Source of the DNA: Thermococcus gammatolerans EJ3
GTDB taxonomy: Archaea > Methanobacteriota_B > Thermococci > Thermococcales > Thermococcaceae
Length of the DNA: 64,000 bases
Direction: 5' to 3'
Assembly: GCF_000022365.1 (NCBI RefSeq)
Contig: NC_012804.1
Location: 372,001-436,000 of the forward strand
In this document: positions 1-64,000 of the stretch, piece by piece
Position numbering within the stretch: position 1 is the stretch's first letter
Layout of the letters: every line of letters starts with the position of its first letter
Made by a program: the position numbers and the translations under genes
Notes under the pieces: generated by a model
What the model saw: the letters and a program-made list of their open reading frames with translations, nothing else
What the model was told of the DNA's origin: nothing
Database searches by the model: none

Positions 1-267
1 GGCAACACCCTGCCCCACTCGCTCCCGGAGCACTGGATAGACGTTTTAGGGGACAAGATCTTCCAGGTTCACGTTAAGGACTTCAACCTCGTGGAGCTCA
101 AGTTTGGAATCCCGCTGAGCGGTAGCGTCAACTGGACGGCCGTTAGGGAGGCCCTAGAAAGGATTGGCTACGATGGCTACGTCCTGCCGGAGGTTCCGCC
201 CTACCTCGGCGACCCGCTCAAAGCGGCTGAAGACTCTCTGACGTCCCTGAGAAAGATATTCGGGTGA
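1..267 (+). CDS. Sugar phosphate isomerase/epimerase, C-terminal fragment
   Basis: Only the last 88 codons lie in the window; the gene begins upstream of base 1 and stops with TGA at 265-267. The fragment looks like the end of an AP-endonuclease-2/xylose-isomerase-like TIM barrel: the strand VHVKDFN and the later PEVPPY, whose Glu would be a metal ligand, are typical of COG1082 sugar isomerases and epimerases. The stop is only a few bases before the start of the next gene, an oxidoreductase of the Gfo/Idh/MocA family. This pairing is very common in carbohydrate catabolic operons (inositol-like or amino-sugar substrates). The substrate cannot be told from the fragment. Confidence 0.75.
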   Translation, partial: GNTLPHSLPEHWIDVLGDKIFQVHVKDFNLVELKFGIPLSGSVNWTAVREALERIGYDGYVLPEVPPYLGDPLKAAEDSLTSLRKIFG

Positions 268-272
268 TGGGT

Positions 273-1232
273 ATGAGGATAGCCCTCATCGGAGCGGGCA
301 ATATGGGGAGTCTCCACCTCAAGGTCATGAAAATGGCGGGGGTCGAGATAGCAGGGGTCTGTGACGTAAAGGACGAGGTTCTGAGAAAGGTAAAGGAGGA
401 ATACGGCGTTCCTGTTTACAAGGACTACCAGGAGATGCTCGAAAAGGAGAGCCCGGACGGGGTTATAATCGCAACACCCCCACACCTCCACAGGGAGCAG
501 GCGATATACGCCCTCAAGAAGGGCTACTACGTTCTCCTCGAGAAGCCGATGGGCGCAAACCTTCAGGACGCGAGGGCCATATACAGGCGCGCGAGGGGCA
601 CGAACAGGCTAATGGTGGCGTTCAGCCTCCGCTTCCACGGGCTCTTCATGAAGGTCAAGGACTACCTTGAGAGGGACCTTGGGGACATACTCTTCCAGTG
701 GCACGTGGCTCTCGGCAGGACGCCGGTCAACGAGTGGATAAAGGACTCCCGGAAGAGCGGGGGAATGATAAACGAGAACGCCGTCCACGTTGTCTATTAC
801 TTCCTCTGGTACGCGGGCGACATAAAGAAGGTCTACGGAAGGTGCTGGACCCTCGAGGAAGATGCCACTATTGAGGACAACGCCGCGGTCACCTTCGTCC
901 ACAGGAACGGCGCGGTCTCGACGCTCATGCAGACTTGGACGGCCCAGCACCGCTGGAGGAAGTGGGGACTTCAGGCAACGAACGGCACAGTGACCGTTGA
1001 CGGCTACCTCGGCGGGGACTACAAGATATCAACGCGGGAGATGAGGGTTCTCGAGGAGGGGAACTTCAGCGAAGAGGTCGAGCTCATGTACCTCAGACAG
1101 CTCAAACACTTCCTCCACTGCATAGAGACCGGAGAAAAGCCCGTTGTCAATGAGGAGGACGGTCTGAAGGTACACAGGGCAGTTCAGGCCCTCTATCGCT
1201 CGTCCCGTCTCGACAGGATGGTTCCCCTGTGA
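273..1232 (+). CDS. Gfo/Idh/MocA family NAD(P)-dependent oxidoreductase
   Basis: A 319-residue protein with an N-terminal Rossmann fold (IALIGAGNMGSLHL at residues about 3-16) and the family signature EKPMG near residue 90, whose Lys is the conserved catalytic/nucleotide-binding residue. The C-terminal half is the alpha/beta dimerisation domain. Such enzymes oxidise or reduce hydroxyls of sugars or inositols in the cytoplasm. The start ATG at 273 is chosen because GGTGA at 263-267 lies at the right distance; GTG 264 and ATG 267 are in frame just upstream. It follows the isomerase fragment with almost no gap, so the two are probably one operon. Substrate unknown; the neighbouring NagA and SIS genes suggest amino sugars. 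Confidence 0.85.
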   Translation: MRIALIGAGNMGSLHLKVMKMAGVEIAGVCDVKDEVLRKVKEEYGVPVYKDYQEMLEKESPDGVIIATPPHLHREQAIYALKKGYYVLLEKPMGANLQDARAIYRRARGTNRLMVAFSLRFHGLFMKVKDYLERDLGDILFQWHVALGRTPVNEWIKDSRKSGGMINENAVHVVYYFLWYAGDIKKVYGRCWTLEEDATIEDNAAVTFVHRNGAVSTLMQTWTAQHRWRKWGLQATNGTVTVDGYLGGDYKISTREMRVLEEGNFSEEVELMYLRQLKHFLHCIETGEKPVVNEEDGLKVHRAVQALYRSSRLDRMVPL

Positions 1233-1250
1233 GACTCCCCTTGCAAAATC

Positions 1251-1260
1251 TTTTTATATA
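1251..1260 (+). promoter_or_regulatory. TATA box of the Lrp-family gene
   Basis: The run TTTTTATATA lies 69 bases before the TTG start of the Lrp-family gene and just after the stop of the oxidoreductase gene. It has the spacing of an archaeal TATA box with a leader of about 40 nt. Confidence 0.5.
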
Positions 1261-1328
1261 TCCTTATGAACAAATCGGTAAAAATCAGAGGCATCTAATG
1301 GCACTGGAAAGCTAGGGGGTGAAAAAAT

Positions 1329-1865
1329 TTGCCAGACTCTAAGGACGCCAAGTACAAGAAGGAACTTGAGTTCTATAGGGATATCCTGAAGGACTACCTC
1401 GACGAGGTTGACCTTCTCATCTGGCTGGCCCTCCGGGACAACGGCAGAATCTCTGACACCGAGCTTGCGAAGATAGCCAACGTCTCCGTGCCTACTGCAA
1501 GAAGGAGGAGGATGGCCCTTGAGGAGAAGGGCATAATCCGCGTGAGGGGCTTTCTGGTCTTTGACAGGCTCAAGCTCTCATCGGCGGACGTGCTCGTAAA
1601 GTTCAGGCCGGGTTTTTCCAAGGAGACGGTCAGAGATTTCATAGCGAGGGCCCTCGATGAGCCAAGGATATACGAGATAAGCGAGTACATCGGAGAGTAC
1701 GACGTCCTCCTCAGGTTCTTTGAAAAGGACTACAAGACCCTCAAGGAGAAGATAGAGGAGTTCCTCACCGAGAACGGGGATATAGTGGAACGCTACACAG
1801 TGCTCGCCAATATCTACACGCCCAAAATATTCTCAGAACTCGTCGATGAGAACAGAGAAGAATAA
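1329..1865 (+). CDS. Lrp/AsnC family transcriptional regulator
   Basis: A 178-residue regulator with an N-terminal winged helix-turn-helix (residues about 30-75, DNGRISDTELAKIANVS followed by a recognition helix rich in Arg) and a C-terminal RAM/AsnC-type effector domain (about 90-165, with IGEYDVLLRF). Family members bind small ligands, often amino acids, and form octamers on DNA. The TTG start at 1329 is supported by GGGGGTGA five bases upstream; no ATG fits. The gene is convergent with nagA (stops 3 bases apart) and follows the sugar oxidoreductase but has its own TATA box. It is the only regulator in the amino-sugar-like cluster and a reasonable candidate for controlling it; that link is inference. 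Confidence 0.85.
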   Translation: MPDSKDAKYKKELEFYRDILKDYLDEVDLLIWLALRDNGRISDTELAKIANVSVPTARRRRMALEEKGIIRVRGFLVFDRLKLSSADVLVKFRPGFSKETVRDFIARALDEPRIYEISEYIGEYDVLLRFFEKDYKTLKEKIEEFLTENGDIVERYTVLANIYTPKIFSELVDENREE

Positions 1866-1868
1866 AAA

Positions 1869-3014
1869 TCAGCCTTCAAAAACCCTCCTTCCAGCCACGT
1901 AGGTTTCCTCAACCTCAAGTTTTTCGTTTAGAACGACGAAGTCAGCCCTGCTTCCGGGCCTTATGATGCCGATGTCCTCCCTGCCCAGGGCCCTGGCCGG
2001 TGTTGCCGTCGCCATGATCAGGGCGTCCCTCAGGGGTATTCCAATCTTCACGAGGTTCCTGATTGCCCTGTCCAGCGTTAGGGTGCTGCCCGCAAGGGTT
2101 CCGTCCTCAAGGCGGCAGACGCCGTCCTTCACGACGACCTTTAGGCCGCCGAGCTCGTACCGCCCATCGGGCAGGCCCGTGGCGCTTATGGCATCGGTTA
2201 TTAGAACCACCCTCTCCGGCCCAGCGAGCCTGTAAACGAGCCTTATAGCGGTTGGCGAGACGTGTATGAGGTCGCATATGAGCTCGAGGTAAACGCCCTC
2301 GCTCTCGAGGCAGGCACCCACCGTTCCGGGCTCCCTGTGGTGGAAGCCCCTCATGGCGTTGAAGAGGTGGGTCGCCTTTCTGGCACCTGCCAGTATTCCC
2401 CTCTTCGTTTCCTCGTAGGTTGCCCTGGTGTGTCCTATCTGAACTATAACTCCAAGCTCGGTGACCCGCTCTATGAACTCCAGGGCGCCTTCGACCTCCG
2501 GAGCAACCGTTATCTCCCTTATGTTCCCCTCCGAGGCCCTCCAGTATTCAAGGAACTCTTCGAAGTCGGACTTCCGTATGAAAGCCGGGTTCTGGGCGCC
2601 TTTAGCCTCGACGTTTATGTATGGCCCCTCCAGGTGTAGGCCGAGTATCCTCGCCCCCCTGAGCTCCCTTTCCTGGGCTTTCATCGCCTCGGCAACGGCC
2701 CTGCTGGCCCTCAGCAGTTCCTCGTGGGAGGCCGTTACAGTCGTCGGGATGAAGGACGTTACGCCGTACCTAACAAGACTCTCGCTCATCCTGAGGAGGC
2801 TTTCCGCCGTTCCGTCGTTGGTGTCGTAGCCACAGCAACCGTGGATGTGGGTGTCAACGAAACCCGGGGCTAATATTTTCCCCTCGAGGTCGATTCCATT
2901 CTCTTCCCTTCCCTCGTAGACCTTCTTCACCCTGCCGTTCTCGATGACGACCGTTGCGGGTTCAACGATGTCGAAGGGCGTGTAAAGCCTCGCGTTGGTT
3001 AAGACCGTTCTCAT
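1869..3014 (-). CDS. nagA: N-acetylglucosamine-6-phosphate deacetylase
   Basis: A 381-residue amidohydrolase-superfamily enzyme that hydrolyses the N-acetyl group of GlcNAc-6-phosphate to acetate and glucosamine-6-phosphate. Visible motifs are GFVDTHIHGCCGYD (first metal site), HLEGPY, IGHTRA, ATHLFNAM and the catalytic-Asp segment LITDAI, all in the usual NagA order and at the usual length. ATG 3014 is preferred because GAGGTGG precedes it; two in-frame GTGs lie just upstream. It is the last gene of a minus-strand row (M14 peptidase, GNAT, SIS, nagA). Canonical NagA is notable because characterised Thermococcus chitin catabolism deacetylates the disaccharide with Dac instead. Confidence 0.88.
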   Translation of the reverse strand: MRTVLTNARLYTPFDIVEPATVVIENGRVKKVYEGREENGIDLEGKILAPGFVDTHIHGCCGYDTNDGTAESLLRMSESLVRYGVTSFIPTTVTASHEELLRASRAVAEAMKAQERELRGARILGLHLEGPYINVEAKGAQNPAFIRKSDFEEFLEYWRASEGNIREITVAPEVEGALEFIERVTELGVIVQIGHTRATYEETKRGILAGARKATHLFNAMRGFHHREPGTVGACLESEGVYLELICDLIHVSPTAIRLVYRLAGPERVVLITDAISATGLPDGRYELGGLKVVVKDGVCRLEDGTLAGSTLTLDRAIRNLVKIGIPLRDALIMATATPARALGREDIGIIRPGSRADFVVLNEKLEVEETYVAGRRVFEG

Positions 3015-3024
3015 CGCCACCACC

Positions 3025-3756
3025 TCACAGGAGCTTTATCCTGCCCCTGTATTTCTCAAAAAGCTTTGAATTGTGCTCCTTAGCCTCGGGAAGGTGGGCG
3101 CTCAGCCAGACCGGCGGTGTTACCCCCTCCCTGACGAGCTCCTGAACTGCTAAAGCAACCATCGAGTTCGCTATGAAGCAGTTCGCTATAGTAGAAACTG
3201 GAGCAACTTTCATCGGAAAGCCCTCGACTTCGAGAACGGCGTCTCCCCTTGGAACTTTGTTGTCTATAGGGACGTCAACGACCTCGAAGAGCCTCTTCCC
3301 GTAGGTGTTCCTCGGCTGGAGCGTTCTGGAATAGTTCACGGAGGTTATTCCCACAGTCTTGGCACCGAGCTCCCTCGCGAAGACCGCCGCCTCCACCGGG
3401 AACTGGTTAACGCCCGAGGTTGAAACGACTATGACAATATCGCCCTCTCTAACCCCCGCGGTTCTCAGGAGAACCTCAGCGTAACCCTTGACGTCCTCCA
3501 TCGCGGTCGACTTCTCTGCCCCGTGGGAGACGTTGATGTCCGTGTCGAGGATGGGATTTACCGGAGCCAATCCGCCTGCCCTGTAGAAGAGCTCCTCGCC
3601 AAGCATCGCCGAGTGCCCCGCGCCAACGACGTGGACGATTCCCCCGCTCTTCAGGGTTTCTTTGAGCAGTCCGGCGGCCCTTTCGATGTTCTCTTTCTCC
3701 TCCCTCTTTATCCTCTCCAGGATTTCGAGGACTGCGGAGTAGTATTTCTCAATCAT
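3025..3756 (-). CDS. SIS-domain sugar-phosphate protein (UPF0309-like)
   Basis: A 243-residue protein made almost entirely of one SIS (sugar isomerase) domain. The glycine-rich VVGAGHSAMLGEELFYRAGG (about 42-61) and VVSTSGVNQFPVEAA (about 120-134) are the sugar-phosphate-binding loops. The family is related to glucosamine-6-phosphate deaminase/isomerases and to N-acetylmuramate-6-phosphate etherase MurQ, but its members are unproven. ATG 3756 has GGTGGTGAT just upstream. It lies ten bases before nagA in the same operon, so its substrate is probably an amino-sugar phosphate made or used next to NagA. Confidence 0.75.
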   Translation of the reverse strand: MIEKYYSAVLEILERIKREEKENIERAAGLLKETLKSGGIVHVVGAGHSAMLGEELFYRAGGLAPVNPILDTDINVSHGAEKSTAMEDVKGYAEVLLRTAGVREGDIVIVVSTSGVNQFPVEAAVFARELGAKTVGITSVNYSRTLQPRNTYGKRLFEVVDVPIDNKVPRGDAVLEVEGFPMKVAPVSTIANCFIANSMVALAVQELVREGVTPPVWLSAHLPEAKEHNSKLFEKYRGRIKLL

Positions 3757-3761
3757 CTCCA

Positions 3762-4697
3762 TCACCACCTGTCGGAGTAGAAGATGTATGGTTTCTCCAT
3801 AGGGGGAAGCTCACCCCTCAGGGGTTTGAACATGTAAACCTCGGGCTCCTTGAAGGTTTCAACGCCTAAAAGTTCCAGCTCGTCTTCCGGTGCGAATATC
3901 TTTAGGCTCTTGGCCCTTAAAACGGACGCCGAGGCGGAGAGCAGTGAGTAGGCCGTCTCCGAGTCGTCGAAGAGGATTTCTCTAACGATTCCCTGTCCTG
4001 GTAGGGTTCCCCTCATCACGAGGGCGTAGCCTCTGATTTTCCCGTCATCAAAGACGAGCGCTCCTTTCTCTTCTGAGTAGAAGAAGGTGTGCCAGAAAGT
4101 CCTCCTGATGAGCTTTTCGATGAAGTAGTCTAAGTTCCTCTTGACGACGCCGTCGAGCTCTCGGATTCTTCTCTCGTAGAGCTTCAGCATCCCCTCGGCG
4201 TCTTCTTCCGTTGCGTATCTAACGCCTTCAGCCTCCGGCAGTTTCTTCAGCTCGTCTTGAACCATTATACCGTAGCGGGTGAAGTAGACATCCCTGAACC
4301 CCAGCTTCCTGTAGAGGGAGTGGGCAATCTCCCCGTATCCAGCTAAGAGCGCCGAGAGCTCGTATCCCCTCTCAAGGGAATCCACGAGGGCGTGCTCTAA
4401 GAGTTCCCTGGCGAGGCCCCTCCCCCTGAATTCAGGGCCCGTGCACACGTTCGCTATTCCGGCAGTTCTGAAAAATTCTCGCTCGACTTTGATTTCCCTC
4501 TCAACGACCTGAACCATAGCCGCTATCTTATCGCCTTCGATGTGGAGGTATGTGCCATCGAGACTAACTCCCGGGTCGCTCCTCAGCCACTCGCGGAACT
4601 TCTCCTCGTTAAGACCCCAGCTCCTGTACGTCCTGAAGCACTCGTTCATGAGCTTCACTATCCCGGGTATGTCCTCTTCCCCGGCGGTTCTTATCAT
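3762..4697 (-). CDS. GNAT family N-acetyltransferase
   Basis: A 311-residue protein with an N-terminal GNAT domain: VCTGPEFRGRGLARELLEHAL (residues about 85-105) is the acetyl-CoA pyrophosphate-binding motif A. A second, more degenerate half (about 160-290) and a C-terminal tail give an Eis-like bipartite layout. It would transfer an acyl group from acyl-CoA to an amine; the acceptor is unknown. Start ATG 4697 has GGTGAG four bases upstream. It sits four bases after the M14 peptidase stop and six bases before the SIS start, so it is almost certainly co-transcribed with them. Confidence 0.8.
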   Translation of the reverse strand: MIRTAGEEDIPGIVKLMNECFRTYRSWGLNEEKFREWLRSDPGVSLDGTYLHIEGDKIAAMVQVVEREIKVEREFFRTAGIANVCTGPEFRGRGLARELLEHALVDSLERGYELSALLAGYGEIAHSLYRKLGFRDVYFTRYGIMVQDELKKLPEAEGVRYATEEDAEGMLKLYERRIRELDGVVKRNLDYFIEKLIRRTFWHTFFYSEEKGALVFDDGKIRGYALVMRGTLPGQGIVREILFDDSETAYSLLSASASVLRAKSLKIFAPEDELELLGVETFKEPEVYMFKPLRGELPPMEKPYIFYSDRW

Positions 4698-4701
4698 GCT
4701 C

Positions 4702-5865
4702 TCACCTTACGGCTTCCACATTGACGTCGAAGAACTTGTCGAGGGTGTGCGGCCCCTTCCACCTCTTCCTCAGCTCTTGGTTATACCAGTGCTCCCTGTC
4801 GAGGAGGAGAATCGCAATCCTGCTCCTACCCTGGGGCATCTTCACTATGAGCTCATCCTCTCTCTCCTCGAACTCTATACCGTGCAGTGACAGAACTTCC
4901 TTCGCCCTCTCGAGCTCCCTTCCAGAAACGCGGAACTCCCTGTACTCCCTTCCAACCTTGGTTTCCTCCCTCCTCCACTCCTTCTTCATCTCGATGAACC
5001 TTTCCGGGTTCTCCTCCATGAACTCTATGGCAGTGAGAATCGCGTTGAGGTGAATGCCCACCCTATCCGGGAGGAGGTAGTTTCCAAGTCCGGTGCCCCA
5101 GCTCTCGACGAGAACTTTTGCCGAGCCCTCGAAGGGGACGTGGGAGCCGAGAACGTTGTTCGGAACTATCGGGAATTCGTGCGCCTCGGCCATGAAGTGC
5201 CTCATCTTCGGCTTCCAAGGGAGAGACCTCGCTATCTCCTTGGCCACCTTCTCCGAGACGAGCCTTATTGCCTCGTTGACCCAGTTGTAGGGCGTGTCGG
5301 TGAGCGTTGAGAGGAACCCCTCTGTTTCGTCGGCCCACTTCGGGGGACAGCCGCCTCTCGCGTAGAACTCGTGGAGGTCAAGGACTAGGTGTGGGTCAAC
5401 CTCGTTGATTACCCTGTGTATTGCCCTCGTCTCCGGCTGGCTCAGCCTCATCCAGTCCCTGTTCAGGTCAACGCCGTTGGCGTTCCTCCTCGCCTCTTCC
5501 CAGACGTGGCTCCAGTGGGGTTCGAAGTCCTTCTTCTTGAAGAGCTCGTAGTTGAGCTGAAAGCCGTCGGGGTTTGCCAGGGGGATTAGGTGAACCTCGA
5601 CGTTTTTCAGCCTCTCAAAGTTGTAGCCGAGGGGGTACCTCTCCTTGAGGAGGTTCAAGAGCACAACCGAGGCGTTCACCGGCGCTGGTTCGGTGCCATG
5701 TATTCCCGCAACTATGAGGAGCCTCACCTTCCCCTTTCCCATCTTCACGTGGTAGAGGTTCCTTCCGGAGGCACTCTTTCCGACGACTTCGTACTCCCAG
5801 CCCGAGGTTTCTACCGCTCGCGAGACCTCCTCGTAGGGAATGAGTCTGAAAAGCGGGTTTACCAT
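4702..5865 (-). CDS. M14-family zinc carboxypeptidase
   Basis: A 387-residue metallocarboxypeptidase. The zinc ligands are visible as H-x-x-E in VAGIHGTEPAP (about 70-80) and a later His in VLDLHEFY (about 165-172); VDLNRDW supplies the substrate-carboxylate-binding Asn-Arg pair. There is no signal peptide, so it probably acts in the cytoplasm on imported peptides or peptide-sugar conjugates. The start ATG 5865 follows GGGTGAG. It is the first gene of the minus-strand operon with the GNAT, SIS and nagA genes, and is divergent from the ceramidase-like gene across a dyad-rich promoter region. Confidence 0.83.
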   Translation of the reverse strand: MVNPLFRLIPYEEVSRAVETSGWEYEVVGKSASGRNLYHVKMGKGKVRLLIVAGIHGTEPAPVNASVVLLNLLKERYPLGYNFERLKNVEVHLIPLANPDGFQLNYELFKKKDFEPHWSHVWEEARRNANGVDLNRDWMRLSQPETRAIHRVINEVDPHLVLDLHEFYARGGCPPKWADETEGFLSTLTDTPYNWVNEAIRLVSEKVAKEIARSLPWKPKMRHFMAEAHEFPIVPNNVLGSHVPFEGSAKVLVESWGTGLGNYLLPDRVGIHLNAILTAIEFMEENPERFIEMKKEWRREETKVGREYREFRVSGRELERAKEVLSLHGIEFEEREDELIVKMPQGRSRIAILLLDREHWYNQELRKRWKGPHTLDKFFDVNVEAVR

Positions 5866-5884
5866 GGCTCTCACCCGTGATGTT

Positions 5885-5943
5885 TTTACAGTGTTGATTT
5901 AAATTTTAAATCTTATAAAGGTTTATATGCAAATTACTGTAAA
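5885..5943. promoter_or_regulatory. Divergent promoter region with nested inverted repeats
   Basis: This 109-base gap separates the M14 operon (minus) from the ceramidase-like gene (plus). It holds a perfect 8-bp outer inverted repeat, TTTACAGT at 5885-5892 and ACTGTAAA at 5936-5943. Inside it is an inner palindrome, GATTTAA-ATT-TTAAATC, at 5896-5912. The plus-strand TATA box is TTTATATG at 5922-5929; the AT-rich palindrome would cover the minus-strand TATA. Symmetric sites flanking both TATA boxes suggest a shared operator bound by one regulator, possibly the nearby Lrp-family protein. Confidence 0.55.
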
Positions 5944-5974
5944 GCAAGCTGAAATTTTATAACGGGTGGTCGCC

Positions 5975-7216
5975 ATGCTCGTAGCCTCGGGAAAGGTCGA
6001 GATAACGCCAGAAAAGCCGATGCCAATGGCCGGTTACGCCCTGAGAAAGGGAAGGAGCGTGGGAACACTCGACCCTCTCTATGCCAAGGCCCTCTACCTC
6101 GAGGAGGAAAGACCCGCTGTTATAATTTCCCTCGACCTTGTCAGGGTGGATAACGAGCTTTATCGGGAGATAGCGAGGAAAGTCAGCGAAATCCTCGACC
6201 TGCCAAAGGAAAGCGTCCTCGTCTCGGCCACACACACCCACTCCGGCCCGGAAGTTTCTACCTCGTTCTGGAACAGCGTTGGGCTCGATGAGAATGAAGT
6301 AAAACTCGTCGAGGAGTATAGAAACTTCCTCGTGGAGAGGATAGGGGCCTTAGTTGAGAGCCTCCAGCCGAAATCGGGTGAACTTTACGCTGGAAGTGCC
6401 GAGGTTAGGGGAGTCTCATCAAATAGGGTAAGCGAGGACGGCCCCCTTGACAGGGAGTGCGTTTTTCTGTTCTCGGAAAGGGAAGCCATAGCCCTGAACT
6501 TCGCCTGTCATCCGACCGTTCTTCCCGCTGAAAACAGGAAGTTCTCCGGCGATTTGGCAGGAGCGATAGCCCGCTTATTCGAGTCAAAGTTCAGAACGGC
6601 AATGTTCCTCAACGGGGCGGCTGGAAACGTGAGCACGAGGTTCACGCGGAGGGCTCAAACGCCCGACGAGGTTCTCAGGCTTGCGAGACTCTTCTACGAG
6701 CAGGTTGCGCCCTCGTTCGGAAGGGCACATAGAGTTAGTGGTGCAATTAACGTCGAGTGGAGGAACCTGAAGCTGAAGCTCAGGGAGTTCCCGCCCGTTG
6801 AGACTGTTGAAAAGCTGGAGAGAGATGCACTCAGGCGGTGGAAAGAGTCCGTAAACGCCCCGCTCCCCGTGCGCAGGATGCTCGAGAGCAACTACCTCGG
6901 CGTTAAAATCCTGAAGCGCAGGCTTTCCCTGCTCGAGAGCATTGAGAGCATAGACTTCAGAATAGCGAAGATGAGCATCGGAAGGGACCTAGTTGCTCTC
7001 TTCGTTCCGGCGGAGCTCTTCGTGGAGTATCAGATAGCCGTTAAGGAGGCATCAACTTACCGTTACACGATGCTCGTCGGCTACTCCAACGGCTACTGGG
7101 GGTACGTCCCCTACGGAGAAACAGGGGATAGCACGTATGAGATGGCGGTTTCACTCGTTCATCCCGATGAATACGATAGAATCCTTGAGACGCTCGTTGA
7201 GCTCGTCAAGAAATAA
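5975..7216 (+). CDS. Neutral/alkaline ceramidase N-terminal-domain-like hydrolase
   Basis: A 413-residue protein with the hallmark zinc-binding motif of the neutral ceramidase family, SATHTHSGP (residues about 87-95), a later FACHPTV and a VPAELFVEY-type segment. True ceramidases are about 700 residues with a C-terminal domain; here only the N-terminal catalytic domain is present and there is no signal peptide. Sphingolipids are absent from archaea, so the substrate is more likely another amide. ATG 5975 is chosen from GGGTGGT at 5964-5970. It is divergent from the M14/GNAT/SIS/NagA operon and convergent with the GHL10 gene. Confidence 0.75.
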   Translation: MLVASGKVEITPEKPMPMAGYALRKGRSVGTLDPLYAKALYLEEERPAVIISLDLVRVDNELYREIARKVSEILDLPKESVLVSATHTHSGPEVSTSFWNSVGLDENEVKLVEEYRNFLVERIGALVESLQPKSGELYAGSAEVRGVSSNRVSEDGPLDRECVFLFSEREAIALNFACHPTVLPAENRKFSGDLAGAIARLFESKFRTAMFLNGAAGNVSTRFTRRAQTPDEVLRLARLFYEQVAPSFGRAHRVSGAINVEWRNLKLKLREFPPVETVEKLERDALRRWKESVNAPLPVRRMLESNYLGVKILKRRLSLLESIESIDFRIAKMSIGRDLVALFVPAELFVEYQIAVKEASTYRYTMLVGYSNGYWGYVPYGETGDSTYEMAVSLVHPDEYDRILETLVELVKK

Positions 7217-7239
7217 AAGAGGGAAAATTATGAGCCCGG

Positions 7240-9969
7240 CTAGGATAGAAACTCGAAAGTCTTGTGAAGTTCGTTGTTCGCCCAGTTGAGCTTGGGCTCG
7301 TTCTTAGCCGAAACCTTGGCGTCTATTGTGACTTCCGTTTTTCCAGTGCTGAGTACCAGGACGGGAATAAGCACGCTCTGTTTCTTTTTGAGGGTTCTCA
7401 GGTGGAACGTTAAAGTTCCCTTGCGTCCTCTCACCCCTTTTACCCTCACGTTTACAGTAACGGTGACTCCGACTGCGTCGGTATTTCCGTAGTTTTTGAC
7501 CTTCAAGAGTATTAGCCTGACCTTGGTCCTCCCGAAGAAATGGAGGTTCCTGACGCCGCTGATGCTCAATGTAACATCTGGGCTGTCAAGCCTCAGCTTC
7601 ACATTCCACCATCTGAAGTACACGACTCCCTTCGCGGGTTCGAGGCTTATCTCCCTTCCCTTCCTCGAGACGAAGTATATCGCGTTGAACCAGAGCCTGT
7701 AGTTGTACTTTGAGCTGAGGATGCTCTTTGGCGCATATTCTAAGTCACCGCTCGTAAGCTCTGGGTGGAATCCGAACAGGACTACATTTCCGTGCCCGTA
7801 TTTTGAGTATATCACTGCAGAGGAATCCCTCATAACGCTCTCAACGAACGTCCTGTTGAAGTCGCCCCAGCCGTAGCTGAAGGCTCCTTCCTCGGCCGGT
7901 GAAACGTACTTCACGAGCTCGACGTAGGGCTCGACGTCTATTCCCAGCGGTGTGTCGTTCTTGAGGTCAAAGGGCTTGAACACCGGCCCGTTCCAGTAGA
8001 TTGCGTCGAAACCGTCCCTGAACCCAAAAACGACCGGGTTGTTCTCGTTGGTAACTTTGACGTGAACTATGCCAACTCCAAGCCACCACTTGGGCCAGTT
8101 CTTGAGCTCTGCATCCACGAGCTGGACTTTGCTCGTTGGTTCGTTGTAGCCCTTGATCACTGCATAGCCCCCGGCGCACACGCCTATTAGACCTCCACCC
8201 CCAGCCAGGAACTCGGCGAGCTTTTCGGCGCCCTCCTCACCGAGGAGCTTGGCTTCCCAAGTGCCGCTTCCCGGCGGGAGTATCAGGAGGTCGTACTTGT
8301 TCAGTATTCCCTGCTTTATGCTGCCGTTGCTCACGATGTCGTACTTAAAGCCGAGCTCCTTGAGGACATCGTTTATCGTGTAATTGTAGCCAACATCCAA
8401 TAGTGCTATCTTCGGGGGCATCAACGGTATGGCCCTCACACTTGGAAGCCTCTCAAGAGGAACAACATTTATTCCTGCTCTCGCTGCAGTTTTCTTGAGG
8501 TTCTCCAGTTCGTAACGCTCTCCTATGAGGATGAGTGAGCCCTTCGGGGCGGTTATTCCCTTGACTTCTAGGTCTTCTGTAATCATATATCCTGTGAAGT
8601 CGCCGGCGTAGAGTTCCTTGTTTATGAACGCAAGGAGGTCTATCACCTTGTTCGCCGTCCGGTCGTTCCTGGGTTTGTCCGCCGGCAGGGCGACGAGGTA
8701 GATTGCCTTCTCCGGGAACTCGGAGAGTGCGAAGTCCTTCTCCTCCAGGACTTTTTCCATCGGTATCCCATAGCTCTGAACGCCGACGAGCGGAACGCTC
8801 TTGGTTCCTGTAATCCCGACGAGGTGACCCTTCACGACGCCGACCCAGCTGATCGGTTCGCCGTAGTCCTTGAAGTAGGCCATTGGAATGAGCCAGTCAA
8901 CACCTAGCTTGACGAAGTCGCTCCAGACCTGAGCGTAGTGCATTATCTGGAACTCCTCGGGGTAGAGAATGTTGTCCCTCGTCCAGTCGGGCATCAGGGC
9001 GGCAGACACTATCGGCTTCTCTCCGTTCCAGGTCTTGAGGGAGTGCACAACCTGGGTGATGTTGCCGACGTACGAGTCAACGTCCTTCCTCCTAAGCTCG
9101 AACCACTTAACGATGTCCTTGTCACCCTTTACGTAGAGTTTGAAGATGTAGTACGGATCCTTCGGCCCCATCGTCTTGTTGGTTCCCGGAATCGGGACGT
9201 CGTTGTAGAAGGTGTGCTCCACAGCCAGGGTTACCTTCGTGACGTTTATCCCGGCCTCCTCGGCCCTCTCAAGGTCCTTTGGAGAGAAGCTGTAAACCAT
9301 GTGGGGGTACCTTATGTAGTCGAGGTGAATTCCGTCGAAGCCCATTGAGATTAACTCCTTGGCGATGTTCTCCAGAACCTTGAGGTACTCTTTATTACTC
9401 AGCCTGACCCTCCCCGGGACAGGATATGCCTCCCAGTTCTTTGAGGCCTTTCCAACGTGCCAGATCGGGTCGGTCTTTCCAAAGAAGTACTTGTCATAGT
9501 GGACTATCATCCAGGCGTGAACCCTGATGCCGTTTCTGTGTGCCTCCTCGAGGAGCGGCTTCAAGATGTTGGTTGTGTTGTACGGATAGGCCGGGTATGT
9601 TCTCTCAGGATATACCTTGCTCGGATAGATTACGTAACCTAAGGTGAGTTTCACCTCAATGAACACGTCTGTTATCCCCGCCTCTTTGAGTTCGCTTACG
9701 AGCCTTTCGGCGGCCGTTTTCAGGGCCTTCTCCTTCACGTCTTCTGGTATGGTGGGATAGACCTTCTCATCGAAGGGGTTGCTGTAGCCGAGCTCCTCAA
9801 GGGCCTCTTGGTAGTAAGCCTTGTACGTGCTCGGCCACATCCAGACCCCTGAGACAACATTCTGGTCAATCTTTTTCTGCTCAACCTTTGCGAATGTTGC
9901 TGAGGGCATCGCCACTAGGGACATCACTACCAAAAAAACGAGGGCCAGTACAAGGGGTTTCCTGGCCAT
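7240..9969 (-). CDS. Secreted GHL10-type glycosidase fused to a GATase-like domain
   Basis: A 909-residue exported protein. An N-terminal signal peptide (about 1-27, ending SATFA) is followed by a GHL10-type TIM barrel (about 35-440) with GFDGIHLDYIRYPH near 210-223. Next comes a class I glutamine-amidotransferase/BPL_N-like domain (about 520-760) with the nucleophile-elbow sequence GVCAGGY and a later His in GFHPEL. The C-terminal region (about 800-909) looks like a CARDB-type beta domain. The bacterial GHL10 relative DigH/YddW cuts denuded peptidoglycan glycans. The start has GGGGTGAT just upstream. Exported location and neighbours fit polymer breakdown outside the cell feeding the NagA/SIS/M14 enzymes; the substrate is unproven. 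Confidence 0.75.
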   Translation of the reverse strand: MARKPLVLALVFLVVMSLVAMPSATFAKVEQKKIDQNVVSGVWMWPSTYKAYYQEALEELGYSNPFDEKVYPTIPEDVKEKALKTAAERLVSELKEAGITDVFIEVKLTLGYVIYPSKVYPERTYPAYPYNTTNILKPLLEEAHRNGIRVHAWMIVHYDKYFFGKTDPIWHVGKASKNWEAYPVPGRVRLSNKEYLKVLENIAKELISMGFDGIHLDYIRYPHMVYSFSPKDLERAEEAGINVTKVTLAVEHTFYNDVPIPGTNKTMGPKDPYYIFKLYVKGDKDIVKWFELRRKDVDSYVGNITQVVHSLKTWNGEKPIVSAALMPDWTRDNILYPEEFQIMHYAQVWSDFVKLGVDWLIPMAYFKDYGEPISWVGVVKGHLVGITGTKSVPLVGVQSYGIPMEKVLEEKDFALSEFPEKAIYLVALPADKPRNDRTANKVIDLLAFINKELYAGDFTGYMITEDLEVKGITAPKGSLILIGERYELENLKKTAARAGINVVPLERLPSVRAIPLMPPKIALLDVGYNYTINDVLKELGFKYDIVSNGSIKQGILNKYDLLILPPGSGTWEAKLLGEEGAEKLAEFLAGGGGLIGVCAGGYAVIKGYNEPTSKVQLVDAELKNWPKWWLGVGIVHVKVTNENNPVVFGFRDGFDAIYWNGPVFKPFDLKNDTPLGIDVEPYVELVKYVSPAEEGAFSYGWGDFNRTFVESVMRDSSAVIYSKYGHGNVVLFGFHPELTSGDLEYAPKSILSSKYNYRLWFNAIYFVSRKGREISLEPAKGVVYFRWWNVKLRLDSPDVTLSISGVRNLHFFGRTKVRLILLKVKNYGNTDAVGVTVTVNVRVKGVRGRKGTLTFHLRTLKKKQSVLIPVLVLSTGKTEVTIDAKVSAKNEPKLNWANNELHKTFEFLS

Positions 9970-10150
9970 GATATCACCCCATCCTTTCTCGATTTAAAAC
10001 TATTTAAAATATTCGGCTAATTTTGTTAACTTTCTTGCGAATTTTGAACATTTCTTATAGGCTTGTGGACAATATTATCACGATTAAACCCCTTAGAGAG
10101 CTTGAACTCTCTCATGGAAGTCTCTTGTTAATTCTTTAAAGATATACGAA

Positions 10151-10191
10151 AAATTTGTTCCAAATTTCCGAATGAAAATTCTTATATATTT
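10151..10191 (+). promoter_or_regulatory. Palindrome and TATA box upstream of the DUF819 gene
   Basis: The perfect palindrome AAATTTG-TTC-CAAATTT (10151-10167) lies about 15 bases upstream of a strong TATA box, TTATATATTT (10182-10191). A site just upstream of BRE/TATA is where archaeal activators usually bind. A second, weaker dyad, AGAGAG-CTTGAA-CTCTCT, lies at about 10093-10110. The TATA position puts the transcript start near 10215, which also excludes an in-frame ATG at 10172 as the gene start. The rest of the 9970-10234 gap is AT-rich with no gene seen. Confidence 0.5.
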
Positions 10192-10234
10192 CAAGATCTT
10201 AACAACAGATGACGTACCCTTGGGGGTGTTGGCT

Positions 10235-11749
10235 TTGGTCAATGAAAGAACAGATGAGAAGAAGCTGATAACGTACGCCTTTCTTGTGTTAGCGGTCCTG
10301 CACGTTGCGGGACTCGTTGTCCACAGCGTTACAGGGGTTACACTGCTGGAGTGGCTCGGAAAAGCTTCCTTAAGGGGCAGTCTTGGCAAAACTCAGAAGG
10401 TGTTTCTGATAGTTGGTTACTTCGCCCTAATAAACCTCGAGCTTGCCCTAGTACTATGGCTCACACCGAGGGTAAAGTGGATGAAGAAGGCAGGCCCCTT
10501 CACCTGGGCGCTGATCCTTGCAATACTATCAACGAACTGCTACATAATCCCAAGGACGATATACTTGGACTTCGTCACGAAGGCTTCGAGCGCCGGACTT
10601 GCAAAGCCAATCGTAGCTAATCTTACAAAGGCGGGAATAAAGTACGTCGCAGTAACGAAGAAAGCACTCTCACTGCAGAAGATACTCGTTGAGATAGGCA
10701 TTCCGCTGTCGATAACTTTTCTCCTGCTCGAGATTGACCTGAAAGCAATCAAGAAGTCCATAGGCGGAAGGCCATTCGCAATATTCTTCATAGGCAGCCT
10801 TGGAACAGTAATAGCGGGTTTCATTGGGGCAATTCTCGTCGCGGTAATATTCCACGACCCAACGACCAAGGCTGAAGCATTAAAGGCCATAGCGGCCAAG
10901 ATAGCGGCATGGATAGGAGGAAGCGAGAACTCAGCGGCAGTGGGTGTCTCGGCACTGAAGATGAGCGGCGACTTCTACTCCTACTACACCTTGGCCGGAG
11001 TCATACCCTACGCCCTCTACATAACCATAATGTTCAGCATCGGCGGTAGCGAGGAGTTTGTAAACAGGATAAATCGCTTTATTAAGCCCACTTACAACGC
11101 CAAGGTAATAGCAGAGCAGTACCGTGCAGAAGTCGGCGAAAAGAAGCTTCCGCCGAAGCTTAGGGAGAGGGACCTCTTCATAATCGGCATGTCGGCACTG
11201 ATTATAGTGATGCTGGCGTTTGCCTTCGAGTCCTGGTTCGGTTCCTACAGGGTATTTGGGCTTAAGGTGGGCTCGCTCCTCCCGACGGTTATAGTGGCGA
11301 CGACGATAGCGCTGATAGTCGGGGCCTACACGAAGGTCAGGAACCTGCCCCTGCTGAGGCCAATAGGCATGTACTTCCTCTACCTGACGATATTCGTCTA
11401 CATCGCCCAGAAGACGGACTTCGCGAAGCTCGCAGGTGCCGCCCACGTGGTGCTGATACTAATGGCAGTGTTCTTCATAATGCTGGCAATACACTTCATC
11501 GTCATCCTCCTGGGCGCGAAGCTCATAAAGGTCGACTGGGCAACAACGGCCATAGCGAGCGTCGCCAACATCGGGGGAGGTGTCACAGCCCCGCTCTGTG
11601 CAACGGCCTACGGCGTCGAGGAGCTCGTCCCTCTGGGCGTCATAATGGCCTCGATAGGTTACGCGATAGCGAACTACGTTGGCTACTACGTGGGTCTGCT
11701 CTTCCTAAAGCTCTGGGCTCCTGGGGCCCTCTCGGCCCTGGGCCTCTGA
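10235..11749 (+). CDS. DUF819 family multi-pass membrane protein
   Basis: A 504-residue integral membrane protein with about 12 hydrophobic segments. The segments around VNLTKAG, GSLGTVIAGFIGAI, IGGSENSAAVGVSALKMS and ASVANIGGGVTAPLCATAYG are characteristic of the DUF819 (YjcL-like) family, which resembles secondary transporters. The N-terminal region, about 100 residues with three extra helices, is longer than in typical members. TTG 10235 is the likely start: GGGGGTG at 10222-10228 precedes it and the TATA box at 10182 excludes the upstream ATG. It lies 39 bases before an M20 peptidase gene, so a role in peptide or amino-acid uptake is possible. Confidence 0.75.
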   Translation: MVNERTDEKKLITYAFLVLAVLHVAGLVVHSVTGVTLLEWLGKASLRGSLGKTQKVFLIVGYFALINLELALVLWLTPRVKWMKKAGPFTWALILAILSTNCYIIPRTIYLDFVTKASSAGLAKPIVANLTKAGIKYVAVTKKALSLQKILVEIGIPLSITFLLLEIDLKAIKKSIGGRPFAIFFIGSLGTVIAGFIGAILVAVIFHDPTTKAEALKAIAAKIAAWIGGSENSAAVGVSALKMSGDFYSYYTLAGVIPYALYITIMFSIGGSEEFVNRINRFIKPTYNAKVIAEQYRAEVGEKKLPPKLRERDLFIIGMSALIIVMLAFAFESWFGSYRVFGLKVGSLLPTVIVATTIALIVGAYTKVRNLPLLRPIGMYFLYLTIFVYIAQKTDFAKLAGAAHVVLILMAVFFIMLAIHFIVILLGAKLIKVDWATTAIASVANIGGGVTAPLCATAYGVEELVPLGVIMASIGYAIANYVGYYVGLLFLKLWAPGALSALGL

Positions 11750-11788
11750 GTTTTTCTCTCTTTTTAACAGCTTTAGCGGGTGATGAAA

Positions 11789-13018
11789 ATGGAGGAGTAC
11801 CTTAACTACGCCCTGGAGATGCTTTTTGAGCTCGTGCGGATTCCAACGGTTAACCCGCCGGGCGAGAACTACGAGAGGGCCGCGAAGCTCCTCAAGGATA
11901 AGCTTGAGGAGATGGGCTTTGAGGTCGAGCTGATAGAAGTCCCTGAGGATTACCTCGACAGGACTTATCCCTACTCACCGAGGCACAGGGGGAAGCCGAG
12001 GTTCATAGTCTACGGGAGCCTCGGAAAGGGAAAAACCCTTCACTTCAACGGTCACTACGACGTTGTTCCGCCGGGAGACGGATGGAGGCACGACCCCTTC
12101 ACCCCAACGGTTGAAGGGGACAGGATTTACGGCAGGGGAACGACGGACATGAAGGGGGGCATAGCAACCGCCCTCGCCGCCCTCAAGTATGCGGTCGAGC
12201 ACGATATGATAAACTACAGGGTGGAGGTCGCCTTCGTTCCGGACGAGGAAAGCGGCGGAATGGGAACGAGATACCTGATGGAGGAAGTCGGAATAAGGCC
12301 CGACTACGTTGTAATACCCGAGCCGACCAGCCACAGGCTGATAGGGATAGGGCACAAGGGCTTTGCGAGGGGCGTCGTTAAGGTCATCGGGAAGCAGGGG
12401 CACGCGAGCAGACCCTGGAAGGCCGTAAACGCCTTTGAGAAGGCCTGTGAGCTCGTCGTTGACTTCCTGCCGAGGTACTGGGAGGTTCTGAGGGGCAGGA
12501 AAACTGAGTTCCCTGTTGAGGACGAGAACTCGGCGCATCCCTCAATAGCCCTCGGGGGCTACGCAGAGAGCCCAACGAAAAAGGACAACATAATCCCAGG
12601 AGAGTTCTACTTCAGCTTTGATAGGAGGATAATCCCCGAGGAGAACGCTACGGAAGTTGTGGAGGAGCTCGAAAGGTTCCTGAGGGAATCGGCATCCAAA
12701 GCAGGGGTTGGCGTGGAGGTCGACGTTAAGAGCCTCATAGAGGCCTCCGCGACGCCCCTTGATTCGCCCATAGTCAAGCTCGCCCAAAAGGCCGTCAAAA
12801 ACGCCCTCGGGATAGAGCCAACGCTCATGCTGAACGCCGGCAGGTACGACCTCGTTTACTACAGGCGCTTTGGCGTTGAGGGGATAGCCTACGGGCCGGG
12901 CGTAAGGGGCCAGGCCCATGCAATCGACGAGTACACGACGGTCGGGGAAATCGAAAGCGTTTTGAAGGCCTACATGGAGCTCCTCAGGCTTTTCGGAGGC
13001 GGTGGCGATGGGGACTAA
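11789..13018 (+). CDS. M20 family metallopeptidase (ArgE/DapE/CPG2-like)
   Basis: A 409-residue zinc peptidase/deacylase. FNGHYDVVPPG (about 84-94) gives the first metal His and Asp, GRGTTDMKGG (about 112-121) the bridging Asp, and VPDEESGG (about 150-157) the catalytic and metal Glu residues; a late YGPG and H close the site. The lid/dimerisation domain lies at about 185-300. It removes an amino acid or acyl group from a small amide in the cytoplasm; it could be a carboxypeptidase, an N-acyl-amino-acid deacylase or a succinyl-diaminopimelate-like enzyme. ATG 11789 follows GGGTGAT. Its end overlaps the malic enzyme start by 11 bases. Confidence 0.85.
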   Translation: MEEYLNYALEMLFELVRIPTVNPPGENYERAAKLLKDKLEEMGFEVELIEVPEDYLDRTYPYSPRHRGKPRFIVYGSLGKGKTLHFNGHYDVVPPGDGWRHDPFTPTVEGDRIYGRGTTDMKGGIATALAALKYAVEHDMINYRVEVAFVPDEESGGMGTRYLMEEVGIRPDYVVIPEPTSHRLIGIGHKGFARGVVKVIGKQGHASRPWKAVNAFEKACELVVDFLPRYWEVLRGRKTEFPVEDENSAHPSIALGGYAESPTKKDNIIPGEFYFSFDRRIIPEENATEVVEELERFLRESASKAGVGVEVDVKSLIEASATPLDSPIVKLAQKAVKNALGIEPTLMLNAGRYDLVYYRRFGVEGIAYGPGVRGQAHAIDEYTTVGEIESVLKAYMELLRLFGGGGDGD

Positions 13019-14315
13019 GCTCACGGAGGAGCAGGTTAAGAGGATGAAGGAGGACGCCCTTCTCTATCATAGGAACAACTTCCCCGGGAACGGAAAGATT
13101 GAGGTCATTCCCAAGGTGAGGCTCAAAGACTTCTACGACCTCAGCCTCGCCTACACCCCTGGAGTTGCCGAAGTCTGCAGGGCGATACTCAGGGGGGAGA
13201 GCGTCGACGATTACACTGTGATACCAAACACGGTCGCCGTGGTTACGGACGGCTCGGCGATTCTCGGCCTCGGCGACATAGGCGTCTTAGCTGGAATGCC
13301 CGTCATGGAGGGCAAGTGCGTCCTCTTCAAGGCCCTCGCAGGCGTTGACGCGTTTCCGGTTCTCATCAACACCAAGGACGTTGACGAGATAGTGAGGACT
13401 GTTAGACTAATCTCCAAAGGGTTCGGCGGGATAAACCTCGAGGACATAAGCGCCCCGAGGTGCTTTGAAATCGAGGAGCGCCTGAAGAGGGAACTCGACA
13501 TTCCGGTATTTCACGACGACCAGCACGGAACAGCCGTCGTAACATTGGCCGGACTGATAAACGCCCTGAAAATCGTCGGAAAGAGGTTTGAGGATATAAA
13601 GGTCGTCATAAGCGGGGCCGGGGCCGCTGGAATAGCGATAGCTAAGGTGCTCCACCACGTCGGCGTTAGGGAGATACTCGTCGTTGACAGGGCCGGAATA
13701 ATATACGAGGGAAGGAAGGAGAACATGAACCCGTACAAGGAGGAGGTCGCGAAGTTCAACATCCACAACGTTCAGGGCGACCTCGCGAAGGCCATGGAGG
13801 GTGCCGACGTTTTCATCGGGGTCAGCGTCGGGGGAATAGTGAGCAAGGACATGGTTCGGAAGATGGCGGACGATGCCATAGTCTTTGCCCTCGCGAATCC
13901 AGTTCCGGAGATAATGCCCGACGAGGCCAAGGAGGCCGGAGCGAGGATAGTGGCAACGGGAAGAAGCGACTTCCCGAACCAGATAAACAACGTTCTCGGC
14001 TTTCCGGGGATTTTCAGGGGGGCGCTTGACGTGAGGGCGAGGGACATAACGCTCGACATGAACATCGCGGCGGCAAAAGCTATAGCCAGCTGTGTGAGCG
14101 ATGAGGAGCTCAGCGAGGATTACATAATCCCCACGCCCTTCCATCCCGACGTCTATCCGAAGGAGGCGAGGGCCGTTGCGGAACAGGCCGTAAAGGACGG
14201 CGTTGCGAGGAAGAAAGTGAGCGGGGAATGGGTGGAGGAGCACACGAGGAAGCTCAGGAGGTTCTACGAGGAGGTAATCGCTCCGGTCAACGAGAAGAGG
14301 AAGAACTTCAGCTGA
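13008..14315 (+). CDS. Malic enzyme (oxaloacetate-decarboxylating malate dehydrogenase)
   Basis: A 435-residue enzyme converting L-malate plus NAD(P)+ to pyruvate, CO2 and NAD(P)H. The malic N domain includes YTPGVAEVC (about 45-53) with the catalytic Tyr, and FHDDQHGTAVVTLAGL (about 168-183) with the metal-binding Asp residues. The NAD-binding domain shows ISGAGAAGIAIAKVL (about 204-218) and the terminal VFALANPVPEI. The length is that of short prokaryotic malic enzymes. ATG 13008 is used, inside the M20 gene end, with GGAGGCGGTGG upstream. In Thermococcales it links the C4 pool with pyruvate and supplies reducing power. Confidence 0.93.
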   Translation: MGTKLTEEQVKRMKEDALLYHRNNFPGNGKIEVIPKVRLKDFYDLSLAYTPGVAEVCRAILRGESVDDYTVIPNTVAVVTDGSAILGLGDIGVLAGMPVMEGKCVLFKALAGVDAFPVLINTKDVDEIVRTVRLISKGFGGINLEDISAPRCFEIEERLKRELDIPVFHDDQHGTAVVTLAGLINALKIVGKRFEDIKVVISGAGAAGIAIAKVLHHVGVREILVVDRAGIIYEGRKENMNPYKEEVAKFNIHNVQGDLAKAMEGADVFIGVSVGGIVSKDMVRKMADDAIVFALANPVPEIMPDEAKEAGARIVATGRSDFPNQINNVLGFPGIFRGALDVRARDITLDMNIAAAKAIASCVSDEELSEDYIIPTPFHPDVYPKEARAVAEQAVKDGVARKKVSGEWVEEHTRKLRRFYEEVIAPVNEKRKNFS

Positions 14316-14394
14316 CGTTTCTTTCACTTTTGGGGTAAAACCTTTTAACCTCCCTTTTTTGAGTATCCTTGAGCGAAAAGATTTGACTTGCGAA

Positions 14395-14450
14395 CCGATG
14401 AGGAGTGTCATCCCTCCTGATGTCGAGATGATGACATTATCCCCACCTGA
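14395..14450 (+). ncRNA. Candidate C/D-box sRNA
   Basis: The order C, D', C', D is present within 56 bases. A C-like box (CCGATGA, 14395-14401) is weak at its first two bases. D' is CTGA at 14417-14420, C' is a perfect ATGATGA at 14428-14434, and D is CTGA at 14447-14450. The guide stretches are 15 and 12 bases and the D'-C' spacer is 7, all inside the archaeal norm. It would direct 2'-O-methylation of an RNA matching the bases just before D' or D. It lies in the leader of the next gene, and its D box touches that gene's ribosome-binding site. Confidence 0.5.
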
Positions 14451-14459
14451 GGTGGTCTT

Positions 14460-14924
14460 ATGCTCGGATTTTTGAGGAGGAAGAAAACCTACGGGCCCTT
14501 CGTTTATCTGAGCGAGCCCACTTTTTTATACCACACCAGAACCGAGAAGGCAATCCTCAAGATTATCGAAGAAAAACTTAACTCCAACAACATCCTCGTG
14601 CCCTCGAAATACGGCCTAAGGGACACGAGCGACAGGATTAGGGATGCTGAATACTTCGTTGCCGTCGCCCCCCTCGGGAAGTTCACCTCTCTTGTCGGCA
14701 GGGAAGTCAAGCTCGCACAGGAGCTCGGCGTTAAAATCTTCACCCTCCTCATAGCGAGGAAGGGGGATGAGCTCGTTTACCTCTGGGTCGAGGGCGTTCC
14801 CGAAGATGTTGAATGGCTCTCACCCGAGGAGACTATGGAGTTCACCAAGACCTTTATCAACAGTGAGTTCATGGACTTCCTCAAACACGGACTGTTCTTC
14901 GGCTCAAGAAAAAGGGAATGGTGA
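14460..14924 (+). CDS. Conserved hypothetical protein, 154 aa
   Basis: A soluble 154-residue protein with alternating strands and helices that I do not recognise with certainty. The segment around DRIRDAEYFVAVAPLGKFTSLVGREVKLAQELG (shown here by its ends, about 58-90) resembles the nucleotide-binding half of TIR-like or nucleoside-deoxyribosyltransferase folds, where a conserved Glu after a short helix is catalytic; this is only a structural impression. The start ATG 14460 follows GAGGTGG. The stop is 7 bases from the convergent nfnL stop. A candidate C/D-box sRNA lies directly upstream. Confidence 0.6.
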   Translation: MLGFLRRKKTYGPFVYLSEPTFLYHTRTEKAILKIIEEKLNSNNILVPSKYGLRDTSDRIRDAEYFVAVAPLGKFTSLVGREVKLAQELGVKIFTLLIARKGDELVYLWVEGVPEDVEWLSPEETMEFTKTFINSEFMDFLKHGLFFGSRKREW

Positions 14925-14931
14925 AGGAAAC

Positions 14932-16347
<1,416 letters not shown>

Positions 16348-17199
16348 TCAGATCACCCCCTTGGCGCGGAGGTACTCGAGGTACCGCTCCTTGGCGAGCC
16401 TCTCCTGCTCGGCAAAGCGCTCCGCGTTCCTCCTTATCGCGTCCTCCCAGTCGATCTTGTGGGCATCGAAGACCGGCCCGTCCCTGCAGGCGAACTTCAC
16501 CTCACTGTCGTAGAGGACCCTGCACGAACCGCACATTCCAGTCCCATCGACCATAATCTGTCTCACGGTAGCGTAGGTCGGGATTCCGTAGGGTCTTGTG
16601 AGCTCTGCAAGCTTCGCGAGCGAGCCGAGTTTTCCGCCGGCAAAGATCACGTCAACCTTGTCCTTCTCTATGAGCTCCTTCACGACGTCCAGATAGTGGC
16701 CCTTCAAACCGACGGAACCGTCGAGGGTCGTCAGGTAGTACTCATCGGCGACTTCCCTCGCGAGAAACTTTTCGGGGTAGACCCTCTCCCTGTCCTCAAA
16801 GGTTTGAACCGAGATAGTGTAGTTTCCTGCCTCGCGCATCGCCTTTAAGGTGGCGTAGTTCTCGGCCTGGCCGCAGACTGCATCGGAAACAAAAGCGACG
16901 CTGCCGTAGTTCTTAATCTTTATGGGCTTCCCAAGCGGCCCAACAAAGCTCCAGAGCTCGTCTCCAGGCTTGTACTCATAGTAGAGCTGCATGCTCGTCT
17001 TCCCGAGCTTCCTGATGAACATCCCAACCCTTCCGTTTTCGGCTTTGTAGACTGACATTGGAACCCTTTCTCCCCTCTCGTGGAGAATGAAAACAACGAA
17101 TTGGCCCGGTTTCCACGCCCTGGCGACGTGCGGGGCTTCCACCTCCACAAAATAGTCAATCGGGCTCAAATCCTCCTTCGCGGTAATTCTGTATCCCAA
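16348..17199 (-). CDS. NfnS/SudB-type oxidoreductase small subunit with altered pyridine-nucleotide site
   Basis: A 283-residue FNR-like subunit. The FAD domain (about 1-95) includes KPGQFVVF and GPLGKP. The C-terminal cluster site MCGSCRVL...FACRDG has three Cys plus an Asp just before (VDGTGMC), as in NfnS, for a 2Fe-2S centre. The usual nucleotide-loop sequence GGGVGIAP is replaced by VSDAVCGQAENYATL (about 100-114), so NAD(H) binding may be lost or changed. TTG 17199 is preferred over GTG 17208 because GGGGGTG then lies 6 bases upstream. It is co-transcribed with nfnL and probably corresponds to one of the alternative Nfn types of Thermococcales (NfnII/Xfn or NfnIII) rather than NfnI. Confidence 0.8.
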   Translation of the reverse strand: MGYRITAKEDLSPIDYFVEVEAPHVARAWKPGQFVVFILHERGERVPMSVYKAENGRVGMFIRKLGKTSMQLYYEYKPGDELWSFVGPLGKPIKIKNYGSVAFVSDAVCGQAENYATLKAMREAGNYTISVQTFEDRERVYPEKFLAREVADEYYLTTLDGSVGLKGHYLDVVKELIEKDKVDVIFAGGKLGSLAKLAELTRPYGIPTYATVRQIMVDGTGMCGSCRVLYDSEVKFACRDGPVFDAHKIDWEDAIRRNAERFAEQERLAKERYLEYLRAKGVI

Positions 17200-17212
17200 G
17201 ATGAACACCCCC

Positions 17213-17290
17213 GTTCACGGGAACAACGTTGTTCACCATAAGTTTTGAACCTAAAGCTTATAGGGTTTTCCTGAACCAAAGGTTTAGAAC
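17213..17290. promoter_or_regulatory. Dyad-rich divergent promoter with SurR-like GTTn3AAC sites
   Basis: Between nfnS (minus) and pps (plus) lie two exact GTTn3AAC elements: GTTTTGAAC (17242-17250) and GTTTAGAAC (17282-17290). This is the core motif of SurR, the redox regulator of Thermococcales. For the minus strand, a TATA-like CCCTATAAGC sits at about 17259-17268. One site therefore lies between TATA and the nfnS start (repressing position) and the other upstream of it (activating position). A perfect 14-bp palindrome, GAACAACGTTGTTC (17221-17234), and GTTC-ACGG-GAAC (17213-17224) overlap the nfnS leader. Confidence 0.5.
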
Positions 17291-17389
17291 CCCTCTCCAG
17301 CCGAAAGAAGAGAAACAAGCTGGTTTTTTCAGATGGAGTCGCTGGGACAGGTTTATTAGGGGTTGGGAGAAACCCCCTCGGTGGTTAGA

Positions 17390-18175
17390 ATGGTGAAGAT
17401 CCCCAAGAGTCATCCGCGCTACTGGAGTCTCTACTACCGAGAGAAAATCATCGAGGGAATGGAGAAGGGGATGACCGCCAAGGCCGGTCTAATTGCACAC
17501 GGACGTGGGGAGGCCTTTGACTACCTGATCGGCGAGAAAACGATAGAGCCTGCGGAGAGGGCAATGATGGCTGCCGTTGCAAAGTTTCTCTTGGCTAAAC
17601 ACCCGGTGATCTCGGTTAACGGCAACGTTGCGGCGCTCGTCCCAAAGGAAACAATTGAGCTTGCAAAAGCCTTAAACGCCAAGCTTGAGATAAACCTCTT
17701 CTACAGAACGGAGGAGCGCGTCAGGGCCATAGAGCGGGAGCTCAGGAAGTACGACCCGAACATCGAAATACTCGGGATAAACCCAACGAAGAGGATCCCG
17801 GGCCTTGAGCACGAGCGCGGAAAAGCTGATGAAAACGGCATCTGGAAGGCTGACGTCGTTCTCGTTCCGCTTGAGGACGGTGACAGGACGGAGGCGCTCG
17901 TGAGGATGGGCAAGTTCGTCGTCACCGTTGACCTCAACCCGCTCTCGAGGAGCGCGAGGATGGCGGACATAACGATAGTTGACAACATAGTCCGTGCCTA
18001 CCCGAGGATGATAGAGCTTGCTGAGGAAATGAGAAACCTCCCAAGGGAAGAGCTCGAAAGGATTGTCAACTCCTACGACAACGGAAAAACGCTGAGCGAT
18101 GTTCTGCTCCATATAAGGAACAGACTAACTAAACTCGCGGAAGAAGGGATCTGGAGGAGGAAACGTCTGGACTAA
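17390..18175 (+). CDS. 4-phosphopantoate--beta-alanine ligase (phosphopantothenate synthetase)
   Basis: A 261-residue archaeal enzyme of coenzyme A synthesis that joins 4-phosphopantoate and beta-alanine with ATP to give 4'-phosphopantothenate. The family signature is strong from [18 protein letters not shown] near the start, through [10 protein letters not shown] (about 80-89), [20 protein letters not shown] (about 131-150) and [12 protein letters not shown] (about 181-192). Full length compared with characterised Thermococcus PPS. The ATG at 17390 is preceded by GGTGG at 17380-17385; a longer in-frame start nine codons upstream lacks a good site. It is divergent from nfnSL and ends overlapping the convergent HTH gene by 4 bases. 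Confidence 0.93.
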
Positions 18176-18903
18176 GCTGTCCTTTCGCTTTTTTCAACCA
18201 GTGCTCGAAGACCTGATATCAGTTCGTTCTCGTTTTCGGCGTGAGAAACTACTAGGGGTATCTTTTCTTTTTCCGCCAGTCTCACGGCCAATTCGTCAAG
18301 TTTCTTGACGCCATGAACGACCACAACGGCCGGTTTAAGGCCCTGAACTCTGACCGCTATCATCGGACTCCTTCCGGTGCTCACCTTGGTAAACACGAGC
18401 GCTCTCTCCGTAGTCCAGCCGTAGAGCTTGAGAAACTCTTCGCTGCTCATTTCGAGGATTGCCTTTATGCTGTCGACAACTGTGTAACCGTAGATCCGCC
18501 TTTCGAGTTCATCCTTTCTCGTCATGACTTCGCCCTTGACGGCCTCAACCAGTTCCGCTATCGTTACGGGTATTGCGAATTCCCTGATGTCGAGTATCGC
18601 GCTGGTGGGAAGCTCGACTCCGATAGTTCTGCTAAAGGCTTTTATGACGTTGCCGCCCCTCTTCTCGTCTATTTCCAGAAGTGCCTCAACAAACTTCTTT
18701 ATCGTTGCCGCTCCAGGGCTTTTCCTCCTGCCGCCTTCGTAATCGCTTATTACAGAGGAGGAAACACCAAGGTGTTCCGCGAGTTCGGTCTGGCTTATCC
18801 CGAATATCTCGCGCCACTTTCTCATTGTCTTTCCGGGGTCAGAGGAGAGCGCTATTTCACCGGCGATCCTTCTCGCGAGAGCTTCCTTCTCTTTCTCTAG
18901 CAT
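18172..18903 (-). CDS. Xre-type HTH transcriptional regulator with archaeal C-terminal domain
   Basis: A 243-residue regulator. Residues about 28-75 form a Cro/C1-type helix-turn-helix ([27 protein letters not shown]). The rest, rich in alpha/beta segments and including [23 protein letters not shown] (by its core, about 175-198), matches the archaea-specific C-terminal domain of COG1709 regulators. Its effector is unknown. No ribosome-binding site precedes ATG 18903, and a TATA box at 18925-18934 puts the transcript start at or next to the A of the ATG, so the mRNA is probably leaderless. It is convergent with pps, overlapping by 4 bases. Confidence 0.83.
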
Positions 18904-18924
18904 GTTTTGATGATCCAGTCCAGT

Positions 18925-18934
18925 GGTTATAAAC
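18925..18934 (-). promoter_or_regulatory. TATA box for the leaderless HTH regulator
   Basis: On the minus strand this reads GTTTATAACC, a good archaeal TATA box. Its centre is about 27 bases from the ATG at 18903, matching a leaderless transcript. Confidence 0.6.
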
Positions 18935-19096
18935 CTATCGGCAATTGCTGAAATTTGGTCTTAGTTGATCGAGCACCTGTCAACTCACCATGGGAGCCCG
19001 AAGGGCGCTAATGGAAAAAACACGCTCGAGAACGGCGAGTTTGGGAGCAAACCCACCCGAAAATGAACCCTTCTAAAACACATGCTTCACTTTGAT

Positions 19097-19120
19097 GAAA
19101 CTTTTCACCAGAAAAGTTTC
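19097..19120 (-). terminator. Perfect 10-bp hairpin downstream of tRNA-Ile
   Basis: GAAACTTTTC (19097-19106) and GAAAAGTTTC (19111-19120) are perfect inverted repeats around a 4-base loop. The hairpin begins 32 bases past the 3' end of tRNA-Ile. It could end or help process the tRNA transcript; because archaeal terminators are usually plain T runs, it could instead be part of a dispersed intergenic repeat. The remaining gap 18936-19096 shows no gene. Confidence 0.45.
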
Positions 19121-19151
19121 TCCGCCAGCGCTTGCTTTGCAAGGGCTGTAA

Positions 19152-19229
19152 TGGTGGGCCCGCGGGGCTTCGAACCCCGGACCTCCCGCTTATCAGGCGG
19201 GCGCTCTGACCAGGCTGAGCCACGGGCCC
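19152..19229 (-). tRNA. tRNA-Ile (GAT)
   Basis: On the minus strand a full cloverleaf folds: acceptor stem GGGCCCG/CGGGCCC, D arm GCTC...GAGC, anticodon stem CCCGC/GCGGG with loop CTGATAA (anticodon GAT at 19192-19194), and T arm CGGGG-TTCGAAC-CCCG. Discriminator A and a genome-encoded CCA end follow. There is no intron. It lies ten bases from tRNA-Glu in the same direction, so both probably come from one transcript. Confidence 0.96.
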
Positions 19230-19239
19230 GCGAGAATTC

Positions 19240-19317
19240 TGGTGCCCCGGCCGGGATTTGAACCCGGGTCGCGGGATCGAGAGTCCCGCATGATTGACCG
19301 GGCTACACCACCGGGGC
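19240..19317 (-). tRNA. tRNA-Glu (CTC)
   Basis: On the minus strand: acceptor stem GCCCCGG/CCGGGGC, anticodon stem CGGGA/TCCCG with loop CTCTCGA (anticodon CTC at 19279-19281), T arm with GGGTTCAAATCCC, discriminator A and encoded CCA. No intron. It is the upstream member of the two-tRNA unit. Confidence 0.95.
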
Positions 19318-19345
19318 GCGTCCGAGATTAAGGGTGAGGGAGGGT

Positions 19346-20494
19346 TTAAAAAGTTTTCGGATCGAGGAGGAGCGCTGCGAGGAGATGTGCCAGCGCCCAG
19401 GCAACTCCGATCCCCGTTATACCCTGCCTTGTCAAGAGGAAATAACCGAGGATAAGGAAGGATAAGCCCCTAACTAGATTTATCGCCAGGATCCTTCCTG
19501 CGGCACCCTTAACCGTAAGTCCAGAAATCCCAATGTAGACGAGTCCAAACGGCCCCAGCCCGAGTGCGATCATCTTGAGCATCGGGAGGGCGGCGAGGTA
19601 GTCCCCACCAAAGATCTCGAGGATTGGCTTTCCAAGCCAGAAGATGCCGACAACGGCGAGGACCCAGTAGGAGAGTACGAGAGCAAGTGATTTTCTGAAA
19701 AGCGCCTTTTCCCCGTCCCGTATAAGGATAGTTGAGAGTGCCACTATTGGAGTCATCATGAGGTTTCCGATGGTGAAACCTATGTAATAGTAGCCAGTCC
19801 GCGCCTTCCCAAGCTCCACGAGGACTATCGTTGGCATCAAATAGAGGGGGAGCACGTTGACGATGGATCCAAGGTAGTTGCTCAGGGACAGCGCGAGACT
19901 TTCTTTTATGAACTCGACATCGATTGTGAAGGAGACCTGCTCCCGGAACTCAGTCAGTCCCAAAGCCGAAGCGATGGCCAGGCCGAGAGAAGTTGCCAGG
20001 ATCATGCCACTTGCCTTCAGGCCCCGAAAGATGGGCAGAAAAACGACCCTCAGGCCGTACAGGGTGCTCATCTTAACGTACACTTCCGTCCTACAGAGGG
20101 GGATGGAGATGAAGCCTAGGGCGTTGTAAAGGGCTCCAAAGAGACCCAGCAAATAGGCTCCTACGATAAGCCCAGGCCTTTCAAAAACCTTTCCAGGGTT
20201 CATCAGAACGTACGCGGTCGTGAACCCGGTTGAGAGCAATACCATAGCCGTTACCGTCGTGCCGGCGGCTCCCTTTCCGTAGATCCTGTGGAACCTCACG
20301 AGTCCAATGTTCAGCCCGAGTGTGGATAGGGCGAAAACCAGGTTCATGAAGGATACGAGTGCCGAGGCAGTACCTATCTCATCCGGAGGGTACAGTCTGG
20401 CTGCAAAGAGCCAGAAGAGGAGGCCGCTGAGGGCCATTATTATAGTTCCGAGGGTCAGGTCGGTCGTTGACCTTAGGAGAGCCCTCAATCCCAC
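19346..20494 (-). CDS. Wzx/RfbX-like polysaccharide flippase
   Basis: A 382-residue membrane protein with about 11-12 hydrophobic helices and little soluble sequence, resembling the MOP-superfamily oligosaccharide flippases (COG2244). The N-terminal LFWLFAARLYPPDEIGTASALVSF (about 23-46) is the typical first-two-helix signature. It probably moves a lipid-linked glycan across the cytoplasmic membrane. The GTG start at 20494 (or TTG 20488) overlaps the end of aglB by about ten bases, so the flippase is translated right after the oligosaccharyltransferase. At 382 residues it is somewhat short for the family (400-500). Confidence 0.78.
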   Translation of the reverse strand: MGLRALLRSTTDLTLGTIIMALSGLLFWLFAARLYPPDEIGTASALVSFMNLVFALSTLGLNIGLVRFHRIYGKGAAGTTVTAMVLLSTGFTTAYVLMNPGKVFERPGLIVGAYLLGLFGALYNALGFISIPLCRTEVYVKMSTLYGLRVVFLPIFRGLKASGMILATSLGLAIASALGLTEFREQVSFTIDVEFIKESLALSLSNYLGSIVNVLPLYLMPTIVLVELGKARTGYYYIGFTIGNLMMTPIVALSTILIRDGEKALFRKSLALVLSYWVLAVVGIFWLGKPILEIFGGDYLAALPMLKMIALGLGPFGLVYIGISGLTVKGAAGRILAINLVRGLSFLILGYFLLTRQGITGIGVAWALAHLLAALLLDPKTF

Positions 20495-22830
20495 CCATCC
20501 GACCTCCTGAAGACTCCCCTGTCGAGGATGACGTTGTCCCTGAGATATGTATACCTTATCACGACTCCCTTAACCTCTGGGGGTATCTTGAACTCATTCA
20601 TCCCTGAGACGTTGTAAGCCCGCTGGAATACCATCTTCCCCGAGTCCGTGTAACCGTATACCCTCAGGGTGTTTCCGGTCGCGTTTTCGAATTTGAGAAT
20701 TCCTTCCTCACGGACGAGGGCTACGTTTGGGTGAAGGAGCCGGAAGATCTTGACCATCCCACCGTCCGTGTAAACGAGCGTGTAATCCTTGGGGTAATTG
20801 TTCGTGAACATGAGCCTCGCAAACGGAGTCCTAAACGTCTCCCCATCCATTAATACAGCGTAGCCGTAGTTGAAGTTGACGTACAGGTAAGCGTTGCCTG
20901 CTTTTTTCCCGGTTACGTTTGCGATGTAGACTCCGTTTTTATCTTCTATCCACGTTTCGTTGGGTATGAACTGAGCACCTCCAGCGTTAACGAGCACGTC
21001 CCACGTTTTTTCATTCTTCCTTACGGCCACTTGGTAGTTACCGTTCCGGAATATCACGGTGTCCCCGTAGGCCTCCCCGAAGGGTAGGAGGATGAGGACG
21101 TAACCGTTTCCCTGACCGGCGGTTGCTTTGAGCGAGCCCCACTTGAGCATCGTGTCGAGGGAAACCGTGACGTAATCCACCCCGAGCTCCAGGAGATCCT
21201 CCTTTGTAGTTTTCCCCAGGTAGAACGTCGAGACCAGCTCGCTCGGCGTCCCCTGTGCGACTGCCGCCCTGTGAGCAAAATAAGTGACCCAGTGGCCGTG
21301 ATCCCACCAGGTGAGTACTATGTCGTTTTCATTCGAGCTGCCTTCCAAGTACTTCAGGGCAGTTTCCCAGTGCTCATCGACTATGGGTTTCACCTCGTAC
21401 GTGGCCTTTACGGAGTGGTAACCTCCTATGAGCAACAGAACCGCAACGGCGAGGATTCCGAAGGGGCGGGCATCATTCTTTGTCAGTTTGAGGAACTCTG
21501 CCCCACCGATGCCCCCAAGGAGGGCAAGGCCAAAGGATCCGAGGAATAGGAAGCGGGTCCAGTACAGGGGAAGCAGAAGCAGTGGGAGGGCCGAACCGAG
21601 GGCGAAGGCGTCACAGAGCTTCGGCTTTCTCAGGGAGAGCGGGTAGAGAAGAAGGAAGAGCAGGAGCACGTGGTAGGCCGTCTTGATGTCCCACCACCCG
21701 GGTCTTGACATCTCAGCCGTTGCCGCCCCACCGAATGCACTTAGCCCGGCCGAGAGTATCTCCAGCGTGTTCCCGTACCTCCAGAGCAGCCCAGTGAAAA
21801 CGAGAACAGTAACCGTTAGCGTGCCAGCGGTTCCGATCTTTCTGGCCTTCTCCGGAATTTTTGACTTAAGGACCCACAGCAGGGCGATCATTAAGACAGT
21901 CGCTGGGAGGATAATGAGGAGATGGAGACCGAGGTAGGCATCTTGAAGGGGCCCGGGGCTTATTCCTGTGAGCTTTAGGAGCTTTTCCCCCTGCCAGTTC
22001 TCCACCCAGAACATCCCAAAGCCAAAGACCCTGCCAAGGAGAGAGGCTACAACGGCCGCTATTCCCGTTGAGAGTGCCATTAGAAGGCCGTCCATTAAGT
22101 CCTTTCCCCTCAGGAAATAGTAGGCTGAAATGCCGAGCGCAACGAATAGTGGGAGAACGAGAACGATGTAGTAAGCGCTCCAGAAGGCGCTTGAAAGTCC
22201 CCCGGCGAGGCCACCCAGTGCGTAAAACGTTGCTTTTCTTCGGAGGTTTTTCTCAAATAGGGCGAAGGAGAAGAAGAGGAGCACGAGGGAGTACCAGAAG
22301 AGGGCGTAGTTATCACCCCTGTAATAGTTCGACATGGATCTGAAGATGTGTCCAAAGGTTAGGGCCAGGATGAGAGCGGAGAGCAGGGCAGCCTCCTTGG
22401 AGTGTATCCTCTTAATGGTGTAGTAGAGCGCCAGAACGGTGAGAGTTCCAAAGATTGGGGGGGTTAATTTGAACGCGCCGTAGACGGACAGACCAGCCCA
22501 TTTCCCCAGGATGTAGACGGTGTAGGGCGCACCCCACAGACCTTTGGGGTGAAAGTGGTTTATCAGGAAGCCCCACGGGCCGAGGGCGTAGGGGAAATAG
22601 TTCACCCACCCGTGCTCCGTCACGTACTGGAGATATGCCAGATGGAAGTACGGGTCGTAGCCTATCGGGTACTTGAGCCTGTAGGGGATAACCCGTATGA
22701 GGAACGCGATCAGCGCTATGAGTGCGGGAGCAAGGTGGTGTGGGGATTTAAGCCGTTTAAGTGCGGCGGTTTTTTCTTTCTTGTTGCCCCTTTCAATTTC
22801 GCCCTTCTTCCTTCCTCTCTTTCTCGCCAT
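20485..22830 (-). CDS. aglB: Oligosaccharyltransferase AglB/STT3
   Basis: A 781-residue integral membrane enzyme that transfers a lipid-linked oligosaccharide onto Asn in N-x-S/T sequons of exported proteins. After a basic N-terminus, about 13 transmembrane helices span residues 30-460. The first loop has IGYDPYFHL (metal Asp, about 56-64) and the second acidic motif is YRGDNY (about 178-183). The soluble domain begins with the invariant WWDHGHW (about 510), the sequon-binding WWDxG motif. ATG 22830 has GGGTG at suitable distance. It is shorter than the roughly 970-residue AglB-L of Pyrococcus and may be a second paralogue. It is followed by a flippase and is divergent from a sequon-rich repeat protein. 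Confidence 0.92.
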   Translation of the reverse strand: MARKRGRKKGEIERGNKKEKTAALKRLKSPHHLAPALIALIAFLIRVIPYRLKYPIGYDPYFHLAYLQYVTEHGWVNYFPYALGPWGFLINHFHPKGLWGAPYTVYILGKWAGLSVYGAFKLTPPIFGTLTVLALYYTIKRIHSKEAALLSALILALTFGHIFRSMSNYYRGDNYALFWYSLVLLFFSFALFEKNLRRKATFYALGGLAGGLSSAFWSAYYIVLVLPLFVALGISAYYFLRGKDLMDGLLMALSTGIAAVVASLLGRVFGFGMFWVENWQGEKLLKLTGISPGPLQDAYLGLHLLIILPATVLMIALLWVLKSKIPEKARKIGTAGTLTVTVLVFTGLLWRYGNTLEILSAGLSAFGGAATAEMSRPGWWDIKTAYHVLLLFLLLYPLSLRKPKLCDAFALGSALPLLLLPLYWTRFLFLGSFGLALLGGIGGAEFLKLTKNDARPFGILAVAVLLLIGGYHSVKATYEVKPIVDEHWETALKYLEGSSNENDIVLTWWDHGHWVTYFAHRAAVAQGTPSELVSTFYLGKTTKEDLLELGVDYVTVSLDTMLKWGSLKATAGQGNGYVLILLPFGEAYGDTVIFRNGNYQVAVRKNEKTWDVLVNAGGAQFIPNETWIEDKNGVYIANVTGKKAGNAYLYVNFNYGYAVLMDGETFRTPFARLMFTNNYPKDYTLVYTDGGMVKIFRLLHPNVALVREEGILKFENATGNTLRVYGYTDSGKMVFQRAYNVSGMNEFKIPPEVKGVVIRYTYLRDNVILDRGVFRRSDGWD

Positions 22831-22918
22831 CCCTGGCACCCGATTCGGATTGACTTCTTCATATATATCTCTGACGGAAACGTTATATTGTTAAAGGCCG
22901 TAGGGTGGTCTCGTGGTG

Positions 22919-23728
22919 ATGTCCTTGGAGAAAAAGCTCAAGGCCTGGCTCGGCATCCTGACAGTGCTCGTTTTGATTCTCCTGCTGATCGACGCTGCGG
23001 CGGTAATGTTTGCAGTTAAGATCAAGGGAAAAGCGGCTTCCTCTGTTGATCAGGCCATCGAGTCCCTTCAGGATTTGAAGACCAAGACGTTTCAGGTGAA
23101 GGTACCGATCCACAAAACGGTAAAGGTTCCCGTGAACACAACCGTCAGGGTGCACGTTTCAAAGACATTCCACGTAAGGATCGAGAAGACGGTTGAGGTT
23201 GAGGTGGACAAGAGCTTTGAGGTGAACATCTCCGACACCGTCGATGTTCCGATAAACCAGGAGGTAAGTTTCAACGTGCCCATCGATCAGGTCGTTAACG
23301 TGCCGATAAACACGGTAACGAGGGTACACATAGTTCAGACAGTCAACACCACGGCCTACAACAGGGAGAAGAACCTCACCCTCAACGTGACCGTTCCCAT
23401 AGATAAATGGGTAGACGTCCCGATAAACACCACTGTTAAGGTTCACATAAACACCACAGTTCCCGTCACGACCTTGGTGAACACTACCACCTCAGTTCCA
23501 ATAAACACGACCGCAGTCGTTCCGTTTCACGACAAGCTGGAAGTGCCCATAAACACGACCGTTGATGTGCCCTTTGACGACTACTTCGACGTTCCCATAG
23601 ACCAAGAGCTCGAGGTTCCCATCGATATGGAGTTCACGATGAACCTAACGGCCGAGGAGCTGGGCCTCAATGAGATGATAGACCAGGCCGTTCAGATGCT
23701 CGAGGAGATAAAGGCAGGTCTCGGGTGA
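22919..23728 (+). CDS. Membrane-anchored octapeptide-repeat, sequon-rich protein
   Basis: A 269-residue protein of unknown function. One N-terminal transmembrane helix (about 11-33) is followed by a short helix (42-56) and then about 20 repeats of eight residues (about 60-240). The consensus is V-[PH]-[IVF]-[NDE]-x-[TVE]-[VFL]-x, for example VPINTTVK and VPIDQELE. The alternating hydrophobic pattern predicts a beta ladder or solenoid. At least ten N-x-S/T sequons, mostly NTT, fall in the repeats. The C-terminal helix (251-266) closely resembles the helix before the repeats (VDQAIESLQDLKT against IDQAVQMLEEIKA). ATG 22919 is chosen after GGTGG. It is divergent from aglB and precedes two glycosyltransferases; it may be a glycosylated surface or stalk protein. 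Confidence 0.8.
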   Translation: MSLEKKLKAWLGILTVLVLILLLIDAAAVMFAVKIKGKAASSVDQAIESLQDLKTKTFQVKVPIHKTVKVPVNTTVRVHVSKTFHVRIEKTVEVEVDKSFEVNISDTVDVPINQEVSFNVPIDQVVNVPINTVTRVHIVQTVNTTAYNREKNLTLNVTVPIDKWVDVPINTTVKVHINTTVPVTTLVNTTTSVPINTTAVVPFHDKLEVPINTTVDVPFDDYFDVPIDQELEVPIDMEFTMNLTAEELGLNEMIDQAVQMLEEIKAGLG

Positions 23729-23775
23729 GGGTTAAACCTAAAAGTCCACTCCTTCAATTTTTTCCAGGTGAGGTG

Positions 23776-24885
23776 ATGGACGTTTCAGTAATTCTGCCGA
23801 CGATGAACGAGGAAGAGGCAATAAGGGTAGTTCTCCCCAGGATAAAGGGCGTCCTCGATGGAATGGGACTCGATTATGAGATCATAGTAGTGGACAAGAG
23901 CAGTGATCAAACGCCTGAGATAGCCAAAGGGCTCGGTGCGGTAGTGGTCAGACAGAGGGGTAGGGGTTACGGAGATGCATATCTTGAGGGGTTCAGGAGG
24001 GCCAGGGGGAAGTACGTCCTAATGCTCGATCCCGACGGGAGCTACGATCCCGAGGACATACCTGCAATTTTGGAACCCCTTCTTAAGGACGAGGCTGACT
24101 TCGTGATCGGTTCTCGCTTAAAGGGTGAGATGGATCCGGGGGCTATGCCCTGGCTTCACAGGAGGATCGGCAACCCCCTCCTGACGTGGGTCTTGAACCT
24201 GTTCTTCAAGGCCGGAATTTCGGACGCCCACTGTGGCATGAGGGCCATAAAGCGTGACGCCCTTGAAAAACTCCCCCTCAAGTGTAAGGGCATGGAGTTC
24301 GCCAGCGAGATGGTGATAGAGGCGGCGAAGCACGGGCTCCGCATAAGGGAGGTCCCGATACGATATCATCCCCGGATAGGGAAATCAAAACTGAGCTCCT
24401 TCAAGGACGGCTGGCGGCACCTCAGACTGATGCTCCTATATTCCCCGACCCACCTTTTCCTGATCCCCGGGCTCCTGCTTCTCACCCTCGGTCTTTTCCT
24501 CCTGGCATACACCTACGTTTTCGAGCCTATAAGGCTCCACACCATGATACTCGGCTCCCTTCTCCTTATCACGGGGACTCAGGTTCTCGGCTTCGGCGTC
24601 TCGGCCAAGGTTTACGCGGTTAAGGAAGGTCTTGAAAAACCGGATCGGATTACGGGCTTCTTTATGAGGTATTCCATCCTCGAGGAGGGCCTCTTGGTTG
24701 GGGGGATTCTCCTGCTCATGGGTCTCGTCTTGGGTGTTAGGCTGTTCCTCCAGTGGAGGAATGCCAACTACGGTGCGCTGTTCCACATTCAGGAGGCCAT
24801 CCTGATACTGACCCTCATAACCCTCGGCCTTCAGGTGGTCTTCTTCTCCTTCTTCATCAGCGTGTACATGCTCAAGGAGGGTTAG
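23776..24885 (+). CDS. GT2 glycosyltransferase, dolichol-phosphate-sugar synthase-like
   Basis: A 369-residue family-2 glycosyltransferase. The N-terminal catalytic domain (about 1-225) shows VILPTMNEEEAI at the start, the DPDGSYDPEDI metal/nucleotide motif (about 91-101) and the GMRAIKRDALEKL acceptor region. Four hydrophobic helices fill residues about 225-369, as in archaeal dolichol-phosphate mannose or glucose synthases that carry their own membrane part. It would load a sugar from UDP- or GDP-sugar onto dolichol phosphate on the cytoplasmic face. ATG 23776 is preceded by AGGTGAGG. It is followed after 2 bases by a GT4 gene. Confidence 0.87.
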   Translation: MDVSVILPTMNEEEAIRVVLPRIKGVLDGMGLDYEIIVVDKSSDQTPEIAKGLGAVVVRQRGRGYGDAYLEGFRRARGKYVLMLDPDGSYDPEDIPAILEPLLKDEADFVIGSRLKGEMDPGAMPWLHRRIGNPLLTWVLNLFFKAGISDAHCGMRAIKRDALEKLPLKCKGMEFASEMVIEAAKHGLRIREVPIRYHPRIGKSKLSSFKDGWRHLRLMLLYSPTHLFLIPGLLLLTLGLFLLAYTYVFEPIRLHTMILGSLLLITGTQVLGFGVSAKVYAVKEGLEKPDRITGFFMRYSILEEGLLVGGILLLMGLVLGVRLFLQWRNANYGALFHIQEAILILTLITLGLQVVFFSFFISVYMLKEG

Positions 24886-24887
24886 CC

Positions 24888-26027
24888 TTGCGGATCCTCA
24901 TAGTTTCCCCCTATTTCCCCCCTGAGGGTGGTGGGCTTGAGAGCTATGCAATTGCCATGGTCGAAGAGCTCTCGAAAGAACACGAGGTTCGGGTTATATG
25001 TATGAGCAGGTTTGGTTCATCGAAAGAAACCCTGCGGGTTCAGGGAAAGGCCGTACCTCTCGAGCGCGTGAAGGGCTTTGTCCTCTCGAATACACCCCTG
25101 AGCCTGAGGTTCACTCTGAGGCTTTTTTCAATCGTCAAAAACTGGAGGCCCGACCTGATAATAGCCCACACCCCCGTTCCCTTCGCCGCGGACGTCGCCG
25201 CCCTCGCCTCCGCTCTCTTCGGCGTTCCCCTCATAATCGTATACCACACCCTCGGATTGAGGAAGGGGGCCCTCCTTGATGTCATTGCCTCAATTTACTC
25301 GAAGACCCTCGAGCGGTTTACTCTCTCTCGGGCGGCGCTTTTGGTGGCGGTTTCTCCGTCGGTCAGGAATTACCTCAGAGAAACGGGCTTTCGTTCCGTT
25401 GTTGTCCCTCCTCGACCGAAGCTGGAACTTCTCAGCGCGGCTCAGAAGAAACTTCCCCCTAAGGAGAAGATCGTCCTTTTCATCGGTCAGCTCTCTTCCT
25501 TCCATCGCTTCAAGAACTTTGAACTCCTCCTACGGGCCTTCGCTCAGGCCTCGAGGGACCATCCTGACTGGGAACTGTGGGTCGTTGGAGGTGGGGATGA
25601 ACTGCCGAAGTACCGCACCCTCGCCCGGGAGCTCGGTCTGAGCAAAAGAGTCAGGTTTTTCGGTCCGGTCTCCGATGCAAAAAAGCTTGCCGAGATCTAT
25701 TCCAGGGCCTCAATCGTGGTTCTTCCTTCATCCTTTGAGTCCTTTGGGCTTGTCGTTATTGAGGGAGCCATCTTCGGTGCCATCCCCCTTGTTTCGGGTG
25801 CAGTGGCGAAGAATATCTTTCCTCTATATCCTGGGGTTGGCAAGGCCTCTTACGTGTTACGGCAAAAGGCGGAGCTTTCTTCGATGTTAAGCGAGCTGTT
25901 TGGGCATCCGAAAACTTTAAAAAAGCTTTCTGCAATGCTGCGGGAGACTGAGGGATCCAGGAAATCCTTCAAACGGTTTAGATACATCAGCGTTCTTTTA
26001 GAACTCAATCTTTTGGAAAAATTTTGA
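24888..26027 (+). CDS. GT4-type glycosyltransferase
   Basis: A 379-residue GT-B fold enzyme. The N-terminal ILIVSPYFPPEGGGLESYA is the typical acceptor-domain start, and the C-terminal domain has VLFIGQLSSFHRFKN and the E-x7-E motif region LPSSFESFGLVVIEGAI (about 280-296) that binds the nucleotide sugar. It would extend a lipid-linked glycan or glycolipid in the cytoplasm. The start is TTG 24888, two bases after the GT2 stop, with GGAGGG at 24876-24881 as ribosome-binding site. It is co-transcribed with the GT2 gene. Confidence 0.85.
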   Translation: MRILIVSPYFPPEGGGLESYAIAMVEELSKEHEVRVICMSRFGSSKETLRVQGKAVPLERVKGFVLSNTPLSLRFTLRLFSIVKNWRPDLIIAHTPVPFAADVAALASALFGVPLIIVYHTLGLRKGALLDVIASIYSKTLERFTLSRAALLVAVSPSVRNYLRETGFRSVVVPPRPKLELLSAAQKKLPPKEKIVLFIGQLSSFHRFKNFELLLRAFAQASRDHPDWELWVVGGGDELPKYRTLARELGLSKRVRFFGPVSDAKKLAEIYSRASIVVLPSSFESFGLVVIEGAIFGAIPLVSGAVAKNIFPLYPGVGKASYVLRQKAELSSMLSELFGHPKTLKKLSAMLRETEGSRKSFKRFRYISVLLELNLLEKF

Positions 26028-26104
26028 AGATAGTGGGCGTTTTTTCGTGAAATTAGCTTCCGTGCCTTCAATTATTAAATAATGCTCGGTAATCCGGCGA
26101 AAGG

Positions 26105-26114
26105 TTTATATTTA
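26105..26114 (+). promoter_or_regulatory. Promoter of the giant S-layer-like gene
   Basis: TTTATATTTA preceded by the purine-rich CGAAAGG (BRE position) is a strong archaeal promoter. It gives a leader of about 60 nt before ATG 26193, longer than most leaders in the window. The leader contains GGAAGGTAGGTGA as ribosome-binding site. Confidence 0.6.
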
Positions 26115-26192
26115 TCTGGTGGCCTATAAGGTATTGGCCTTCCATGAGGCCGGCCTCAAAGAGTGGCAAAAAAGGAAGGTAGGTGAAGTAGT

Positions 26193-29100
26193 ATGAATAA
26201 GCGCAGGAAAGCGCAAATTTTTAGCCTGATGCTGGCATTTTTAATGCTGGCATCAGTCATTCCAGGGACGTTCCTCAAACCAGTGAGCGCTGCTGGTTAC
26301 ATTACTAGTGTTAGTGCCGAGACTAACTACGGAGATGGAGTTCTGTTTGCAGGATTCCCGTACTTCGTTAACGTAACAATTAACGCGAGCTCCAGTACTT
26401 TCGCAAACGTTACCCTCTACTACGAGTACCAGGATGGACACAACGTTACAGTGTACTCGAGAGTTGTTCCGATAACATCTCCCCCAGGATCAATAAACGT
26501 CCTCATAAACTCGAGCGACCCGACTGATGTTCCTCCGGAGTATGAGAAGGTGCCGCAGGACGTCAGCAAGGTCTACCTCATCGTCTACGAGTACGACATA
26601 GCCAACGGCAACATCCCGGGAACCAACAGGACCTTTGAGTTCGACGTTAAGTTCCCGTTCACAGTTACCTATACGATTCAGAGCTCTCCCTCAGCTAACT
26701 GGCAGGCCTACTACTGGAACGGAAGTGCTTGGGCAGATGACCAGGCCTTTGTCGGAATGCCGTTTGACATCAAGGTTACCATCAAGTACAACAGCACACT
26801 CATCGGAAGTGGAGTTACCCTTCCCGATCCGAGCAACCTCACGGTTATACTGGCAAACCAGACCCCTGTGACTTGGTATCATGTAGGCACCGGCACTGAG
26901 AGCAATGGTCAGATTGCACTGCAGTTCGAGAATGCGAACCTCTCAACTGGAGAATATAACTTCTCCGCAACAGGCCTCGTTACAAACACCCCAATACTCA
27001 ATGGTGTCCTTGAGAGGATTGTTGTTGAGGACAATGAGAACAACCTTGTTAACTCGATCCACACGTTCCACATCTGGCCACTTGTTATGGAGATAACCAA
27101 CGTTGAAACCCAGCCGCCAACCCTCTATCAGAACCTCCCGTTCAACGTCACCCTCACTGGCCAAGTGTTTGCCAACATTAGTGGTACGCTCCACAACTTC
27201 ACCATCGTGGGTTCGAGTTTAGAGGGCAGAGAAGCAAAGATTGTGGACTCAGATGGTAACAGCCACACCATGACGTTTGGATTTGCAACTGGCTTAGTTC
27301 CGAACGGTGGAATAGGAACTGCCCACTGGACAAACGTCCAGTTTAGTGGAACATACTTCAATGCTACATGGGCAGACAACATCCTATATATCCCAGTAGA
27401 GCCATTTGGTGCGGGTTACTATTATTATCCACGTTATAAGACAATAGACTATCAGTATAACCCGATACCCCTTAACTACTGGAACCTCAACGTTATCACC
27501 AGCGTGACCATCAACGGCCAGAGCTCGAGCGTCTTCTACATCAACGTCCCAGGTGAGCTCAACATAAGCGTCTACTACGATGACACCAACTACTACAACC
27601 TCACCACAACTGCTAACTATGAGGTACTTCTCAACGGCAACGTCATCGACAGCGGAACCATCAACGTTGTCAACGATACCGGCTGGACAGTCACCACGAT
27701 CACCCCGGACGAGCTCGGCATGATCAGCGTTAAGGTCTGGGATCCGGTCTACCACCCAGATCCAGCTTACAGCCCGCAGATTGAGGTCAGGGACTGGAAC
27801 GTTACCAGTGACTACCTCGTCTACTACCACTACGGTGGATCAATCTACCCAGGAAAGGTCTTCTACGTTGGAGTTCCTTCCGACCTGTGGGTCAACGCTA
27901 CCTACACCCTCGGCGTAAACCTCACCTCCAGCGTCAACGTCACCGTCTACGATGAGCACAACAACATAATCAACAGCACTATCATCCCGATAACCAACAA
28001 CTACGGTGCGGGATTCGTGCTTCACAACTTCGTCCCGCCGCAGATCGGCTACGTCACCGTCAAGGTCTACAACGGCACCTACAAGGTCTGGACTACCTAC
28101 GTGATCCCCATCAAGGACTGGGGCATCTACGTTGACAGCACACCGGAGAACCTCACCGTCGGCAAGTCAGTTCCGCTTACGGTCGAAGTCAGGGAGAGCC
28201 TCTACTTCCCAGGTGAGAGGGACGCCAACGTAACCCTGTACCTACCCGACGGTACTGTCAAGACCGAAACCGTTACCCTTGAGGGAAGCACATACACTGG
28301 CAATGGAGGGTACTATGGAGTTGTCACGTTCACTAATGTTACTCCAACCCTTCCTGGTCTCGCTAAGGTTGTCGTTGAGGATCTAACCTCTGGCAAGACC
28401 GCCGTCAAGTACATCCCGGTTTACCCGAACGGCGAGGTAACCGGCAGGTGGATCGACGTCAAGGTTACCCCCGAGAAGACCCCGGTTTACGCTTACGTTG
28501 AGAACTCCCTCAGGATTGACGCCCAGTACTACTACAACATGGGCGATGGCGCTTACAAGGACGAGGTTAACAGCTACGTCAACATAACTATCATCGATGC
28601 CGACGGCAGCACTTACAAGCTCAGCAACGTTCCGGTCGTCAACGGCGTCGTTACCATACCCAGCTACCAGCTTCCGGTCAACGGAACCAGCCCAATCTAC
28701 GTCGAGCTCGTTGATACGATCAACAGCAGCATCCGCGGTGTTGCTGAGATACCCGTCCAGAACTGGCAGGTCACCTTCGACATAACCCCGGACTTCGTCT
28801 ACCAGTACGTTGACAGCATAGCAAAGATAACCGTCCACGTTCCGGCCGGCGTCGCCGTTGACGTCAACGTCAGCGGAACCGTTTACACCGGCGTCACCGA
28901 CGGCCAGGTCATAAGCATACCGATAGTTGACCCGACCGAGGCCATAGACGTTAACGTCGTCGCGACATACCACAACGCCGTTGCCGGCAAGGACTACGAG
29001 GTCGGAAGCGCGAGCAAGACCATCGAACTCAGGGGCTGGCACGTTGAGCTCTCCTACAGCCCGAGCGTCATCTACACCCACATCCCGGACACCCTCGTCG

Positions 29101-32100
29101 TCAACGCGGTAGCCGTCGACAACGAAACGGGTGAGATACTGCCGTTTGAGCTCGATGTTGCCCTCTACAACGAGACACTCGACGTAGTTGCCACTGGCAC
29201 TAACACCGTCAGTGTCTCAATTCAGGACGACGTTGGTGCTGGACTGACCTACTTCGTTACAGTTAGCTATGGCGCTCACGAGATGGTCACCTACGAGCCA
29301 ATACTCATCGACACCCACGACTGGGCCATCGATGTCACCAAGACCATAACCTCAAGCGCCTACAGCGGAACTGACTACCTCTGGGCAGGAGTTCCGGCCC
29401 AGATAACCTTCAGCGTCGTTACCTACGACCTTGACACCGAGGAGCAGATCAACCTCCCGGTCAGCATACCGATCAACGTTACTTACAACGGCTACACCTA
29501 CACCGGAACCGACTCTATAACGATCAACCTCGCCTCACCAGAGCCGGCCAGCGAGGCTTTCCACGTTGAGGCTGCCTACGAGGACATAAGCTACGTCAAT
29601 GACTTCGTCATCCCGGTCAAGGACTGGAGCATCTACGTCAACGCCTACCCGAGCAAGCTCTACGCCGACCTGCCGCAGCAGCTGACCCTCATAATCGGCT
29701 ACAGCGCTGGAATCGAGAGCGTCGCCACAGTTGACGTTGGTGGAACCACCTACACCGCCCACGTCGAGCCGGTTGGTGAGGACAGCGCCATAGCGGTCGT
29801 CAACGTTGGCGAGGTCGTCGCCTCCGAGGGCTACGTCCGCGTCACTGTCACCGACCAGTACGGCAAGACGGCCACCCTCAAGATACCGGTCGTCAGCTGG
29901 GACATCGCGGTCACCTCGAACGTCAACTTCGTCTACACAAACGTCTCAACTGACATCACCGTTGACGTCCACTACAGTGACAGCATGCTCGACGGAAACG
30001 CCAACGTTTACCTCGTCCTGCCGGATGGAACCGTGCTGAGCCAGACGGCTATCATCCTCGACGGCAAAGGTCAGGTTACCTTCACCGGCGTTACCGCTGA
30101 CAGGGCTGGTAACATCACCATCTACGCCGAGGACGCTGCCTCCGGCAAGAAGAGCGACAACATTACGATCGAGGTCCACGACTGGCACATGGAGGTTACC
30201 CTTGAGCCAACCGAGTGGTACACCTACCTGCCGCAGGACTACACCGTTGGAATCAAGTACATTGACGATGTTACAGAGGGTATAGCGGACATTGACTCAA
30301 CTGTGGAGGTTAGCTACAACCTCACAGGTGTCACCGGCAGCGAGCTCGTCGACGTCACCGGTGGTCAGGGAGAGGTCACCTTCACAGGCCTCGCTACTGA
30401 GAATGCTGGCGTCGGAACCTTTACTGTAACGGACGCTGCCCACGGCAAGAGCAGAATCGTCAATGTAACCATCCACGGATGGAACGTCCTCGTCACTTAC
30501 CCGGAGGAGCTCTTCGTTGCTCCGGGCTACAAGAACCCGGTCGTCGTTGGCTTTGAATACATTGCCGATGACAACAGCACTGTTCCGTACACTGGCAACA
30601 CTACCATAACGATTGAGCTCCCCGGCAACATAACCCTCAGCGCGAACGTCAACGCCAGCCCGGTTGACTTTGGAATGATCGAGCTCAACCAGACGGGCGT
30701 TGGAACCATAACCGTTGTTGCCAACGACTACCCGGCCATCAGTTTCACTGGCACCATCCAGGTTGAGAACCTCCTCGAAATGAACCTCACCACCAAGAGG
30801 ATCTACGAGAACGTTCCGACTGAGATCGTCGCCAACATAACCTACAACGGCGGTGACTATCACGAGCTGGAGGTCTACATTGAGGGACAGAACATAACCC
30901 TGACCACTACAGACGGTCAGATATGGACTGCCGAGGTCAGCCTCCCAGCTGGCAACTACACGGTCGTTGCCTACGACACAGCTCACAACATTACAGTCAC
31001 CGACACGTTCCACGTCGTCCCATGGCACCTTGAGATAATTCCAAGCACTACCAGCATCTCTGCGGGTGACCTTGAAGTGGTTAACTTCACAGTCAGGGCC
31101 ATTGACGATGAGACCAACGCCACCGCTGACATTGACGCTCTAATACACGTGCAGATAACCTTCAGCAACCCAGCACTCATACCGAACGGTACCTTCACCG
31201 TTGAGGACTTCAACCTCGTGGACGGCGAGTACACCTTCAACGAGAGCCTATTCGCACCAGCTCCGGGCAACTTCACCGTCAAGGCCATGGCAGTTGACTA
31301 CGGCAAGTGCGCCAAGACAGTTATCGAGGTCACCGAGCCAACCGTTTCGCCAACCTGGGTTTACGTAGACATAGTCAAGGAGGGCAGCCTTGAGGCTCCA
31401 AACGACACAGTTGTCCTCTACTGGTCTGTCGACGGCAGGACGTACTTCCCGGCCTACGACTACCTCAAGCAGGCCATAGTTCAGGTTGACACAACCGTGA
31501 CTACGAGGGTTGTCTTCCCGCTCTACCCGGTCAATGAGTTCACCCTCTACGTGATAGCTGTTCCGAAGTTCATCGCCGACAAGTACCCGATCCTCACATC
31601 CACGCCAATCGATGCCACTGTCACCCACGAGTACGTCTGGTACAACTACTCTGTCACAGTCGTCAACGAGACCATAAGCGCCAGCGCAGTTGTCTACAAG
31701 AGGACCATAACCGAAGGCTGGACCTACCAGATCCCGAGGGCTCCCGGTTACATCTCAGTAATCCCACCCGCCTCAGTGCAGGGCATTGCTCCGTACACCG
31801 GCTATGAGTTTGTCCACACCGAGGAGCTCGTCAACGACACCGGTAGCGCGAGCTACACATTCACCTTCGAACCGACCGAGTTCATCGAGTTCAACAAGAT
31901 AAGCACTCTCAGCATCCAGCCTGCTCAGTACGGCTCATACTTCGAGTTCGAGGCAGTGCTCTATGAGAAGTACCTCAACATGAGCGGCCAGTTCGATGAG
32001 CAGTTTGAAGCCTTCGAGAGCAACGTCGAGAGCATGGTTGAGAGCCTGCAGTTCCTCAGCGACGATGACAAGCAGGAGCTCATAAACGAGATAATCAACG

Positions 32101-33296
32101 AGGCCCTCAGCTACAAGGACGACATCATCGGTGCCTATCCGGAGGACGAGATTCCGATCAGCGGCGCTGAGGTACAGTTCCACATCGACAACCCAGCCAT
32201 AGCGTACCTCGAGCCGGTCAACGCCACCACCGATGAGAACGGCAAGGTCATCGTTAGGCTCTACTCTGCCGCACCAAAGGACGCCACCCCAGAGGAGCTC
32301 GTCAACTACATGGGCAGCGTCACCATCTGGGCTACCTATGACAACATGACGACTGACAGCTACACGGTCTCCTTCGGTGGCATCGGTAGCGTATCCGGTG
32401 ACGTTGTCGACCCGAACAACAACCTCCTGCCTGGAGCCAAGGTCGAGCTCTGGATCAATGACAACGGTGAGTGGGTTATCGCTAAGGACTACGCTGGCAA
32501 TAACATCACCACCATCACCGACGGCCACGGCCACTACTCGTTCAACGTACCGGCTGCCCCGCAGGGAACCGCCTACAGGGTCGTTGCCTACTACGGAGAT
32601 GGCACCGGCTACGCGGACGTGATCGTCTATCCGTTCAAGACCAGCACTGCCGACGTCGTTGTCACAACCTACGAGACCACCAACGTTACCGGACTCGGAG
32701 CCTTCCTCAGCGACGCCCAGATCCACGACGTCAAGATAGTCCTTGGCAAGAACGCCCTCACATCAGTCGACTACCACGCTATGGACTTCCTCCTCGAGTA
32801 CATCGGTGTCAAGCCCGTCTACAGTGACAGCGACATCAACGTTGAGGGACTCTCCGCCACCGACATGATAATAGCCGTTGGTGGTCCTGAGGTCAACGAC
32901 ATTACCGCCCACTACCAGGAGCTTACTCCGGTCAGGATGGTCACCAACGCTGACGGTTCAATAAGCATCGTCGTCGACAACGAGACGGTCGCCAACTGGA
33001 GCGCCCCGAGCCCATGGTGGAACGTTACCGAGGGCTACTGGGTCATCCAGAGGGTCGTCGATCCGGACACCGGTGCAGTGGTCTACATGATCTACGGTAC
33101 CGACGCTGACAGCACCTGGGCTGCGGCTTACTACTTCAGCAAGCACTTCAGCGAGCTCAACAACGTCAACTACGTCGTTGGCTACTGGGAGGACACCGAC
33201 AGCATGATCTACAGCCCAGCGTTCCTTAAGTTCGCCAGCGACGACAAGAACGGATTCAGCCCGACCGATAACATCGGGGTAGTCGTTGAGGGCTGA
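26193..33296 (+). CDS. Giant S-layer-like surface protein with tandem beta domains
   Basis: A 2367-residue exported protein. The signal peptide (about 1-33) ends KPVSAA. The body is beta-rich, full of Thr, Val, Asn and Tyr, with many N-x-S/T sequons and almost no Cys. From about residue 535 to 1430 a Trp-centred linker ([IV]x[IV]xxWxxxV, e.g. IPVKDWSIYV) recurs every 90-110 residues, marking about ten Ig-like domains. A carboxypeptidase-regulatory-like beta domain follows near 2065-2145. The last 190 residues, with AVGGPEVNDI and a stretch of alternating Ala around ADSTWAAAYYF, look like the S-layer C-terminal domain of archaeal S-layer proteins. Probably a glycosylated wall component or large adhesin exported by Sec; it lies beside aglB and glycosyltransferases. 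Confidence 0.85.
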   Translation: MNKRRKAQIFSLMLAFLMLASVIPGTFLKPVSAAGYITSVSAETNYGDGVLFAGFPYFVNVTINASSSTFANVTLYYEYQDGHNVTVYSRVVPITSPPGSINVLINSSDPTDVPPEYEKVPQDVSKVYLIVYEYDIANGNIPGTNRTFEFDVKFPFTVTYTIQSSPSANWQAYYWNGSAWADDQAFVGMPFDIKVTIKYNSTLIGSGVTLPDPSNLTVILANQTPVTWYHVGTGTESNGQIALQFENANLSTGEYNFSATGLVTNTPILNGVLERIVVEDNENNLVNSIHTFHIWPLVMEITNVETQPPTLYQNLPFNVTLTGQVFANISGTLHNFTIVGSSLEGREAKIVDSDGNSHTMTFGFATGLVPNGGIGTAHWTNVQFSGTYFNATWADNILYIPVEPFGAGYYYYPRYKTIDYQYNPIPLNYWNLNVITSVTINGQSSSVFYINVPGELNISVYYDDTNYYNLTTTANYEVLLNGNVIDSGTINVVNDTGWTVTTITPDELGMISVKVWDPVYHPDPAYSPQIEVRDWNVTSDYLVYYHYGGSIYPGKVFYVGVPSDLWVNATYTLGVNLTSSVNVTVYDEHNNIINSTIIPITNNYGAGFVLHNFVPPQIGYVTVKVYNGTYKVWTTYVIPIKDWGIYVDSTPENLTVGKSVPLTVEVRESLYFPGERDANVTLYLPDGTVKTETVTLEGSTYTGNGGYYGVVTFTNVTPTLPGLAKVVVEDLTSGKTAVKYIPVYPNGEVTGRWIDVKVTPEKTPVYAYVENSLRIDAQYYYNMGDGAYKDEVNSYVNITIIDADGSTYKLSNVPVVNGVVTIPSYQLPVNGTSPIYVELVDTINSSIRGVAEIPVQNWQVTFDITPDFVYQYVDSIAKITVHVPAGVAVDVNVSGTVYTGVTDGQVISIPIVDPTEAIDVNVVATYHNAVAGKDYEVGSASKTIELRGWHVELSYSPSVIYTHIPDTLVVNAVAVDNETGEILPFELDVALYNETLDVVATGTNTVSVSIQDDVGAGLTYFVTVSYGAHEMVTYEPILIDTHDWAIDVTKTITSSAYSGTDYLWAGVPAQITFSVVTYDLDTEEQINLPVSIPINVTYNGYTYTGTDSITINLASPEPASEAFHVEAAYEDISYVNDFVIPVKDWSIYVNAYPSKLYADLPQQLTLIIGYSAGIESVATVDVGGTTYTAHVEPVGEDSAIAVVNVGEVVASEGYVRVTVTDQYGKTATLKIPVVSWDIAVTSNVNFVYTNVSTDITVDVHYSDSMLDGNANVYLVLPDGTVLSQTAIILDGKGQVTFTGVTADRAGNITIYAEDAASGKKSDNITIEVHDWHMEVTLEPTEWYTYLPQDYTVGIKYIDDVTEGIADIDSTVEVSYNLTGVTGSELVDVTGGQGEVTFTGLATENAGVGTFTVTDAAHGKSRIVNVTIHGWNVLVTYPEELFVAPGYKNPVVVGFEYIADDNSTVPYTGNTTITIELPGNITLSANVNASPVDFGMIELNQTGVGTITVVANDYPAISFTGTIQVENLLEMNLTTKRIYENVPTEIVANITYNGGDYHELEVYIEGQNITLTTTDGQIWTAEVSLPAGNYTVVAYDTAHNITVTDTFHVVPWHLEIIPSTTSISAGDLEVVNFTVRAIDDETNATADIDALIHVQITFSNPALIPNGTFTVEDFNLVDGEYTFNESLFAPAPGNFTVKAMAVDYGKCAKTVIEVTEPTVSPTWVYVDIVKEGSLEAPNDTVVLYWSVDGRTYFPAYDYLKQAIVQVDTTVTTRVVFPLYPVNEFTLYVIAVPKFIADKYPILTSTPIDATVTHEYVWYNYSVTVVNETISASAVVYKRTITEGWTYQIPRAPGYISVIPPASVQGIAPYTGYEFVHTEELVNDTGSASYTFTFEPTEFIEFNKISTLSIQPAQYGSYFEFEAVLYEKYLNMSGQFDEQFEAFESNVESMVESLQFLSDDDKQELINEIINEALSYKDDIIGAYPEDEIPISGAEVQFHIDNPAIAYLEPVNATTDENGKVIVRLYSAAPKDATPEELVNYMGSVTIWATYDNMTTDSYTVSFGGIGSVSGDVVDPNNNLLPGAKVELWINDNGEWVIAKDYAGNNITTITDGHGHYSFNVPAAPQGTAYRVVAYYGDGTGYADVIVYPFKTSTADVVVTTYETTNVTGLGAFLSDAQIHDVKIVLGKNALTSVDYHAMDFLLEYIGVKPVYSDSDINVEGLSATDMIIAVGGPEVNDITAHYQELTPVRMVTNADGSISIVVDNETVANWSAPSPWWNVTEGYWVIQRVVDPDTGAVVYMIYGTDADSTWAAAYYFSKHFSELNNVNYVVGYWEDTDSMIYSPAFLKFASDDKNGFSPTDNIGVVVEG

Positions 33297-33352
33297 GGCC
33301 CTTCCAACCTTTCTTTTCTCGTTTGTTTATTACAACTCCTTCGGTGGTCGTT

Positions 33353-35446
33353 TTGATTTCGAAGAATTCTCCAATGGGTAAAACATTGGCTGCTGGTGTG
33401 TTTCTCGTGGTATGGTTTGTTATAAGGTTTAGTTCTGGTAGAATAACGACAACCTTCGACGAAGCCTACTATCTCTCAACTCTGAGAATAGGCGGTGTGT
33501 ACTCGGGAATGATAACCCCCTGTGTTCTGCGGGCGGTTAACGCTATCATTTCTAACCCCGTGATTTCCCTCCTATTAGTCTCGTTGGGGCTGTTCATTGT
33601 CTATCCTTTTCTTCTTCTCAGATTCCATAAATCGTTCAGCGGTTATTCATCAATGTCGTTTCCGTTTTTCTTGGCTTTACTCCTGAGCAGCCACCTCCTG
33701 TGGTCCTCCAACGAGGTCAGACCGCAGCAGATAGGAACACTAGTGGGTCTGGCTCTTCTTCTGTTTATCCTTAGGGTTCACGAGGAAGATTTACCTAGAT
33801 TTAAGGTACTCCTCGGGGTCTCCGTTCTGTGGGTCTTGTTGGGCCTTGCCCATATCCTTTCATTTGCAGTGTTTCTTGCCTTAGTCTGGTTCGTGGGCGT
33901 TCTTGAACTGATTAGGGGCAGACCCCTAAAGGTTTACTTCCTTTCGCTGGTTCCTTCTTTTTTTGCCCTCTTCCTTCTTTTCATGCCCGGATACGAGACT
34001 ATGGTCTTCTCGATAAAATGGATGTTCAAGCACTCCACAAACACCCTGTTCCATTTTCTTGGCTGGAACTTTTACTCGTCCCTCCTTCTTGGATGGCTTT
34101 TCCTTTTGGTCTCCGGTCCAATTGTTGCCTCACTGTGGAGAAGAACTCCTACTTTCAGTTTGATTCTGGAGAGAATTAGGGGTGAGGTCGTTAGGAGGGC
34201 AGGGTTATACACCCTCCTTGGAACCCTTGCAATGCTAGCCCTTATGATACTTCAGTTCTATTTGGGGAGAAACGTTTACGAACTCGTGTACCGCAGTCCT
34301 AATTTCATCGTGATAATGCAGGCAGGAAACTTTCTCTTTGGAATCCTCACCATCGCGGGGTTTATCGGATCGCTCAATGAAAAACGATCCGACTTCAGTA
34401 GGGAGGTTCTCGTCTTCATGGTAGTTCTAATGGTTTTCGCCCTTCTCGTCTCGACGGTGATGCCTGCCAGCTTCGGAAGCTTTGGCTTCAGAAACTGGAT
34501 GATCCGAATGTATCAGTACTTCGTCGTGTTCTCCCTTCCCTTTGTAGCGCGTGAGATCGAGGCCTTGTTGGGCAGCCTACAATGGCGTAGGGCATTTGTT
34601 TTCATATTAGTCTTTGGGATCACAGCTAGTGTTCTAAACGTTAGCCGTCCTCCCATCGCTTATAACTACCCCTACTACTGGACAGGGTGCGATCTTGAGC
34701 TGCTGTCCCGGGTGGGTCCGGGGTTTGTTTATAAGGGGGATACCCTCACTCCCCCTGAGAATTCCCTTGTGCTATCGTTCCTAGGGTGGGCCTATGGAAA
34801 CCGCATTGAGCCCTATCCGGGTAACGTGGAACCTCTTCCAGAATCCGATCTCTGCGTCTCAGACCTGTGCCATTCTCCTTATCCCTACAGGGAGATCCCC
34901 CTGACTTCAGTGAACCTATCCCGTGCGACAATTGTTACGGGAAACATTCCTCCGGATCTTGTGTCTTGGATTCGCTCTCTCTTTCACATTAGAGGAGAAG
35001 GAGACCCCGTTCTTGCTTTGGGCAACTCCACCTTAAATCCTCTGATTTCAAAACTTGAGTCTCAGTACTTCCTCCCGGTGGTGGTCAACTACTCGGTAAT
35101 TACTGGCCCCCACTTCAGGTACTATTTCGCCATCAGGGAGGGAAGGATAAAGGGGGACGTTGACCGCTCGATGTTCGTCGTTCAGGCGGTCTTAGTAAAC
35201 GACACCCCCGTGATCGTCATCAGCTCACCTTCCCTGGACGGTGTTGCCGCCGGGCTCTGGTTACTCAAAAATGAAATCCTCCGGAACAGAACGAAGTGGG
35301 GGAATGTCTCCTTTGTAGTTGGTGAGTGGGATGAGATGGATGGAAGGGTTCTCCCTATTGTCAGGGCTTACTCCGGTGATAAAAACGGCTTCAGTTATGG
35401 GGACAGGATAAAAATTCTGAGAATCGGAACGGTCGGAAAGCCCTGA
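33353..35446 (+). CDS. GT-C-like multi-pass membrane protein with S-layer-type C-terminal domain
   Basis: A 697-residue protein with about 11-12 hydrophobic helices in the first 440 residues and a soluble tail. The loop after the first helix has TTFDEAYYLS; an Asp-Glu pair there is the metal/catalytic signature of GT-C enzymes such as ArnT and PMT, which take sugars from a polyprenyl phosphate. The final 190 residues (VNDTPVIVISSP, VSFVVGEWDEMDG, SGDKNGFSYGD) parallel the end of the giant protein just upstream. The TTG 33353 start is favoured because GGTGGT lies 4 bases before it. It follows the giant gene by 56 bases. Function as a glycosyltransferase is inferred, not shown. Confidence 0.65.
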   Translation: MISKNSPMGKTLAAGVFLVVWFVIRFSSGRITTTFDEAYYLSTLRIGGVYSGMITPCVLRAVNAIISNPVISLLLVSLGLFIVYPFLLLRFHKSFSGYSSMSFPFFLALLLSSHLLWSSNEVRPQQIGTLVGLALLLFILRVHEEDLPRFKVLLGVSVLWVLLGLAHILSFAVFLALVWFVGVLELIRGRPLKVYFLSLVPSFFALFLLFMPGYETMVFSIKWMFKHSTNTLFHFLGWNFYSSLLLGWLFLLVSGPIVASLWRRTPTFSLILERIRGEVVRRAGLYTLLGTLAMLALMILQFYLGRNVYELVYRSPNFIVIMQAGNFLFGILTIAGFIGSLNEKRSDFSREVLVFMVVLMVFALLVSTVMPASFGSFGFRNWMIRMYQYFVVFSLPFVAREIEALLGSLQWRRAFVFILVFGITASVLNVSRPPIAYNYPYYWTGCDLELLSRVGPGFVYKGDTLTPPENSLVLSFLGWAYGNRIEPYPGNVEPLPESDLCVSDLCHSPYPYREIPLTSVNLSRATIVTGNIPPDLVSWIRSLFHIRGEGDPVLALGNSTLNPLISKLESQYFLPVVVNYSVITGPHFRYYFAIREGRIKGDVDRSMFVVQAVLVNDTPVIVISSPSLDGVAAGLWLLKNEILRNRTKWGNVSFVVGEWDEMDGRVLPIVRAYSGDKNGFSYGDRIKILRIGTVGKP

Positions 35447-35495
35447 CCGGTCATCATATTTCAGTGTCCTGGCTTCTCGTCATCCCGAGAGGATG

Positions 35496-35684
35496 TCACT
35501 CCTTTCCCAGCTTCTTGAGGGCCCTCTTGCCCTTTGGCCGGCCACCCCTAAAGAGCCAGCCGTGTGCCTTGTTAACGTGCCTTATGTAGTCCCTGCTCTT
35601 CCTGAAGACCATACCGCAGCGGGGGCAGCGATAGTAGAGCTCGCCATCCCTATCGATGAAGGTGATGGCCTTAAGCTCCACCAT
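35496..35684 (-). CDS. Small C2H2-type zinc-finger protein
   Basis: A 62-residue protein with one classical zinc finger, C-x2-C-x12-H-x4-H (CPRCGMVF...YIRHVNKAH), and a basic tail ([15 protein letters not shown]). Such small proteins are common in Thermococcales and probably bind nucleic acid. ATG 35684 follows GGAGGTGGG; an upstream in-frame ATG has no ribosome-binding site. It is convergent with the GT-C-like gene and is the last of a minus-strand row. Confidence 0.75.
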
Positions 35685-35732
35685 CCTCCCACCTCCGATT
35701 CTTCCCCGCATTTCCATTTTTTAAAGGTTGCG

Positions 35733-36542
35733 CTAGGCCCATATCCTGTTGCCCTTGACTTTGAGGTATCCCAGGGTTTGGAGCTCCTTTAGGAAGCTCT
35801 CAATGGTCTCCTCGTCAAAGTACACCTGAACGGTTTCCCTTTCCCCTTCAACGCTCAGGGGTTCCATTTCGAGGAGTTTCTCTATCAGTTCGTCTTTTCT
35901 CCGTGTCCGCTCTGCCAATCTTAGAATCACGTCTGCCAGGACGGATCTTGCTATACCCACGAACATGGCCTCAACGTAGCTTTCCTCCGTCGAGTACTCC
36001 CTCGCTATTTCGAGTGCAGCCTCGATGAGCTCTCTATCAACCTCAAGTACCTCAACGTAGTAGGCTTTCATCATGGCTACCTCTGTTATCATTCTCGGAC
36101 TGAACCTTTTCTCCAGTTCCTCGAGATTTTCTCCAAGCTCGTCGAGAGGAAATCTGAGTTCTATCTCAAGATCCTCTAGCGGCGGTTTTGAAACGACTTT
36201 TAATTTTTCTCCTTTCTCCTCAATTGCCCCCTCACTCGCCAGGGCCTCCAGAAGGGCTAGACCCCCGTCCATCTCCTCAAGAAGCTCTTCTGGGCTGATT
36301 TCCTCCCCTATCTCCCTTGATAGAAAAACCCTTTGATAAACTCCACGAATGGAGTGAAGTGCCTCCTCTACGGGTGGGATACCCTCAGCCTTTTCAAAGA
36401 GTTCCCCGTACCTGCCAGCGATGATTACATAGTGCGATACTTCCTTTCTAACCTCTTCTATCTTTCTGTTCATTATCCCAGCCCTGCTCAGCTGCCTTGA
36501 GAGCTCGTTCATATCATCCTTTGAGAGAACCTCGAATCTCAT
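35733..36542 (-). CDS. Conserved hypothetical helical protein, 269 aa
   Basis: I do not recognise this protein. It is soluble, highly charged and mostly alpha-helical (KxxE patterns throughout). The last 45 residues (VYFDEETIESFLKELQTLGYLKVKGNRIWA by its ends) read like a winged-helix domain. The start ATG 36542 has GGTGGTTGG upstream. Neighbours are other unrecognised small proteins in the same direction. A regulatory or scaffolding role is possible but unsupported. Confidence 0.6.
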   Translation of the reverse strand: MRFEVLSKDDMNELSRQLSRAGIMNRKIEEVRKEVSHYVIIAGRYGELFEKAEGIPPVEEALHSIRGVYQRVFLSREIGEEISPEELLEEMDGGLALLEALASEGAIEEKGEKLKVVSKPPLEDLEIELRFPLDELGENLEELEKRFSPRMITEVAMMKAYYVEVLEVDRELIEAALEIAREYSTEESYVEAMFVGIARSVLADVILRLAERTRRKDELIEKLLEMEPLSVEGERETVQVYFDEETIESFLKELQTLGYLKVKGNRIWA

Positions 36543-36591
36543 CCAACCACCTATAATAGGTTTCCCGTTAAAGTTAAAAAGAAAACGGCCA

Positions 36592-36957
36592 TTAAGCGTT
36601 CCTTTCCTCCTCTGGCTCGCCTCTTCTTCTGCTCTCGTTCCTAATGACCTGTATCACATAGTCAATGAACTTCCTGACTTCCTCGAGTTCTTCCTCAGGA
36701 ATATCCTGGATTTTCCTGTTTTTGGTCTTGTAGGTGAGCAACTTGAGAAGTGCGAGCCTTCCGAGAGCCGTTTTGGTGCTTATCTCACCGTTCTTCCAGT
36801 CGCGCCATATGGCATTGGCTATACCGTAGAACTCTGGGATGCTGTCGAGTCCGGGATCGCCGACATCTATGACCTCTTTTCCTAAGTACTTGTAGCGCTT
36901 CTCCTTTTCCTCTTTGGTGAACTCTTTGATTTTGCCTTTGATGTACTCGTGAACCAC
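36592..36957 (-). CDS. Conserved hypothetical protein, 121 aa
   Basis: A soluble, charged 121-residue protein with no motif that I recognise. Secondary structure looks helical, with a central ANAIWRDWKNGEISTKTALGRL helix pair (about 47-68) and a strongly basic/acidic C-terminus. The GTG start at 36957 is supported by GGGGGTGAT six bases upstream. It lies between a DMT transporter gene and the 269-residue hypothetical gene, all on the minus strand, 46 and 49 bases apart. Confidence 0.6.
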   Translation of the reverse strand: MVHEYIKGKIKEFTKEEKEKRYKYLGKEVIDVGDPGLDSIPEFYGIANAIWRDWKNGEISTKTALGRLALLKLLTYKTKNRKIQDIPEEELEEVRKFIDYVIQVIRNESRRRGEPEEERNA

Positions 36958-37003
36958 GATATCACCCCCTTGGGTTCTTCACTTGTTTATTAACTTTCAG
37001 TTC

Positions 37004-37858
37004 TTAAAAGTGTTCCGGGGGCAATTGGTGTTGTTCATTTCGTATTTCTCTCCAGATGGCACCGAGGATGAGTAGAGCTCCAAGGTATCCCTCGGGACTG
37101 AGGGGCTTTCCGAAAACCAGGAGAGAGGCAATGTGCCCGAATATTGGCTCGGTGGAGTAGATAAGCGCCGCTCGGTAGGCCTTGATGTACTTCTGATACT
37201 TGATCTGAAGGGTGAAGGCAAGAACTGTTGCGAAAGCGCCCGTGTAGAGTGCTCCGAGCCAGGGAACTGAATTTCTCCAGAGCGTAAGCTCTCCAGTGAT
37301 GGTTATGTAAAGCGTCGATAAGATGAAGTTCCAGAATATCTGCCAGAAGGAGAGGCTAAGATAATCGTTTTCTCCAAATCTCTCGACGAGTACTATCTGG
37401 AAAGCGAAGCTCACAGCACACAGCACCGTTAGTAGATCTCCATAGTTAAACTTCAGGGAGGCCCCGGAGATCAGATAAAGACCAAGCAGGGCGAGAAGTA
37501 GTGATTCCACATCTCTCCTTCTTATCCTCTCCCCAAGGATGAAGTATGCCACGAATGGTGTAAAAACTACGTAGAGGGATGTTATAAAGGCTGAGTTGGA
37601 GGGGGTTGTGTATTTGAGTCCCACAATCTGGAAACCATGCCCTAGAAACAGTGTAACGCCAAGGACAAAACCCCTCCAGAAAGTGCTCCATCTCAACGTT
37701 CGTCTCCTGAAAATGAGGAGCATTAGCAGAGAGGCAATACCAAACCTGTACACTAAAAACGTCATCGGCTCGGAGTAGTTGAGGCTTACCTTCATGACCG
37801 GAAATGTTGAACCCCAGATCGCTGTTATGCCCAAGAGTATCGCTTCTTCCCTCTTCAT
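37004..37858 (-). CDS. DMT/EamA family transporter
   Basis: A 284-residue membrane protein with ten hydrophobic helices in two EamA repeats. The N-terminal AIWGSTFPVMKVSL and the middle SAFITSLYVVFTPFVAYFILGERI are family hallmarks. It probably exports a metabolite or amino acid. ATG 37858 is chosen; the reading frame stays open further upstream to 38098 but that extension runs antisense into the OsmC gene and across the promoter region, and it lacks membrane-protein character. Confidence 0.85.
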   Translation of the reverse strand: MKREEAILLGITAIWGSTFPVMKVSLNYSEPMTFLVYRFGIASLLMLLIFRRRTLRWSTFWRGFVLGVTLFLGHGFQIVGLKYTTPSNSAFITSLYVVFTPFVAYFILGERIRRRDVESLLLALLGLYLISGASLKFNYGDLLTVLCAVSFAFQIVLVERFGENDYLSLSFWQIFWNFILSTLYITITGELTLWRNSVPWLGALYTGAFATVLAFTLQIKYQKYIKAYRAALIYSTEPIFGHIASLLVFGKPLSPEGYLGALLILGAIWREIRNEQHQLPPEHF

Positions 37859-37966
37859 ACGCCTTACCCTTACTCCTTCGTTCTTTTCCTGAACCAACGT
37901 TTCTAAACCTTTGGTTTTGGAGACGCTTTTAAGGTTTCCGTTGGATCTTCCGATGAGGTGGCGAAG

Positions 37967-38398
37967 ATGCCGAAGTACAAGGACATGCCTGTGAAAATAT
38001 CGGGAATCCGAGTTTCCCCAACCAAGATGAAGGTGGTGGGGAACGGCTTTGAAATAGTGGTGGATAAACTTGGTGGTGAAGCTCCAAGCCCGCTCCACTA
38101 CCAGCTCGCAGCGCTGGCGGGATGTCTGAACATAGTCGGCACTCTAGTTGCCAAAGATCTAAAAATCGATGTTGAGGGCATGGAGGTTGAAATCGTCGGA
38201 ATATTCAACCCCTCAAAGTTTATGGGGGTCGATAACGGCAGGGCCGGCTTTAAGGAGATAGATGTGACCATTAGGGTCAAAACGGACGCTGATGAGGAAA
38301 CCCTGAAGAAATGGCTCAGCCTCGTGGAGGAACGCTGTCCAATAAGTGACAACTTGGCCAACCCGACACCCGTCAGAATAGAGATTGAGAGAGAGTGA
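37967..38398 (+). CDS. OsmC family protein
   Basis: A 143-residue protein of the OsmC/Ohr fold, whose members reduce organic hydroperoxides with a Cys pair. The two expected cysteines are visible, in AALAGCLNIVG (about 51-61) and ERCPISDNL (about 124-132), although this branch (COG1765/YhfA-like) is less well characterised. ATG 37967 follows GAGGTG at 37955-37960. It is divergent from the DMT transporter; the intergenic region contains GAACC and GGTTT half-sites but no clear operator. Confidence 0.83.
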   Translation: MPKYKDMPVKISGIRVSPTKMKVVGNGFEIVVDKLGGEAPSPLHYQLAALAGCLNIVGTLVAKDLKIDVEGMEVEIVGIFNPSKFMGVDNGRAGFKEIDVTIRVKTDADEETLKKWLSLVEERCPISDNLANPTPVRIEIERE

Positions 38399-38399
38399 T

Positions 38400-38708
38400 T
38401 CACTCACCGGGTCCGTTAATGCATGACATGTTCATGGCCAAGAGCATCTCCACATAGCCACTCTCAAGGTTTCTTTTTATCCTCTTGGAGAGCTTTCTCA
38501 GTTCGTGTTCATTGAGAGGTTCTTTGCTTTTTAGCCACTTTATGAGGCCATCCCTCCTGTCTAGAATTACAACTTCTCCTTCTGGGATCAGGGGGACGTA
38601 GTTCATCTTAACCCCGTAAAGTTCTTCGGCAAAGGCAAGCTTTGCCCTCAGGAGTTCTAGGTAGTTGGCCAGATCCTCCCCGAGGAGTTCTCTTACAAGC
38701 CTCTTCAT
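38400..38708 (-). CDS. Conserved hypothetical protein, 102 aa
   Basis: A 102-residue helical protein of unknown role. A central strand segment, YVPLIPEGEVVILDRRDGL (about 37-55), is flanked by helices, and the tail has a single Cys (NMSCINGPGE). The start ATG 38708 follows GGTGGAAG. Its stop lies one base from the convergent OsmC gene stop. No known domain recognised. Confidence 0.55.
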   Translation of the reverse strand: MKRLVRELLGEDLANYLELLRAKLAFAEELYGVKMNYVPLIPEGEVVILDRRDGLIKWLKSKEPLNEHELRKLSKRIKRNLESGYVEMLLAMNMSCINGPGE

Positions 38709-38811
38709 TCTTCCACCAGCTGTACTTTGTTGGACAGGTTTATTAACCTATCGGGCAGATGTGGGTAGGAAAGGTGATAAAGCTCAATAACGTATCACGC
38801 CCGGTGAGACC

Positions 38812-40539
38812 ATGTTTATGAAGTACGCCCACCATTTTCACGCCTATCAGCCTGGCGATATAGTTTACGTCAATGACGGTGACGGCTCCGGGCCGATAGA
38901 GTATGAAGAGAGAAAAAGCCCCGTTGCAGTAAGAATCGGCGATGAAGAAGTCAGGGGTGAGAACTGGACGAGGGCTATGCTCTACTCCTACGAGAGGATC
39001 TCCGAGGTTCTGTCAAGGCTTAAAGGGGTCAGCGTCGATATCGAGCCCTTCACTTTTTTCATGCTTCTCCGCTACCAAAAAAAGGCCCTCGAAGAAACCG
39101 TCGAGCTTTTTGAATCAATTGACGCGGTTCCAACCGTTCCGTTTCACCCGATAATGCCCCACCTCGATGAGTTCGAACAGAAAATCCTCGCTAGGGTTTC
39201 CTTTGACTTCTACGCTCCTCTAATCGGGGATAAGCCGGTAATCGGCTACTGGCTCCCGGAGGCCGTGATAACGGGAAAAACCGCCCAGCTCATCGAGTCA
39301 TTGACCGAGAAAAAGCTCGTCTTCCTGCTCGATGAAAGGCAACTACTCTACGACTTTCCGCAGGCGAAGTACTCCTGCAACCGCTACGGTAACTCCTTCG
39401 TTTTCGGTCGTGAGTGGAGCCTGAGCGACGCCTTCGCCTTCAACACCCTCGACGTCTCCGGGCTGGTAAACGAGACCCTCTCGCGGAGGGACGAATACAA
39501 AGAGAAGCTCGGCGTCCCCTATCTCATTTTCACCGCGAGCGACCTTGAGAGTCTGCTCGGTAATCCGGCACAGCTAGACCGCTTCGTTGCGTGGATGGAT
39601 GCTCTTGGGAGAAGCAGAGTTGAGAGGATCTCTGCTCCTTCCTTCGTCTGGAGGAAGCTCTCCAGCGAGTTCAGGCGCCTTGAGGGTGAATGCTCCTTCG
39701 AGATGCCGGTTAAGGACTACTCGAGCTGGAGCGACTACTTTGATCTGAGCCTTGACGGCAAGACGAGCGACTCGCGCTGGCTCGGTTACAGGAGGGTCGA
39801 TGGGCGGGTCTTCGCGAGGGAAGTAGACGGAAGGAAAATCTCCCAGCTCTGGAAGGTCGCCTTCACGCGCCTTTTCGGCGAGCTCAACAGAACTGTGAGG
39901 CTCGGCGTTTTAACGGGCCTGAAAGAGCTTAACGCCGGCCCAGAGGAGTTCCTGGTCAGGTACGCGAGGATCTTCTTCAGGGACTACTACGGTTACTTCG
40001 GCATTGAGACCTCTCTCGACTACGTGCTTGAGCCTGCCGGTGGAGACAGAAATGCTCTGAAGCTCGGAAGGATTTACTACCTTATGCTCCTCGCCAACCA
40101 CTCCTGCCCGCGTTTCTGGGAGAACCTCGACACTCGCGTTGCCTTCTCCAACGTCTCAGTAATGGCGAAGGCTCTGATTGAGCTGATGAAGTATTTCGAG
40201 GGAAGCGAGCTTTGGAGTCTCTTCCTCGGAGCCTATCTAAAGCTCCTCAACTTCGAGAACCTCTACCACCTCTGGAAACTCTCCGCAATGCCCTCAATGG
40301 AAGGATGGGAGACAAGCGAGAAGGCCTGGCACGAGGCCTTGAAGCCAGAGGTCCCGACTAGCGGCTACAACGTCGTGACGAGGGCCGCGCTCTACGTAGG
40401 AAAACGTGACCTTAGAGGTGACTTGAGGGGCATCATCGAGGGCTACAACCTCGAGTGGGCCGTTGCGGATACCGGTCACATTGCAGGTGAGAAACACGGT
40501 CTCTGGGAGAATCCCCAGTACTGCGAGCACGGGCGTTAA
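38812..40539 (+). CDS. GH57-like glycoside hydrolase
   Basis: A 575-residue protein matching the GH57 motif order. YAHHFHAYQPG (about 4-14) is motif 1 with the HxH...QP residues, GYWLPEAVITG (about 144-154) is motif 3 with the nucleophile Glu, and FTASDLESLLGN (about 241-252) has the Asp of motif 4. GH57 enzymes are retaining alpha-glycosidases, amylases, branching enzymes or glucanotransferases; the specificity cannot be read here. There is no signal peptide, so it is intracellular, probably acting on glycogen-like glucans or maltodextrins. ATG 38812 follows GGTGAGA. It overlaps the convergent CCA-enzyme gene by 4 bases. Confidence 0.75.
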   Translation: MFMKYAHHFHAYQPGDIVYVNDGDGSGPIEYEERKSPVAVRIGDEEVRGENWTRAMLYSYERISEVLSRLKGVSVDIEPFTFFMLLRYQKKALEETVELFESIDAVPTVPFHPIMPHLDEFEQKILARVSFDFYAPLIGDKPVIGYWLPEAVITGKTAQLIESLTEKKLVFLLDERQLLYDFPQAKYSCNRYGNSFVFGREWSLSDAFAFNTLDVSGLVNETLSRRDEYKEKLGVPYLIFTASDLESLLGNPAQLDRFVAWMDALGRSRVERISAPSFVWRKLSSEFRRLEGECSFEMPVKDYSSWSDYFDLSLDGKTSDSRWLGYRRVDGRVFAREVDGRKISQLWKVAFTRLFGELNRTVRLGVLTGLKELNAGPEEFLVRYARIFFRDYYGYFGIETSLDYVLEPAGGDRNALKLGRIYYLMLLANHSCPRFWENLDTRVAFSNVSVMAKALIELMKYFEGSELWSLFLGAYLKLLNFENLYHLWKLSAMPSMEGWETSEKAWHEALKPEVPTSGYNVVTRAALYVGKRDLRGDLRGIIEGYNLEWAVADTGHIAGEKHGLWENPQYCEHGR

Positions 40540-41900
40540 CCTTTAATGTTCCATTTTTCCCTGCTTAGGAAGAGATACGCCTCCTCCTCCAGCTCCTTGG
40601 GAACGTAGTTTAACAGGATATCCGCCCTCCTGATTGCGTCCCTTATTCCTTTTCCGAGCGATACCTGGTTCTTTTCGAGAAGTTCGATGATAACATCCAC
40701 GACGCTCTCCCGGACGAGCTTTTCCGAGTAGAGCCTTTTCCCTATTAGCCAGACCTTTTCATTTTTCCTGTAGAAGTCCCGCCCCCGCTCGGTGAAAAAC
40801 TCCGGGCCGGGTTTAATTTTCACCCTCTCGCGCCTTTCCCTGTCGAGTTCGAGCATTATGAAGGCTCTGCCTTTTCTCCCGACGTCCCAGCCGAGGACTC
40901 CGAAGCCTTCCCTCTCAAGGGTCCTCTCAAAGCCCCTCGCGCTCCTCTCCAGCTGGGGTAAAAGGACATCGTCCACCATATCGGGGACATTGATCAGGAG
41001 CGTTACAAGGGCTGTTCCCCTCTTCCTCAGCTCGTCGAGGTAGCTCCCCTTAGGCTTCTCCGGTGGGAAGAAGAACCCGACCGAGGGATTCTCAAGGAAC
41101 TCTATGCTCTTGAAGTAGAAGCGCCCGTACTTCTCCCAGCTCAAGTTGGCCGAAACGTTCCGCCTCGGGTCGACGGGGTCTATCACTATCAGAGGTCTGT
41201 CCTCCTCGGTTTCCCTCTTCACGGTCTTGAGCGCAACCTCAGGCTCTTTTCTCAGCCAGTTCTCTGGGTCTATTATCTTCTGCCTCAGTAGGAAGTCCGC
41301 CTTCTCGACAACATCGAGGAAAGAACCGTACTTTATGACGAGGATTTCGGCCAAATAGCCGGAAAAGCCCCTAACGTAAATCTCGCTCCCGTAGGCGTTG
41401 ATGCCCTTCAGGAAGCGCTTGAGCAGTCTAACTTCGTCGTTCCGCCCCCTGAGGTTCTCATTCACCCACCTCGTGTGGAGTATCGAGCGGTCAACGGCAG
41501 TTCTCACATCCCTCCAGTTTCCGACGTCGTAGCAGGGCACGAGGTCAACGCGCACTCCCCTGTATCTCGCCCGGACGTAGGGGTGTTCCGCGTAGGCTAT
41601 CTCGTGGGAGTCGAGTTTTTCGGCTATGGCTTTTCCGAGTTCCAGACCTTTTTTCCTCAGCTCCTCAAGGGGAGTTTCGAGGGGAAAGGCCAGGAATAGG
41701 TCAATGTCGTGGTCTCCAGCCAGATAAGTATCCTTCGCGAGTGAGCCGACGAAGTAGGGCCTAGCGTCGAGGCCGAGCTCCTCTATTCTCTCCTCGGCTA
41801 TTGTTCTCAGCTCCTCCATCAGGCCTTTCACGAAGGCTCTCTCTTCATCGCTTGGCCTTATCCTTTGAATGACTTCGCTGAGGACTTCTTCCATCTCCAT
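40536..41900 (-). CDS. cca: Class I (archaeal) CCA tRNA nucleotidyltransferase
   Basis: A 454-residue enzyme that adds or repairs the 3'-CCA of tRNAs. The polymerase-beta-type active site is GSLAKDTYLAGDHDIDLFLAF (about 49-69) with the GS and DxD motifs; the following domain includes RYRGVRVDLVPCYDV with the third carboxylate. Length is normal for archaeal CCA enzymes. Start ATG 41900 follows GGAGTGAG and lies 6 bases before the thpR stop codon region, so thpR and cca are translationally close. The tRNAs in this window already encode CCA, so the enzyme here mainly repairs ends. Confidence 0.93.
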   Translation of the reverse strand: MEMEEVLSEVIQRIRPSDEERAFVKGLMEELRTIAEERIEELGLDARPYFVGSLAKDTYLAGDHDIDLFLAFPLETPLEELRKKGLELGKAIAEKLDSHEIAYAEHPYVRARYRGVRVDLVPCYDVGNWRDVRTAVDRSILHTRWVNENLRGRNDEVRLLKRFLKGINAYGSEIYVRGFSGYLAEILVIKYGSFLDVVEKADFLLRQKIIDPENWLRKEPEVALKTVKRETEEDRPLIVIDPVDPRRNVSANLSWEKYGRFYFKSIEFLENPSVGFFFPPEKPKGSYLDELRKRGTALVTLLINVPDMVDDVLLPQLERSARGFERTLEREGFGVLGWDVGRKGRAFIMLELDRERRERVKIKPGPEFFTERGRDFYRKNEKVWLIGKRLYSEKLVRESVVDVIIELLEKNQVSLGKGIRDAIRRADILLNYVPKELEEEAYLFLSREKWNIKG

Positions 41901-41905
41901 TGCAC

Positions 41906-42460
41906 TCACTCCGCGAGCTCGAACTTCGCTACCGTCTCGTAAATCGGACCCTTTGGCGTCAGCGTGCTCTTCTTCAGCTCTATGGCCTCGACCTCGAACT
42001 CGCCGAAGTCCTCGTTGGCAAGATCTTTGAGCGCCATCGCCAGTTCAACCTTATCGCGGACGAACTTGACGCGTCCGATTGTTATGTGGGCCACGAAGTC
42101 CTTGTCCTTCTTGAAGCCTAAGCGACGCATCTCGCGCTCGACGTCGTTCGCTATCGCTTTTATTCCCTCGTCGTTCTCTATTCCGGCCCATATCACCCTT
42201 ACGTAGTTCGGGTTCGGGAAGACGCCGATTCCCTTAACGCGAACGCGATGCTTTTTGTGCTTTCTCGCTATCTCGGCTAGGGCCTTCTTAACCTCTTCCG
42301 CCGTTACCTCGTCAATCTCGCCGAGGAACTTGAGCGTGACGTGGAAGTTCTCCCTCTCGACGAACTTTATCTTGGCAGCTTTGCTCCCTATCCTCTCTTG
42401 GGCCTTCAGGAGGTTGTCGCGAACCTCGTCGCTCACATCAATCGCTATGAACGCCCTCAT
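41906..42460 (-). CDS. thpR: RNA 2',3'-cyclic phosphodiesterase (2H family)
   Basis: A 184-residue 2H phosphoesterase. The two catalytic tetrapeptides are HVTL (in [13 protein letters not shown], about 39-51) and HITI (in [11 protein letters not shown], about 124-134). Family members open 2',3'-cyclic phosphates and, in vitro, can ligate tRNA halves. ATG 42460 follows GGTGGTGGT. It precedes cca in a probable tRNA-end-processing operon. Confidence 0.92.
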
Positions 42461-42499
42461 ACCACCACCAGGAAAAGTTGGGGGAGGGGTTAAAAGGGG

Positions 42500-42964
42500 T
42501 TACTCCCTCACCACAACCGGGAACTCCTCCCAGGGGAAGACTATCCATTTGTCTGTGCGGAAAACGTAGAAGTCGGGAACGACCTTCGTCCAGGGCTTCA
42601 TGCTGAGGCAGGCAACCTTAACCTCCTTCGCCCCGGCCTTCTTGACCTCCTCGATGACGACTTCAAGGGTCTTCCCCGTGTCGCTCACATCGTCAACTAT
42701 GACGACCTTCTTGCCTTCCAGTGAGCCGTGGAGTGGAATCGTTATCTTCGGCTTCTCCATTCTCTCTTCGATGTCCTTGTAGAACTTGACGTCTATGACC
42801 TTGAGCTCGACGTCTCCTAAAACGTGGCTCAGTCTCACGGCCGGGATTAAGCCTCCCCTCGCGATTCCAACTATCACGTCGGGCATGAAGTGCTTTCGTA
42901 TCTCCTCAGCGAGCGCGAAGACTGCTCTATCAACCTGCCACCAGGTCAGGTAAACCTTGTCCAT
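42500..42964 (-). CDS. Purine (xanthine/guanine-type) phosphoribosyltransferase
   Basis: A 154-residue type I phosphoribosyltransferase. The PRPP loop is VVIVDDVSDTGKTL (about 83-96) and the flexible N-terminal YLTWWQVDRAVFALAEEI is typical of the archaeal XGPRT/HPRT-like group. It salvages a purine base with PRPP to a nucleotide. ATG 42964 follows GGAGGTG. The terminal VFPWEEFPV segment with Trp agrees with purine base stacking. Specificity (xanthine, guanine or hypoxanthine) is not fixed by sequence alone. It is 39 bases before thpR. Confidence 0.83.
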   Translation of the reverse strand: MDKVYLTWWQVDRAVFALAEEIRKHFMPDVIVGIARGGLIPAVRLSHVLGDVELKVIDVKFYKDIEERMEKPKITIPLHGSLEGKKVVIVDDVSDTGKTLEVVIEEVKKAGAKEVKVACLSMKPWTKVVPDFYVFRTDKWIVFPWEEFPVVVRE

Positions 42965-43129
42965 GTTAACACCTCCGAATAGCGTGAGTCCTCAACGGCA
43001 AACTTAAGCTTTGGGTGAGTGGTGGAAGTTAAAATGAAGGGCTTAAAAATCCTATTTTGGCAGGAAGATGTTAAAATACCCGAAGGGGGACAAGATTGGG
43101 AAGCAGAGAAAAGGAGAAATAACGATGCA

Positions 43130-45880
<2,751 letters not shown>

Positions 45881-46055
45881 TTATAGTTTCGGGTTATTGT
45901 ACCTTTTGGTAAAAGCATCAGCGGAATCCTTTGGGATTCACCCCTAAATATACCTTGCCCCATCAACCGCTGGCGAAATGACAATAAACGCCGGTTTACT
46001 TTGCTCATGGTGTAATGAAGTAGAAAAAAGAAGTGTCGGATAATTTGTCCATTTG

Positions 46056-46490
46056 CTAGAGGGCCTCGTACATTATCTTGAGCCTGTAAACGTGTTTCAG
46101 CTCTTCTCCGGCCATCATTCTGAAGATATGACCAAGAGAACCGCCTAGTATCTTCGAAAGTTTTGAGTACATCTCATAGGCATGCTGCTCCCGGATCAGC
46201 GCCTCCACAACGAGTTCCTCCAGACTTTTAGGCTCGGCCCTTTCATCCTTCAAAACGGGCTCAAGGGAGAGGGCATCGAGGTAATCTATCATCTCGCTCT
46301 CTTCGAGACTTCCCTCCGAGAGCATTGACTCCAGAGTTTTTCGGTGTCTGAGCTCTTCTTCGGCCATCAGTCTAAATGTGTCCGCAAACTCGATTTTCTC
46401 AAAAGTTGCAAAGGTTTCACCCAGCTTGTGGAGGTTGTAGAGTTCATTTTCTTGGCGTATTAGAGCCTCCAGGAGCTCTTTAACGTTCAT
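46056..46490 (-). CDS. Ferritin-like (rubrerythrin-type) di-iron protein
   Basis: A 144-residue protein made of two similar helical halves, each with E-x(n)-E-E-x-x-H metal ligands: EEELRHRK (about 42-49) and GEELKHVY (about 127-134), plus upstream Glu in RQENELY and REQHAYEMY. It lacks the rubredoxin domain of full rubrerythrin. It probably handles peroxide or iron. Its start is one base after the HAD phosphatase stop, so the two genes form one operon. Confidence 0.8.
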   Translation of the reverse strand: MNVKELLEALIRQENELYNLHKLGETFATFEKIEFADTFRLMAEEELRHRKTLESMLSEGSLEESEMIDYLDALSLEPVLKDERAEPKSLEELVVEALIREQHAYEMYSKLSKILGGSLGHIFRMMAGEELKHVYRLKIMYEAL

Positions 46491-46491
46491 T

Positions 46492-47295
46492 CTAATCCCC
46501 CAATACCGTTGAGAGGTAATCCTTGAGCTCTTTAATGCTCGGGAACACGAGATCCGGTCTTACGTTGCTTTTTTCCAGATCTTCTAGACTGTTTACCCCT
46601 GTCAGAACCATTATCGCTTTCATTCCAAAGCGCTTGGCAAAAGTTATGTCTGTGTCCAGCCTGTCCCCCACCATCCAGATCTCGTCCACAGGTCCGAGTT
46701 TCTCCTTGGCGACCTCGTAGGCGGGTTCGTTGGGTTTTCCTATGATTAGAGGTTCCCTTTCCGTCGAAGCTCTCAGTGCCGCTATGATTGCCCCTGCCCC
46801 AGGGTAGAGGCCTTCTTCCGCTGGGTAAGTCGTGTCCGGATTCGTTCCGATGAAATTTGCCCCGTTCCTTATTGCCAGGGTTCCGTACTTGAGCTTCTCG
46901 TAGGTTAAGTTCGGGTCGAGACCGACGACTACGTACTCTATTTCCTTCCACCTGCCTGCCCTGCAGTCTTCAAGACCAATGATCCCCCATCCGAGGCTCT
47001 CCATTTCGATCTCCAGTCCTTTACCCCCTATTACAAAGATCCTTCCAGGCTCGAAATGCTTTTCCATATAGATCCTGGCCGCGAGACCCGATGTAACGAT
47101 ACTGCCCGCAGGAACATCGATACCCATGTGGAGGAGTTTCTGCCTGTACATCTCAGGGGTCCGCGTGGAGTTGTTGGTGAGAAATACGAACGGAATTCCC
47201 CTTTTCTTGATGAACTCTATCGTCTCCCCGGCACCGTCAATGGGCCGGTTTCCTCTGTAAACGACACCATCCATGTCAAAGATTATCCCTATCAT
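46492..47295 (-). CDS. HAD-IIA (NagD-like) sugar phosphatase
   Basis: A 267-residue haloacid-dehalogenase phosphatase. Motif I DMDGVVYRG (about 7-15), motif II NNSTR (about 40-44), motif III Lys in IGKPNEP and motif IV GDRLDTDI (about 211-218) are all present, with the C2 cap between II and III. The family includes phosphoglycolate/p-nitrophenyl phosphatases and NagD. ATG 47295 is favoured over 47301. Co-transcribed with the ferritin-like gene. Confidence 0.88.
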   Translation of the reverse strand: MIGIIFDMDGVVYRGNRPIDGAGETIEFIKKRGIPFVFLTNNSTRTPEMYRQKLLHMGIDVPAGSIVTSGLAARIYMEKHFEPGRIFVIGGKGLEIEMESLGWGIIGLEDCRAGRWKEIEYVVVGLDPNLTYEKLKYGTLAIRNGANFIGTNPDTTYPAEEGLYPGAGAIIAALRASTEREPLIIGKPNEPAYEVAKEKLGPVDEIWMVGDRLDTDITFAKRFGMKAIMVLTGVNSLEDLEKSNVRPDLVFPSIKELKDYLSTVLGD

Positions 47296-47363
47296 ATTCA
47301 TCCCGGAGTAGAAGAGGATGGGGCCCTTTAAAAGTAAATCGGATAAATCGGAAAATCGAGAAA

Positions 47364-48035
47364 TCAGAGCTCAAGGCTTTCGCCGGGTTTGAGAATGACG
47401 ACCTCGGCCTTGTCCCCAACGAGCTTCTTGAACTCCTCTGGATCTGCTGAAATCGGGGGCCATGTGTTGTAGTGCATCGGGACGACCTTCTTCGGCTTGA
47501 GCAGTTCGACGGCCTTGGCAGCCTCCCTCGGACCCATCGTGAAGTGCCCGCCTATTGGGAGCAGGGCAACGTCAATCGGGCCGTAGAGCTCGGCAAAGAG
47601 CCCCATGTCAAGGAACACGAAGGTGTCGCCAGCGTGGTAAATCGTCTTTCCGTCGAGCTTGACGATGTAGCCACACGGGTTGCCGATGCCGTACTTGCCG
47701 TCGCTGCTGGAGTGCCAGGCAGGAACCTGGACGATTCCGACGCCGTCTATTTCAGTCGGCCCGTAGTTCATGCCGATGACCTCAACGTTGCCCTGCTCGC
47801 TGATGTAGTTGGCTATGTCGTACATCGCCACTATCTTCGCGCCGGTCCTCTTGGCTATCTCGACCGCGTCTCCGATGTGGTCGCCGTGGGCGTGGGTAAC
47901 GAGTATCAGGTCTGCCTCAACTTCCTCGGGCTTCACAGCCGCCTGCGGGTTGCCGCTGAGGAACGGGTCTATAAGGATTTTCTTGCTCCCCTCAATCAGA
48001 AAAGCCGCATGGCCGAGGAACTTCACCTTCACCAT
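47364..48035 (-). CDS. UPF0173 metal-dependent hydrolase (beta-lactamase fold)
   Basis: A 223-residue metallo-beta-lactamase-fold protein. The metal motif THAHGDHIGD (about 47-56), the later AWHSSSDG, HAGDTFVF and PMHYNTWP supply the remaining His and Asp ligands in the usual order. The function of UPF0173 proteins is not established; the fold covers hydrolases and oxidoreductases. ATG 48035 follows GGAGGTGGTGG. It is divergent from the acyl-CoA synthetase gene across a region of phased repeats. Confidence 0.85.
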   Translation of the reverse strand: MVKVKFLGHAAFLIEGSKKILIDPFLSGNPQAAVKPEEVEADLILVTHAHGDHIGDAVEIAKRTGAKIVAMYDIANYISEQGNVEVIGMNYGPTEIDGVGIVQVPAWHSSSDGKYGIGNPCGYIVKLDGKTIYHAGDTFVFLDMGLFAELYGPIDVALLPIGGHFTMGPREAAKAVELLKPKKVVPMHYNTWPPISADPEEFKKLVGDKAEVVILKPGESLEL

Positions 48036-48083
48036 CACCACCACCTCCGAGAATAAAATAACCAGAGCTTACTTAAACCTTTC

Positions 48084-48152
48084 GATGGCCTAAAAAGCCC
48101 ACCGATGAACGTAAAGAGCTCAGCGATGCCCTAAAATTCTCCGATGTCCTAT
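48084..48152 (+). repeat. Four phased CGATG direct repeats upstream of acdA
   Basis: CGATGGCCTA (48084), CGATGAACGT (48104), CGATGCCCTA (48125) and CGATGTCCTA (48143) repeat every 18-21 bases, about two helical turns; three of the four match CGATGnCCTA. They lie directly upstream of a TATA box (CTTATATAC, 48162-48170) and the gene start at 48201, a place where an activator or Lrp-type oligomer could bind along one face. Confidence 0.6.
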
Positions 48153-48200
48153 TTGGGAAAGCTTATATACGATTCGGCGGAGATTTAAACGGTGAGGTTC

Positions 48201-49577
48201 ATGAACCTGGACTACTTCTTCAAACCGAGGGGCATAGCCATCATCGGTGCATCAAACGACCCGATGAAGCTCGGCTACGAGGTTTTTAAGAACCTCAAGA
48301 AGTACAGGGACGGAAGGGTTTACCCCGTCAACGTCAAGGACGAGGTCGTTCAGGGAGTTAAGGCTTACAAGAACGTCAAGGACATCCCCGACGAGGTGGA
48401 CCTCGCGATAATCGTCGTCCCCAAGCGCTTCGTGAAGCAGGCGATAATCGACTGCGGTGAGAAGGGTGTTAAGGGAGCGGTCATCATAACGGCCGGCTTC
48501 GGCGAGACTGGGGAGGAAGGCAAGAAGGAGGAGCGCGAGCTCGTCGAGATTGCCCATAAGTATGGAATGCGCCTGATAGGCCCGAACTGCGTCGGCGTCA
48601 TGAACACCCACAACGACATGAACGCGACATTCATAATGGACGCCAAGAAGGGGAGCATAGCCTTCGTGAGCCAGAGCGGTGCCCTGGGGGCGGGAATCGT
48701 CTACAAGACCGTCAAGGAGGGAATAGGCTTCTCCAAGTTCGTGAGCGTCGGCAACATGGCAGACCTTGACTTCGCGGAGCTCATGGAGTACCTGGCAGAG
48801 ACAGGGGAGGACAAGGCAATAGCGCTTTACATCGAGGGGCTCAAGGACGGAAGGAAGTTCATCGAGGTCGCCAAGAAGGTCACCAAGAAGAAGCCCGTCA
48901 TAGCCCTCAAGGCCGGAAAGAGCGAGAGCGGAGCTAGGGCGGCATCAAGCCACACGGGTTCCTTAGCCGGAAGCTGGAAGATTTATGAAGCTGCTTTTAA
49001 GCAGAGTGGAGTTCTCATTGCTGAAACAATCGACGACATGCTCAGCATGGCTCGCGCTTTCACCCAGCCGTTGCCCAAAGGAAAGCGCGTTGCTATAATG
49101 ACCAACGCAGGTGGTCCAGGTGTTCTGACGGCCGACCAGATTGACAAGAGGGGCCTTAAGCTAGCCGACCTCGAGGAGAAGACGATAGAGGAGCTCCGTT
49201 CGTTCCTCCCGCCGATGGCCGCCGTAAAGAACCCCGTTGACATGATTGCAAGCGCTCGCGGTGAGGACTACTACAGGACCGCGAAGCTACTCCTTCAGGA
49301 CCCGAACGTCGACATGCTCATAGCGATATGCGTCGTCCCGACCTTCGCGGGAATGACTCCAACGGAGCACGCTGAGGGTGTCATCAGGGCCGTCAAGGAG
49401 GTCAACAACGGAAAGCCCGTTCTCGGCCTCTTCATGGCCGGTTACGTCAGCGAAAAGGCGAAAGAACTCCTCGAAGAGAACGGAATCCCGAGCTACGAGA
49501 GGCCCGAGGATGTAGCTGCTGGAGCTTACGCGCTCGTCCAGCAGGCGAAGAACGCGGGAGTTTTGGAGGAGGAATGA
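48201..49577 (+). CDS. ADP-forming acyl-CoA synthetase alpha subunit
   Basis: A 458-residue protein that, with a beta subunit encoded elsewhere, makes ATP from ADP, phosphate and an acyl-CoA. CoA-binding Rossmann domain at the start (GIAIIGASNDP), succinyl-CoA-synthetase-like domain with SSHTGSLAG (about 255-263), whose His is phosphorylated in catalysis, and a TNAGGPGVLTAD segment. ATG 48201 lies 3 bases after GGTGAGG. It is 40 bases before iorA, as for the aryl-acetate-specific isoform II of Pyrococcus (PF0532 next to iorAB), so the substrate is probably indoleacetyl- or phenylacetyl-CoA. Confidence 0.9.
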   Translation: MNLDYFFKPRGIAIIGASNDPMKLGYEVFKNLKKYRDGRVYPVNVKDEVVQGVKAYKNVKDIPDEVDLAIIVVPKRFVKQAIIDCGEKGVKGAVIITAGFGETGEEGKKEERELVEIAHKYGMRLIGPNCVGVMNTHNDMNATFIMDAKKGSIAFVSQSGALGAGIVYKTVKEGIGFSKFVSVGNMADLDFAELMEYLAETGEDKAIALYIEGLKDGRKFIEVAKKVTKKKPVIALKAGKSESGARAASSHTGSLAGSWKIYEAAFKQSGVLIAETIDDMLSMARAFTQPLPKGKRVAIMTNAGGPGVLTADQIDKRGLKLADLEEKTIEELRSFLPPMAAVKNPVDMIASARGEDYYRTAKLLLQDPNVDMLIAICVVPTFAGMTPTEHAEGVIRAVKEVNNGKPVLGLFMAGYVSEKAKELLEENGIPSYERPEDVAAGAYALVQQAKNAGVLEEE

Positions 49578-49617
49578 CTTTCATTTTTCATCAACTTAAT
49601 TTCGGAGGTGTTGTTTG

Positions 49618-51561
49618 ATGGCGAAGGTAACGGACATAGTGCTGTGGGATAAGCCCGGGGAGAGGGTTCTCCTGCTCGGGAACCACGCCATAGCTCGCGG
49701 AGCTTTGGAGGCCAACATAGCGGTTTTCGCCGCTTATCCTGGAACGCCAAGCTCAGAGCTTACCGACACTATGGCGGCCGTTGCGAAGAAGGCAGGAGTT
49801 TACATGGAATACTCCACCAACGAGAAGGTTGCCTTTGAGACCGCGCTTTCAGCTGCCTGGAGCGGTCTCAGGGCCATGACGGCCATGAAGCACGTCGGAC
49901 TGAACGTTGCCGCTGACACATTCCTCAGCGCCGTCGGAATGGGCGTCGAGGGCGGTTTCGTCATAATGGTCGCCGACGACCCGAGCATGTGGAGCAGTCA
50001 GAACGAGCAGGACACGAGGGTTTACGCAAAGTTCGCCAACGTGCCCGTTCTCGAGCCGAGCTCACCGCACGAGGCCAAGGAGATGACGAAGTACGCCTTC
50101 GAGCTCAGCGAGAAGTTCAAGCACTTCGTCATTTTGAGGACGACCACGAGGAGCTCCCACGCGAGGGGCGACGTCGTTCTCGGTGAGCTTCCCGATGAGA
50201 TAAAGCAGGGCAGGAGGAAGTTCGGGAACTTCAAGAAGGACCCGAGCAGGTTCGTTGACATCCCAGCCAACGCGAGGCGCTTCCACCCGCAGGTTCTCGA
50301 GAAGATCGAGAAGATTCGCGAGGAGCTCAACAACTGCCCATTCAACTGGATTGAGGGCGACGAGAACGCGAAGGTCGGTATAATAGCTCCAGGCTTAGCG
50401 TACGCATACGTCAAGGAGGCCTTGGCCTGGCTCGGCGTTGAGAACGTCAAGATACTCAAGCTCGGAACTCCCTTCCCGGTTCCCTACGGCCTGCTTGAGA
50501 AGTTCCTCGACGGGCTTGAGAAGGTTCTCATCGTCGAGGAGCTCGAGCCTGTCGTCGAGGAGCAGGTCAAGACCTGGGCCTACGATAAGGGACTTAGGAT
50601 TCCGATTCACGGCAAGGATCTCGTGCCGAGGGTTTACGAGATGACCACGAGGAGGGCAGTTGAAGCCATAGCGAAGTTCCTCGGCCTCGAAACCCCGATT
50701 AACTTCGAGGAAATCGACGAGAAGTACGAGAAGGTTCAGGCAATGGTTCCTCCGAGGCCTCCTTCGCTGTGTCCGGCCTGTCCGCACAGGAACACCTTCT
50801 ACGCGATTAGACGCGCTGCATCGCCGAGGGCAATCTTCCCGAGCGACATAGGCTGTTACACCCTTGGCGTATTGCCGCCGCTCAAGACCGTCGATACAAC
50901 CGTCGCGATGGGTGCATCAATCGGCGTCGCGCATGGTCTGGACGTAGCCCTCAACGGAGTGCCCGGAGAAGAGGAGAGGAGAACTGGAAAGGAGAAGAAG
51001 ATAATAGTCGCCACGATAGGCGACTCGACGTTCTTCCACACGGGACTTCCGGCTTTAGCGAACGCCATCTACAACCGCTCCAACGTCGTTATAGTAGTCC
51101 TCGATAACCTCGTCACCGCTATGACCGGCGATCAGCCCAACCCCGGAACCGGCGAGACCCCGCACGGGCCCGGCAAGCGGATTAAGATTGAAGAGGTCGC
51201 GAAGGCCCTCGGTGCCGATTACGTCAAGGTTGTTGACCCCTACGACATAAAAGCCACCGAGCGGGCCATCAAGGAGGCCCTGGCCGTTGAAGGCGTGGGC
51301 GTCGTCGTCGCGAGACAGCCGTGTGCTCTCTACAGGATAGGCCAGATGCGCAGGAAGGGCGAGAGGTGGCCGATTTATCACGTCATCGAGGAGAAGTGTA
51401 CCGGCTGTAAGATCTGTATCAACGCCTACGGCTGTCCGGCAATCTACTGGGACGCCGAGAAGAAGAAGGCCAGGATTGATCCGACGATATGCTGGGGCTG
51501 CGGCGGCTGTGCCCAGGTCTGTCCGTTCGACGCCTTCGAGCCTATGAAGGAGGGTGAGTGA
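49618..51561 (+). CDS. iorA: Indolepyruvate ferredoxin oxidoreductase alpha subunit
   Basis: A 647-residue thiamine-diphosphate enzyme subunit that oxidatively decarboxylates aryl pyruvates to aryl-acetyl-CoA with ferredoxin. Pyrimidine-domain start [12 protein letters not shown] (about 40-51), TPP-binding [16 protein letters not shown] and GDQPNPGTG (about 462-510), and two C-terminal 4Fe-4S groups, [14 protein letters not shown] and [12 protein letters not shown] (about 594-640). ATG 49618 follows GGAGGTG. It is followed by iorB with the stop and start separated by one base. Confidence 0.95.
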
Positions 51562-51562
51562 G

Positions 51563-52171
51563 ATGAGGGAGTACAACATCGTTATCACCGGAGTTGGCGG
51601 CCAGGGAATCCTTACAGCAGCTAACCTGCTCGGCTGGGCCGCTTTGAGGGCCGGCTACAAGGTGCGCGTTGGCGAGGTTCACGGCATGAGCCAGCGCTTT
51701 GGAAGCGTTATCGCCTACGTCAGGTTTGGAGAGGACGTCTACGGCGCGATGGTCCCCGAGGGCAAGGCCGACGTCATACTGAGCTTCGAGCCCGTTGAAG
51801 CCCTGAGATACATCAACTACCTCAAGAAAGGGGGTTTGGTCTTCACCAACGCGAGGCCGATTCCCCCGGTTCAGGTCTCGATGGGTCTCGCGAGCTATCC
51901 AAGCCTTGAGGAGATAAAAAAGGTCGTCGAGGAGGACTTCGAGGCCAAGTTCATGGCCTTCGACGCCGAGAAGCTCGCAATTGAAGCTGGAAACATCATC
52001 ACCACCAACGTCGTCCTCATCGGAGCGTTAACCCAGACACCAGGCTTCCCGCTCTCGGCAGAGCACGTCAGGGAGGTCATAAAGGTCAGCGTGCCGAAGA
52101 AGGCCGTTGACGTCAACATGAAGGCCTTCGACCTTGGAGTTAAAGCCGCGAAGGAGATGCTGGGGCTTTAA
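51563..52171 (+). CDS. iorB: Indolepyruvate ferredoxin oxidoreductase beta subunit
   Basis: A 202-residue gamma-type subunit of the 2-oxoacid oxidoreductase family. The N-terminal [17 protein letters not shown] (about 8-24) and [19 protein letters not shown] are family signatures. It joins IorA to complete the enzyme that degrades tryptophan, phenylalanine and tyrosine keto acids. ATG 51563 starts 2 bases after the iorA stop and uses GGAGGGTGAG inside iorA as ribosome-binding site. Confidence 0.94.
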
Positions 52172-52253
52172 GGCCCTTCTCTTTTTATCACACTTTGAGA
52201 GCTTTCGCTAATTTGTTGTTTCCCGAAATATTTAACTTCTTCCCTGACGTAAA

Positions 52254-52296
52254 CTAACTTACCCCCGGGTAAGCCACTTACCCTCCCGTAAGTTAG
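52254..52296. terminator. Nested inverted repeats between convergent iorB and HDAC genes
   Basis: CTAACTTAC (52254-52262) and GTAAGTTAG (52288-52296) are a perfect 9-bp inverted repeat. Between them, CTTACCC and GGGTAAG form a second dyad and CTTAC/GTAAG a third. The right arm overlaps the HDAC-gene stop codon. The place fits bidirectional termination or RNA folding at converging 3' ends; T runs are weak. Confidence 0.45.
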
Positions 52297-53309
52297 AACT
52301 CCCACCACTCGGACTGTACCTCTTTGACCCTCGCCACCGTTCTAAGGGCCTCATATGAGGGACTAACTGGGACCTCGCGGATTTCCCCGCTGAGGTAGCC
52401 CCTGATGAAGGCAGGCAAACCTTTGCCAAGTCCGACGGAGTAGCCACCCTCGAAAATCACCGCGAGCGGATAGCGCGAGAGCGTTGAACCAGCGTAGGCG
52501 AAGAAGAGTTCACTGAGGCGAAGCGTCGTCAGGTTCTCGCCGAGGAATCCGTCGAAACCGGCTGAGACAACCACGAGCTTCGGCCTGAGCTGGGCCAGAA
52601 GGGGGAGGACGACCTCGTCCCACGCGTAGATGTAGTCATCGTCTCCGGAGTAGTGGGGCATAGGCAGGTTGATTTTCGTCCCCTCTGCATTTTTTCCGCC
52701 GACGTCGTGCTCGTAGCCGCTCCAGGGGTAGATGTCGCGCTCGTGAAGGTCTATGTGAACTGCGTTGGGGTCGTTCCAGAGTATCTCCTGCGTCCCGTTG
52801 CCATGGTGGGCGTCGAAGTCTATGATCAAAACCTTTCCAGCGAGTTCCTCGGCAACCTTCGCCGCGTAGGCCGCGTTGTTGAAGATGCAGAAGCCGAGCG
52901 TTGAGGCGTTGAAGGCCCTTCCGGCTTTTCCTGCGTGATGTCCTGGGGGTCTAACGAGGGCGAGGGCCATTCCACCGGTTTTCAGAGCGATTTCAACGGC
53001 CATTTGAGAGGCTCCAAACGCAGTTAAAGCTGCCTCCCATGTGCCGGGTGAAACGTAGGTGTCCGGGTCGAGGTATGAAAAGGCCCTACTCTTCTCGCGG
53101 ATGAGCTCAACGTAGTCCCTCGAGTGAACCATCAGGAGCTCCTCTTCTGGGACGGGAACCGGCTCGATGGGCTTCCACAGGTTTAACCGCTGGAGAGCCC
53201 TTACCGCCCTCAGCAGCCTGTCGGGGTTCTCGGGGTGATAGTCCCTTGGCCTGTGTTCGAGGAAGATGGGGGAGTACAGTGTAGTGACTTCAGAAGTATC
53301 CTTTATCAT
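52293..53309 (-). CDS. Histone deacetylase / acetylpolyamine amidohydrolase family protein
   Basis: A 338-residue zinc deacetylase of the arginase-deacetylase fold. Motifs RPPGHHAG (about 117-124, His pair of the charge relay), IIDFDAHHGNGTQE (about 144-157, zinc Asp and His), SAGFDG (zinc Asp) and the late FEGGYS (catalytic-site Gly-Tyr) are complete. Targets could be acetyl-lysine on Alba/histones or acetylated polyamines. Start ATG 53309 overlaps the end of the upstream hypothetical gene by about 20 bases. Agmatinase lies 680 bases away. Confidence 0.9.
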   Translation of the reverse strand: MIKDTSEVTTLYSPIFLEHRPRDYHPENPDRLLRAVRALQRLNLWKPIEPVPVPEEELLMVHSRDYVELIREKSRAFSYLDPDTYVSPGTWEAALTAFGASQMAVEIALKTGGMALALVRPPGHHAGKAGRAFNASTLGFCIFNNAAYAAKVAEELAGKVLIIDFDAHHGNGTQEILWNDPNAVHIDLHERDIYPWSGYEHDVGGKNAEGTKINLPMPHYSGDDDYIYAWDEVVLPLLAQLRPKLVVVSAGFDGFLGENLTTLRLSELFFAYAGSTLSRYPLAVIFEGGYSVGLGKGLPAFIRGYLSGEIREVPVSPSYEALRTVARVKEVQSEWWEF

Positions 53310-53892
53310 CGGACTCCCCTATCGCGCTTTTTATATGCTCCAGCAGTTCTTTCGCCTCTTCCATTTTCATACCAACCTTCTTTACGAGAAAGTTTATGAT
53401 CTCCGCTTCACTCATCCCCCTCTGCAGTCTCTCAATTATCATCATGCCCAGCCGTTCGAAGATTGCCTCCTGGAACTCCTCGGTGAGTCCCAGTGAGTCC
53501 ATCAGGACGTTCATCCCGACGAGGAGAGCCGTTAGTGCGTCGTTGAACTCCTCCTTTCCGAGGCTTTTCTCGTCAAGATCCACCCTCAGTGTTATTTCAT
53601 CGTTCATCCCGCTGAGCGTGAACTTCAGCATGTTCATGCGCTCGTTCAGAACGAGTAGTGTGTGGTAAGTTTTAAGTCTCTCTTCGAGTCTCATGGCTAT
53701 AGTTTCTATCCCCGAGGGGACAGCCAGCCGTATGAAGCCATCGGCAAAGACTACGTTAAGGATGAAGGGGATCTTCGGATGCTCGGCAACGTAGTGGTTT
53801 TCCTCGACCTTCTTGACTTCCCAGGGGAGATCGACGATATCTTCCGCATCGTCCCTACCGCTCCGGAGCCACTCCAGAACTGCCTCGCTCAA
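53290..53892 (-). CDS. Conserved hypothetical protein overlapping the HDAC gene start
   Basis: A roughly 200-residue soluble protein with an N-terminal alpha/beta part (about 1-115, IPFILNVVFADGFIRLAVP and DEITLRVDLDEKSL) and a helical C-terminal part that may include a small helical bundle. The family is not recognised. TTG 53892 is suggested because GGTGGTGA lies just before it; a GTG nine bases upstream is the alternative. It is translationally coupled to the deacetylase by an overlap of 20 bases. Confidence 0.6.
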   Translation of the reverse strand: MSEAVLEWLRSGRDDAEDIVDLPWEVKKVEENHYVAEHPKIPFILNVVFADGFIRLAVPSGIETIAMRLEERLKTYHTLLVLNERMNMLKFTLSGMNDEITLRVDLDEKSLGKEEFNDALTALLVGMNVLMDSLGLTEEFQEAIFERLGMMIIERLQRGMSEAEIINFLVKKVGMKMEEAKELLEHIKSAIGESDDKGYF

Positions 53893-53986
53893 AATCACCA
53901 CCGTAGAAACTACGTCGTTCCGGGTAAAATAATTTTGCCCATAAAGCTTTTTTAGCCTTCATCAATCCATGCCCGGGGGTGGAAAG

Positions 53987-54844
53987 TTGGAGTTCCTGTA
54001 CACGTACGAGGCCTTTAAGCTCGAGCTTCCCCTCGTTTCCCCTGAGCGCGCGGATTTTGTAATCTTGGGCGTACCCTTTGACGGGACGACCAGCTACAAG
54101 TCAGGGGCACGCTTTGGCCCCACTCTCATAAGACAGGCGACGCTGAACCTTGAGAGCTACGTACTCGACTACGACATTGACATAGCCGATCTTCCAATAG
54201 CCGATATAGGGGACATCGCCGTCGTGGCGGGCGATCCGAGAAAGACCGCCGATAGAGTCAGGGAAACTATTGAGGAGCTGGAACGGGTAAACCCTAAAGC
54301 GATCCCGGTGCTCCTCGGCGGTGAGCACTCCCAGACGCTGGGAGCGGTTGAGGCACTAAAGCCCAAGAGCTACGTCGTCTTCGATGCCCACCTCGACCTA
54401 AGGGACAGCTACGAGGACAATCCCTATAATCACGCCTGTGTCGCGAGAAGAATAGCGGAGCTCGGCATTAGGGAAGCGATGTTTGGAATAAGGAGCGGTA
54501 CGAGGGAGGAGGTGGAGTTTGCTGAAAAGAATGGAATTCGCTGGGTTCACGCCAGGGACTACGGCTTCGATTCCTTCGTGGATCTCGTTGAACCCTTGCC
54601 CGAGCCGGTTTACCTCTCGGTGGATATAGACGTCTTTGATGTTTCGATGGTTCCTGATACTGGGACGCCCGAGGCCGGTGGTTTGAGGTTCTGGGAGGTA
54701 ATCGAGGCAATCGAATGGCTCACTGCCAACAAGAGAATAGTGGGCTTTGACATAATGGAAGTGGCGGGGGAGAGGCTGGGGAACCCAACTGCCCTGACCG
54801 CTGCGAAGCTGCTGTTCTACTTCCTCGCAATGATGAAAAGGTGA
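53987..54844 (+). CDS. speB: Agmatinase / aminopropylagmatine ureohydrolase
   Basis: A 285-residue binuclear manganese ureohydrolase. GGEHSQT (about 110-116), FDAHLDLRDSY (about 133-143) and SVDIDVFDVS (about 208-217) give all six metal ligands. It releases urea from agmatine, or from N1-aminopropylagmatine in Thermococcus, making putrescine or spermidine. TTG 53987 is preferred: GGGGGTGG precedes it and a TATA-like GCTTTTTTAG near 53947 puts the transcript start after the in-frame ATG at 53969. It lies divergent from the 200-residue hypothetical gene. Confidence 0.9.
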   Translation: MEFLYTYEAFKLELPLVSPERADFVILGVPFDGTTSYKSGARFGPTLIRQATLNLESYVLDYDIDIADLPIADIGDIAVVAGDPRKTADRVRETIEELERVNPKAIPVLLGGEHSQTLGAVEALKPKSYVVFDAHLDLRDSYEDNPYNHACVARRIAELGIREAMFGIRSGTREEVEFAEKNGIRWVHARDYGFDSFVDLVEPLPEPVYLSVDIDVFDVSMVPDTGTPEAGGLRFWEVIEAIEWLTANKRIVGFDIMEVAGERLGNPTALTAAKLLFYFLAMMKR

Positions 54845-54846
54845 GG

Positions 54847-55317
54847 TCAGCCGAAGAAGGCCCCCATCATGTCCATCTGCTCGTCGCTCATGGACTTTAC
54901 TTTGAACTCGGGCATCTCCCCTTTGAGCTTCTCGTAGTCTTCCTTCGTTATCTCTCTCGCCTCACCGTCCTCGACGAGGTAAAAGATGCCGTAGTCAGGG
55001 TCACGGTAGGCAACGAGGAACTTCTCCACCTCGATGTCGTCGAAGTTCACGAAGATGACGTTTCCACCTGTGTAGGGCCTCCTGCACTTGAAGGGAAAGC
55101 TGGAGGAGTTGAGCATGGCATCGCCCAGGGCCTGGTTGGCCCTCTCCCCGTTTATCTCGGTCCAGAAGGGTCTTCCCTCGAAGTCGCCCTCAACGACGAT
55201 GAGGAACCTCTGGCCGTCGAGCTCGACTATCGGGGCGCCCTTCTCCTGAAGTATCTTGAAGAGCTCGCCGATTGTCTCGGCGTTTCTGAGCGAAGCAACA
55301 AATCCTTCAACCTTCAT
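54847..55317 (-). CDS. Conserved hypothetical protein, 156 aa
   Basis: A 156-residue acidic soluble protein with alternating strands (VELDGQRFLIVVEGDFEGRPFW and NVIFVNFDDIEVEKFLVAYRD by segment) and a helical Met-rich C-terminus (MSDEQMDMMGAFFG). I do not recognise the family. ATG 55317 follows GGTGAAAACT. Its stop is 2 bases from the convergent agmatinase stop. Confidence 0.6.
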   Translation of the reverse strand: MKVEGFVASLRNAETIGELFKILQEKGAPIVELDGQRFLIVVEGDFEGRPFWTEINGERANQALGDAMLNSSSFPFKCRRPYTGGNVIFVNFDDIEVEKFLVAYRDPDYGIFYLVEDGEAREITKEDYEKLKGEMPEFKVKSMSDEQMDMMGAFFG

Positions 55318-55343
55318 AGTTTTCACCGTTAGAGGTTCTGGAA

Positions 55344-55372
55344 TGGGGTATAAAAGCTTAAGCTTTTTATTT
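55344..55372. promoter_or_regulatory. Compact back-to-back promoters around AAGCTTAAGCTT
   Basis: TATAAAAG on one strand and CTTTTTATT on the other surround the palindrome AAGCTTAAGCTT. They serve the 156-residue hypothetical gene (minus, short leader) and the ClC gene (plus, start 55392, no ribosome-binding site seen, so probably leaderless). Confidence 0.5.
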
Positions 55373-55391
55373 GAGACGCTAAATTCATTTG

Positions 55392-57113
55392 ATGACCTCT
55401 GGAAACGGAGCGTACCTCAGAAAATGGGGCATTGTAATGGCCTTTTCCATACTGGCGGGCGTAGTTGGCGGTCTGGGGGCCGTTGTGTTCAGGCTTATGA
55501 TACGCTTCACTCATAAGTTTTTCTTCGGAATGCTCCTCCCGCGCCTCTCTTTTACCCTCTATCATCTGAATCTCGGCTACGTTCTTCTGCCAGCAATCGG
55601 TGGGCTCTTCGTGGCCCTGCTTGTGGTTCGCTTTCCCGATATCAAGGGGAACGGAATCCCTGAGGTCATCGAGGCGGTAATCTTCAAAGGTGGAAGAATC
55701 GGCGGTGTCTTTGCGATAGCGAAGATAGTGGCGACTTCAGTAACCATAGGCTCGGGCGGTAGCGTCGGCAGGGAAGGCCCAATCGGCTTCATAGGGGCCG
55801 CTTTGACCTCGGCCTTCGCGAAGTGGTTTGGCCTTTCCAGGGAGATGCGCAAGCTCCTCGTAACCTGCGGTCTTGCCGCTGGAATCGCGGGAACCTTCAA
55901 CACGCCCCTCGCGGGGGCCATGTTTGCCCTCGAGGTCGTTTACATGGGTGCTTTCTCAATAAACCTCGTTCCTATATTCATAGCCTCCGTGACGGGGAAC
56001 GCCGTTACACTCGCCGTCCTCAGGAGGGCCTTTGAGGTTGAGATTCCAGGAGGAATGGGGCACACTCTACCAGAGCTTCCGTTTTTCTTCGTTCTGGGGT
56101 TGCTCCTCGGCGCCCTGGCGGCCCTCTACGTTCGCGTTATCTATGCCTTCATCGAGGGTTTCGAGCGCCTTCCAGTCCCCGAAGTCTTTAAACCTGTTCT
56201 TGGCGGTCTGGGCGTGGGTCTCCTCGGCGCTTTCTTCCCGAACTACGGCATCTTTGGCGTTGGTTACGAGGGCATGAGCTTGGCCTTCTACGGGAAGCTG
56301 GTAGTGTGGCTGCTCCTAACCCTGGGCGTCTTGAAGATGCTGGCCACGGCCCTGACCATAGGCTCAGGCCAGAGCGGTGGTGTCTTCGCGCCGAGCCTAT
56401 ACATAGGCACCATGTTCGGTTCCGCCTTCGGAATGGTCGTCGCCAAGCTGTTTCCATCTTTGGGGGCCATGCCGACGGTGTACGCGCTGGCTGGGATGGC
56501 GGCGTTCTTCAGCGGAATGACGCAGGCGCCGATAACCCAGATTTTAATGGTAACAGAGCTTACAAGGAGCTACGCGATTCTTCCAGCTGTTATGACCTCG
56601 GCAACGATGGGTTTTCTCACCGCGAGGTTCTTCCTGAAGGGCGAGTCCGTGTACACACTAAAGCTCGTCAGGAAGGGCTACCGCGTTAGGACGGGGAAAC
56701 CAGTGATCTTAGAGACGATATCCGTCGGGGAGATAATGACGAGGGAGCCAGTCTACGTTACGGCGGATATGACGCTCTTCGACGTGGAGCACCTCATAAG
56801 CGAGACTGGCCACGACTGCTTCCCCGTTGTGGACAACGAGGGCAGGGTCATCGGAATAATTGGGGTCAAGGACATACTGAAGAAGCCATCGTCGCTGAAG
56901 AGAATGAGGGTGAGGCGATTCCTCCGCAGGGCGTACGGTGTTACGTATCCAACTGAAACCGCCGAGACGGCGCTTGAAAAGCTGATGGCCTACGACCAGA
57001 ACCTCCTCCCCGTCGTCAGGGGACCGAACGACAGAAGGCTCATCGGCGTCGTGACCAAAAAGGACATATACACCGCATACTACCGCGGACTGGAGGGGAT
57101 GTACATAGACTGA
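55392..57113 (+). CDS. ClC-family chloride channel/transporter with CBS domains
   Basis: A 573-residue membrane protein with about ten hydrophobic helices and two C-terminal CBS domains (about 455-570). The selectivity motifs are visible: KGNGIPEV (position of GSGIP, Ser replaced by Asn, about 87-94), GSVGREGPIG (about 118-127, gating Glu present) and GSGQSGGVFAPSL (about 325-337). The helix FNTPLAGAMFALEVVY has Val where antiporters carry the proton Glu (second Glu of FIIEEM in E. coli), a channel-like feature. The CBS pair probably senses nucleotides. It begins without a ribosome-binding site and is followed 9 bases later by endoQ. Confidence 0.9.
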   Translation: MTSGNGAYLRKWGIVMAFSILAGVVGGLGAVVFRLMIRFTHKFFFGMLLPRLSFTLYHLNLGYVLLPAIGGLFVALLVVRFPDIKGNGIPEVIEAVIFKGGRIGGVFAIAKIVATSVTIGSGGSVGREGPIGFIGAALTSAFAKWFGLSREMRKLLVTCGLAAGIAGTFNTPLAGAMFALEVVYMGAFSINLVPIFIASVTGNAVTLAVLRRAFEVEIPGGMGHTLPELPFFFVLGLLLGALAALYVRVIYAFIEGFERLPVPEVFKPVLGGLGVGLLGAFFPNYGIFGVGYEGMSLAFYGKLVVWLLLTLGVLKMLATALTIGSGQSGGVFAPSLYIGTMFGSAFGMVVAKLFPSLGAMPTVYALAGMAAFFSGMTQAPITQILMVTELTRSYAILPAVMTSATMGFLTARFFLKGESVYTLKLVRKGYRVRTGKPVILETISVGEIMTREPVYVTADMTLFDVEHLISETGHDCFPVVDNEGRVIGIIGVKDILKKPSSLKRMRVRRFLRRAYGVTYPTETAETALEKLMAYDQNLLPVVRGPNDRRLIGVVTKKDIYTAYYRGLEGMYID

Positions 57114-57122
57114 GGTGGTTTC

Positions 57123-58388
57123 ATGCTCGTTGACGCTGACCTACACATCCACTCGCGTTACTCGAAGGCCGTCTCAAAGGCAATGACGATACCAAATCTG
57201 GCAGAAAACGCGCGCTTCAAAGGTCTCGGCCTGGTCGGGACGGGCGACATACTCAGCCCCCACTGGGAGGCCGAGCTTCTCAAATACGCGAAAAAAGTTG
57301 ACGAAGGGACCTACGAACTCAATGGAGTCCGCTTCCTCCTCACAACTGAGGTCGAGGACAGCAGGAGGGTTCACCACGTCCTGATTTTCCCGAGCATAGA
57401 AACCGTCCGTGAGATGAGAGAACGATTGAGGCCGTATTCAAACGACATCGATACCGAGGGAAGGCCGCACATTAACCTCTCAGCTGGGGAGATAGCCGAC
57501 ATGGCCAACGAGCTCGGTGTCTTAATCGGCCCCGCTCACGCCTTCACCCCCTGGACGAGCCTATACAAGGAGTACGACAGTCTGGAGGAGGCATATGGAG
57601 GAGCTAAAATACACTTCCTCGAGCTGGGCCTCTCCGCCGACAGCGAGATGGCCGATATGATAAAGGCCCACCACAGGCTTACCTACCTCAGCAACAGCGA
57701 CGCCCACTCGCCGATGCCTCATAGGCTGGGCAGGGAGTTCAACCGCTTTGAGGTCAAAGAACCAACCTTTGAAGAAATTCGAAAGGCGATTCTAAGGCAC
57801 GGTGGGAGGAGAATCGTCCTGAACGCTGGTTTGGACCCGAGGCTCGGCAAGTATCATCTAACAGCCTGCTCCCGCTGTTACGCCCACTACTCCCTCGGCG
57901 AGGCAAAAGCCTTCAAATGGAGGTGTCCAAAGTGCGGCGGTCGGATAAAGAAGGGCGTTCGCGACAGAATCCTGGAATTGGCTGACACTAACGAGAGGCC
58001 AAAGGACAGGCCTCCCTACCTGCGCCTCGCTCCCCTCGCGGAGATAATCTCGATGGTCATCGGCAAGGGAGTTGAAACCAAGGCCGTTAGGCTGATATGG
58101 GAACGCTTTTTGAGGGAATTTGGGAGCGAGATTATGGTTCTCGTTGACGTTCCCGTGGGGGAGCTTGCCAGAGTCCACGAGGAAGTGGCAAAGGCTATAT
58201 GGGCCTACCGCAACGGGAAGCTCATCGTTATCCCGGGTGGTGGCGGGAAGTACGGGGAGATAAAGCTCCCTGAGGAGATAAGGAGGGCGAGGGTTGAGGA
58301 GCTTGAGAGCGTTGAGGTGGAAGTTCCTGAGGAAACCGAGAGGCTGAGGCAGAGGAGCATAACGGACTTCCTCAAGGTTGCCAGGTGA
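57123..58388 (+). CDS. Endonuclease Q (PHP-domain DNA repair nuclease)
   Basis: A 421-residue enzyme that nicks DNA 5' to deaminated bases (uracil, hypoxanthine, xanthine) and abasic sites. The PHP domain starts DADLHIHSRYS (about 4-14) and has GTGDILSPHW, GPAHAFTPW and SNSDAHSP metal motifs. A zinc finger CSRC...CPKC lies at about 246-275, and helical parts follow. The C-terminal QRSITDFLK is a PCNA-interacting (PIP) box. Full length compared with the Pyrococcus enzyme. ATG 57123 follows GGTGG. Possibly co-transcribed with the ClC gene. Confidence 0.94.
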   Translation: MLVDADLHIHSRYSKAVSKAMTIPNLAENARFKGLGLVGTGDILSPHWEAELLKYAKKVDEGTYELNGVRFLLTTEVEDSRRVHHVLIFPSIETVREMRERLRPYSNDIDTEGRPHINLSAGEIADMANELGVLIGPAHAFTPWTSLYKEYDSLEEAYGGAKIHFLELGLSADSEMADMIKAHHRLTYLSNSDAHSPMPHRLGREFNRFEVKEPTFEEIRKAILRHGGRRIVLNAGLDPRLGKYHLTACSRCYAHYSLGEAKAFKWRCPKCGGRIKKGVRDRILELADTNERPKDRPPYLRLAPLAEIISMVIGKGVETKAVRLIWERFLREFGSEIMVLVDVPVGELARVHEEVAKAIWAYRNGKLIVIPGGGGKYGEIKLPEEIRRARVEELESVEVEVPEETERLRQRSITDFLKVAR

Positions 58389-58410
58389 GATCGGCAGAAT
58401 TTGTGAAAAG

Positions 58411-58474
58411 TTGCCAAACGTGATTGGCAAGTTTGCCCGAAAGGGTAATAAGTAAGAAAGTAGGAAATTCCTAC
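58411..58474 (+). promoter_or_regulatory. Two palindromes upstream of the AbrB-like gene
   Basis: TTGCCAA-ACGTGA-TTGGCAA (58411-58430) and the perfect 15-base palindrome GTAGGAA-A-TTCCTAC (58460-58474) precede the AbrB-like start, the second within about ten bases of it. AbrB-type antitoxins commonly bind palindromes in their own promoters. A TATA-like TAATAAGTAA lies at about 58445. Confidence 0.6.
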
Positions 58475-58484
58475 GGTGATGGGG

Positions 58485-58721
58485 GTGGAGGTAGTGAAGG
58501 TATCCACCAAGGGGCAGGTTGTCATACCTAAGGAAATCCGCGATGCCCTTGGGATACGGAACGGGGACTATCTCGTCGTGATGGAGAAAAACGGCTACAT
58601 CGTGATGAAGAAGCTGAGCGTTGAGGACGTTTTCAAAGAGGGTGAGGAACTCGCAAAGACCCTTGAAATCACGAGGGAAGACGTAATCAGGGCCGTGGGG
58701 GATGTGAGGTATGAGGATTAG
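58485..58721 (+). CDS. AbrB/SpoVT-type DNA-binding protein (antitoxin-like)
   Basis: A 78-residue protein with an N-terminal AbrB beta-barrel (VSTKGQVVIPKEIRDALGIRNGD, about 5-27) that dimerises on DNA, and an acidic helical C-terminus (about 45-78) like the toxin-binding tail of VapB/PIN antitoxins. GTG 58485 is chosen from GGTGAT at 58475-58480; nearby GTG/ATG alternatives add three codons. Two palindromes just upstream suggest autoregulation. The expected toxin gene is not found downstream; a 19-codon reading frame fills the space. Confidence 0.83.
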   Translation: MEVVKVSTKGQVVIPKEIRDALGIRNGDYLVVMEKNGYIVMKKLSVEDVFKEGEELAKTLEITREDVIRAVGDVRYED

Positions 58722-58770
58722 GAGAATTCTGCTTGTCCAACCATTGCTTCAAAATCTTAAAGCCGGGTGA
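58711..58770 (+). pseudogene. Possible remnant of a toxin gene after the AbrB antitoxin
   Basis: A 19-codon reading frame (MRIRRILLVQPLLQNLKAG) starts with ATG 11 bases inside the antitoxin end, preceded by GTGAGGT, the arrangement usual for the toxin partner. It stops at 58768-58770 and no further toxin-like sequence follows before thiL. It may be a truncated toxin start or a chance frame. Confidence 0.3.
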
Positions 58771-58776
58771 GTTCAA

Positions 58777-59736
58777 ATGATGGAATCCGAAATCATAGAG
58801 CTCTTCATCAGGCACCTCAAACGACAAGGTGATTTACCCCTCGGCGATGATGCTGGGGCTTTAAGGCTCGGTGATAGGTGGCTCGTTGCAACCAACGATA
58901 TGCTCGTCAGGAAAACGGACGTGCCCGACATAATGACGCCCGAGCAGGTTGGCTTCAAGGCGGTAACCATGAACGTGAGCGATATGGCTTCGATGGGGGC
59001 AGAACCGCTCGGCTTCCTCTTCTCCCTTGGGATTCCGGGGGATTTGGATTCGGACTACCTTGAGGGGATTGCGAGGGGAATCGGTGAGGCCCTCGACTTT
59101 TACGGCCTTCCTGTCCTGAGTGCTGACACCAATGAGGCCGATGATCTCATCATAGACGGGGCAGCGCTGGGTATTACTGAGCGTTTGCTCACGCGCTCGG
59201 GGGCAAAACCCGGTGAGCTGGTCTGCGTCACCGGTGATTTGGGGAGGGCTTTAGCCGGCTACCTCGTCTGGAAGAACGGGCTCGAGGTGAGCGACGCCGT
59301 CAGGAAGCCCCTTTATGAGAAATTTCTTGAACCGAGGGCGAGAGTTAGGGAGGGGTCTGAGCTCTCGAAGGTCGCCAGTTCTGCGATAGACATAAGCGAT
59401 GGCCTCGCAAAGGAGCTCTACCTTTTAGCGGAGATGAGCCAGGTGGGGATAGAAGTGAGACCAGAGAGCCTTCCTTTGGGAAAAGGCGTTGAAGAGGTTG
59501 CGGAGCTCCTCGGCCTGGATCCCTTTGAGATCGCACTCGCAAGCGGGGAGGAGTTTGAGCTGGTCTTTACCGTTGCCCCTGAGTTCGTTGAGAGCTTGAA
59601 CTTCGATTTCTCCGTCATAGGCCGCGTCACCCGTGGAAAGGGGATTTACCTCGTCGATGATTCCGGTAAGAGGGTTATGCCCAAGCTCGGGTGGGAGCAC
59701 CTAACTGGCTTTCAGATGAAAATTTTATATAGTTGA
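58777..59736 (+). CDS. thiL: Thiamine-monophosphate kinase
   Basis: A 319-residue ATP-dependent kinase making thiamine diphosphate from thiamine monophosphate, of the PurM/AIRS fold. LGDDAGAL near the N-terminus (about 21-28) and the metal/ATP residues of MNVSDMASMGAEPLGFL (about 67-83) and DISDGLAKEL (about 205-214) are present. Supplies the cofactor that IorAB-type enzymes need. ATG 58777 follows GGGTGAG at 58765-58771. Length matches the family. Confidence 0.93.
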   Translation: MMESEIIELFIRHLKRQGDLPLGDDAGALRLGDRWLVATNDMLVRKTDVPDIMTPEQVGFKAVTMNVSDMASMGAEPLGFLFSLGIPGDLDSDYLEGIARGIGEALDFYGLPVLSADTNEADDLIIDGAALGITERLLTRSGAKPGELVCVTGDLGRALAGYLVWKNGLEVSDAVRKPLYEKFLEPRARVREGSELSKVASSAIDISDGLAKELYLLAEMSQVGIEVRPESLPLGKGVEEVAELLGLDPFEIALASGEEFELVFTVAPEFVESLNFDFSVIGRVTRGKGIYLVDDSGKRVMPKLGWEHLTGFQMKILYS

Positions 59737-59762
59737 AGGCGAGTTAGTATTGGTGGGCTGGG

Positions 59763-60152
59763 ATGAAGGTTAAGGATTTGATAAACATGCTATCGGATAG
59801 GCAAAGGAAGAGTGTTGAGGGCTGCCTTGAGCGGTGCGACCTCCTTGATCCCGAGGAGGAAATAGCTAAAGAGATCCCCCAAGACGTAGTTGAGTTCTCA
59901 AAGATTATAGCGAACCCCATAAGGGCGTCGATACTCAAGATGCTCAGCAACAGGTGGCTCTGTGTCTGTTTGATAGCGAAGGCCCTCGACCAGGATCAGA
60001 CCCTTATAAGCCATCACCTTAGAACCCTTAAGAGGTTTAACCTTCTACACGAGAAAAGGGAGGGCAAACTGCGCTTTTACAGGACTAACAGGGAAGTCCT
60101 TGAGCGCTACCTTGAGAAACTATCACTCGAGTTGCTGGGTGGTAGGAGTTGA
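59763..60152 (+). CDS. ArsR-family transcriptional regulator with CVC metal-site motif
   Basis: A 129-residue winged-helix regulator. The DNA-binding part (about 46-110) has IANPIRASILKML, the Cys pair NRWLCVCLIAKAL (about 61-73) at the position of the ELCVCDL metal/thiol box of ArsR sensors, and LISHHLRTLKRFNLL as recognition helix. A further pair of Cys (EGCLERCDL) lies near 19-27. A thiol or metal switch is suggested. The stop overlaps the TTG start of the MazG-like gene by 3 bases. Confidence 0.83.
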   Translation: MKVKDLINMLSDRQRKSVEGCLERCDLLDPEEEIAKEIPQDVVEFSKIIANPIRASILKMLSNRWLCVCLIAKALDQDQTLISHHLRTLKRFNLLHEKREGKLRFYRTNREVLERYLEKLSLELLGGRS

Positions 60153-60430
60153 AACTCCAGGGTGAAGTTGATGAGCTCATAAAGGCCTTGGGTGGTTACT
60201 GGAAGCCCTTTGAGATGCTGGCAGCTCTCGTTGAGGAAACGGGTGAGCTGGCAGAGGCTATGCTGGCCTTTGAGGGTGTTAAGGGGAAGGGTCAGAGGGA
60301 TGCCCTCGTTGAGGAGATAGGCGATGTTCTCTTCGCCCTCGCCTGTATAGCCAACCATTACGGGGTCGATCTGGAGGGAGCGCTGAGGCAGACCATAGCG
60401 AAGTACCGCCGCCGTTTCGATGGAGATTAA
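60149..60430 (+). CDS. MazG-like nucleotide pyrophosphohydrolase
   Basis: A 93-residue all-helical NTP pyrophosphatase. The metal motif E-x-x-E...E-x-x-D is seen as LVEETGELAEAM (about 27-38) and VEEIGDVLFAL (about 54-64). Members hydrolyse NTPs, often non-canonical ones, to NMP and pyrophosphate. The TTG start at 60149 overlaps the end of the ArsR gene in a TTGA junction and has GGTAGGAG upstream, so translation is coupled. Confidence 0.85.
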   Translation: MKLQGEVDELIKALGGYWKPFEMLAALVEETGELAEAMLAFEGVKGKGQRDALVEEIGDVLFALACIANHYGVDLEGALRQTIAKYRRRFDGD

Positions 60431-60498
60431 AAAAAGGTTTATAACGGCGGCACCTTTTTACCCTTGCGGGGAGGAAAGAAGTTAACGGGGGAGCTTGG
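60431..60498 (+). promoter_or_regulatory. Promoter of the UPF0104/GT4/deacetylase unit
   Basis: GGTTTATAAC directly after the mazG stop is a clear TATA box, followed at about 60461 by C/T-rich DNA and GGGGGAG before ATG 60499. It separates the ArsR-MazG pair from the glycolipid-type genes. Confidence 0.55.
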
Positions 60499-61380
60499 AT
60501 GGTACTTGAAAACTTTGTCCAGAGCGCTGAGGAATACATTGGTGTTCTTCGGCACGTTCCCATCCACTACCTCCTCCTCGCGATAGGTACTTACTACCTG
60601 AGCGTCTTCCTCTTCGCCCTCCGCTGGAAGTACGTTCTCAAGGGGACAGGCGTTGAGGTTCCCCTTGCCGAGCTCTTCAAGGCGAACCTTGCGGGTCTTT
60701 TCATGAACAACATAACGCCAATGAGCAGGGGTGGGGGCGAGCTCCTCAGAATGGCCTGGATTTCCAAGCTTCAGGGGGTTCCGATGCGAATTTCGGCCGT
60801 CACCGTAGTCTATGAGAGAATCCTCGAGTCGATACCCGTCATGGTAATGGTAACTCTGGGTTTCCTGTACTTCACGACTTCTGAAGCCCTCGCCTTAATT
60901 CCCCTCGTGATAGGGCTCGCCCTCGTATGGTTCAAGTGGGAGAAGTTCATAGAGCTCACCCTTCGCCTCTTCAGGGTGAACCTCTCGGAGGAGGAGCGGG
61001 AGAGAATAGTTGCCCTCAGGAAATGTGGTGACGTCAACCTAATTGGGATAGGCACCAGCTCCCTGGTCTGGGTTCTCGACGTTCTCAGGCTCAAGTTAAT
61101 TACATTGGCAATAGGCTTGAACGTCTCCTTTCCAGTTTTAATCCTCGTCTCGATTATTAACCTGATGCTCGGTATCGCGGCCTTCACTCCTGGAGGGGTT
61201 GGAGTGGTTGAAAGTGGCTTGATCGGGGCACTCACATACCTGGGCTTTCCCCCAGCGTTGGCTGTTTCAACCGTGCTGCTCGAAAGGTTTATCTCCTATG
61301 TTCTTGGTAGCATATCGGGGTTGCTGGTGCTCTTCACGTCCGGGGGAAGGGAAGTATGGAGAGCCTTAAAATCGCGCTAG
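60499..61380 (+). CDS. UPF0104/AglD-type lysylphosphatidylglycerol-synthase-like membrane protein
   Basis: A 293-residue membrane protein with 7-8 helices of the LPG_synthase_TM family. The signatures NLAGLFMNNITPMSRGGG (about 55-72), VYERILESIP and AAFTPGGVGVVESGLIG (about 231-247) are typical. Members act in lipid or polyprenol-linked glycan transfer or flipping. Its end overlaps the next gene by 25 bases (GT4 starts at 61356), so the two are tightly coupled. Confidence 0.85.
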   Translation: MVLENFVQSAEEYIGVLRHVPIHYLLLAIGTYYLSVFLFALRWKYVLKGTGVEVPLAELFKANLAGLFMNNITPMSRGGGELLRMAWISKLQGVPMRISAVTVVYERILESIPVMVMVTLGFLYFTTSEALALIPLVIGLALVWFKWEKFIELTLRLFRVNLSEEERERIVALRKCGDVNLIGIGTSSLVWVLDVLRLKLITLAIGLNVSFPVLILVSIINLMLGIAAFTPGGVGVVESGLIGALTYLGFPPALAVSTVLLERFISYVLGSISGLLVLFTSGGREVWRALKSR

Positions 61381-62501
61381 TGAGCGACTGGTACTACCCA
61401 AAACTCGGTGGCGTCGCGGTTCATATGCACGACCTTGCGCTTTACCTGAGGAAGCTCGGTCACGAAGTTGATATAATCACGAACGACCGTGAGACTGGAA
61501 AGGAAACCGAGCTGAAAAGGGAGGGGATAGGTCTAATCAAGGTCCCCGGTTACACCTTTGGGAGCATTGGAATCAATATGACGGTCTTCTCCAGAAACGC
61601 CTCTCGTCTCATTCCATACGTGCGGAACTACGATGTCGTTCACGGTCAGCACGCTTTCACTCCCCTCGCCCTCAAGGCCGTCTCCGCCGGTAGGAAGGCC
61701 GGCAAAGCCACTCTCCTGACAACGCACAGCATCAACTATGAGAACTCACCGGTGATAAAGGCCCTTGCTAGGATGGCCTTTCCGTACTTCCGCTATTACT
61801 TGGGCAACCCCCACAGGATAATCGCCGTCAGCAGGGCCTCAAAGGAGTTCATGAGGCGCTTTACCCGCATCCCTATCGAGGTAATCCAGAACGGTGTCAA
61901 CGTGGATTTCTTTGACGTCCCCCTTTCAAAGGAGGAAGCCAAGGAGAAGCTGGGCCTTGGCGAGAGGGTCATCCTTTACGTGGGCAGGCTGGAGCCGAGA
62001 AAAGGAATTAGCACGCTCATCAACGCGATGAAACACGTGGATGGAACCCTCCTGATAGCAGGCCAGGGAAGCATGCTTCCCCTTCTCAGGGAGAGGGCAA
62101 AGCTCCTCGGCGTATCCAAGAAAGTAAAGTTTCTCGGGGTGGTCGAGTACTCGAGGCTTCCCCTCTACTACCGGGCAAGCGACGTCTTCGTCCTCCCGAG
62201 CCTGAGCGAGGCCTTTGGCATAGTCCTCCTCGAGGCAATGGCCAGCGGGACACCTGTCATCGGAACGAAGGTAGGTGGAATCCCCGAGATAATCGACGGC
62301 TGTGGGTTGCTCGTTCCGCCCGGAAACGCGAAGGAGCTCGCCAATGCCATAAACCTGGTTCTCAACAATCAGAGCGTTGAGAGGCGCCTTAGCAGGCTTG
62401 GGAAGAGGCGGGTCGAGAAAGTCTACGACTGGAATGTAGTGGTCAGGAAAATTGAGGCTCTCTACCGTGAGGTTCTCGACGAGGTGGTAGGGGATGGATA
62501 A
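61356..62501 (+). CDS. GT4-type glycosyltransferase (PimA-like)
   Basis: A 381-residue GT-B enzyme. The N-terminal SDWYYPKLGGVAVHMHDLALYLRKLGHEV is the typical acceptor domain. VGRLEPRKGISTLINAM (about 207-223) and LPSLSEAFGIVLLEAMASG (about 281-299, with the E-x7-E pair) bind the nucleotide sugar. It may glycosylate a lipid or polyprenol carrier together with the UPF0104 protein. The end overlaps the deacetylase gene by 8 bases. Confidence 0.88.
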   Translation: MESLKIALVSDWYYPKLGGVAVHMHDLALYLRKLGHEVDIITNDRETGKETELKREGIGLIKVPGYTFGSIGINMTVFSRNASRLIPYVRNYDVVHGQHAFTPLALKAVSAGRKAGKATLLTTHSINYENSPVIKALARMAFPYFRYYLGNPHRIIAVSRASKEFMRRFTRIPIEVIQNGVNVDFFDVPLSKEEAKEKLGLGERVILYVGRLEPRKGISTLINAMKHVDGTLLIAGQGSMLPLLRERAKLLGVSKKVKFLGVVEYSRLPLYYRASDVFVLPSLSEAFGIVLLEAMASGTPVIGTKVGGIPEIIDGCGLLVPPGNAKELANAINLVLNNQSVERRLSRLGKRRVEKVYDWNVVVRKIEALYREVLDEVVGDG

Positions 62502-63216
62502 AATCGTTATTCTAACCTTCGATGTTGAGGAGGATTGCCCTCCGTTTGCGGAAACCCGAAGGGGCATGGAGGAAGGCTTGCCGAGGGTTATGGACCTCCT
62601 CGAGGAGTTTAAAATCAAAGGAACGTTCCTCTTCACCGGCAGAATCGCGGAGGAATTCCCGGAGCTGGCTGAGCGCGCTGGGAAGAAGCACGAGCTCGGC
62701 TGTCACGGTCTTGAGCACGAGCGATTTGACCGGCTTTCCTTTGAGGAAGCAAAGCGCAGACTTGAAGAGGCGAGGGAAATTCTTTCCCGCTTCTCCGACC
62801 CCGTCTCCTTCCGCGCCCCCAACTTTCAGTTTCCAGATATGTACTACCGCATTCTTGCCGAGCTCGGCTTTAAAGTCGATTCGACGAAGGCCAGGCACAA
62901 GGGCTGGGGAGAAGGAGTTACCGAAATCAACGGCGTTCTTGAAGTTCCCGCCACGACTACCTCTATAGTTACGCGCCTTCCCTGGAAGATACAGAAGAGG
63001 TTTCACCGGAAGTTTGAAAGTCCAATCGTTTACATCTTTCACCCCTGGGAGTTCGTTAGAATGCCCAGGACCCTTAGACCCGATTGCTGGTTTGGGACTG
63101 GAGAAAGTGCCCTGGAAAAGCTCAGGAAGTTGATTGAGTTCCATCTCGATAACGGCGCGAGATTTTTAACGCTTCGGGAGTTCTACGAGGAATACCAAAA
63201 GCTTAAACGTGAGTGA
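62494..63216 (+). CDS. Polysaccharide deacetylase (NodB family)
   Basis: A 240-residue carbohydrate esterase 4 domain. Motif 1 TFDVEED (about 7-13, catalytic Asp and metal Asp), motif 2 GCHGLEHERFD (about 69-79, His-x3-His) and motif 3 FRAPNFQFP (about 108-116) are present. It would remove N-acetyl groups from a glycan or glycolipid made by the preceding enzymes. ATG at 62494 overlaps the GT4 stop. No signal peptide, so it acts inside on a lipid-linked or nucleotide-linked sugar. Confidence 0.88.
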   Translation: MDKIVILTFDVEEDCPPFAETRRGMEEGLPRVMDLLEEFKIKGTFLFTGRIAEEFPELAERAGKKHELGCHGLEHERFDRLSFEEAKRRLEEAREILSRFSDPVSFRAPNFQFPDMYYRILAELGFKVDSTKARHKGWGEGVTEINGVLEVPATTTSIVTRLPWKIQKRFHRKFESPIVYIFHPWEFVRMPRTLRPDCWFGTGESALEKLRKLIEFHLDNGARFLTLREFYEEYQKLKRE

Positions 63217-63240
63217 ACGGACTCTAATTGGGTGAGAGTT

Positions 63241-64000
63241 ATGAGGGAGGCCCTTTACTGGGAGCCCCTCGAGGGGGGCAAAGTTAGGTGTAAGCTCTGT
63301 CCTCTCAACTGCATCATCAGCGAGGGAAAGAGGGGTTCCTGCAGAATCAGAAAGAACATTGGGGGTAAGCTCTACACGCTCAACTACGGCAAGGTCTCGG
63401 CCATCGGAGCCGACCCGGTGGAGAAGAAACCGCTCTTCCACTTCTGGCCCGGCTCGTGCGCGCTCTCGATAAGCACCGTTGGATGCAACATGCACTGCAA
63501 GCACTGCCAGAACTGGGAGATAAGTCAGGCGGATGAAACCTTCCCCTACCTCCACGATATGACGCCCGAGATGGTCGTGGAGATAACGAAGCGCTACGGC
63601 TGTGAGAGCATAGCCTACACCTACAACGAGCCCGTAATCTGGTACGAGTTCGTCCTCGACACGGCGAAGCTCGCGAAGAAGGAAGGCATTTACAACCTCC
63701 TCATCACAAACGGCTACATCAACGAGGAGCCCTTCAGGGAGCTCGCGCCCTACATCGACGCGATGAACATCGACATCAAGGCCTTCAGCGACGAGTTCTA
63801 CATGAAGATAGCGAGCGTCCCGAGTGGTGAGCCGAGCAGGAGGACGGCGGTTATAGCGAAGAAGGACTTTGGAATCCACGTTGAGCTGACGTACCTCATA
63901 ATCCCGACGCTCAACGACAAGGAAGAAGAGATACGGGCCTTCGCCCGCTGGGTGGTTAATGAGCTCGGCGACGACACGCCCGTCCACTTCTCGCGCTTCT
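63241..64000 (+). CDS. AmmeMemoRadiSam-type radical SAM protein, partial
   Basis: The gene runs off the right edge of the window. 253 codons are visible. CKLCPLNC near residue 13-20 is an extra Cys motif, and GCNMHCKHCQNW (about 82-93) holds the radical-SAM C-x3-C-x2-C cluster. It resembles PFL-activating enzymes and the AmrS protein found with AMMECR1 and Memo families. Its substrate is unknown. ATG 63241 has GGGTGAG upstream; the gap after the deacetylase is 24 bases. Confidence 0.88.
   Translation, partial: MREALYWEPLEGGKVRCKLCPLNCIISEGKRGSCRIRKNIGGKLYTLNYGKVSAIGADPVEKKPLFHFWPGSCALSISTVGCNMHCKHCQNWEISQADETFPYLHDMTPEMVVEITKRYGCESIAYTYNEPVIWYEFVLDTAKLAKKEGIYNLLITNGYINEEPFRELAPYIDAMNIDIKAFSDEFYMKIASVPSGEPSRRTAVIAKKDFGIHVELTYLIIPTLNDKEEEIRAFARWVVNELGDDTPVHFSRF

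Follow-up and report, generated by a model that had tools for sequence, protein, structure and literature searches.

The gene at positions 22919–23728 (forward strand) of the window, i.e., the 64,000-nucleotide stretch of Thermococcus gammatolerans EJ3 that was analysed (NC_012804.1, positions 372,001 to 436,000), encodes a membrane-anchored protein whose octapeptide repeats very probably form one giant two-stranded antiparallel hairpin, a reading drawn from sequence patterns. On balance, we consider it probable that this protein is a surface stalk. The computation supports a family of such proteins, the hairpin topology, arms of equal length, a charge register, the segregation of the two faces, and the genomic context. 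An earlier note, made from the letters of the sequence, had interpreted the gene product as a ladder or loop of repeats outside the membrane which might serve as a glycan carrier, stalk or ruler. That interpretation is supported in part.

The gene and its product

The reading frame is open over 269 codons plus a stop, and an alternative in-frame GTG start is found at 22913, 6 bases upstream of 22919. The dN/dS values between this gene and its orthologues in three relatives are 0.05–0.16, and the gene is thus real and its product under purifying selection. The protein is laid out as a transmembrane (TM) helix, a short helix, approximately 23 octads with the consensus [TK]-T-V-x-V-P-I-[ND], and a closing helix. 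The single TM helix, claimed in the earlier note and confirmed here, spans about residues 11–33 (22949–23017) and is part of a longer helix (residues 3–55) predicted by AF2. It is followed by the N-terminal base helix, residues 34–55 (VDQAIESLQDLKT; 23018–23083). The C-terminal base helix, also from AF2, comprises residues 251–268 (IDQAVQMLEEIKAGL; 23669–23722). All of these features are encoded on the forward strand.

Within residues 56–243, the autocorrelation of hydrophobicity has its maximum (0.65; z 8.2) at lag 8, where residue identity is 32% (z 9.9). The eight-residue repeat described previously therefore stands, while the count of about twenty has to be raised to about 23, two or three of which are 10-mers. 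The sequence contains 11 N-x-S/T sequons, including seven NTT, compared with 2.6 ± 1.4 in shuffled ectodomains; the noted richness in NTT is thus real, and the majority of the NTT sequons are on the C-terminal arm (residues 153–244). The two end helices resemble one another. Residues 43–55 and 254–266 share 5 of 13 identities with a BLOSUM62 score of 37, which was reached in none of 20,000 shuffles, and the likeness recurs (p 0.02 or lower) in all seven family members tested. They are similar, although "nearly identical", as they had been called, is too strong.

Topology of the repeat region

Models were calculated with AF2 from a two-row alignment of the query and one relative, and consist of strands at residues 57–104, 110–148, 153–191, and 197–244 (pLDDT 73; pTM 0.36). 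The same four strands were obtained, with no disorder, for residues 40–269 alone (pLDDT 78; pTM 0.45), the segment for which a prediction had been proposed, but only one of the five models from a single-sequence run was good. These segments are mirror-symmetric about position 150.5 (57 + 244 = 104 + 197 = 110 + 191 = 148 + 153 = 301). Disorder of the repeat region is ruled out by the strict alternation of residues together with the AF2 strands. Because the models are of low confidence, the hairpin was tested on sequence data, and the strand pairing rests on those tests. The predicted N-terminal arm (residues 57–148; 23087–23362) is rich in K and R near the base, and the C-terminal arm (residues 153–244; 23375–23650), with which it pairs by charge, is rich in D and E near the base. 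Between them, at the far end, the turn REKN (residues 149–152; 23363–23374) is the sole site at which hydrophobic parity switches; an NG turn takes its place in other length classes. Since the repeat region would be one hairpin with both helices on the membrane side, the idea that the ladder is closed by its helices is upheld.

The lengths of the arms were compared by setting anchors on the query (the invariant K54 plus 3, and LGL minus 4), applying these unchanged to the other members, and placing the turn independently at N-G or, in short members, at PxxG. The arms are 77/77 in L008 and L009 and 69/69 in five genomes from two genera, all with an N-G turn; in L007, with the same turn, they are unequal by 2 (72/74). 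The short members have arms of about 25/25 (25.5/25.5). For the query class, 94/94 was read off the AF2 register, so that this value is no independent evidence. Arms of 77 are exactly one octad longer than those of 69, on both sides, and the step up to 94 amounts to three octads plus one turn residue. These sequence comparisons suggest that the arms were kept equal while the family lengthened and shortened.

At the register fixed by the turn, 32 of the 35 facing pairs of charged residues in six representatives are opposite and 3 are the same, with the qualification that the six share ancestry and that the pairs are not 35 independent events. In 5000 shuffles, the net score averaged -0.5 (sd 4.7) and never exceeded 16, against the 29 observed here. 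Other even registers have a mean net of -0.6 (sd 6.5), and the runner-up scores 18 at a two-residue offset. More than 20 residues from the turn, there are 25 opposite and 3 same pairs, and beyond 40 residues 17 and 3, respectively. Joint changes on both arms occur in the 69-residue class; 40 residues from the turn, for instance, R-E has become D-K, and at 32 A-T has become E-K. Hydrophobic matching alone scores better at +2 or -6 than at the charge register, so the register is perhaps about 2 residues off.

The ribbon has V, I, and F on one face and T, N, K, D, and E on the other. In the query, all 14 prolines and all 11 sequon Asn residues are on the polar face, and in each of the 14 tabulated members every proline and sequon Asn is likewise placed. 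In a two-stranded antiparallel ribbon, the face of a side chain is coupled to the direction of hydrogen bonding. With the prolines all on one face, the missing NH groups would therefore point outward, where the ribbon tolerates them and where they block further edge strands. With both edges blocked by proline, the hydrophobic face would probably be covered by whole hairpins packing against one another through that face.

Outside the base, the best conserved part is the tip, which includes both sides of the turn (residues 135–169; 23321–23425; RVHIVQ..NTT...VPIDKWVDVPI in the query), as seen within A1 and A3 and also when positions are compared by their distance from the turn. Its consensus is [RK]-[VA]-H-[IV]-[VA]-Q-x-x-x-T-T on one side and P-[IL]-D-[TK]-[WY]-V-D-x-P on the other. 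The basic-acidic tip pair, R135–D166 in the query, is retained in the long classes, and the short members of the second family, f4, are without the conserved tip. A constant tip and base with arms of variable length is the pattern expected of a stalk.

Two other folds have to be weighed against the single hairpin. If each arm were itself folded back, the repeats would form a four-stranded meander of about half the length. The breaks in the AF2 arms at residues 105–109 and 192–196 are compatible with either reading, and losses of 8 residues at such bends would likewise preserve the equality of the arms. However, opposite charges at the single-hairpin register persist more than 40 residues from the turn, which favours one ribbon; this register outscores every other in L070, L071, L073, and L009, and outward prolines on both arms would disrupt the extra strand pairing. 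We therefore regard the meander as improbable. Still less probable is a parallel homotrimeric beta-helix needle built from octapeptide repeats in the manner of the C-terminal triple-stranded beta-helix of T4 gp5. The latter is also a rigid rod of eight-residue beta repeats, its octapeptides likewise carry Asn/Asp and Val (PMC3004832), and a weak match to Pfam Gp5_trimer_C (E value 1.7) was obtained. Yet gp5 is made of three parallel chains with a dominant, conserved Gly in each octad, whereas the hairpin protein would be one chain folded back with no glycine in residues 57–244, and a needle does not predict a parity switch at a single turn, arms of equal length, or antiparallel charge pairing. 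The gp5-type trimer was rejected on the absent glycine, the turn, and the symmetry of the arms.

The results from Foldseek searches against the PDB and BFVD include no meaningful match to the model of the hairpin. Long amphipathic hairpins of the pore-forming proteins lysenin and aerolysin are among the best PDB matches, but TM-scores of 0.17 or lower and rmsd values above 30 angstrom mean that there is no fold match, and there is no sequence relation. Assembly into a barrel is disfavoured by the prolines on both outer edges. No close precedent for a lone ribbon of such length was found in the PDB search, nor, in the libraries searched, a free-standing two-stranded hairpin with arms of 70–94 residues acting as a surface stalk.

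Distribution of the family

The hairpin protein has no family match in Pfam, NCBIfam, or PHROG, and no PDB chain was matched. By profile search, 20 of 94 Thermococcaceae genomes have a relative; with f4 counted as well, the figure for the class is 24 of 115 genomes. A profile from a wider alignment recovered the identical 24 genomes among 396 genomes from 216 genera, with no relative elsewhere in that sample. Matches in one other archaeal phylum, with E values between 1e-4 and 5e-3, were rejected as unrelated proteins or as a frame antisense to a repeat protein, and a match on a Halobaculum plasmid proved to be an unrelated acidic repeat protein; searches of phages, plasmids, and viral contigs gave no credible relative. 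A full-text search of open-access papers found no description matching the family or its architecture. Both are thus undescribed in the libraries and literature searched, in agreement with the earlier suspicion that no described family has this design. The membrane-anchored archaeal surface stalk is, as an idea, already known.

The distribution is patchy, and broken copies occur in four genomes (loci L075, L074, L078, and L077). The gene is frameshifted in G008 and G075 and in the second of the two copies in G015, and in G003 it is truncated at the 5' end. From both observations the gene is accessory and dispensable, although some of the breaks could be sequencing errors. In L072, a second, short C-terminal fragment of the family (G103:C1:266660-266767) adjoins an intact gene and is perhaps a remnant of duplication.

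Genomic context

On the reverse strand of the window, the divergent neighbour of the hairpin gene encodes AglB, an oligosaccharyltransferase of the STT3 family with 784 residues (20485–22839; Pfam STT3, E value 3.5e-11). It is followed by a flippase-like membrane protein (19346–20494), which has no Pfam match of its own and falls in cluster C4 with L060:4537-5874 (Polysacc_synt_3; E value 1e-5), and by a tandem of tRNA-Ile(GAT) and tRNA-Glu(CTC) at the edge of the cassette (19152–19317; ARAGORN). On the forward strand, directly downstream of the hairpin gene, are an AglJ-like family 2 glycosyltransferase (23725–24885; Pfam, E value 1.1e-29; NCBIfam AglJ, 8.4e-58, below its cut-off), a family 4 glycosyltransferase (24885–26027; Pfam, E value 7e-25), and a giant secreted surface protein of 2367 residues and 67 sequons (26193–33296), with a signal peptide and without a C-terminal TM helix. 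The latter has weak matches to Big_1 and CarboxypepD_reg and is conserved downstream of the cassette. It is possibly the main substrate of the neighbouring AglB and the partner of the hairpin tip.

This order, with the flippase-like gene and aglB on one side and, divergently, the hairpin, AglJ-like, family 4 glycosyltransferase, and giant surface protein genes on the other, is found in eight Thermococcus genomes, one of the eight contigs ending inside aglB. The divergence from aglB that had been described thus holds in 8 of 8 close relatives, and homologues next to aglB in related genomes are present. The tRNA-Glu/tRNA-Ile tandem flanks the cassette wherever the contig extends that far; in G036 and G003 it also flanks the hairpin gene, there with a different surface protein as partner. 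Eight sampled Thermococcus genomes have an aglB homologue (52–70% identical) at the same tRNA site without the hairpin gene. Because of these eight sites, the hairpin gene is better regarded as an exchangeable gene of the cassette than as an essential partner of AglB, and an obligate AglB or oligosaccharyltransferase subunit is ruled out.

The tandem (19152–19317; L059–L063, L065, L068, L074) marks a variable surface locus across Thermococcus, where it flanks either aglB with dTDP-rhamnose genes, the cassette of aglB, glycosyltransferase, and hairpin genes, or a pair of hairpin and surface-protein genes. Other hairpin genes adjoin rmlA, rmlB, and rmlC, which belong to dTDP-rhamnose synthesis, or flippase genes, and in G015 (L077) the order is rmlA-aglB-hairpin. 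In L066 and L067, the copy with arms of 77 follows a DUF1616 gene within a MoxR/DUF58/DUF4350 cluster, a position that hints at a connection with this uncharacterised membrane system. The f4 members have housekeeping neighbours, none of them related to glycosylation. The giant surface protein neighbours the hairpin gene in eight loci, while L068 and L074 have a surface protein of unrelated size (L068:6172-8688, L074:9549-11762) beside the gene with arms of 72/74. Over a region of about 100 residues this protein is 34–38% identical to the window's giant protein, and its C-terminal end is made up of a T-rich stretch followed by a TM helix and RRRK.

Proposed role and alternatives

In the proposed stalk, the N-terminal TM helix and the short helix after it would lead into a continuous two-stranded antiparallel beta-ribbon. 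The chain would run outward for about 94 residues, turn, and return over 94, placing the C-terminal helix beside the N-terminal one at the membrane. Reckoned at 0.33 nm per residue for a fully extended chain, which twist would shorten, the maximum reach would be up to about 31 nm for arms of 94 and 25, 23, and 8 nm in the shorter classes. The hydrophobic face would be buried, most likely by two or three copies packed face to face, and the base helices and TM helices may form an oligomeric bundle. Binding would likely take place at the conserved tip, probably to a surface-layer protein, and the length of the arms would set the stand-off distance. Where the gene is linked to aglB, glycans carried on the polar face may make the rod stiffer or shield it. 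The oligomer, the tip partner, the surface-layer role suggested by the neighbouring genes, and the glycosylation of the hairpin protein are what we infer beyond the computation. Of the roles offered in the earlier note, "stalk or ruler" agrees best with arms that vary and a tip that is conserved.

That note had also offered a dense N-glycan carrier. Such a protein would be a mucin-like rod modified by AglB and acting as a coat, shield, or receptor decoy, with its length incidental. The 11 sequons of the query, all on the polar face, and the cassette that the gene shares with aglB, a flippase-like gene, and two glycosyltransferase genes are in keeping with this, as are the 8–14 sequons throughout the aglB-linked class. 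As a general rule it is not supported, since other length classes keep the architecture with 1–6 sequons and several of them do not adjoin aglB. Going by sequon counts, it is only in the aglB-linked class that the protein could plausibly be densely glycosylated, and we consider a carrier unlikely to be the function of the family. A function as an accessory of the glycan machinery, i.e., as a scaffold or adaptor outside the cytoplasm that serves AglB, the flippase, or the assembly of glycans, appears more doubtful still. It would account for the divergent arrangement with aglB in all eight close relatives and for the proximity elsewhere to rmlA, rmlB, rmlC, or flippase genes, including the rmlA-aglB-hairpin order in G015, but not for the eight sampled genomes with aglB at the tRNA site and no hairpin gene, nor for the L066/L067, L068/L074, and f4 loci, where the hairpin gene has no glycosylation genes nearby.

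For the stalk, the closest known system is SlaB of the Sulfolobales S-layers, and also tetrabrachion of Staphylothermus, which are likewise membrane-anchored archaeal surface stalks. SlaB forms a glycosylated stalk of about 20 nm, and its gene is beside that of a large surface-layer protein (PMC5744192). It differs in that its TM helix is at the C-terminus and in possessing a coiled coil and beta-sandwich domains, where the hairpin protein has an N-terminal TM helix and a helix-ribbon-helix plan; no sequence relation between the two was found. The envelopes of T. stetteri have two 5-nm layers spaced 10–12 nm apart, compared with the 20-nm stalks of the Sulfolobales (PMC5744192).

Tentatively, the family might represent a new fibrous design, in which a tethered beta-ribbon of a single chain has its reach set by the number of octads, both arms changing together in register, and acts as an evolvable ruler that determines how far a surface layer or display tip stands above the archaeal membrane. 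How fibrous beta proteins grow longer could be tested cleanly on the matched evolution of the arms, and protein design would profit from a stable rod of hyperthermophile origin. The family also provides a definite experimental target for how the surface layers of Thermococcales are kept off the membrane. Should the role as a stalk be wrong, the family would still add a new accessory component to the variable glycosylation loci of archaea.

Follow-up and report, generated by a model that had tools for sequence, protein, structure and literature searches.

The giant secreted surface protein and the adjoining membrane protein encoded in this part of the Thermococcus gammatolerans EJ3 genome end in a homologous tail of about 180 residues. 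This tail is a compact, uninterrupted form related to the outer/anchor domain of archaeal S-layer proteins (PF05124), with a short C-terminal module added to it. The same arrangement, in which a surface protein and a predicted GT-C-type enzyme each carry this tail, recurs in related genomes.

The window, by which we mean the whole 64,000-nucleotide stretch of DNA that was analyzed, covers positions 372001-436000 of the 2.05-Mb single-contig genome (G000). The two genes and their parts lie in it as follows.

26193..33296, + strand: giant secreted surface protein, 2367 aa
32736..33290, + strand: tail of the giant (residues 2182-2366), a contiguous alpha/beta domain of the S-layer anchor type
33165..33275, + strand: C-terminal module of the giant's tail, VVGYWEDTD ... 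DDKNGFSPTDNI, with a putative Ca-binding loop
33374..35446, + strand: tailed membrane protein of GT-C type, 690 aa when read from the ATG
33374..34690, + strand: membrane part of the enzyme, predicted GT-C fold, about residues 1-440 of 690
33458..33463, + strand: Asp29-Glu30 of DE[SA]YY, presumed catalytic acidic motif of the first loop, invariant in 19/19 copies
34898..35428, + strand: tail of the membrane protein, at residues 526-702 of 707

Two neighboring proteins share a homologous tail

Besides its C-terminal tail, the giant has an N-terminal signal-like segment and weak matches to Ig-like and carboxypeptidase-regulatory-like domains. It contains 10.6% Thr, 6.4% Ser and 67 N-sequons. Given the T-rich stretch that lies 3' of its stop codon, the two genes may or may not be co-transcribed. 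The reading frame of the membrane protein is open from a TTG at 33323, which would give 707 aa, and the first ATG, at 33374, is the likely start.

A first-pass annotation of this DNA had described the C-termini of the two proteins as running in parallel and had proposed a pairwise profile alignment as a check. Both direct and profile comparisons bear the claim out. BLASTP aligns residues 612-699 of the membrane protein with residues 2277-2364 of the giant (E 6e-6) at a modest identity of 29% over 90 residues, and the Smith-Waterman score is 96 as against a shuffle mean of 32.3 (SD 5.2, maximum 61; 500 shuffles). An HMM built from 19 membrane-protein tails spans residues 526-702 of the window's membrane protein and matches residues 2182-2366 of the giant (iE 5e-27), and hhalign aligns 21 surface-protein tails with the 19 membrane-protein tails over 183 columns (probability 99.95, E 8.2e-38). 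When the giant's tail is searched against its own genome, just the giant and membrane-protein sites are found up to E 10. The pattern D.[NST]GF[SN]..D, derived from these tail alignments, stands near the C-terminus of 31/31 tail-bearing surface proteins longer than 300 aa and of 19/19 membrane proteins, and in 0/305 other ORFs longer than 150 aa from the first set of regions. Tail pieces shorter than 300 aa (L043, L052, L109, L110, L111) were excluded from the motif, linkage and hydrophobicity counts.

When 40 tails are placed in a tree, those of the enzymes make up one side of a branch (support 97/94), 16 tails of larger surface proteins lie on another branch (support 98/93), and the branching order inside both groups is similar. 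From this pattern the fusion of the tail to the membrane enzyme looks old, and the enzyme/surface-protein pairs seem to have diverged together. A mixed tail profile of 201 positions matches the window's enzyme at positions 57-201 only, and in the eight window-like enzymes the match begins at about position 52-57, with two exceptions that start at 3 and 5. The first part of the domain is thus short or diverged in most window-like enzymes.

The tail is related to the archaeal S-layer anchor domain

The shared domain had been called S-layer-type from the sequence, and this assignment is supported by both profile matches and predicted structure. PF05124 (S_layer_C, 'outer domain') is matched by 16 of 21 surface-protein tails at E <=0.1, with a best value of 1.3e-8. 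The tail of the giant scores 23.9 bits when taken alone, which equals the cut-off, and 15.8 bits within the whole protein. A PF05124 match at E <=0.1 is reached in only two of the 19 membrane-protein copies, and the GT-C protein of the window has no PF05124 match at E up to 1. The last ~115 residues of 15 S-layer proteins of the same family (15 of 19, four having been dropped by a crude filter on the last residues) match the mixed tail profile with a probability of 94.6 (E 7e-8); the probabilities are 88.4 against surface-protein tails alone and 87.8 against enzyme tails alone.

The AlphaFold model of the giant's tail has a mean pLDDT of 88.6. The sole Foldseek match of this model in the PDB under E 0.001 is 9FSA (E 6.3e-5), titled as the cell wall anchoring domain of the Methanococcus voltae surface layer protein, and a profile search of PDB sequences with the tail has 9FSA (E 0.0012) as its one hit up to E 10. 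VIA superposes the model on 9FSA with Z 11.3 over 122 of 135 residues, which ties with the periplasmic domain of BcsB (Z 12.0, rmsd 2.6, 150 residues), and also places the fold near domains of GH67, GH84 and GH115 enzymes. For the membrane protein VIA lists 9FSA at row 19, covering residues 507-637 (Z 7.8, 103 residues) of a low-confidence model. The structural comparison suggested in the first-pass annotation therefore gave matches to 9FSA for both tails and not unrelated folds. A 2024 study (PMC11410804) identifies 9FSA as the domain responsible for anchor dimerisation, and attributes a previously undescribed dimeric anchor to the S-layers predicted for P. abyssi, T. camini and T. thioreducens, among others.

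The genome's own S-layer protein (L086:3151-5031), whose gene starts about 1.15 kb past the window's end, has the same domain split by an inner part, with matches running from residue 44 to 623 of 627. In the tail alignments (A2 and A3) the domain is contiguous, unlike the split form in this canonical S-layer protein, which also ends before the extra C-terminal module of the tails, WxxxD...DxNGFSxxD. Secreted proteins of 321-334 aa from five genomes of other families in the class contain the domain as far as profile position 175 and have WKDNNGDxFVQKDEI at its end; the one tested (L093) also has a DUF4430 domain. A further class member shows WKDLNEDGLIQESEI. We take both of these sequences to resemble EF-hand loops, and by analogy with such loops in class relatives the NGFS module of the tail may bind Ca2+.

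The membrane protein is a predicted GT-C-type enzyme

Sequence profiles say little about the membrane part. Up to E 1 the window's protein hits nothing in Pfam, the 19 copies together give just two weak S_layer_C and two WH4_Lhr matches at E <=0.1, and the GT-C families of Pfam, including PMT/PMT_2, are matched by none of the 19 at E up to 0.1. The proposal that the protein is glycosyltransferase-like gains support from its predicted structure, a weak full-length model built from seven sequences (mean pLDDT 60.7). The first Foldseek match is AglB of Archaeoglobus (A. fulgidus; 3waj, prob 1.00, E 0.022), and no match reaches E 0.001 or better. Among the 50 rows listed are also ArnT (prob 0.80) and ALG9 (0.44), and the others are mostly transporters with probabilities <=0.20. 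Rows 1-18 of the VIA comparison, covering about residues 1-430 with Z 10.9-19.7, are proteins whose PDB titles we take to denote GT-C enzymes (STT3, AglB, ALG12, AftA, PglB, Pmt4, ArnT, Emb and ALG9); two of the 18 are chains of translocon complexes for which we assume GT-C identity. On this low-confidence model the membrane part is a GT-C fold, closest to STT3/AglB.

The motif DE[SA]YY follows the first helix in 19/19 copies, with Asp-Glu invariant. An acidic motif in the first loop has a catalytic role in GT-C enzymes, and because of that role Asp29-Glu30, in what would be the first outer loop, is presumed to be catalytic. WWDYG, the motif of the AglB/STT3 oligosaccharyltransferases, is absent from 19/19 copies, which rules out a canonical oligosaccharyltransferase. 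The predicted fold and DE[SA]YY without WWDYG thus indicate a GT-C-type protein of another kind. By analogy with GT-C enzymes we infer that the protein would transfer a sugar from a polyprenyl-phosphate-linked donor.

The tail of the enzyme stands where AglB has its extracytoplasmic domain. The eight window-like copies have 3-7 N-sequons in the C-terminal part and 0-2 in the membrane part, which is the larger of the two; the remaining copies that were counted, all but one, have 0-3 in either part and are uninformative. The position of the tail and these counts support the suggestion of the first-pass annotation that the domain lies on the outer side.

The tailed enzyme has a conserved neighborhood and a patchy distribution

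The locus in the window contains four further genes of interest.

20485..22839, - strand: AglB-like oligosaccharyltransferase (TIGR04154 E 6e-13, below the family cut-off)
22913..23728, + strand: 271-aa protein upstream of GT2, with homologues in 3/18 other loci
23725..24885, + strand: GT2 transferase, candidate polyprenyl-phosphate-sugar synthase (PF00535 E 1e-29)
24882..26027, + strand: GT4 transferase (PF13439/PF00534), ORF open from 24753

In every one of the 19 full-length loci a tail-bearing large protein is encoded upstream of the enzyme on the same strand, at less than 1 kb in 17 and at 3.0 and 6.0 kb in the other two. The pairing of giant and enzyme seen in the window is real, but it is not a single pair: it recurs across these loci, and the tail is found on several types of secreted protein. 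Several loci have an ORF of 230-250 aa between the large protein and the enzyme; the one tested gives no Pfam match at E 0.01, and neither does the 271-aa protein of the window. Homologues of the window's GT2 occur in at least 15 of the 18 other full-length loci (E <1e-50; downstream of the enzyme in L044 and L046), of its GT4 in at least 12 (E <1e-80) and of AglB in at least seven, the regions being <=20 kb long and several beginning near the giant. The L040 locus contains a second GT-C gene (PMT_2).

Solute-binding proteins (SBP_bac_5; L066/L108, L100) also end in the tail, as do a protein of the papain family that contains PEGA (L102), one of the clostripain family that has Ig repeats (L104) and a beta-helix protein of NosD type (L106). 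No hydrophobic stretch is present in the last 200 residues of any of the 31 tail-bearing surface proteins, five of which have a single internal one, and the GT-C protein is the only polytopic tail-bearing protein seen. One genome (G031) encodes three tail-bearing proteins besides the enzyme.

Searching the 94 genomes of the family with the membrane protein gave matches in 24, and the 20 regions fetched, together with the window, yielded 19 full-length membrane proteins and two pieces. With a profile restricted to the membrane part, 20 of the 94 genomes are matched, and the same 20 among 115 genomes of the phylum. All 19 full-length enzymes carry the tail, the two pieces stop at contig edges, and no full-length member of the membrane-part family without a tail was found among the 115 genomes. 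The tail profile matches 39/94 family genomes at E <=0.001, 24 of them strongly (E <1e-15) and 15 weakly (E 8e-5 to 1e-3). The weak matches fall in frames of 441-692 aa, and the two that were compared (G056, G064) coincide with PF05124 matches. PF05124 itself is found in 91/94 family genomes, which makes the S-layer a general feature of the family and the tail module a patchy one.

Another tail-bearing protein is present in 20/20 genomes with the enzyme. Four genomes have a strong tail match and no membrane-part match: one contains short tail pieces (G028), one an enzyme-type tail piece at a contig start (G061), and two, G034 (one contig) and G036 (50 contigs), have long tail-bearing frames of 2096 and 955 aa without a GT-C match. 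From the last two, the tail seems to work without the enzyme.

Six contigs with the enzyme in a named collection are titled Thermococcus (four), Thermococci archaeon (one) and Thermotogaceae (one). The last, a MAG contig (L090), encodes the enzyme among neighbors resembling those in L011/L040 and is for that reason probably misbinned rather than a case of transfer. A genome with 6% contamination (G067) contains the enzyme locus twice, one of the two being truncated by a contig end, and was left out as evidence for repeated acquisition.

Possible roles of the shared tail

We give an even chance to a mechanism in which the shared tail would serve for docking at the cell surface and would bring a polyprenyl-phosphate-sugar transferase close to acceptors at the S-layer that bear the tail themselves. 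In outline this agrees with the idea of the first-pass annotation. The homology of the tails, their fold and terminal position and the conserved gene neighborhood are observed, and the activity, sugar donor, acceptors and docking partner are proposals. The tail would hold the secreted proteins that carry it (the giant, and in related genomes also binding proteins and proteases) at or under the S-layer, since they lack any other visible anchor at the C-terminus. The GT-C membrane protein, with its tail on the outer side, would be concentrated beside them. Its polyprenyl-phosphate sugar donor would probably be supplied with the help of the GT2 of the locus, and the enzyme would add sugar to tail-bearing proteins, first of all the adjoining giant. 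The neighboring giant or other tail-bearing proteins would be the likeliest acceptor, rather than the lattice protein of the S-layer. Set against this mechanism are the weakness of the full-length GT-C model and the lack of a Pfam match for the enzyme at E up to 1, the small number of enzyme copies (two of 19) with a PF05124 match, the unmatched first quarter of the mixed tail profile in the window's enzyme, the equally good fit of the BcsB periplasmic domain to the giant's tail, the tail proteins in G034 and G036 that occur without the enzyme, and the possibility that the N-sequons are served by AglB alone.

A different reading, which we consider rather doubtful, has the tails of enzyme and giant pairing with each other like the dimeric S-layer anchor, so that the enzyme doubles as a membrane anchor. 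This would accord with the dimeric state of the homologous S-layer domain, in which 9FSA is the dimerising unit according to PMC11410804, with the enzyme being the only polytopic tail protein, and with the similar branching order of the two tail groups. The partial distance correlation is also higher between tails (0.35) than between tail and membrane part (0.11), a weak signal from the 15 of 19 loci with a GT2 homologue usable as a control; none of 2000 shuffles was as high, but the test ignores kinship. Tail-to-tail pairing sits less well with genomes that have several tailed proteins per enzyme, such as G031, and with the tail proteins of G034 and G036. These two genomes also weigh against the enzyme being the only anchor for every tail protein; because they have long tail proteins and no enzyme, they suggest that the tail also works otherwise than tail-to-tail, perhaps with the S-layer protein. 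It is a speculative extension, and one we hold to be doubtful, that Thermococcales have a previously undescribed surface system in which the S-layer-anchor-derived tail sorts unrelated secreted proteins, such as giant Ig-like proteins, solute-binding proteins and proteases, onto the envelope, and for which the GT-C enzyme is both the transmembrane anchor, through tail-to-tail contact, and a dedicated glycosyltransferase.

We think it unlikely that both tails bind the S-layer lattice or anchor independently and that the enzyme modifies the S-layer protein itself, a modification of the surface layer having been one suggestion of the first-pass annotation. The presence of PF05124 in nearly all family genomes would make a partner available even without the enzyme, and a divergent S-layer protein is encoded in 8/8 genomes with a window-type enzyme, but this divergence is perhaps mere kinship, and independent binding leaves unexplained why the enzyme is always downstream of a tail-bearing large protein. 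It is quite improbable that the tail is a module for binding glycans or polymers and that the product of the enzyme, newly made or lengthened, is a surface polysaccharide or a lipid-linked sugar and not a modified protein. The closeness of the fold to the BcsB domain and to the glycoside hydrolase domains, and the PMT_2 gene in the L040 locus, would be in keeping with such a role, whereas the sequence profiles point to S-layer proteins, and protease-like and binding proteins also end in the tail. Finally, a recent duplication or sequence-composition artefact with no functional meaning would fit the modest pairwise similarity but is hardly credible given the separately conserved tail groups and the 19/19 linkage of enzyme and tail-bearing large protein, and chance, composition and recent duplication are excluded by the hhalign alignment, the two supported groups and the matching folds of both tail models.

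Relation to known systems

In the literature searched, neither a GT-C enzyme joined to an S-layer anchor domain nor the tail on binding proteins or proteases turned up, in line with the earlier impression that the pairing was undescribed. The passages covered from PMC11410804, PMC12175726, PMC5898192, PMC5744192 and PMC8416519 describe neither of them. The nearest described Thermococcales module that we found is VARTIG (PMC8416519), which likewise has a large Ig-like surface protein starting a patchy gene cluster. In that paper 31 proteins of the VARTIG module have a C-terminal DNNxxxGG, and the word glycosyltransferase is absent from the main text. DNNxxxGG is found in 0/31 surface proteins and 0/19 enzymes here, unlike in VARTIG, which rules out VARTIG as a described form of the tail module.

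The tailed proteins represent known fold families in a new, conserved combination. They resemble the PF05124 S-layer proteins (9FSA of M. voltae, the genome's own S-layer protein) in having the same alpha/beta domain by profile and fold, and differ from them in that the tails are contiguous, have an extra C-terminal module and are joined to other proteins, a membrane enzyme among them. A multi-pass enzyme bearing the anchor domain suggests itself as a membrane partner, or a mimic, of the anchor that would attach S-layer proteins lacking a C-terminal membrane helix to archaeal cells. If the docking mechanism is right, glycosylation machinery would be physically linked to its surface acceptors. 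The sequence of the tail could also be used to find S-layer-associated proteins of Thermococcales and, should the tail suffice for docking, it offers a route to protein display on hyperthermophiles.

With AglB/STT3, PMT, ArnT and ALG9/ALG12 the enzyme shares the predicted GT-C fold, the acidic motif after the first helix and a C-terminal domain past the membrane part; unlike AglB/STT3 and other GT-C enzymes it has neither WWDYG nor a Pfam GT-C match, and its C-terminal domain is of the S-layer-anchor type. The periplasmic domain of BcsB, which belongs to bacterial polymer secretion (cellulose), is close in fold to the giant's tail, but the tail has no sequence match to BcsB, its profile search listing 9FSA alone. 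In the CGP-CTERM/archaeosortase system, a shared C-terminal region on otherwise unrelated secreted proteins is accompanied by a membrane enzyme, the two being found in largely overlapping sets of genomes, much as the tail and the GT-C enzyme are here. The tail described here differs from that region in being a folded domain of ~190 residues without a hydrophobic helix, and in being carried by the enzyme itself.

The S-layer protein and the tailed enzyme

The canonical S-layer protein of T. gammatolerans EJ3 is encoded just outside the window:

L086:3151-5031 (C1 of the genome, about 437150-439030), canonical S-layer protein

It is of a divergent type, as judged by comparing the best E values to the S-layer anchor domain PF05124 across the genus. 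Among the 61 genus genomes, this value exceeds 1e-18 in all 8 that hold a window-like tailed GT-C-type enzyme, and beyond these only in two, both incomplete (74 and 73%); the same search gave no PF05124 match in two of the 61. The divergent S-layer protein accompanying the window-like enzyme may reflect kinship or co-adaptation.

Enzyme loci and the wider occurrence of the tail

Two enzyme loci contain further proteins:

L040:7874-10033, second GT-C-type protein, 720 aa (PMT_2, E 6e-15), encoded between the giant with the tail and the tailed enzyme
L042:420-6509 and L042:6613-11460, tandem surface proteins of 2030 aa and 1616 aa, both with the tail, upstream of the enzyme

A tailed enzyme is also encoded on L090 (JARRBB010000097.1), titled a Thermotogaceae MAG and probably a misbinned Thermococcales contig. 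Genome G028 carries the tail only as short pieces, which may be left over from tail proteins since lost, and has no match to the GT-C enzyme:

L109:14468-15133 and L110:7427-7921, short tail-bearing pieces

A distinct tail subtype, followed by 31-35 further residues that include Cys and aromatic residues, is found in surface proteins of about 840 aa, namely the one listed here and its relatives in L044, L046, L047 and L050:

L048:7425-9944, tail-bearing surface protein, about 840 aa

In other families of the class, a tail-like domain occurs in secreted proteins of 321-334 aa (L093, L094, L095, L096 and L097) and 272 aa (L098); the one tested contains DUF4430. The loop ending this domain is EF-hand-like.
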